From the NCBI GenBank assembly GCA_003283685.1, contig QBWD01000013.1, positions 1 through 22,388 on the forward strand: a stretch of DNA of 22,388 nucleotides, read 5' to 3'. Shown in pieces: positions 1-22,388 of this stretch. Each line of letters begins with the position of its first letter. The stretch's first letter is position 1. Made by a program: the position numbers and the translations under genes. The notes under the pieces are model-generated. The model was not told where the DNA came from. It was given only the letters and a program-made list of their open reading frames with translations, and did no database searches. The stretch comes from Prochlorococcus sp. AG-315-D17 (GTDB taxonomy: Bacteria; Cyanobacteriota; Cyanobacteriia; PCC-6307; Cyanobiaceae).

Positions 1-2
1 AA

Positions 3-113
3 GCCCATCCTTCTTGCAATCTGTTCATAATCGACAATGCAGGCCATGCAATGAGTGAAATAGGAATTACGGAAAAACTGGTTGAGCTTACTAATGAGAT
101 ATATAAGAAATAG
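3..113 (+). CDS. pip: Proline iminopeptidase, C-terminal end (partial)
   Basis: The window opens inside this gene; 36 codons and a TAG stop are visible. The residues IIDNAGHAMSEIGI followed by LVELTNEI match the end of S33-family alpha/beta hydrolases of the proline iminopeptidase type, where the GH pair carries the catalytic histidine and is followed by a segment like SEPGI and a final amphipathic helix. The enzyme removes N-terminal proline from peptides in the cytoplasm. The serine and aspartate of the triad lie outside the window, so the assignment rests on this tail alone; another alpha/beta hydrolase is possible. Confidence 0.72.
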   Translation, partial: AHPSCNLFIIDNAGHAMSEIGITEKLVELTNEIYKK

Positions 114-217
114 AAAGTGGAAAAATAAAATAATTAGCTACTATCCACCTTCTAACTTTTGTCGGACTGACCAAAAGTGGCATTATTAAAACATGTTTTG
201 GATAAGTAATGGTTTTA

Positions 218-376
218 ATGAGATTGATCAAGGCTGACAAAAGAGCAGCCGAGCGTATTCAGCAGAAATTAAATTTAAGCAACTATCAAATGCTTTGCCT
301 TAGTTGGCTTATCGGCTTGGTAATGGGAATACTTATTTCAATTATCTTTTTCAGATCCCCTACATTATGCCAGTAG
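218..376 (+). CDS. Small membrane protein (52 aa), hypothetical
   Basis: A 52-codon ORF starting MRLIKADKRAAER. A basic, amphipathic N-terminus (residues 1-20) is followed by a hydrophobic stretch at about 25-45 (CLSWLIGLVMGILISIIFF), which predicts one membrane helix with the N-terminus on the cytoplasmic side. An in-frame ATG at 209 would add three residues. No Shine-Dalgarno site is obvious, which is common in this sequence. The gene lies alone between the pip end and selO. The family is not recognised; coding status rests on the charge and hydrophobicity pattern. Confidence 0.5.
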   Translation: MRLIKADKRAAERIQQKLNLSNYQMLCLSWLIGLVMGILISIIFFRSPTLCQ

Positions 377-475
377 TTTGAGAACCTCATTATGGAGGGT
401 TAATTCTTTTCATCTCCTACGATAAGATCAAGACCTATTAATTCATGCTTTCTTAGTTTCTAATGCTCATGTGAA

Positions 476-523
476 GAGTAATAAAGTGAGTAATAGTTGA
501 CACAATGCCACTTCATTACTCAT
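476..523. other. Imperfect inverted repeat near the 3' end of selO
   Basis: GAGTAATAAAGTG at the left is mirrored by CACTTCATTACTC at the right with one mismatch, giving a stem of about 12 bp around a 20-nt loop. It lies 115 bases beyond the selO stop in the selO reading direction. No clear T-run follows on either strand, so a terminator role is only possible. Confidence 0.3.
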
Positions 524-638
524 TTGAAGGATGTCATTAGTTTGAAAAATGCTTATTTTTTGATTATGACCCAACAAATTCTGCGACTTTGAATTGTTTG
601 TTTTATGTGCCTTTTATTTTTGTAAGGGTTTCACCTTT

Positions 639-2348
639 TTAAGACGAACAGCTGTAATGGGATACGCCCCCAGCGTTAAAGAATTTCTTGGGCTTTAGGC
701 GGTCGTACTTCGTCTCTATCTTCGATGATTGTTCCTCGTAAGGATTGCTTAAGACAGCCTGTAGTTCCTTTATGAGACTGTAATCACCTTGTTCAGCTTT
801 CTCGTAAGCAGGTGCAATCAGCCACTCACGCCAGGTGTACTTGGGGTTGATGTGTTTCATCTTCGCAGATGTCACCCTAAGGTCACTGTCTCTCGTGAGG
901 GTATTCCGCCACCGTTGCAGCCAGTTCCCCCACTGTGCATCAACCTGCTCTGAGTTGGGCAGGTAGAAACTCTCTTTCAATGCTGTGAGTTGGTCTGGAA
1001 TGTGAGACAGCTTTCGGAAAAAGATCGTGTAATCAACCTTAGATAGAACCATGAGTTGTTGCAGTTCATTCACAAGGTTTTCATCATGCTTGATAAGGCC
1101 GAGCTTTTTTGTCCACATAGCCTCGATTTTTTGATTCATAGCTTCGGCGAAGCCGTAGCGTATCTGATCCAGCCTTTTCAGTGCCTCCTTGTTGTTGCTG
1201 AGCAGAGGCCGGATGGAAGACCAGAACATATGGTAATTGGATTCAGCAGCATCCGGTTGGTTGAAGAATGAAAAATGATCACCTCCTCCTGTCCATGGCT
1301 GAAATCTGGGGTCAAATAGTTCGCAGAATCCAAAGGGACCGTAGTCTAGGGTGAAGCCACCTGCGGCGCAGTTGTCGCTGTTGAAATTACCCTGACAGTA
1401 GCCAATACGCATCCAGTCGGCAACCAGGGATATGAGCCGTCCACGAAATGAATGGGCAAGCTCGACTACTTGATCGGTGAAGTCAAGATTCGGATCGATA
1501 ACATCTTTGTAGTTTCGTTCAATCAGGTGCTTCACGATCAACTGTAGTTCGTTCAGCGCACCCTGATGCGCATTGCTCCGTACACGACGGGCAAACAGCT
1601 CAAGCTGGCCGACGCGCAGGAACGAGGGAGCAACACGTGTTGTGATTGCCACAGGATTGTCTATAAGTATATCGGGATCGATAGACATGGAGTTCTGGGA
1701 ATACCAGGGCCTGCGTACTTTTTCAGATCGGGACACATATAGTGTTAGAGATCGTGAGGTCGGGACCTCGAGAGCCTGCATATACTCCTGTGCCAGAAAC
1801 TCGCGTACGCTGGAGCGGAGCACGGCACGTCCATCGGCGCCACGACAGTAAGGCGTTGGGCCTCCACCTTTCAGTTGCATCTCCCAGCGTCTTCCGTTGA
1901 AGAGTCCTTCGAACACGGATATTGCTCGACCATCACCGTAGCCGTTGCCGGTTCCAAAAGGACACTGCTGTATGTATTCAGTGCCGTAGATCGAAAGGGC
2001 ATAACCAGTTGCCCAACCAATCTTACGCATTGGCTCTCGAGCCACGCTGATGTCACCTGAAAACAAACGGCGGAATAGTTCGTTGTGGGCAAGTTCATGG
2101 CTCAGCCCCAGTTCGTCAAAGAAGGTTTCGCTGTGCGCGATATATTCGGGTTTTGGAATGGCAGTGGGGCTCACCGGTACGTAATGACCGGAGAACACTT
2201 CGCGAGGGTGATGATCATTGCCATTAGCTGCCGCCTGTGGATCCGCTTGGAGTGAATCCATGAGCGAATAGTCAACTCTTTGTAAAAACTCATCGAAAGT
2301 TTTTGTTGTCGGCATTTCTTTGTGATTGATTATTTGTTCTGTGGACAA
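639..2348 (-). CDS. selO: Protein adenylyltransferase SelO (YdiU/UPF0061 family)
   Basis: SelO is a pseudokinase-fold enzyme that transfers AMP from ATP to Ser, Thr or Tyr of target proteins, mainly in redox stress responses. Visible signatures are YGDGRA (137-142), [18 protein letters not shown] (158-175), the [12 protein letters not shown] helix (177-188), [10 protein letters not shown] (238-247), the metal-binding and catalytic NSDN (323-326) and LDYGPFGF (334-341). It ends YSCSS; the Cys sits where eukaryotic homologues carry selenocysteine. The usual HGVxNTDN reads QGNFNSDN here, a variant I associate with another SelO subgroup, so the fold looks intact. The longest frame starts at a TTG; an ATG at codon 12 (2315-2313) is the more likely start. 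G+C is about one half by eye against a third around it, and codon use differs, which points to horizontal acquisition. It is monocistronic in this window. Confidence 0.93.
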
Positions 2349-2616
2349 TTAATTAAATCTATAAAATTTAGCCCAGTTCATTGAACTTTCTAGGAGTGAT
2401 TCTGTTGTGAACTGAGTATAGGTTCAGTTGTAAATAGGAACACTGTGTTTATTGTTTGTTTATAAATAATTAAAATGATTATGGTGGAAAAATGACTAAT
2501 TTCTAAAACCCTTGCACAATATTAAAAAGAAATACAAATTAAAAATGAACTGATTTCTTTTGTCCTCTAGACGAAAAGTAAGTACAAACAAATATTGGAG
2601 ATACTATCAGCTTTCT

Positions 2617-2799
2617 TTAATGAATATTTAATTTATTTAAGATTGGATCTAATAGATGTTTGTGGACGGTTGTATCTGCCTCTGGTACAGTCATTACCCA
2701 AAAAATAAATGCTCCTATGGATGTCAGCGTTAATATTTTCGGCCAAAAGTTATCAGGATAATTTGGGTCAGGATTTGTAATGTTTTTGTCTTTGTTCAT
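2617..2799 (-). CDS. Small membrane protein (60 aa), second of a coupled pair
   Basis: The protein begins MNKDKNITNPDPNYPDNFWP and has one hydrophobic span at about residues 24-41 (ILTLTSIGAFIFWVMTV), then a short tail. I chose the ATG at 2799 because AGGTGG lies five bases upstream, a good Shine-Dalgarno site; a GTG nine bases further up would add three residues. The ATG shares one base with the TAA stop of the gene upstream (TAATG), so translation is probably coupled. Family not recognised. Confidence 0.62.
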   Translation of the reverse strand: MNKDKNITNPDPNYPDNFWPKILTLTSIGAFIFWVMTVPEADTTVHKHLLDPILNKLNIH

Positions 2800-3005
2800 T
2801 ATTTCCACCTAATACGTTCTGGATCATCCTTCTCAATTTTCTTAAGAAAGAAAATTACGCCCGCAATACTTAAGGGCCCGGCTATGGCAACAATTCCAAT
2901 AAAGGTTTTTATTGCTGGGTCTAAAACCGCAAATAAATTAATTATCTCAAATCCTTGTACCGTCTGTACTACAAATAATCTTGCTAGAGAGTCAGGAGAA
3001 ATCAT
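2799..3005 (-). CDS. Small membrane protein (68 aa), first of a coupled pair
   Basis: The protein has hydrophobic stretches at about residues 19-34 and 36-54 (FIGIVAIAGPLSIAGVIFFL) and a charged C-terminus (KKIEKDDPERIRWK), so it has one or two membrane helices and a charged soluble tail. Its stop overlaps the start of the downstream membrane protein by one base. The pair may form a small membrane complex, but nothing in the sequence says what it does. Family not recognised. Confidence 0.6.
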   Translation of the reverse strand: MISPDSLARLFVVQTVQGFEIINLFAVLDPAIKTFIGIVAIAGPLSIAGVIFFLKKIEKDDPERIRWK

Positions 3006-3300
3006 TTGACATCTTTAGCAGATCTACTTATTGATATTGAGCTTAGTTGTGTTTTTTTACGAAGGTACTCTTTTTAAATTCCTCGAAATTTGCGGTCAAC
3101 GGCCCAATATTCGAATAGTTCGTCCTCAAGGTGTTTGTTTTAACAAGCAAACCAGATTGAAAGCGTTTATTGGATTTATTTCAAAGATAAAGCCCAATCT
3201 TGTGCAACTGAATTAAATCCAGCTTATTTTGAGTAGTATTGAGTGCAATTTTTTATCAATACGTTTTTATAAAAGGGAGAAGTTTTGAGGAACTGGATTA

Positions 3301-3474
3301 ATGAGTGGAGATAATTTGCTTGGTGCGCAGCCTTTAAAGTTTTATTCAGAAGAAATGACTGAATCTAAATTGATTGTTTTATCTCACTTTGAAAAGAAAT
3401 TTGTTCATATTAGTAACTCTGTAATTTACTTAGACCAAAAGCTCAATAATTTCAGAGTTCCTGAAGCGGTTTAA
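3301..3474 (+). CDS. Small hypothetical protein (57 aa), intact paralogue of the relic at 11375
   Basis: A 57-codon ORF beginning MSGDNLLGAQPLKFYSEEM and continuing as a soluble, probably helical protein with mixed charge. GAGGA lies about nine bases upstream of the ATG. The strongest support for coding is a second, decayed copy at 11375-11522 that shares the MSGDNL, AQP, FYS and EMTE blocks in the same order: two copies of one protein family, one intact and one broken. Function unknown. Confidence 0.65.
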   Translation: MSGDNLLGAQPLKFYSEEMTESKLIVLSHFEKKFVHISNSVIYLDQKLNNFRVPEAV

Positions 3475-3691
3475 TGGTCTATGGGATAATAGGGTTTCTT
3501 ATCTGTTACTTCGTGTAATTTTCCTTCTTTGGGCTATAAACATTTCAGCTCAGTTTTAAAATGGAACGAAAATCTTGAAGGCGAATACAGTTGTTTCGAG
3601 TGCGATTAAATTGATTGAATCTGAATCTATAATGCATTACAATTCCCTGAAAAGTGAAAATATCAAATAGATCTAATGGTTAGAAGGCGGG

Positions 3692-4183
3692 CTATTGGTT
3701 AGATTCCTTTGCTAAAAATTCAATATATTTTTTCAATGTGTAGCCATGGCAATCATGTGGATGGATTGAGTTTGCTCGCCCCGTATGTTCATCATTAGCT
3801 CTGAATCTTCGACAATCACAAATAAGATCAATATTATTTCCTTTTAAATATTCCTTTTTTCTAGCTTGAAACCATTCTCGAGCTAACTCTTCCATTGCAT
3901 CGCAAGCATGCCATGAATCCCAAAGCAACTTGTCAAACATCTTTATTGCCTCTTCTCTAGTTGTGAAGTCTTCGCAGATGTTTCTTACTGGAGAATCCTT
4001 TCTATTGATGTAGAACTTTTTAGGTGGTTTATCTAATCCTTTTACATATCTGTTTGGCTTTGTATGACCATTAGGTAATTGTCTAGGTTCAAACTCCTCA
4101 CAGATTTTCCTTGCATCAAGCATACCTAGAACCTCAATTTGCTCCCACTTTTTCTTCGGATGTACTTCTGGTTCCTCTGTCAT
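3692..4183 (-). CDS. DUF4326-like protein (163 aa)
   Basis: The middle and C-terminal parts follow the DUF4326 pattern. That is YINRKDSPVRNI (58-69, like the family's IGRGSxxGNP segment), TREEAIKMFDKLLW (75-88), then LICDC (120-124) and, after a loop, DCHGYTLKKYIEFL (144-157), equivalent to the family's CWC and CHGDxL. The cysteines and histidine at 122-146 could bind a metal. Family members occur in phages and in bacterial accessory regions and have no settled function. The N-terminal 50 residues are charged and unrecognised. It is a single gene transcribed away from the DUF3303 gene. The start is the first ATG. Confidence 0.6.
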   Translation of the reverse strand: MTEEPEVHPKKKWEQIEVLGMLDARKICEEFEPRQLPNGHTKPNRYVKGLDKPPKKFYINRKDSPVRNICEDFTTREEAIKMFDKLLWDSWHACDAMEELAREWFQARKKEYLKGNNIDLICDCRRFRANDEHTGRANSIHPHDCHGYTLKKYIEFLAKESNQ

Positions 4184-4391
4184 GACAACTAAATCAGAGT
4201 AAGCAGTAAGAAGCGTTTCATTTATTCAACATACACGAATTGATTGCCATTACCTTACCCCCACTATCTTTTAAAGATCATTGTAATTATATTTTTCTCA
4301 CCAATAAAAGCATTTTCAACACACCTCTATACAGGATTGGAATTACATACATTTTAATTGTTGAAAAAATACATTTTCTATGGAATCTTTC

Positions 4392-4520
4392 TTAATACTG
4401 ATACTTGTCGTTGAATGATCGTGGGTTTATCAGTGATCCTTTTTGCGTCATGTATTCCCATGACTAATTTTCCCGAAAGTAATTCTCGATTTTGAACTTA
4501 AGAACAGGCTTCTCTTCCAT
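4392..4520 (-). pseudogene. Small ORF interrupted by one in-frame stop
   Basis: From an ATG at 4520 the frame reads MEEKPVLKFKIENYFREN, then TAG (4466-4464), then SWEYMTQKG and on to NDKYQY before TAA. Both halves stay in one frame and look like soluble protein. Either this is a 42-residue gene broken by one nonsense change, or only the first 18 codons are read. It could also be chance in the otherwise empty 4184-4596 interval. Not recognised. Confidence 0.3.
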
Positions 4521-4596
4521 ATCTTTGAGTTGAGCTCCTAACAATTAAGGATATAACAGGCGTGAGTAATTAGAAAAAGATCTAATTATTATTTTT

Positions 4597-4908
4597 ATGA
4601 TGGCACTTTTCAAACTTGATTGGACATTCCCTACTCAGGAATTGGGTTATGCTGGTGGTGAGAAATTTCTTGAATTTTTGGAAGCTGGTGCTCCTTCTGA
4701 TAAATCTGAAGGTTTTGAAATTTTATGGCGTGTAACTAATCCACTAAATGGAACAGGTACATTTGTAGCTGAAGCGATTGATATAAGCAAAATGTGGGAA
4801 TATGCAGCTCCTTGGATAAAGGGTTATGGATGTGAGTGTGAAGTAGAGGCAGTATTTTCTGATGAAAACTTTATAGCTACTGCGAAGAAAATTTATGCTT
4901 CTGAATAA
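4597..4908 (+). CDS. DUF3303-family protein (103 aa)
   Basis: This is a small soluble protein. The segments LDWTFPTQELGYAGGEKFLEF (about 7-27), GAPSDKSEGFEILWRV (31-46), a GTGTFVAEA strand (52-60) and a WIKGYGCECEVEAVFSD block (73-89) follow the pattern of short cyanobacterial DUF3303 proteins, which have a ferredoxin-like fold and no known role. Two ATGs in tandem (4597 and 4600) could both serve. An 11-bp hairpin follows the stop. Confidence 0.65.
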   Translation: MMALFKLDWTFPTQELGYAGGEKFLEFLEAGAPSDKSEGFEILWRVTNPLNGTGTFVAEAIDISKMWEYAAPWIKGYGCECEVEAVFSDENFIATAKKIYASE

Positions 4909-4914
4909 CGCAAT

Positions 4915-4941
4915 AGGATTTATTTAATTTAAATAAATCCT
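4915..4941 (+). terminator. Hairpin after the DUF3303 gene
   Basis: AGGATTTATTT and AAATAAATCCT form a perfect 11-bp stem with a 5-nt loop, seven bases past the stop at 4908. The flank is A-rich with no long T-run, so it may protect the 3' end rather than terminate strongly. Confidence 0.5.
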
Positions 4942-5060
4942 AAAATAAATTTTCATGAAGCTTGGTTCGTTACTACTTGATTGACTGTCAATAGACTCTT
5001 TTACGCATTGTTGAAAATATCTAAGTAGCTATAAAGGTGTTGTACTAAATTCAAATGTAA

Positions 5061-5228
5061 ATGATTAGAGCACGCATGACATGTCTACCTGTGACCAAAG
5101 GAGCTATAGAAGTTAAGATTGTTGAAAGGAATTGGGGCATTGAAAGGTGCTATGTCTCTCCAGAGGGCGAAAAGATTTGCACTCCTGCACCTTTTCTTAC
5201 GAATAATCGAAAGTTAAAGTGGTCATGA
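5061..5228 (+). CDS. Small hypothetical protein (55 aa)
   Basis: An ORF beginning MIRARMTCLPVTKGAIEVKI, with a central ERNWGIERCYVSPEGEKIC and a basic end. It has three cysteines and alternating hydrophobic residues suggesting a small beta-rich soluble protein. An internal ATG at codon 6 is an alternative start. The residue pattern is protein-like, but no homologue is recognised and no ribosome site is clear. Confidence 0.42.
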   Translation: MIRARMTCLPVTKGAIEVKIVERNWGIERCYVSPEGEKICTPAPFLTNNRKLKWS

Positions 5229-5474
5229 TTGGGATGAAAATGGTCTCCTTTTTAACAGTAAGTAAGTGGATTAGAACCTGAGAATAAACTTATATTATAT
5301 GTTCTAATTTCTTGGAATAAACCTACGAAAGTATTAAATGTAAATCCCTAATGTACATTTGCTTTCTGTGAATGTATAAAAAGTTAGTTATAGCTTTTAT
5401 AAATTTATAATTAGATATTTATTAAATTATTTAAGGTTTTATCTGCTATTAATAACAGAATTATTTTGATTATC

Positions 5475-5624
5475 ATGATGAATCTTACATTTGCTGGGCT
5501 TCTAAGTACACCAGCTCCAAGTGCAGTTCTTGCAGGCGTTGCAGCAATTGTTGTATTTGCAATTGTTGGACTTGCAGTTGGTCCAAATTATGATGGGATG
5601 AATGCTCCCGAAGTGAGAAAATAG
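5475..5624 (+). CDS. Single-span membrane microprotein (49 aa)
   Basis: MMNLTFAGLLSTPAPSAVLAG is followed by a strongly hydrophobic Ala/Val/Ile stretch (about 17-37) and a short polar tail (GPNYDGMNAPEVRK). One membrane helix is predicted. Its size and shape resemble small photosystem or cytochrome subunits, but I cannot match it to a named one. ATG codons stand at 5475 and 5478. The strong hairpin at 5642-5679 follows closely and also serves the convergent gene at 5682. Confidence 0.62.
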   Translation: MMNLTFAGLLSTPAPSAVLAGVAAIVVFAIVGLAVGPNYDGMNAPEVRK

Positions 5625-5641
5625 TTTATAATTTAAATTTT

Positions 5642-5680
5642 AAATGCACTAAGACTATTAAGTTTGTCTTAGTGCATTTT
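5642..5680. terminator. Bidirectional terminator, 14-bp perfect stem
   Basis: AAATGCACTAAGAC pairs perfectly with GTCTTAGTGCATTT around a 10-nt loop. A-runs and T-runs on the outer edges make it work as a rho-independent terminator on both strands. It sits between two convergent small genes, 5475-5624 (+) and 5682-5900 (-). Confidence 0.85.
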
Positions 5681-5681
5681 A

Positions 5682-5900
5682 TTACTTATTTATTTCTTTT
5701 AAATCGCTAAAAGCTTTTAATGGAATTTTTTTAGATTGTCTCCATACTGCTGCCATTAAAAGAGCTATAAATCCAATAATTGGAAGAAATTGAAGTAGTT
5801 CCATAGTGGAAGGGTCAATATTGATACCCCTAAAAGGATCACTAAGAGATACGGGAACAAATTCCACTTGGTTTAGTAATTCACTAATTGATACTTGCAT
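5682..5900 (-). CDS. Small membrane protein (72 aa), hypothetical
   Basis: The N-terminal half is polar to acidic (MQVSISELLNQVEFVPVSLS). One hydrophobic helix lies at about 34-52 (ELLQFLPIIGFIALLMAAV), and the tail is basic (WRQSKKIPLKAF). By the positive-inside rule the C-terminus is cytoplasmic. It is convergent with 5475-5624 and shares its terminator. Not recognised. Confidence 0.62.
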   Translation of the reverse strand: MQVSISELLNQVEFVPVSLSDPFRGINIDPSTMELLQFLPIIGFIALLMAAVWRQSKKIPLKAFSDLKEINK

Positions 5901-6082
5901 TTTAGTTTTATATTTTACCTAATATAGACAAGAAAATTTTAAATCTAATGAGATTTATTACATTAAAGTGTTTCATATGCTTCGACATGAAGGGGGATCT
6001 GATTACGTTCAATGGTGATATTAGTTTTGCGATATACTTTAGAATTGCTTATTAATATATTAACTCTATTTTAATTCTTTGA

Positions 6083-6349
6083 ATGTCTGATATCAATCAA
6101 TTTAGAGGAATGATAAATGAACTGGAGATTGAGAAATTATCAGAGATCTGTGAACAGTTCTTGTTTGATCATGAAGGCGCTATGAAGACATTATCTGAAT
6201 GCTGTTATAATTTTGGGATACAGATTAATGATTTAGAAATTAAGTATTATATGTCTACTATGCATTCTAATGGTGACTTTGATCATGTAGTTTGTTTTGG
6301 AATAGAGCTTTCAGAAAACCAGTTATACAAAAAATTTCATCCAGCATAA
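6083..6349 (+). CDS. Hypothetical protein (88 aa), first of three
   Basis: A soluble, acidic protein starting MSDINQFRGMINELEIEKLS, helical at the N-terminus, with three cysteines (about 23, 40, 41) and a fourth near the end. No ribosome site is visible before the ATG. Two more small genes follow at 3 and 11 bases, so the three probably form one transcript. Not recognised. Confidence 0.6.
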   Translation: MSDINQFRGMINELEIEKLSEICEQFLFDHEGAMKTLSECCYNFGIQINDLEIKYYMSTMHSNGDFDHVVCFGIELSENQLYKKFHPA

Positions 6350-6351
6350 TT

Positions 6352-6663
6352 ATGGCTTCATCATCTGATGAATTTAGATTTTTCTGTAATATTGCTAAAT
6401 ACTTTAGTACTAAAAAGTTGCATGAATTAGAATACTATTGGAGATATAATAGTACACACCCAATACATCACAAAATGCATAGAATGATTGAATCAGTGCA
6501 AGTTAGGCGAAGTGAAAAAACTTATAAGTATCATAGACTAGAATTGATAAATTATCTAGATAAATGTTGGTCAATCTCAAATCCTATGGGTCGTCTTAGT
6601 GCACGGTTAATAGGATATATTAGTCAACTTGTCGAACGAAAGGATATTACTAATCTAGATTAA
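6352..6663 (+). CDS. Hypothetical protein (103 aa), second of three
   Basis: I start it at the ATG at 6352 (MASSSDEFRFFCNIAKYF), two bases after the preceding stop. The open frame extends upstream to 6292, but that part overlaps the first gene out of frame. The protein is basic, rich in His, Tyr and Arg (HPIHHKMHRMIESVQVRR, about 36-53), and helical. This could suit nucleic-acid binding, though that is a guess. Not recognised. Confidence 0.58.
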   Translation: MASSSDEFRFFCNIAKYFSTKKLHELEYYWRYNSTHPIHHKMHRMIESVQVRRSEKTYKYHRLELINYLDKCWSISNPMGRLSARLIGYISQLVERKDITNLD

Positions 6664-6674
6664 AAATAAATACA

Positions 6675-6908
6675 ATGAATTCAGAAAAAAGAGCTCTCTT
6701 AGAATCTCGGAATAAATGTCAAATTGATATTAAAATGTATAAGGACTTTCTAAATGGGAAGACTCAAACCTTTGAGGGAAGATATGGCGCAGAGGAATAC
6801 ATAATGATGGCAGAAAATAGATTAAAAGATATCAATCAGAAATTAGAGAGAATGGAGAAGGATAAAAACTTAAATTCTATAATTGAAAAAAAACTATCAC
6901 TCCAATAA
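6675..6908 (+). CDS. Coiled-coil hypothetical protein (77 aa), third of three
   Basis: A charged, almost wholly helical protein: MNSEKRALLESRNKCQIDIK, then MAENRLKDINQKLERMEKDK at about 48-67 with heptad-like spacing of Leu, Ile and Met. A short coiled coil is likely. It lies 11 bases after the preceding gene and looks co-transcribed with it. Function unknown. Confidence 0.58.
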   Translation: MNSEKRALLESRNKCQIDIKMYKDFLNGKTQTFEGRYGAEEYIMMAENRLKDINQKLERMEKDKNLNSIIEKKLSLQ

Positions 6909-7008
6909 TATATTAAGAAGAAATTATAATTAAAGTTATATTTTTAAGTAAAATTCTTATTTGTTCTTGGTCTGTTATTTTTTTTTACCGATTTTACATT
7001 AGTACTAT

Positions 7009-7242
7009 TTATTTCGTTTTCAAGGCAGATTTTTTCTCTAGTGCTTCTTTTCTTAGGGACTCTTTATCATCAGCTTCTTTCTCTTCGGCTATTTTTGCTG
7101 CTAAAACAAACGATTCTTTAAATGTTAATTTTGCTTTTAGTTTCCCAGATTCTCTCATCCATTCGTTAAAACTGACTTCCTTTCCATTGGCTTCATATTC
7201 TTTTTTATCTCTAAGGAATGGAAACCAGAGATTATCAGCTGA
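7009..7242 (-). pseudogene. Start-less coding remnant (77 codons open)
   Basis: On the minus strand 77 codons are open, read SADNLWFPFLRDKKEYEANG and then FNEWMRESGKLKAKLTF before a Lys/Glu-rich helical tail (AAKIAEEKEADDKE), and end at TAA. The preceding stop (TAA) is two codons upstream, and no ATG, GTG or TTG occurs before Met29. The frame looks like the C-terminal part of a real protein that lost its start. An alternative is a 49-residue product from Met29. Family not recognised. Confidence 0.5.
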
Positions 7243-7326
7243 GTATTAATTGTTTATATTTAAATGGCTTTAGACATTTCTTAAGTAGCTTTCCTCAATC
7301 ATCTAATATTCGCTACATTTATAGGT

Positions 7327-7470
7327 TTATTCTTTAGTCATTAATTGTGCTTTTATACAGTTAGCTTTATTGTGATATTTAATACTTGTTAGTGGATGAT
7401 AATAAATATCTGTTGCAGGAATAATTACATATATAAGTCCATTAATTATTTCTGATTTGTATAGTTGAGT
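7327..7470 (-). pseudogene. Start-less coding remnant (47 codons open)
   Basis: The minus strand reads TQLYKSEIINGLIYVIIPAT, then DIYYHPLTSIKYHNK and ends QLMTKE before TAA. The run is free of stops and has a good residue pattern, but no start codon lies between the upstream TAA and Met44. It is probably the surviving end of a small gene; a frameshifted 5' end cannot be excluded. It sits just upstream (in reading direction) of the remnant at 7009-7242, in another frame. Confidence 0.4.
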
Positions 7471-7500
7471 TTACTCAATTTAATATTTATGCTCTAATCA

Positions 7501-7698
7501 ATGGACTCTTCTATCGCATTAGCTATTATCCTAACTTTTGCTGGGTTGATTATTTTTATACTAATTTCTAAGAATGATCTGGGTGTAACTACCTTTAACA
7601 AAGATGCTGAATCTTATTCCACACTTCTAGCAACTATTGCTACAGGACTTCCCGGGACAACTATTTTAAATCCAGTCAATAAGAGTGATGCAGAATAA
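7501..7698 (+). CDS. Small membrane protein (65 aa), hypothetical
   Basis: MDSSIALAIILTFAGLIIFI forms an N-terminal hydrophobic helix (about 4-23), followed by a polar tail of about 40 residues with a TTFNKDAESYSTLLATIATG segment. It may be an uncleaved signal anchor with the tail outside the cytoplasm, or the reverse; the charges around the helix do not decide it. It is a lone gene with no clear ribosome site. Not recognised. Confidence 0.58.
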   Translation: MDSSIALAIILTFAGLIIFILISKNDLGVTTFNKDAESYSTLLATIATGLPGTTILNPVNKSDAE

Positions 7699-7930
7699 TC
7701 TAATATTAATTGCAATTTTTAAGTTAAGGGGCTAAATAACCAGAGGATTTTGTCCTATATTGTACCTGAATTTGTACTAAAAATCCCATAACCATTTATA
7801 CTGTGAATCATCTAATTATTGTTTTTGGGAATGACTTATGTCTTTAAACAATCTAGCTTAAAGAACTAAGGATGCCAAACTAGAACTTGTATTGTCTTTA
7901 ATGTGACTAATTTAGCTTCTTCTTTCTCTA

Positions 7931-8077
7931 ATGATATATCAACTGCTACCTCTGGTTTTTAGAACCGCTGACGCTCTTGAATATTATGTCCAAAGATTAA
8001 ATGCAGAGTTAATTACTCATTGTTATTCTGAATCTGATCGAATAGCTAATAGACGTTGGACTATTAATGTAAAATAA
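7931..8077 (+). CDS. Small hypothetical protein (48 aa)
   Basis: An ORF starting MIYQLLPLVFRTADALEYYV and ending RRWTINVK. The N-terminus is hydrophobic and amphipathic; the rest is polar (RLNAELITHCYSESDRIANR). It is likely helical and membrane-associated. Coding is suggested by residue pattern and codon use alone. Not recognised. Confidence 0.5.
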   Translation: MIYQLLPLVFRTADALEYYVQRLNAELITHCYSESDRIANRRWTINVK

Positions 8078-8177
8078 TATGTAGGCCTCTTGTTTTGTAT
8101 CTCTAATTTAATTAGAGAAAGGAATATAGAAGATGCTTTAGTGATATTTTTTGTTAATAGCATATTTATAGTGCATT

Positions 8178-8529
8178 TTAATTTTGTTTGTCTTCATAGC
8201 TAAGATCATATTGATTTCATATCGTTTTGCAAAGCGCATAAATCTATTGAAATCTTCTTTTGTTTTCCAACAGTAAATCTCTTCTATAGCTGTATATTTT
8301 CCATTCTTTCTGGAAACAGTAATATTTATCTCTTTTGTCGATAGTGAACCTTCCTCATCAATTAAATATATTACCTGTATTTCTTTGAAATTATATTATG
8401 TCACAGCTGCTGGATTCTCGAATCCAAAAAAGCCTGACCAGCTTGCCCATCTTTACCTTTAGTTAGTCTAATTTGAGGGATCACATCTTCGTTGATTCCA
8501 TTGAAAAATTTTATTGCTGCAAAGCTCAT
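8178..8529 (-). pseudogene. psb28: psb28 pseudogene (photosystem II assembly factor Psb28)
   Basis: Psb28 binds CP47 and PSII assembly intermediates at the thylakoid membrane. From the ATG at 8529 the frame reads MSFAAIKFFNGINEDVIPQI, then RLTKGKDGQAGQAF, the Psb28 N-terminal pattern (family: IQFxxGxxExxxPxxRLTRSxxGxxGxAxF). In the next frame come GFENPAAVT, a TAA (8398-8396), NFKEIQVIYLIDEEGSLSTK, then KTKEDFNRFMRFAKRYE, which match the family's GMYLIDEEGE and WDRFMRFMERY. The frame slips by one base at a run of six T (coding strand, 8431-8426), and a nonsense codon interrupts the second half. A third slip near 8200 would restore SYEDKQN and a stop at 8178. The total span of 352 nt equals the normal gene (about 112-117 codons). 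At least two lesions make a functional product unlikely. Confidence 0.85.
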
Positions 8530-8972
8530 TAGTCCTTAAATCAATTTATTGTTCCAGTGATGAAACTTCTATCTATTACTACTAGGATTAACCATATGGA
8601 TTCTAACTTTTCCTTCTGAATACAAAATCTCAGTAATGCTTAAGGTGTTATGTGTAGATAATTTTTTGTTGTTGGACTTCGCTTTCATTCTTTTAGTTCA
8701 ACATTACAAGTCATCTCTACTTATAGACTATAAGAAGTTTGTTTTTTGTTTTTTCCTATTGTTTTTCAAAATAGAATCATATTTGCTACATATGATTGAA
8801 TCTTTTATTAAATTTTCTTTAACTCATTATACGTATTCAGTTCTTATTCCGAATTAATGATTTTAATCCATACAGAATAGTAGCTTCTGCCTCTTTGGAT
8901 TTTTAAACTTTACTTTTATAAGTGGCTTTTCCTTGAAAAGAACTTATCCTTTGTTTCTTGTCCTTAGTTAGT
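8530..8972. other. Interval without a supported gene
   Basis: This interval lies upstream of the psb28 relic. The only long open frame (8636-8857, +) is rich in Phe and Leu, as expected from T-rich non-coding DNA, and has no ribosome site, so I do not call it. No repeats were seen. Confidence 0.5.
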
Positions 8973-9000
8973 TTGAATCGTTATTTCATTAGGTTATTAC
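8973..9000 (+). promoter_or_regulatory. Possible promoter of an orphan transcript
   Basis: TTGAAT (8973-8978) and TATTAC (8995-9000) are 16 bases apart, close to a sigma70 promoter, with the start expected near 9007. A terminator lies about 80 bases downstream and no ORF lies between them. In AT-rich DNA such pairs also occur by chance. Confidence 0.3.
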
Positions 9001-9083
9001 TAAGAGATTAGTTATACGAACCCATCAAATGATCTTGATAATAAAGCTATCAGCTTAGTTAGAAAAATCTTCTGAAGGAAATC

Positions 9084-9110
9084 AAGGGGCGGGGATAAGC
9101 CCCTTCTTTC
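9084..9110 (+). terminator. Rho-independent terminator without an upstream gene
   Basis: AAGGGGC and GCCCCTT form a 7-bp G+C-rich stem around GGGGATAA, followed by CTTTC. No plus-strand ORF worth calling ends within 200 bases upstream, so it may end a small RNA starting near 9007. Confidence 0.6.
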
Positions 9111-9294
9111 TATGTCAATAAAATAAATATATAACCCGTAGAATTGCAATTTATACAATTCAGGATTAACAATATGTACTAGGTGTAGTTACCTATAGTT
9201 ATCAATGTAAGGAGAAATTCGATTAAGTTTGTTTGCGAAGGTATGGTCTTCGAACAAAAAGTAAGTGATTTTCAATGCAAATCGCTTTATTTAC

Positions 9295-9672
9295 ATGCTA
9301 TTTGCAGCGTATGAACCAGGACAAGCAATGGCTATCGCAAATTTATCACTCGCCGTATTCTGTGCATTTACAATTTGCCTACCTTTTTTACTAATAACTC
9401 GTGGAGATAAAACAGAAGCTAATCGAGAGTTTCTTATTTCAACAGTTAATCCGTGGTCTCATATTGAACCGAAATTAGAGTTAACACCAATCGTAGATAC
9501 TGGAGTCATTCCAATAAATGAAATGGCACCAAATCTAGAAATTGTACCTGACTCTAATGCCGTAATTTCTGAGTCTGAAGAAGTACTTTCTACGGAGCCT
9601 AAAGGTTCTGAAGAGTTAGTAGAAGCATCAAGTTCGGCATCCTTAAGAACTGATGAAGCTATAGCCGCTTAA
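9295..9672 (+). CDS. Membrane protein with long acidic tail (125 aa), hypothetical
   Basis: I start it at the ATG at 9295 (MLFAAYEPGQAMAIANLSLA); the frame is open to a GTG at 9265, which would add ten residues. A hydrophobic helix runs at about 12-34 (IANLSLAVFCAFTICLPFLL), followed by a positively charged segment (TRGDKTEANR), then about 80 residues rich in Glu, Ser, Pro and Val with low complexity near the end (SEELVEASSSASLRTDEAIA). It is probably a single-pass protein with a disordered acidic domain. The terminator at 9741-9774 follows. Not recognised. Confidence 0.62.
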   Translation: MLFAAYEPGQAMAIANLSLAVFCAFTICLPFLLITRGDKTEANREFLISTVNPWSHIEPKLELTPIVDTGVIPINEMAPNLEIVPDSNAVISESEEVLSTEPKGSEELVEASSSASLRTDEAIAA

Positions 9673-9740
9673 CAGGGAAAACATAGAAGCCTATAAAAGG
9701 TTAGTACTACTATCCTGGTTGAATTTGGATCTTGCAGGGC

Positions 9741-9774
9741 AAAGGGCACTGGCTTATGTCAGTCCCTTTCTTTG
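9741..9774. terminator. Terminator between convergent genes
   Basis: AAAGGG-C-ACTG pairs with CAGT-CCCTTT (one bulged C) around an 8-nt loop, followed by CTTTG. It ends the 9295 gene, and the minus-strand gene at 9783 also runs into it. Confidence 0.72.
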
Positions 9775-9782
9775 TAGAAATG

Positions 9783-10124
9783 CTAATTATTTACCATTTT
9801 AAAGCCTGAGCCACATGGACTTCCTTCTGCTCCTTTAGGGGGGCTAATCAAAAAACCTCCACCACTCAAGTCACCATAATGATCAAGTTTTAACCCTTTC
9901 AATAAACTAAGTTGATCTTCCGGAGCAAATAAGGTGATTCCATCAGTTCTTGCAACAGGAATACCAGCTTGCTTCCCACATCTGATTCGAAGATACAACC
10001 AACCTTCATCAAAACCATCGGATAATAAATCAATATGCATTTCGCCAGGAGTACCTCCGAATGCAGATTGTCTAAGTAGTTCAGCAGTGGCAGATTTGCT
10101 AATAGTTAAGTTGAAACCCATCAT
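9783..10124 (-). CDS. HesB/IscA-family (A-type Fe-S carrier-like) protein, atypical Cys motif
   Basis: A 113-aa protein with the HesB/IscA layout: LTISKSATAELLRQSAF at the start (6-22), a central YLRIRCGKQAGIPV (44-57), LFAPEDQLSLLKGLKLDHYG (65-84), and an end reading GGGFLISPPKG, then PCGSGF (103-108). A-type carriers bring Fe-S clusters to apoproteins through three cysteines, one central and two in CGCG near the C-terminus. Here Cys49 and Cys104 remain but the last Cys is Ser (CGSG), so binding of a cluster through three thiols is not possible. It may be a divergent relative rather than a working carrier. Two tandem ATGs stand at the start. It is a single gene. Confidence 0.78.
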   Translation of the reverse strand: MMGFNLTISKSATAELLRQSAFGGTPGEMHIDLLSDGFDEGWLYLRIRCGKQAGIPVARTDGITLFAPEDQLSLLKGLKLDHYGDLSGGGFLISPPKGAEGSPCGSGFKMVNN

Positions 10125-10490
10125 GCAATGTTACTTATTGATATTTAGTTTAGAGAACTATTAGTTTCTTTATTCATTATGACATTTTAACCGAACAATC
10201 ATCTTTCCTAGGATTTTCCTGAATATTAATCTCACATATATTATTTGAATTAATAATTTAATAGAAGATAAATTTGTTTTTAATCGATAGAGGGTAGCTA
10301 TTTATCGGGATACCTAACTCATAAGTATTCCCAACCAATCTGGGTCGTATAGGCCGAATAGTTTGCTTCGGGTTACATCCTTTTCTATTCTTTTTCCTTA
10401 CGACAAAGTAGTAATGCCCCTTGAACGAAACTAATGTATTACTCTTTCTTTGATGCTGTATTTTCTGATTCTTTCATATCTCCAATGTGA
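10125..10490. other. Interval without a supported gene
   Basis: The minus strand carries a start-less open run at about 10282-10477 rich in Arg and Lys (for example NRKGCNPKQTIRPIRPR). It uses codons such as CGG, CGA and CCC that are rare here, so I do not call it. No hairpin or repeat stands out. Confidence 0.4.
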
Positions 10491-10718
10491 ACTGTTTATG
10501 TTATTTCAGATAGTCAGCTTGAAGAACTCAAGAATAAAGTATGTCAAGAAGAACTCGACAATATCAACGTTTCTCGAAAAAGGCTTGAGAAGATCTATCA
10601 AGCTTGTTTAAAAGTATTCGGTGAGAGTCAGCATGAACTACAAGAAGAAATGAAGGCCTTGCTCCAACTCCTAAAGAAAAAGTTACCACTTAATTTCTAC
10701 TCAAGTGCTAGTTTATAA
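10491..10718 (+). pseudogene. Start-less coiled-coil remnant (75 codons)
   Basis: The frame after a TGA reads SDSQLEELKNKVCQEELDNI, then NVSRKRLEKIYQACLKVFGE and a helical tail ending SSASL before TAA. Charge and leucine spacing are those of a helical protein, and the frame is clean for 75 codons, but no ATG, GTG or TTG precedes Met56. It is probably the remains of a small gene that lost its 5' end. The hairpin at 10747 lies just downstream and could have been its terminator. Confidence 0.5.
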
Positions 10719-10746
10719 TTACACTTGATTGACAGTCGATTTGTCT

Positions 10747-10772
10747 GGGGAATACTGCCCCCCTTTTTTTTA
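10747..10772 (+). terminator. Short hairpin with T-run just before the DUF1499 start
   Basis: GGGG, a 7-nt loop and CCCC are followed by two more C and seven T, ending two to three bases before the ATG at 10774. It looks like a rho-independent terminator with a short stem. It may end the remnant at 10491-10718, or act in the leader of the DUF1499 gene. Confidence 0.5.
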
Positions 10773-10773
10773 T

Positions 10774-11187
10774 ATGATCAGACATATTCTAAAAGCCTTT
10801 GCAAGCACCTTTTTTTTTCTCTTGGTTCTTTTTTTTAGTATCACTCCAGCAGAAATAAATGCAGCTACAAAGGAACTTCCTGAATGTGTTGTGGTTACAC
10901 ACTGTGTAAAACAAGATTTTAACGTAAACAACTTAGAAGATGCATTTGTAAAAGCTGTTGACATTGTTTCTAGTACTCCTCGTACAAAAATAGTTGAGCA
11001 AACTAATTCGTATATTCATGCTGAAGCTAAGACTAAATGGAGAAGATATACAGATGATTTTGTTCTGATAGCAATCCCTGAGAAAGGAATCATTCAAGTC
11101 AGATCAGAATCAAGAGTTGGAATTGGAGATAATGGGGTTAATAAGAAGAGGATTGATGACTTTGCCTATCGTCTTATGATTGAATAG
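10774..11187 (+). CDS. DUF1499-family protein with signal peptide (137 aa)
   Basis: I start it at the ATG at 10774 (MIRHILKAFASTFFFLLVLF); the open frame reaches a TTG at 10729, but that would place a terminator hairpin inside the gene. Residues 1-30 form a signal peptide with a likely cut after INA. The mature part has LEDAFVKAVDIVSSTPRTKI (54-73), YIHAEAKTKWRRYTDDF (80-96), then IIQVRSESRVGIGDNGVNKK (106-125), the core of DUF1499 (family: RSxSRxGxSDxGxNxxR). Its function is unknown; the signal suggests a periplasmic or membrane-edge location. A diverged paralogue is at 20318. Confidence 0.8.
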   Translation: MIRHILKAFASTFFFLLVLFFSITPAEINAATKELPECVVVTHCVKQDFNVNNLEDAFVKAVDIVSSTPRTKIVEQTNSYIHAEAKTKWRRYTDDFVLIAIPEKGIIQVRSESRVGIGDNGVNKKRIDDFAYRLMIE

Positions 11188-11374
11188 AATTCTTATTTAG
11201 GGAGATATATAAGCTAAATAACTAATAATATAAATATTCAATAAGGAGCCTTCATTGCATTAACAATCCTAGTCAATAATTTTATATGTAAAGCAAGGAG
11301 GACTCTCTTAGTAAAGAGTTTGATTGTCTGGAACTTTATCTTGAAAACCTGAAAGATTTTTGCTTTTATGAATC

Positions 11375-11522
11375 ATGAGTGGAGACAACCTATTTGCTTA
11401 ACAGCCAATATAGTTTTACTCAAAAAGAAATGACTGAAATCAAGTTTAAATTAGTGCGTCATTACTTGAAATTAATTTATCAATGCCACTCAATCATTGA
11501 TTTAGATAGGAAACACAAATAA
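11375..11522 (+). pseudogene. Decayed paralogue of the 3301 gene
   Basis: From the ATG the frame reads MSGDNLFA, TAA, QPI, TAG, FYS, which matches MSGDNLLGAQPLKFYS of the intact gene at 3301 position for position with two nonsense codons. A run of five A then shifts the frame by one, after which EMTEIKFKLVRHYLKLIYQC continues to TAA, parallel to EMTESKLIVLSHFEKKF in the intact copy. Three lesions make it a pseudogene. Immediately upstream, a start-less open run (EFDCLELYLENLKDFCFYES) ends in a TGA that overlaps this ATG as ATGA. Confidence 0.75.
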
Positions 11523-11658
11523 TGTTGACAGCATATAGTTAGTTAAGGGGTGGAATCTGTTTTAATCTTTTCTTTAATCATATTTAGATATTTTGTTTTT
11601 AATTTCTTTTTTCTCTCTTTCAAGAATTTCTTTAATTGTTGTAGCTTCATTAATTTGC

Positions 11659-11877
11659 TTAGTCCTTTTTAGAGGGATAAAGACGTGCAATTTTTCTTTT
11701 TTGTTCGTCCTTAGCAGCTTTTTTTCTTTCCCTATCTTTCAAAGAATCTGAATCATTGGTTACCTTATAAAATACCATCCCCATCAGACCGCTAAAGATT
11801 ATCCCAGTAATAATGAGTATTATCCCGATACTCCCTGTGGGACTTAGGTAATCGAAATTAAAGCCAATTGTGTCCAT
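11659..11877 (-). CDS. Small membrane protein (72 aa), downstream of nitroreductase
   Basis: The N-terminus MDTIGFNFDYLSPTGS is followed by a hydrophobic helix at about 16-37 (IGIILIITGIIFSGLMGMVF) and a highly charged, helical Lys/Arg-rich tail (KDRERKKAAKDEQKRKIARL). By the positive-inside rule the tail is cytoplasmic. It starts seven bases after the nitroreductase stop, and AAGGA overlapping that stop can serve as its ribosome site, so the two are probably co-transcribed. A further open stretch in another frame (IKEILEREKKEIKNKISK, to about 11563) could be a frameshifted extension. Not recognised. Confidence 0.62.
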   Translation of the reverse strand: MDTIGFNFDYLSPTGSIGIILIITGIIFSGLMGMVFYKVTNDSDSLKDRERKKAAKDEQKRKIARLYPSKKD

Positions 11878-11884
11878 AGATCTA

Positions 11885-12454
11885 TTAATCCTTTTCTCTG
11901 AAAGTGGAGCTAATGGAAGGTCTATTTATTGATGTTGGTATATCTCCATATCCTACCCATATAAACCCAATTATTTTTTCTTCACTCGGGCTTATTTCAG
12001 CAATTTCATAAGTACGCATTTCGGTAGTAATATTCCCTGTTGACCACTTACTTCCCACTCCATCTCCAACAAGTGAAAGAGATAAGTTTTGAATTGCACA
12101 AGCACAAGCTGCATAATCTTCGCGTGCTTGAACTTGATTGTTTGTAGATATTTGACTTGCTATAAGTAAATGAGAAGGGTTAAGAACTTTAGCCCTAATT
12201 CTCTCAATGTTTTTTTGATCTGTTGGCATATCACCAAGCTTTAATTTCAGTTGCAATTTAAGAAGGAGCTCTCTTTTATTTCTTCCAATGCTTGTAAAAC
12301 GCCAGGGGAAAGTCATTCGGTGACAAGGCGCCTGATTAGCTGCATCTATTGACTTTTCAATTATTTCTTTAGGAACTCTTTTCTTAGAAAAAGAATGAAT
12401 TGTCCTTCGTTCTCTGATTGCTTGTACTATTTCCATGATTTTTTTTAAGTTCAT
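11885..12454 (-). CDS. Nitroreductase-family FMN flavoprotein (189 aa)
   Basis: The protein has the nitroreductase layout: AIRERRTIHSFSKKRVPKEI (12-31), where the RRT/S and the Arg-rich start contact the FMN phosphate, then IDAANQAPCHRMTFPWRF (36-53, family AAxxAPSxxNxxPWxF), HLLIASQ (95-101), a helix ACACAIQNLSLSLVGDGVGS (116-135) and the end IIGFIWVGYGDIP (161-173). Members reduce nitro compounds, quinones or enones with NAD(P)H, cytoplasmic and usually dimeric; the substrate cannot be told. GAGGG precedes the ATG. A small membrane protein follows, and another FMN-type flavoprotein lies upstream with a HAD relic between them. Confidence 0.85.
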   Translation of the reverse strand: MNLKKIMEIVQAIRERRTIHSFSKKRVPKEIIEKSIDAANQAPCHRMTFPWRFTSIGRNKRELLLKLQLKLKLGDMPTDQKNIERIRAKVLNPSHLLIASQISTNNQVQAREDYAACACAIQNLSLSLVGDGVGSKWSTGNITTEMRTYEIAEISPSEEKIIGFIWVGYGDIPTSINRPSISSTFREKD

Positions 12455-12501
12455 TAACCCTCAATCTTGAATCATACTTAGTCATGACTTCAGTGATTCA
12501 G

Positions 12502-12633
12502 CTATACAGGCTCAGTATCAAGAAGGACTCCATCAAGATAAAAAAATAATGCTTGTAGTTTTTTAAACTTGGGTTTATATGAACTCTTTACTTCTCTTTG
12601 TAGAGAGGCAATATATTTTCTTCGTTTACTTAT
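12502..12633 (-). pseudogene. HAD-superfamily hydrolase relic (N-terminal motif I only)
   Basis: The minus strand, without a start codon, reads LQREVKSSYKPKFKKLQALF then FYLDGVLLDTEPV and stops at TAG. ALFFYLDGVLLDTEP matches motif I of CbbY or beta-phosphoglucomutase-like HAD phosphatases (FDLDGVLxDTE), but the nucleophile Asp is replaced by Tyr and the remaining 200 or so residues are absent; the nitroreductase start follows 48 bases later. It is a short relic with no activity expected. The match rests on about 14 residues. Confidence 0.5.
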
Positions 12634-12665
12634 TCAATGATTAATTTTAAGCACATTTCTAGGCC

Positions 12666-13217
12666 TCATGGATTAATTCTTTCTTCTGTCCAATCACTTT
12701 CTCTTAACCAACGTCTTCTTATATGTACTGGTTTTTGGAAAATTAACTGTTCCACTTGATTTATTACTATCTTTATCAAAATAAAGTTATTTAACTTTGG
12801 TGTTCCCTCTTTTATTTCACTAGGAAAAAAAGAATCTTTTTCATATTTATCACCTGGTCGTGGCCATGCCCATAAAGACTTAGCATTTGGTGAAAGATTC
12901 TCCCATTGAGTCAAAGCATCATTATCGTCATCTATTTTTGATATTCCTCTGAATCTAAATTGACATTTTGAATTGGGAAATAGCCAGCATATCTCAACGT
13001 TATTATTTTTCTTTATTTCTTTAAACTTTTCACTTCTCTTGTCTGTCAAGACTTCTATTTCATACTCTTTAGTCCAACCTCTAAAAACAACTGTTCTTAC
13101 TCTAGGAGAATTATCCATGCCAACTGTTGAGAATTGAATCCATCTAGAGAAATTTTTATTTGACTCTTTTTTTTGACTATCAATCACTTGCTGGATCCAA
13201 GGAGGCATATTCTGCAT
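12666..13217 (-). CDS. Alr4036-type (Npun_F5749 family) PNPOx-like FMN flavoprotein (183 aa)
   Basis: This belongs to the split-barrel flavin-binding fold of pyridoxamine 5'-phosphate oxidases, in the cyanobacterial Alr4036 subgroup. Visible blocks are FSRWIQFSTVGMDNSPRVRT (23-42), VVFRGW (43-48), LTDKRSEKFKEI (57-68), VEICWLFPNSKCQFRFRG (74-91), SLWAWPRPGDKYE (114-126) and the C-terminal HIRRRWLRESDWTEERINP (165-183), which matches the family's end. It probably binds FMN; true PNP oxidase activity is unproven for this subgroup. Its ATG overlaps the TAA of the upstream membrane microprotein by one base (TAATG), suggesting coupling. An internal ATG at codon 4 is an alternative. Confidence 0.85.
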   Translation of the reverse strand: MQNMPPWIQQVIDSQKKESNKNFSRWIQFSTVGMDNSPRVRTVVFRGWTKEYEIEVLTDKRSEKFKEIKKNNNVEICWLFPNSKCQFRFRGISKIDDDNDALTQWENLSPNAKSLWAWPRPGDKYEKDSFFPSEIKEGTPKLNNFILIKIVINQVEQLIFQKPVHIRRRWLRESDWTEERINP

Positions 13218-13345
13218 TATTTTTTCTTCGTCTTTGTCTCAAATCCCTCTTTATAGTCAGCACCAGATTTATTAAACCAAGCAAGTAATGCTGCAATAGG
13301 TATTCCTATTGAAAGAGCAATGCCCCATTGAGTTATTTCGTGCAT
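13217..13345 (-). CDS. Membrane microprotein (42 aa) coupled to the Alr4036-type flavoprotein
   Basis: The ORF reads MHEITQWGIALSIGIPIAAL, then LAWFNKSGADYKEGFETK and a Lys-rich end. One hydrophobic helix is predicted at about 6-24, with a charged cytoplasmic tail. Its TAA overlaps the ATG of the flavoprotein gene by one base, which supports real translation. Its job could be to tether or regulate the flavoprotein, but this is inference from position only. Confidence 0.6.
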   Translation of the reverse strand: MHEITQWGIALSIGIPIAALLAWFNKSGADYKEGFETKTKKK

Positions 13346-13367
13346 TAGAAATTCATCGATTGGCTTT

Positions 13368-13640
13368 TTGGCTTTTGAAGACAATGATCATATTACAACT
13401 CAGTTAGCTTGGGTTGATGATAAATTTACTCTTGTAGCTGCATATACTACTGCTGATGACAACAACACTGAAGAGGGTCTAGATTTTAATGATTATTCGT
13501 CTTATTAAATAATCGGTAGCTATAGCTTCTGTGATGACTATAACCTGAGTGTGGTATCGGAGTGAAAGAAACAAGTCAACGCTCTTACTATTGAGACTTC
13601 ACTGAATATGGTTGAAAAAGGAAATACTGTGATTGTGTAA
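13368..13640 (+). pseudogene. Porin fragment with in-frame stops
   Basis: The frame reads LAFEDNDHITTQLAWVDDKF, then TLVAAYTTADD and FNDYSSY, TAA (13506-13508), IIGSYSFCDDYNLSVVSE, TGA (13563-13565), then NALTIETSLNMVEKGNTVIV and TAA. Alternating aromatic and hydrophobic residues, and phrases such as DKFTLVAAYT and GSYSFxDDYxLSV, resemble beta strands of the C-terminal barrel of cyanobacterial outer-membrane porins (Som/OprB type, normally 400-550 aa). One frame is kept across three stops, and the N-terminal part is missing. It is a non-functional relic; assignment to porins is by pattern. Confidence 0.58.
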
Positions 13641-13908
13641 TATCCCTGCTTTATAACTTCTTTCTGGAACCTTCCACGTTGGTTTTTTGCTAATCGTTTA
13701 ATCGTAAGAATCTGGTTCTTTGGAGAAGTCACAAATTAATTATATTTAAAACCAAGTCTGAGAATAATGAAAGTTTTTAGAAGTAAAAGTGTCAGACCCT
13801 GAGTTAAATTAAAAGTATTCTTTTCTTTATCCACTCAAAATAAGAGTAATTAAAGCTTTTCCGTTATCGCGGAATTGTTTTCTTAAGCTTAGGAGGTAAA
13901 ATTAAATA

Positions 13909-14049
13909 ATGATTCCAGATTTTTTTCAATCAGCTGAACCAGCAAGAGATTTTGGAACTTGGGGACCCGTAATAGGCATTATTATTGTCTTCCTCGGGAC
14001 TTGCGTGGGGGTAGAGGTCAGAATCGGAGAAGATGACAAAGAGAACTAA
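13909..14049 (+). CDS. Membrane microprotein (46 aa) coupled to the DUF1651 gene
   Basis: It begins MIPDFFQSAEPARDFGTWGP, followed by a hydrophobic helix at about 19-37 (GPVIGIIIVFLGTCVGVEV) and an acidic end (GEDDKEN). AGGAGGT lies 11 bases upstream of the ATG, one of the best ribosome sites in the window. The TAA overlaps the ATG of the next gene by one base (TAATG), so the two are probably translated together. Not recognised. Confidence 0.7.
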   Translation: MIPDFFQSAEPARDFGTWGPVIGIIIVFLGTCVGVEVRIGEDDKEN

Positions 14050-14309
14050 TGAGGAGAGAAGGCTGGTTAATTAAAAAAGATCGAGTTTGGGCAATGCGAT
14101 TTTTTCTCGATAATCATCCCGATTGTGATGGGACAACATATATACGAGTTCACTATGCAAGCTGCAAACATAGATTCCTTCATGGAATTACACCTCATGT
14201 TCAATTAAGAGACAGTGAAAAGTTGACAAGAAAAGCAGCAATTGAACTCTGGAAATCTTCAGTAGAAACTGAGTGGGAAGTCAGCAAACCTTTGTGGAAG
14301 ACTTTCTAG
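14049..14309 (+). CDS. DUF1651-family protein (86 aa)
   Basis: The order EGWLIKKDRVWAMRFFLD (4-21), the middle strand TTYIRVHY (29-36), then SEKLTRKAAIELWKSSVETE (56-75) and a final WEVSKPLW (76-83) follows DUF1651, a family of about 80-100 aa restricted to marine Synechococcus and Prochlorococcus, in which a WL start, an R(D/E)xA..LW helix and a terminal GWxxxxPxW recur. Function unknown; soluble and basic. It is coupled to the membrane microprotein upstream. Confidence 0.75.
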   Translation: MRREGWLIKKDRVWAMRFFLDNHPDCDGTTYIRVHYASCKHRFLHGITPHVQLRDSEKLTRKAAIELWKSSVETEWEVSKPLWKTF

Positions 14310-14480
14310 CTCGAATTACCATTTCTACTTTTTGTTAGTTTAATACTTAATTCAGAATAATTGACATACTATTTAATAATTAATAAGCTCTCATTTTTAA
14401 TTCAATAAGTTGTTTTATTCGTAGAGATAATAAAACATCCTTTGATCAGTGGAAAACTATTTTTGTAAAGCTATTCGTTA

Positions 14481-14507
14481 GAATATGGAGAATATGGAGA
14501 ATATGGA
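14481..14507. repeat. Three perfect copies of a 9-bp tandem repeat
   Basis: The unit GAATATGGA is repeated three times without change in an interval with no called gene. Read in frame it gives Met-Glu-Asn repeats in an 18-codon ORF that is too short to support. It is probably a slippage product. Confidence 0.85.
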
Positions 14508-14533
14508 AAACTCCTTAAGTTATTTATTCTTAT

Positions 14534-14656
14534 TTAGTTAAGTCTGTAATACGCTCTATATACTTTTGGCCTTTTCCATAATATTGAATAAATTGCTTCA
14601 AGTGCCTTTTGAGTTTTAGGAAGCTTGCAAGCCGGATAGGACTTTTCTGTAATCAT
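14534..14656 (-). CDS. Small hypothetical protein (40 aa)
   Basis: The ORF reads MITEKSYPACKLPKTQKALE, then AIYSILWKRPKVYRAYYRLN. It is basic, with a hydrophobic and aromatic C-terminal half. It has an ATG start and uses common codons. No ribosome site is clear and no homologue is recognised. Confidence 0.42.
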   Translation of the reverse strand: MITEKSYPACKLPKTQKALEAIYSILWKRPKVYRAYYRLN

Positions 14657-14838
14657 TTGATTATTTTGGAGTCGCTATTTACGTTTTACAAACAAACCTT
14701 GTCTGTAGTCAAGAGTGAAAATGCCAGAGTAAAAGAACTTAGGAAGTAATACTGAGTATTAAAAGAGGATGGATAATTGTCATTACCCTTCGCTACTAAA
14801 CAGGTAATTCTCTCTATTGATTTGTGATTGGAGAGGAG

Positions 14839-14845
14839 TATAAAT
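14839..14845 (+). promoter_or_regulatory. -10 element of the Yfr2-like sRNA
   Basis: TATAAAT lies seven bases before the expected RNA start at 14852, the first base before the long stem. No clear -35 box is visible upstream, which is common for picocyanobacterial promoters. Confidence 0.6.
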
Positions 14846-14851
14846 AAAACA

Positions 14852-14940
14852 GGAGTCCAAGCACTTCAAAGTTAGAGGGAACAGGTCAAAAGATAAGTGC
14901 TGGACTCAAAGGGGGTGACCAAAATCTCACCCCCTTCTTC
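14852..14940 (+). ncRNA. yfr2: Yfr2/Cyano-1-like small RNA
   Basis: The predicted transcript is about 89 nt. The first hairpin pairs GAGTCC (14853-14858) with GGACTC (14902-14907) and AGCACTT (14860-14866) with AAGTGCT (14895-14901), with one bulged A; it carries a 28-nt loop containing GAGGGAACAGGTCAAAAG. The second is the terminator. Two hairpins, a long unpaired loop with a GGAAACAGG-like core and a length near 90 nt are the marks of the Yfr2-5 (Cyano-1) family of Prochlorococcus and Synechococcus, present in several copies per genome, with a possible role in porin regulation. Family assignment is from memory of the motif; that it is a structured RNA is much firmer. Confidence 0.68.
14911..14940 (+). 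terminator. Terminator of the Yfr2-like sRNA
   Basis: GGGGGTGA and TCACCCCC form a perfect 8-bp stem with an 8-nt loop, followed by TTCTTC. Strong rho-independent type. Confidence 0.85.
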
Positions 14941-14948
14941 ATGTTTAT

Positions 14949-15119
14949 TTATGTTCGCCAGTAGTCGTCCCATTCTTCCTGTAGTTCTGTAAGTGATAGT
15001 GAGTTATAAAAACCTCTCCATTTTTGTTCTGAGTTGGAGTCAGTAGCGTTTAAAGATACCAGTAGATCTATTGCCTGTGTTTGTTTAAAGGATTTACCGT
15101 TTTCTGATGTGTAGATCAA
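14949..15119 (-). CDS. Hypothetical protein (56 aa, TTG start) or 5'-truncated remnant
   Basis: The minus strand from a TTG at 15119 reads MIYTSENGKSFKQTQAIDLL, then SEQKWRGFYNSL and ends EEWDDYWRT at TAA. The open frame continues upstream of the TTG for 14 codons (AIKEKSRNEHKQ) to a TGA without an ATG. The sequence has a clear protein pattern and a Trp-rich end. Either TTG is the start, or the 5' end is lost. It is convergent with the sRNA terminator. Not recognised. Confidence 0.48.
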   Translation of the reverse strand: MIYTSENGKSFKQTQAIDLLVSLNATDSNSEQKWRGFYNSLSLTELQEEWDDYWRT

Positions 15120-15265
15120 TTGTTTATGTTCGTTCCGACTTTTCTCTTTAATAGCACATTTAAATCAATGTGTTTACACAAATACTTTCGACTAATACTT
15201 GTTGAGTGATAAAGCTACTGAAAATTTGATTTGGGCATAGCCGAACTGCCAAGATATTTGAAGAA

Positions 15266-15655
15266 ATGAGCTTGCAATTGTCTGAGGAATTTACAAAAGA
15301 GTCTTTGAAAAAAGACCAGGAGGATGCTCAATGGGCTTATGACAAAGCCAGAGAAAAATTCTTCTACTCAATGTTGGAATTAGTTTTTTTAAAAATCAAA
15401 ACCCATCTAAATGAAAAAGGAGTTAAGAAAGTTTGCGAGATGGATAAAAAGAGGCATAAAAACGAGAACTTTGGTGTGGAATTCAGTCAAAAAACTTGGA
15501 CATCTTTAGCTGAAGCTTGGAAGCTAACAGAGACAGATGCAATGTCGAAGATTGCTGAATTGTATGGACTAGTTCCATCTGATTTTGACATGTCTAAAAT
15601 TAATTCAGTTGATGATGAAGATATTAAGAAGAATTTAGATGATTTGAAGTGTTAA
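15266..15655 (+). CDS. Hypothetical protein (129 aa)
   Basis: A soluble, charged, helical protein: MSLQLSEEFTKESLKKDQED, then WAYDKAREKFFYSMLELVFL (23-42), a Lys-rich centre (KKVCEMDKKRHKNENFG), and a C-terminal half with TWTSLAEAWKLTETDAMSKI and an acidic end (NSVDDEDIKKNLDDL). The latter half looks like a helix-turn-helix-sized unit but has no clear motif. A terminator follows 40 bases after the stop. Not recognised. Confidence 0.68.
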   Translation: MSLQLSEEFTKESLKKDQEDAQWAYDKAREKFFYSMLELVFLKIKTHLNEKGVKKVCEMDKKRHKNENFGVEFSQKTWTSLAEAWKLTETDAMSKIAELYGLVPSDFDMSKINSVDDEDIKKNLDDLKC

Positions 15656-15696
15656 TTCTTAAAGCATCAATCATCTGAACATCCTCGATCGACGAC

Positions 15697-15728
15697 CTGA
15701 CCTTTGCTGTTGTAGGTCAGATTTTTTC
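15697..15728 (+). terminator. Rho-independent terminator
   Basis: CTGACCT and AGGTCAG form a 7-bp stem with a 10-nt loop, followed by ATTTTTTC. It ends the gene at 15266-15655. Confidence 0.82.
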
Positions 15729-15801
15729 TTGTACAGATCGCAATCTCTAATCATTAGTTAGTTTCCAAGATTCCAAGTTATAGCTAACTATTAAATGAGG
15801 G

Positions 15802-15851
15802 TGTCTGAAGTGAACAAGCTTCGCTAACAGTAAGATTCTTCACTTCAGACA
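15802..15851. other. Perfect 13-bp inverted repeat, possible structured RNA
   Basis: TGTCTGAAGTGAA pairs perfectly with TTCACTTCAGACA around a 24-nt loop. About 30 bases upstream a second smaller stem (TAGTTAG with CTAACTA) encloses a repeated TTCCAAG. Together they suggest a two-hairpin RNA or a terminator; the T-run after the main stem is weak. Confidence 0.55.
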
Positions 15852-15902
15852 TTTATATTCCTTTTAGGTTGCAGACCTGTCGATATAGCAGTTACACAAG
15901 GA

Positions 15903-16001
15903 ATGGAAAATCAAGTTATAGGTTTATTTATTTTTCTTCTTGTTGTTAACTTAATTCTTGTCAGCTGTCCTGAACATGAATTGTATAAGGATCTTGAGTG
16001 A
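15903..16001 (+). CDS. Membrane microprotein (32 aa)
   Basis: MENQVIGLFIFLLVVNLILV followed by SCPEHELYKDLE: one hydrophobic helix and a short acidic tail. VSC at 20-22 resembles a lipobox but there is no basic N-region. The very small size makes it uncertain; support is only the clean helix and tail. Confidence 0.35.
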   Translation: MENQVIGLFIFLLVVNLILVSCPEHELYKDLE

Positions 16002-16020
16002 ATGATCTTTTAAATTTTGA

Positions 16021-16164
16021 GCAGAGATTGATCAAACCTCATTGGAAACTAATGAGAAGAACATTCATTGCCTTTTAGTTTTACAATCTTACCCGCCTTC
16101 TGGGTGGATGGCATACTCGCTTATACGTAATCAGATCAAACATGGTTCTGGCAAAATTCCATAG
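16021..16164 (+). pseudogene. Start-less short coding remnant
   Basis: Between a TGA and a TAG the frame reads AEIDQTSLETNEKNIHCLLV, then LQSYPPSGWMAYSLIRNQIK and ends GSGKIP. The only candidate start is a TTG at 16042 (40 residues). It looks like a gene fragment, not a normal gene. Not recognised. Confidence 0.3.
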
Positions 16165-16434
16165 ACAAATTTTGAACAAGAAAGAAGATATAAGCAAATC
16201 ATCTAAGAATTCTCATGTGAGTTGAACTAGAAGATCATGAGATGCTTATTAGGAAAGACAGAGGCATGCATAGAGAAGAGGTGAAAGCCAATTATTGATT
16301 ACTGGGCAGAGGAAGCGGTGTGGTCTCACCAGGTGCAAATTCTTGAGACTACAAAATAGGAACTAAAACAAAGAGATAAAGAAAGGTAGGAGCAAATTGA
16401 ACTTTCAACTAAATCTCTTTCATCTTCATCATGA
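16142..16434 (+). pseudogene. Decayed gene in three frames
   Basis: Protein-like pieces follow each other in changing frames. The first is MVLAKFHRQILNKKEDISKS to 16225; then ELEDHEMLIRKDRGMHREEV to 16298; then DYWAEEAVWSHQVQILETTK, TAG, ELKQRDKER, TAG, EQIELSTKSLSSSS to 16434. The charged helical style is continuous across breaks, which suggests one former gene of about 95 codons with two frameshifts and two nonsense codons. Identity unknown. Confidence 0.4.
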
Positions 16435-16445
16435 CTTGGCAGATG

Positions 16446-16643
16446 GATTTCCAGTGGAAGGCAATTATAAAGGAAATTTATAGAGCTGAAGTATTGATTT
16501 ACAAGATTAAAAAAACGACTCATCTAGTTCAATTCATTATTGAGTTTTTTGGTATGAACAACTTCCGTTTTTACGTCTTAAGCCAATTGATCTTTTTCTG
16601 TGTTGTTGAAGTGGCTATAAGGAAAATTCTTTTTGAAGCTTGA
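16446..16643 (+). CDS. Small hypothetical protein (about 65 aa), possibly membrane-bound
   Basis: The frame opens with an ATG at 16431 (MTWQMDFQWKAIIKEIYRAE); the second ATG, taken here, gives MDFQWKAIIKEIYRAEVLIY. The first half is basic and amphipathic; the second is hydrophobic (FRFYVLSQLIFFCVVEVAI), so one membrane helix near the C-terminus is likely. It follows directly on a decayed locus and has no clear ribosome site. Coding status uncertain; not recognised. Confidence 0.4.
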   Translation, partial: DFQWKAIIKEIYRAEVLIYKIKKTTHLVQFIIEFFGMNNFRFYVLSQLIFFCVVEVAIRKILFEA

Positions 16644-16759
16644 ATTCTTTGACCCTTAACAATCTTTGTATCAAACCAGAGAATCTAGTCTCAGCCTTGT
16701 TGTCCTTCTATCAACTGTATTACTGTTAATGTAAGGACTAATGTCGCAAAAGCTTAGGA

Positions 16760-16795
16760 TTTACTAAAAGGGTTACATTAGCCCCTTTTAGTAAA
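16760..16795. terminator. 13-bp inverted repeat between convergent genes
   Basis: TTTACTAAAAGGG pairs with CCCTTTTAGTAAA around a 10-nt loop. It lies between a plus-strand ORF ending at 16643 and the minus-strand gene ending at 16822. There is no outer T-run, but its position fits a shared 3' end signal. Confidence 0.6.
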
Positions 16796-16821
16796 ATCGA
16801 CTGTTAATTACTCACGGTTTT

Positions 16822-17109
16822 TTAAGCTGCTTGATTAAGGAGTGGCTTTTGGAATAAAGAAATAACCTCCCCTTTAGGTGTCTCATAAACACGCTTAATA
16901 ACTTCTCCCTCGCTAATGATTATTTTGGTATTTATTGATCCAACCGGTAAGTTATTAGACCTTGTTTTGAGAGCATGTTGTAGTTCTGGATATTGATCGC
17001 TAGGTTTTAGAGCATCCTTTAGGTCTGGATATTGTTTTAGGAATGTATCATCAAATTTCTTTGTTGATTTAGTCTTTCCTGAAGTCTTTGATTTTTTCTT
17101 GGAACCCAT
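16822..17109 (-). CDS. Hypothetical protein with a duplicated QYP motif (95 aa)
   Basis: I start it at the ATG at 17109 (MGSKKKSKTSGKTKSTKKFD); the frame stays open to 17280, but that part has no protein character. The N-terminus is Lys/Ser-rich and disordered. Residues about 25-49 hold an internal repeat (KQYPDLKDALKPS, then DQYPELQHALKTR). The rest is a small beta unit with IIISEGEVIKRVYETPKGEV (61-80). The basic tail could bind nucleic acid. No family recognised. Confidence 0.68.
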   Translation of the reverse strand: MGSKKKSKTSGKTKSTKKFDDTFLKQYPDLKDALKPSDQYPELQHALKTRSNNLPVGSINTKIIISEGEVIKRVYETPKGEVISLFQKPLLNQAA

Positions 17110-17328
17110 GACTTGAATAATTGATATGTATCTCTTGTAACTAATTATTTGTATATCGTAAAGGCTATTCAAGTTACATCTGAACAAGCTTTGATTTTTT
17201 GACTTTATATGTCCGATTAATCTTATTAATAGCGTTAGTCTAAAATAGTTTGATAGGTAGTCTGGCTTAGTGGACACCATGATTTTAATTGAATTAAACT
17301 GGTTTATTAGGTTCTCCTACTAATAAAA

Positions 17329-17607
17329 ATGGAACTTACTGAATTAGTAGAAGACTATTCCGCCACAAAACTTCTTTCGAAAGTTGAACTTGATTTTCTA
17401 GAAACTGAACTATGGGAAACGATTCAACACATTGGAGAAATAACTTCTTTGTCTAGTGCTCCTAATAGTATTTGCGAGGATCTTAAACTTAAAAAAGGTT
17501 CAAGTTGGATGATATGTTGTGCCGTTGCCTTAGATGCCGCAAGACCAGAAGGGAAATCTAGGACTGAGAATTTTGCTAAATTAATTAAAGAATATTCTCT
17601 TGGTTGA
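17329..17607 (+). CDS. Hypothetical protein (92 aa)
   Basis: An acidic, helical, soluble protein: MELTELVEDYSATKLLSKVE, then FLETELWETIQHIGEITSLS, a short basic linker (EDLKLKKGSS), and SWMICCAVALDAARPEGKSR. The centre is mildly hydrophobic with a CC pair. It is a single gene with no ribosome site seen; an opposite-strand frame here is a shadow. Not recognised. Confidence 0.62.
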   Translation: MELTELVEDYSATKLLSKVELDFLETELWETIQHIGEITSLSSAPNSICEDLKLKKGSSWMICCAVALDAARPEGKSRTENFAKLIKEYSLG

Positions 17608-17673
17608 AAATTAAATATAGTTTTCATGAAGACAAGCTATTGATATTTTGCTAATTGATCAGGAGCGCTATAT

Positions 17674-17913
17674 TTAAAAATCTACTTTTTCATTTGGTGT
17701 AAAGACAGAGCAATACAACTTGATAAATAATTCTGCTTCCTTTTTGTCTTTGCCCTCATATTTAAGTTTTAGGTCATTTATTGCTTCAAAAGCATTTTTT
17801 TCTTTAAGCCTATATCTTGCGCAGGCATCTAAAACTTTAAACATCTTTGTCGTCACCGCTTCTGAGGGAGCGATTAGCACCAGCAAGAGAGTAGCAAAAA
17901 GAAAGCTTTTCAT
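17674..17913 (-). CDS. Secreted small protein (79 aa) with signal peptide
   Basis: MKSFLFATLLLVLIAPSEA is a typical signal peptide with a cut after SEA (residue 19). The mature 60 residues are helical and charged (FKVLDACARYRLKEKNAFEA) with two cysteines (about 31 and 68) that could form a disulfide in the periplasm. The pattern resembles other small exported cyanobacterial proteins of unknown role. Not recognised. Confidence 0.68.
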   Translation of the reverse strand: MKSFLFATLLLVLIAPSEAVTTKMFKVLDACARYRLKEKNAFEAINDLKLKYEGKDKKEAELFIKLYCSVFTPNEKVDF

Positions 17914-18035
17914 AAAGCTATAATCTCGTAAGGAAGTAGAACATTCTCTCTTATCAATTACAGCAGGTATTAGAAGAAGAGAGATGCTCTATTAGTTTAA
18001 TTTTTTTGATTAAAATGGCAATTGGGTAATCCTTT

Positions 18036-18069
18036 TATACTTCAAATGGAGCAATATATTTGAAGTATA
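18036..18069. other. 12-bp perfect inverted repeat in an intergenic region
   Basis: TATACTTCAAAT pairs with ATTTGAAGTATA around a 10-nt loop. It lies between the start of the gene at 17674-17913 and the end of the gene at 18185-18421, both minus strand, so it could be the terminator of the latter. Confidence 0.55.
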
Positions 18070-18184
18070 TGTTCTGATATAAAGCTTCTGGTCATATTTT
18101 TGAAGCAATAACCATTACTCCTTGGGTTAACACTTGTCCTGATTGCTGAAATCTAATTATCAGTTATAAAAGTAATAGGCCAAT

Positions 18185-18421
18185 TCAATTAAAATAAGGC
18201 CTTCCTCCCTTACTTAAATAGTCCATATATTTGTCGGATTCTCTTAGGTAATACTCTTTTGATTGTCCTATATATTTGGCTTCTATTAGAAGGTCAGTCA
18301 CCTCAGGCCAGAAAGATTCAGGTACAAGTTCTAATGGATTTATCGCTTTAGTGTTCCAATTGAGTTCACTCAAGAATAAAAACCAAATTGTCTTGCAATT
18401 TTTAAATTCGTATTCGACCAT
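18185..18421 (-). CDS. Hypothetical protein (78 aa)
   Basis: A soluble protein: MVEYEFKNCKTIWFLFLSEL, then PLELVPESFWPEVTDLLIEA (29-48) and a Tyr-rich end (KYIGQSKEYYLRESDKYMDY). It is helical and rich in aromatic residues. It is a lone gene with no clear ribosome site. Not recognised. Confidence 0.6.
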   Translation of the reverse strand: MVEYEFKNCKTIWFLFLSELNWNTKAINPLELVPESFWPEVTDLLIEAKYIGQSKEYYLRESDKYMDYLSKGGRPYFN

Positions 18422-18541
18422 TTCATTGAATCACTAGAATATAATTTTAAGAGTTCTTAGCTGCTACCAGAAAATAATTACAAATATGTATAACCTCATA
18501 ACATCATCTATTGGGCATCGTAGTAATTGAGTAAAAAAAAG

Positions 18542-18679
18542 ATGAACCAAAGAAAAGTAGTCAATGAGGTAAGAGAAGAGAAAAATAATTCTCTTGTTTT
18601 TGGTGGTGTCCTTTTAGTAATGGCCTCAGTGGCAATGTTGACTTATATAGTCAATGCTAAAATCTTAGATCTTAGTTGA
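18542..18679 (+). CDS. Membrane microprotein (45 aa)
   Basis: MNQRKVVNEVREEKNNSLVF, then a hydrophobic helix at about 17-37 (LVFGGVLLVMASVAMLTYIV) and a short end (NAKILDLS). The charged N-terminus should face the cytoplasm. The clear charged-then-hydrophobic layout and ordinary codon use support a real gene. Not recognised. Confidence 0.58.
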   Translation: MNQRKVVNEVREEKNNSLVFGGVLLVMASVAMLTYIVNAKILDLS

Positions 18680-18790
18680 TGTTTGACTGTGGCTGACAAG
18701 CGCTACTGACAATTATTAACTAAATCCAAACGAATACAATGATCAAATCTTTTAATTCTTTGTGCAAAGAGTTGGAAGAGAGTTTAAAAC

Positions 18791-19285
18791 TCACAATTTA
18801 AGGTGAAATAAAGTTTTTTGCTTAGAAGTATATAAAGGGTGTCGAGGGCAACCATCTTTCGTTAAACCAATAACGTATGGCTTTTTAGACGATTCTTTAA
18901 TCCTTTTTAGAATAAGTTTGTCTCTATTCATTAATCTTCCATTAATTCCCCAACCAATCCATAAGTCGCATGAATCGTTTGTTTCCCAATAATTAAGCCT
19001 CTTATTTAATTCAACGTCATTTTTCCATCCAACTGGGTCATTACAGGAAGCGAGAAATTTAGGTGACTTAGTAATACGTGCAAAAAGATTCACAACAACA
19101 AGGGTTCCATATTCCCAAAGTTCAGCGAATCCAATGAGCCTCCTTAAAGTTGGGTCATTTTTACTATTATTCGCCAACGAAGGGTTTAACCCAATAAATA
19201 TAAGTGTCTTTCGGGTGTCGTTGATATATCTACTGAGATTCCATCGATAGCCTTTGCAACTACTAAATGATGCTGATGATTTCAT
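18791..19285 (-). CDS. DUF1643-family protein (164 aa)
   Basis: The family signature is complete: TLIFIGLNPSLANNSKNDPT (27-46), RRLIGFAELWEYGTLVVVNL (48-67), FARITKSPKFL (68-78), DPVGWKND (83-90), WIGWG (109-113) and DGCPRHPLYTSKQKTL (144-159). DUF1643 proteins are small soluble proteins common in accessory and phage-linked regions; their activity is unknown, though the conserved Asn, Asp and His residues suggest an enzyme. It is a single gene; AAGGT lies directly before the ATG. Confidence 0.88.
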   Translation of the reverse strand: MKSSASFSSCKGYRWNLSRYINDTRKTLIFIGLNPSLANNSKNDPTLRRLIGFAELWEYGTLVVVNLFARITKSPKFLASCNDPVGWKNDVELNKRLNYWETNDSCDLWIGWGINGRLMNRDKLILKRIKESSKKPYVIGLTKDGCPRHPLYTSKQKTLFHLKL

Positions 19286-19394
19286 ACCTTTTTAAGGAGC
19301 AATCAACGGATTAATAATTTATTCCATCAGGTTCATTGAGAAGATCTATGTGTTTTTTTTAGGATCACTAATCTTTTTTAGTTAATTGTGCAAG

Positions 19395-19574
19395 ATGGGG
19401 CTCTTGTTTAGTACTAAAGCCATTATTGTTTTAATGCTCAAAAAGTTTTTCAAGAAGCAAATGAAAGTATTTATCCTAGCCGCTTTAGAATGGTTAGTTC
19501 AACAAACAGATAATGATCTTGATGACAAAATCCTATCTGAGGTCAAAAATGGGATAAATCTTGCAGTCGTTTGA
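19395..19574 (+). CDS. Small protein (59 aa), first of a coupled pair, possibly phage-derived
   Basis: The start is taken at the ATG at 19395 (MGLLFSTKAIIVLMLKKFFK); a TTG nine bases upstream is possible. The N-terminal half is hydrophobic and basic; the second reads ALEWLVQQTDNDLDDKILSE. The LEWLxxxTDNDxDD phrase resembles short phage proteins of unknown role, but I cannot name a family. The TGA overlaps the ATG of the next gene by one base (TGATG). Confidence 0.55.
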   Translation: MGLLFSTKAIIVLMLKKFFKKQMKVFILAALEWLVQQTDNDLDDKILSEVKNGINLAVV

Positions 19575-19825
19575 TGGCTATTTACTTGAAAATCACTAAC
19601 GCATCTGATGTTGTGGCGAAAAATACATCCAAATGGTTTGAGAACATCACCCCAGATCGAATTGATCGGAAATTAGTTGAGGATCAAGTTATTAAAGGAC
19701 TTATTGAACAACTACAGATTGAAGGTATTCAAGGTGAAATCTCAGCTATAAATGGTATTGAATTACAAGATAAAACTTTAATTACTAAAAATAATTTTGT
19801 TATTAGAGACACTAAAACATTTTAA
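19574..19825 (+). CDS. Hypothetical protein (83 aa), second of a coupled pair
   Basis: The protein starts MAIYLKITNASDVVAKNTSK, then WFENITPDRIDRKLVEDQVI, a helix IKGLIEQLQIEGIQGEISAI and a beta-rich end (GIELQDKTLITKNNFVIRDT). It is soluble. Its start shares one base with the stop of the preceding gene, so it is probably translated by coupling. The style is that of small phage or phage-satellite proteins; this is only an impression. Confidence 0.6.
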   Translation: MAIYLKITNASDVVAKNTSKWFENITPDRIDRKLVEDQVIKGLIEQLQIEGIQGEISAINGIELQDKTLITKNNFVIRDTKTF

Positions 19826-19829
19826 TTGA

Positions 19830-20100
19830 ATCGATAGGATTTCAGTCAGTAGATTTATCTTTTTACGTCATGGAATTTCAAAGGAAAGGTCACCAAACAT
19901 TGATGATTCGACGAGATTTCTAACACCTGAAGGGGAAATTAAAGCTAGAGTTGTTCTTCATACGTTAAAGGAACTTAAATTTACGTTGACCAGGTTATTA
20001 CTAGTCCATCCCAAAGAGTTGTGGAACAGTTCAAATTGCATTCCGCTAAGGTCTTTGGGAAAGTACAGTAGTAAAAGAATTAAAACCTTCAAACAATTAT
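19830..20100 (+). pseudogene. SixA-like histidine phosphatase pseudogene
   Basis: SixA enzymes remove phosphate from phosphohistidine through an RHG active site. Frame one reads FIFLRHGISKERSPNIDDST, then RFLTPEGEIKARVVLHTLKE, matching the RHGxAxxR...D..R.LTxxG start. The frame then slips near 19980, and YVDQVITSPSQRVVEQFKLH follows, the family's DxIxTSPxxRxxQT. A second slip near 20065 gives VVKELKPSNN, like the family's LxP end. There is no ATG, GTG or TTG before RHG, and the C-terminal half is missing. Two frameshifts plus lost ends make it a pseudogene. Confidence 0.82.
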
Positions 20101-20317
20101 TTCTTTCTTTCTTTTTTTTACAACACTTATCGGAGAATTTTTTTTTGTAAGGCAGGTCCGAAGCTTAAGTAACTTGGCTTTCTAATTCCTAGTGTAACTT
20201 CAGATTCAATTAATAAAAAGTGCTGGCTTTATATACTGAACGGAGGAAATATTTAGAGATTATTACTTCAGCCAGAATGATTTGTCTACCTAAGGTATTA
20301 TGCCTTTAGTGGTTTAG

Positions 20318-20650
20318 CTAGTTATTTAATTTTTCTAATTCTGTTAATAAATAACCAACTCTATTTCCATTAACGCCTAGATCACTTGCTCCAAACCTGG
20401 AAGCTGATTTGATTTGTATTTTACTATCTACTTTTAGAATTTGAAGGTCATCTGGAAATCTGAAAATTAAACTTCTGCAAACACCTTTCCAATAATTATT
20501 GGTTTTTTCTAAAACCTCTGTTCTAGGAATATTTTGGGCAATGTTTATTAGTTCATCGAATGTAGTATCTACATCTTCAAATTCTTTTTGAAAGAAAACG
20601 CAGTTAAGAGGATTTATGCAAGAAGAAAGATCAGATTGAGAAGATGACAT
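20318..20650 (-). CDS. DUF1499-family protein (110 aa), second copy
   Basis: The DUF1499 core is visible: CINPLNCVF (11-19), TTFDELINIAQNIPRTEVLE (29-48), RSLIFRFPDDLQILKVDS (59-76) and IQIKSASRFGASDLGVNGNR (78-97), which matches the RSxSRxGxSDxGxNxxR signature. Unlike the copy at 10774, it has no signal peptide, so it is probably cytoplasmic or a shortened form. Function unknown. It is a single gene, about 60 bases from the next minus-strand gene. Confidence 0.78.
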   Translation of the reverse strand: MSSSQSDLSSCINPLNCVFFQKEFEDVDTTFDELINIAQNIPRTEVLEKTNNYWKGVCRSLIFRFPDDLQILKVDSKIQIKSASRFGASDLGVNGNRVGYLLTELEKLNN

Positions 20651-20719
20651 ACTTTCTATGTTTCATACATATACCCATAATGCCTTAAAGGCCGGAACTA
20701 TTAGTTAGCTGAATAAAAA

Positions 20720-20908
20720 CTATGCAGCATCTTTTGTAGTGTCTTTCTTGAAGTCTCTATAAAATGATAGGTCAATAGGTCTGGTGGCATCAGACTGGAA
20801 ACTCACAATTTCTTGGTATATTTCCGTAGGTAAAGGCTCCATGTTGCTTCTTGAATAGCTCTTGCTTTTGATAGAAAACCTGTTGCTCAAGCGATCAAAG
20901 GTAAACAT
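20720..20908 (-). CDS. Hypothetical protein (62 aa)
   Basis: The frame is open from a TTG at 20965. The ATG at 20908 gives MFTFDRLSNRFSIKSKSYSR, and another at 20842 gives the shorter MEPLPTEIYQEIVSFQSDAT. The C-terminal part (PIDLSFYRDFKKDTTKDAA) is the most protein-like, so the 40-residue form is also likely. It is soluble and lies downstream of the cupin gene on the same strand. Not recognised. Confidence 0.5.
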   Translation of the reverse strand: MFTFDRLSNRFSIKSKSYSRSNMEPLPTEIYQEIVSFQSDATRPIDLSFYRDFKKDTTKDAA

Positions 20909-20982
20909 AGTTAGCTTGCAACTTGAGTCAGTTATATCGATTGGGCGGCTATAAGCAATGGGCAAGAACTACTAGGAGATGT

Positions 20983-21426
20983 TTATTTTTTAAAAGGGAT
21001 GCTCACTGGCACTCCGGAAACTCCTGCATTGGCAACAAAAATAACAGCTGCTTCTTGCCCAATACTTTGACAGTAATGAGGAGTGTCACCAAAAGTTGTT
21101 GCAAAGCTATCACCAGCAGAAAAAACTTTTGTATTGGCTGCAGTTATTACGCATTCAAGTTTTCCTTTTACAATATAAGCAACACCAGGTTGAAGGTGGG
21201 TGTGAACTGGTGTTCTAAATCCCACAGGAGCTGTAATTCTCAAAAGTGTTATTTGAGCCTGTCCTTCAGGGTATGAATATGCATCTCCATTCCATGATTC
21301 GCTTGCACTGAGAAGAGTTTCAACAAGAACAGGTTCAATATTTGTAGATATTTCTTTTTTTGAACTACAGGAAACTACTGGTAAGGCAATTCCAATAACT
21401 AGTGCAAAGAGATAGTTGCGATTCAT
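20983..21426 (-). CDS. Lipoprotein with a cupin domain (147 aa)
   Basis: MNRNYLFALVIGIALPVVSC is a lipoprotein signal (Cys20 lipidated), so it is anchored on the outer side of a membrane. The cupin fold follows: GFRTPVHTHLQPGVAYIVKG (69-88) and SAGDSFATTFGDTPHYCQSI (103-122). His75, His77 and His117 can bind a metal, but the Glu usual after HxH is replaced (V82/A83), which may alter or abolish metal binding. The substrate is unknown; cupins of this size are often sensors or small oxygenases. AAGGAA before the ATG serves as a ribosome site. Confidence 0.85.
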   Translation of the reverse strand: MNRNYLFALVIGIALPVVSCSSKKEISTNIEPVLVETLLSASESWNGDAYSYPEGQAQITLLRITAPVGFRTPVHTHLQPGVAYIVKGKLECVITAANTKVFSAGDSFATTFGDTPHYCQSIGQEAAVIFVANAGVSGVPVSIPFKK

Positions 21427-21472
21427 TTGTTTAATAGATTCCTTTATTATAAAGCCTTAGATCTATCAACTT

Positions 21473-21649
21473 ATGACAGATAAATCGCTCTTAGTTTATA
21501 CGCTTGTTATAGCTCTATCGCTTTTATTTCCATTTATTCAGTTACTAAGGAAAATAGTGAGAAAACAGATTGACGATCAAATGAAAGAGATGATCCCCAT
21601 AAACGCTATAAGAAATCGTATAGCTATAAAAATAAAATGGAGAAAGTAG
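21473..21649 (+). CDS. Membrane microprotein (58 aa)
   Basis: MTDKSLLVYTLVIALSLLFP has a hydrophobic helix (about 5-26), followed by a basic amphipathic tail (LRKIVRKQIDDQMKEMIPIN, then RNRIAIKIKWRK). The many positive charges after the helix put the tail in the cytoplasm. It is divergent from the cupin gene (47 bases between starts) and ends before the hairpin at 21718. Not recognised. Confidence 0.6.
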   Translation: MTDKSLLVYTLVIALSLLFPFIQLLRKIVRKQIDDQMKEMIPINAIRNRIAIKIKWRK

Positions 21650-21717
21650 CTTCCCTCTATTCTTTTTTTAAGTGATTAGGTTAAACATTTTAAAAGTAAC
21701 TTTACTCGGCAGAATTT

Positions 21718-21756
21718 AATCATTACAAGTTACTTAACAAGTAACTTGTAATGATT
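21718..21756. terminator. 18-bp perfect hairpin between convergent genes
   Basis: AATCATTACAAGTTACTT pairs completely with AAGTAACTTGTAATGATT around a 3-nt loop (AAC). It lies between the stops of 21473-21649 (+) and 21762-21875 (-), so it can end both. The stem is long but A+T-rich and the outer T-runs are short. Confidence 0.65.
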
Positions 21757-21761
21757 CATAT

Positions 21762-21875
21762 TTAGTTCTGTATTACTACATCAGATGCATTCCTAAAATC
21801 TATGACTACGAGGCTAACAGCTCCAACAACTGTAGATAAAGTTTTTATCTGTCTTGAAAGTCTTTTAGAGCTCAT
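21762..21875 (-). CDS. Small protein (37 aa), hypothetical
   Basis: MSSKRLSRQIKTLSTVVGAV, then SLVVIDFRNASDVVIQN. A basic start is followed by a short hydrophobic run (about 14-25) that may be a marginal membrane helix. The convergent hairpin right after the stop supports it as a real transcription unit. Not recognised. Confidence 0.45.
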   Translation of the reverse strand: MSSKRLSRQIKTLSTVVGAVSLVVIDFRNASDVVIQN

Positions 21876-22035
21876 GATTGTTTGGACCTGATACAAAAAA
21901 TAAATTTATCAAACCCTATACACTTGTTAATATTCAGACATCAATACTTAATCCTGATTTTTAATACGCATCTTCTTTGGATTGCTTTGGTGATGTAAAA
22001 AAAGTGGATCGTTACGTTTGCAAGTTGTGAAATAA

Positions 22036-22314
22036 TTACTTAGTCAGTTTTCCTTTCTCAAGTCTTTTGTATAAAAGGTATCCAGATATTAAAATTATAA
22101 TTGACCAAAAATTCTGATTAAAGAAGCTAAGGAAGAGATAAGCAAATATCGGAACAAATAGGATTCTTTTTGCGGAGATCTTTTCTTGAGGACTTAAATC
22201 CTTCCATTCTAAATATCTTCTCCACTGAAATACCCGTTTTATTTCTCTATCTTTGTAGTTCTCTTTTTGATTAAAGGTATTGACTAATTCTTTTAAAGCA
22301 TCTATTAGATTCAT
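22036..22314 (-). CDS. Small membrane protein (92 aa), hypothetical
   Basis: A basic, helical N-terminal half (MNLIDALKELVNTFNQKENY, then REIKRVFQWRRYLEWKDLSP) is followed by two hydrophobic helices at about 50-64 (RILFVPIFAYLFLSF) and 69-82 (FWSIIILISGYLLY), and a Lys-rich end. A membrane hairpin with both ends in the cytoplasm is likely. It is a single gene. Not recognised. Confidence 0.66.
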   Translation of the reverse strand: MNLIDALKELVNTFNQKENYKDREIKRVFQWRRYLEWKDLSPQEKISAKRILFVPIFAYLFLSFFNQNFWSIIILISGYLLYKRLEKGKLTK

Positions 22315-22342
22315 TACAATTTAAAAACTCAACTTACCGATT

Positions 22343-22388
22343 ATGGACTCGTTAATAGAAAAATCAAATATTTCTCACATCAGATCTT
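22343..22388 (+). CDS. Start of a gene running off the window (partial)
   Basis: From an ATG the frame reads MDSLIEKSNISHIRS to the last base without a stop. It diverges from the minus-strand gene at 22036-22314. Too short to identify. Confidence 0.35.
   Translation, partial: MDSLIEKSNISHIRS

Follow-up and report, generated by a model that had tools for sequence, protein, structure and literature searches.

The locus studied here raises two questions: whether a psb28 gene, whose product aids the assembly of photosystem II and which can be followed over its full length on the minus strand, has really been lost and, if so, which psb28 gene of the genome it was. The DNA analysed, hereafter called the window, is a whole stretch of 22,388 nucleotides from Prochlorococcus sp. 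AG-315-D17. A sequence-only reading had described a full-length psb28 remnant at 8178..8529, with Psb28 core peptides split over two frames, at least two lesions (at a run of six T and at a separate TAA) and a third slip near 8200 restoring the ending SYEDKQN, and had taken it for a lost, island-borne extra copy.

This description was borne out when the minus strand was read from 8529 to 8178 in three frames. Specifically, one frame contains RLTKGKDGQAGQAF, another contains IYLIDEEGSLSTKE and EDFNRFMRFAKRYE, and the C-terminal ending SYEDKQN appears in the third frame, followed by its own TAA at 8180-8178. A Psb28 profile search of both frames, the check on which the claim had been made to depend, detected similarity in each of them. 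The 42-aa ORF at 8529-8401 matches Pfam Psb28 (PF03912, 106 profile positions) with an E-value of 1.3e-6 and 29 bits (cut-off 25) over positions 1-30, and the downstream piece matches with an E-value of 6.1e-14 and 52.6 bits over positions 45-99. Alignment with ten intact copies from related genomes raised the lesion count to three, namely two one-base deletions and one nonsense change, and the six-T run, the TAA and the slip near 8200 each correspond to one of these (Table 1). The downstream part of the gene holds no ORF of at least 40 aa on the minus strand (ATG, GTG or TTG starts), and with a longest ORF of 42 aa the copy offers no frame translatable over the whole domain. Judged from its reading frames, the window copy is a pseudogene of PF03912, without the status of a working member of the family.

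Table 1. Position of the psb28 remnant, of its lesions and of neighbouring features in the window.
Feature	Position	Strand	Remarks
psb28 pseudogene, second ('+2' type) Psb28 clade	8178..8529	-	Full length, three lesions
Surviving ORF, 42 aa	8401..8529	-	Psb28 residues 1-34, then 8 out-of-frame residues
Lesion 1, one-base deletion at a run of six T	8426..8431	-	Relative to the ten intact copies
Lesion 2, in-frame TAA	8396..8398	-	Sense codon in the intact copies (alignment)
Lesion 3, one-base deletion at about 8218/8217	8217..8218	-	Placement depends on the alignment; puts the conserved C-terminal end in a third frame
Window DNA (about 2.1 kb) facing only about 0.1 kb in AG-315-C08	7138..9208	.	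L137 10050-10158 in AG-315-C08
Relic with several stops	8556..8858	-	Resembles part (residues 72-173) of a 388-aa ORF in L002 and L136
Relic	7958..8074	+	Matches part (residues 38-76) of a 76-79 aa ORF in extra-psb28 loci
Intact 65-aa ORF	7501..7698	+	Related ORFs no more than 10 kb from the extra psb28 in 6 of 10 loci
ORF of the 94-98 aa type, broken by TAA (7248-7246)	7012..7263	-	ORF type shared with five related loci

A run of six T is, in general, a plausible slippery site, and on this ground programmed frameshifting, or else read-through of the stop, might be invoked to obtain a functional protein from the separate frames. We give this practically no credence, since a change of frame at the T-run reaches the TAA about ten codons later, a further shift would be required near the C-terminus, each of the ten intact relatives is a single open frame, and conserved positions are altered in the window copy.

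To place the remnant within its family, the read-through protein was used as a query. It matched 171 proteins at E <= 1e-3 among 175 candidates, and the best 120 of the 171 were inspected. The first 85 proteins are 59-70% identical to it, and P0115, a protein of Prochlorococcus sp. MIT 1307, is 48% identical. The close group has in common a two-residue insertion, which is absent from P0093, P0094, P0101, P0104, P0107 and P0115, as well as from the more distant P0091. A profile scan of genome_contigs with the close-group alignment confirmed 152 stretches; among the best 80 of these, which were examined, the eight best belong to Prochlorococcus genomes (78-83% against the query protein), and AG-402-B19, which is among these eight genomes, has another locus at 49%. 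Of the 13 genomes reached through these loci, two Psb28 genes were counted in each of the eight that carry the close type and a single one in each of the remaining five.

Copy number was then counted in 41 genomes of one Prochlorococcus genus, which from genome names and content is probably of the low-light type. Psb28 is present at least once in 34 of them and has no match in 7. A second psb28 of the close type occurs in ten (G001-G008, G017 and G018; 116-125 bits), and all ten also have the resident gene (92-108 bits). None of the ten extra copies has internal stops. That relatives of the remnant occur as second genes beside a resident psb28 supports the earlier proposal that it is a lost, island-borne extra copy. 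A DNA search with an intact extra copy gave strong matches in the same ten genomes (84-100% identity) and 15 weak ones, every one coinciding with a resident gene. In addition, a close-type profile matched 360 of 400 genomes of the family, with only the same ten above 200 bits and the next at 178.5.

Two further loci came up in these searches. A second decayed psb28 considered in G031 (20 bits, two TAA) was rejected as a chance match, its tblastn E-value being only 1.2. At G212:C3:116796-117111 (L178/L182), psb28 lies in two overlapping stretches with a TGA and may be a further frameshifted copy. A phage origin of the clade was also considered and rejected: the read-through protein matched none of 50,697 phage records at E 1e-5, and P0001, the one query used, for close relatives only, had no confirmed match in viral_contigs.

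The protein tree comprises 107 rows (97 different) and 115 columns; no fetched row was dropped, and some genes are present twice (e.g., L014 and L091). A fork supported at 99/90 unites 24 rows, which include the window copy and all ten second copies, and the resident copies stand apart as a group of their own (100/99), whose stem measures 0.88. The end branch of the window copy measures 0.72, against a median of 0.12, and is flagged as a long branch of unsure placement. As the columns are few for the rows, the bootstrap is unsettled and the inner forks are weak, the large groups alone were used. At that level, and as far as sequence tells, the window copy belongs to the extra-copy clade, apart from the resident copies. 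The resident Psb28 of the genus (L091-L121) is itself strongly diverged, and it is the accessory copy that obtains the higher score with the Pfam family.

The window copy has also changed at positions that its relatives keep. Of 61 columns with a conservation of 95% or more among 95 relatives, it differs at 10, the highest count in any relative being 6 and the median 1. The excess is smaller at stricter thresholds: 5 of 39 columns at 98% or more and 3 of 26 fully conserved columns, with a highest relative of 2 in both cases. The ten intact copies all agree on the residue at 72 codons; the window departs from them at 17 of these, including one lesion codon. The differences to the ten copies are still distributed over codon positions in a coding-like manner (first 0.17-0.26, second 0.13-0.14, third 0.39-0.48). 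A rough pN/pS of the window copy against the consensus is 0.24, and the intact copies range from 0 to 0.29, several on few changes, with 0.17 and 0.20 for the two most divergent (L001 and L008). Because 0.24 falls inside this range, pN/pS alone gives no sign of relaxed constraint. From the coding-like codon positions and the ordinary pN/pS it follows, therefore, that the gene was constrained for most of its separate history and that its decay is recent.

By DNA, the nearest of the 41 genus genomes is the single-cell genome AG-315-C08 (G011), which is colinear in blocks with window positions 3692-13405, mostly at 78-88% identity and with one short block at 73%. When the locus was compared with this relative, as the sequence-only reading had advised, the segment carrying the remnant was found to be absent there. 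Window positions 6857-7012 face about 0.5 kb of other sequence in AG-315-C08, so that the region is variable in both genomes. AG-315-C08 has one Psb28, an intact resident copy; its genome, of about 1.0 Mb, is perhaps incomplete, but the site matching the window is present.

ORFs known from the loci of intact extra copies were sought in the window, starting from L001-L008, L135 and L136, and several of those adjoining psb28 were found to bear lesions as well (Table 1). The relic at 8556..8858 has an E-value of 4.9e-8 and 28% identity with the ORF in L002, and an E-value of 1.7e-7 with that in L136, these two being the loci of intact extra psb28 genes; no Pfam family was found for this 388-aa ORF. 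The AG-315-C08 stretch matching 7012-7263 holds only 40-aa ORFs. An alpha/beta hydrolase lies on the opposite strand about 0.9 kb before the extra psb28 in nine of the ten intact loci (L001-L007, L135 and L136; best Pfam match of the L001 protein Palm_thioest, E 2.6e-7), and a 52-aa ORF lies between the two genes in six; the window has no recognisable copy of either (best E 0.19 and 0.86, respectively). Compared with L001 or L003, the window has psb28 in another order and on another strand with respect to the common small ORFs, and the distance from psb28 to SelO, about 6 kb in the window, is about 53 kb in G017 and 63 kb in G018, on one contig in each case. Because order, strand and SelO distance all vary, the extra psb28 has no single constant site. 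A tRNA scan found none in the window and a tRNA-Pro in three of 11 scanned loci.

Farther away in the window, an ORF of an 87-aa type at 10434-10652 (+) has a TGA at 10488 and is open in AG-315-C08 (L137 11380-11643). Positions 11412-11543 and 3301-3441 (+) are both related to one 56-aa ORF of AG-315-C08; the alignment of the former has two stops, that of the latter none.

As a control for the quality of the window sequence, we compared it with 20 kb of AG-315-C08: 21 ORFs of at least 45 aa there have a match in the window, and 17 of these align without a stop. Of the remaining four, two match the ORF broken by the TGA at 10488, the third overlaps a window ORF open over 55 aa (5061-5228) and the fourth shadows a larger gene, which is open. 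SelO aligns with its counterpart in G024 over 560 residues with no stop. These data bear on the possibility that the gene is intact and that its deletions and stop are artefacts of sequencing, amplification or assembly. One lesion does lie inside a homopolymer, and in its codon positions and pN/pS the copy still resembles a working gene; nevertheless, such an error is very unlikely, because the ORFs nearby have also decayed, because most of the ORFs common with AG-315-C08 are stop-free and because the changes at conserved residues exceed those of any of the 95 relatives. Moreover, it would have to account for as many as three distinct lesions, including a nonsense substitution, over a length of 352 bases. 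The earlier argument that the separate TAA speaks against a mere error at the T-run is upheld, and the third lesion, the changed conserved residues and the broken neighbours are likewise left unexplained by such an error.

All together, these data favour, with a probability that we put at roughly 0.88, the reading of the locus as the pseudogene of an accessory second psb28 in Prochlorococcus. An accessory psb28 of the clade with the two-residue insertion would have sat in a flexible segment, beside other small accessory ORFs, and would there have accumulated two single-base deletions and one nonsense change. Translation from the start codon would now yield a 42-residue fragment, unable to form the Psb28 fold, and Psb28 would presumably be supplied by a resident chromosomal copy elsewhere, as in AG-315-C08. 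We infer that this lineage's own resident psb28 exists and is intact, and the loss of the accessory copy was probably neutral rather than selected.

A different outcome would follow if the broken copy were the only psb28 of the genome and the strain lived without Psb28. The seven genus genomes with no Psb28 match (sizes 1.0-1.8 Mb, completeness not given) offer some precedent for this. We nevertheless consider it quite unlikely, since every one of the ten genomes with an intact copy of the clade also has a resident copy, and AG-315-C08 has its resident psb28 intact.

In the relatives, the surroundings of the accessory gene showed an unexpected association. A FecCD permease, counted above 298 bits, is present in seven of the 41 genus genomes, and an extra psb28 accompanies it in five of these seven carriers, compared to five of the 34 other genomes (Fisher p 0.0055, uncorrected for kinship or genome completeness). 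In the five co-carriers both genes lie on one contig within 12 kb, separated by about 1.2 kb in G004, G006 and G017 and by 10-11 kb in G007 and G018. In L004, L006 and L135, ORFs close to the extra psb28 resemble components of a TonB system and of ABC uptake, the permease being the one tested by profile. The other five of the ten accessory-copy genomes show no FecCD-type permease, which is evidence against a strict link. Among the matches listed for 6.8-9.3 kb of the window (stop-containing hits), there is none to these uptake components, and therefore the siderophore link concerns the relatives only.

Siderophore clusters have been reported in 31% of LLI genomes (Hogle and colleagues, PMC9122953), in a study whose main text gave no hit for psb28 in a term search, and psb28 transcripts of Synechocystis are described as rising early in iron deprivation (PMC3516471). 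As far as these accounts go, the cluster frequency and the transcript rise fit, without proving, an iron-related role. It is conceivable, though we hold the idea as tentative and rather doubtful, that in this genus two Psb28 forms divide their roles, one being the fast-diverging resident form. The other, a more family-like accessory form that occupies flexible islands and in many cases neighbours a cluster for siderophore uptake, would serve the assembly of PSII or of chlorophyll-proteins under iron and light limitation, and the window lineage would have dropped it.

Taken by itself, the pseudogene records the kind of loss that is ordinary in small genomes of marine cells. Of more interest is the accessory Psb28 clade that came to light along with it: it scores high in 10 of 400 family genomes and includes many further sequences, and it adjoins siderophore-type uptake genes in half of its carriers, alongside a strongly diverged resident copy. 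If the accessory protein were an assembly factor for iron or light stress, the way it is gained and lost would offer a tractable example of how the maintenance of photosystems evolves by means of islands. A second or a broken psb28 in Prochlorococcus was not found among the listed titles and abstract openings of the literature on psb28, Psb28-2, streamlining and siderophores, and the accessory family seems to have been little noticed so far.

Comparison with known systems sets the locus in its context. Psb28-2 of Synechocystis resembles the product of the extra psb28 in being a second Psb28-family protein within one genome. With Psb28 itself (PF03912; chains 2kvo, 3zpn, 7dxa, 7dxh, 7nhp and 7nhq) the clade profile agrees closely (4.7e-35 for 7dxa chain A, 8.8e-35 for 3zpn), and both pieces of the window copy match the family, whereas the window copy lacks an open frame and its product would be a 42-residue fragment. 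The two-residue insertion distinguishes the window's clade from the six family members without it named above, from P0093 to P0115. The closest counterparts are the ten intact second psb28 genes (L001-L008, G017 and G018): they fall in the same clade (99/90), their nucleotide identity to the window copy is 74-76% for L001-L008 and 73-74% for G017 and G018, and partly the same small ORFs lie nearby, but these relatives are free of internal stops, whereas the window copy carries three lesions.
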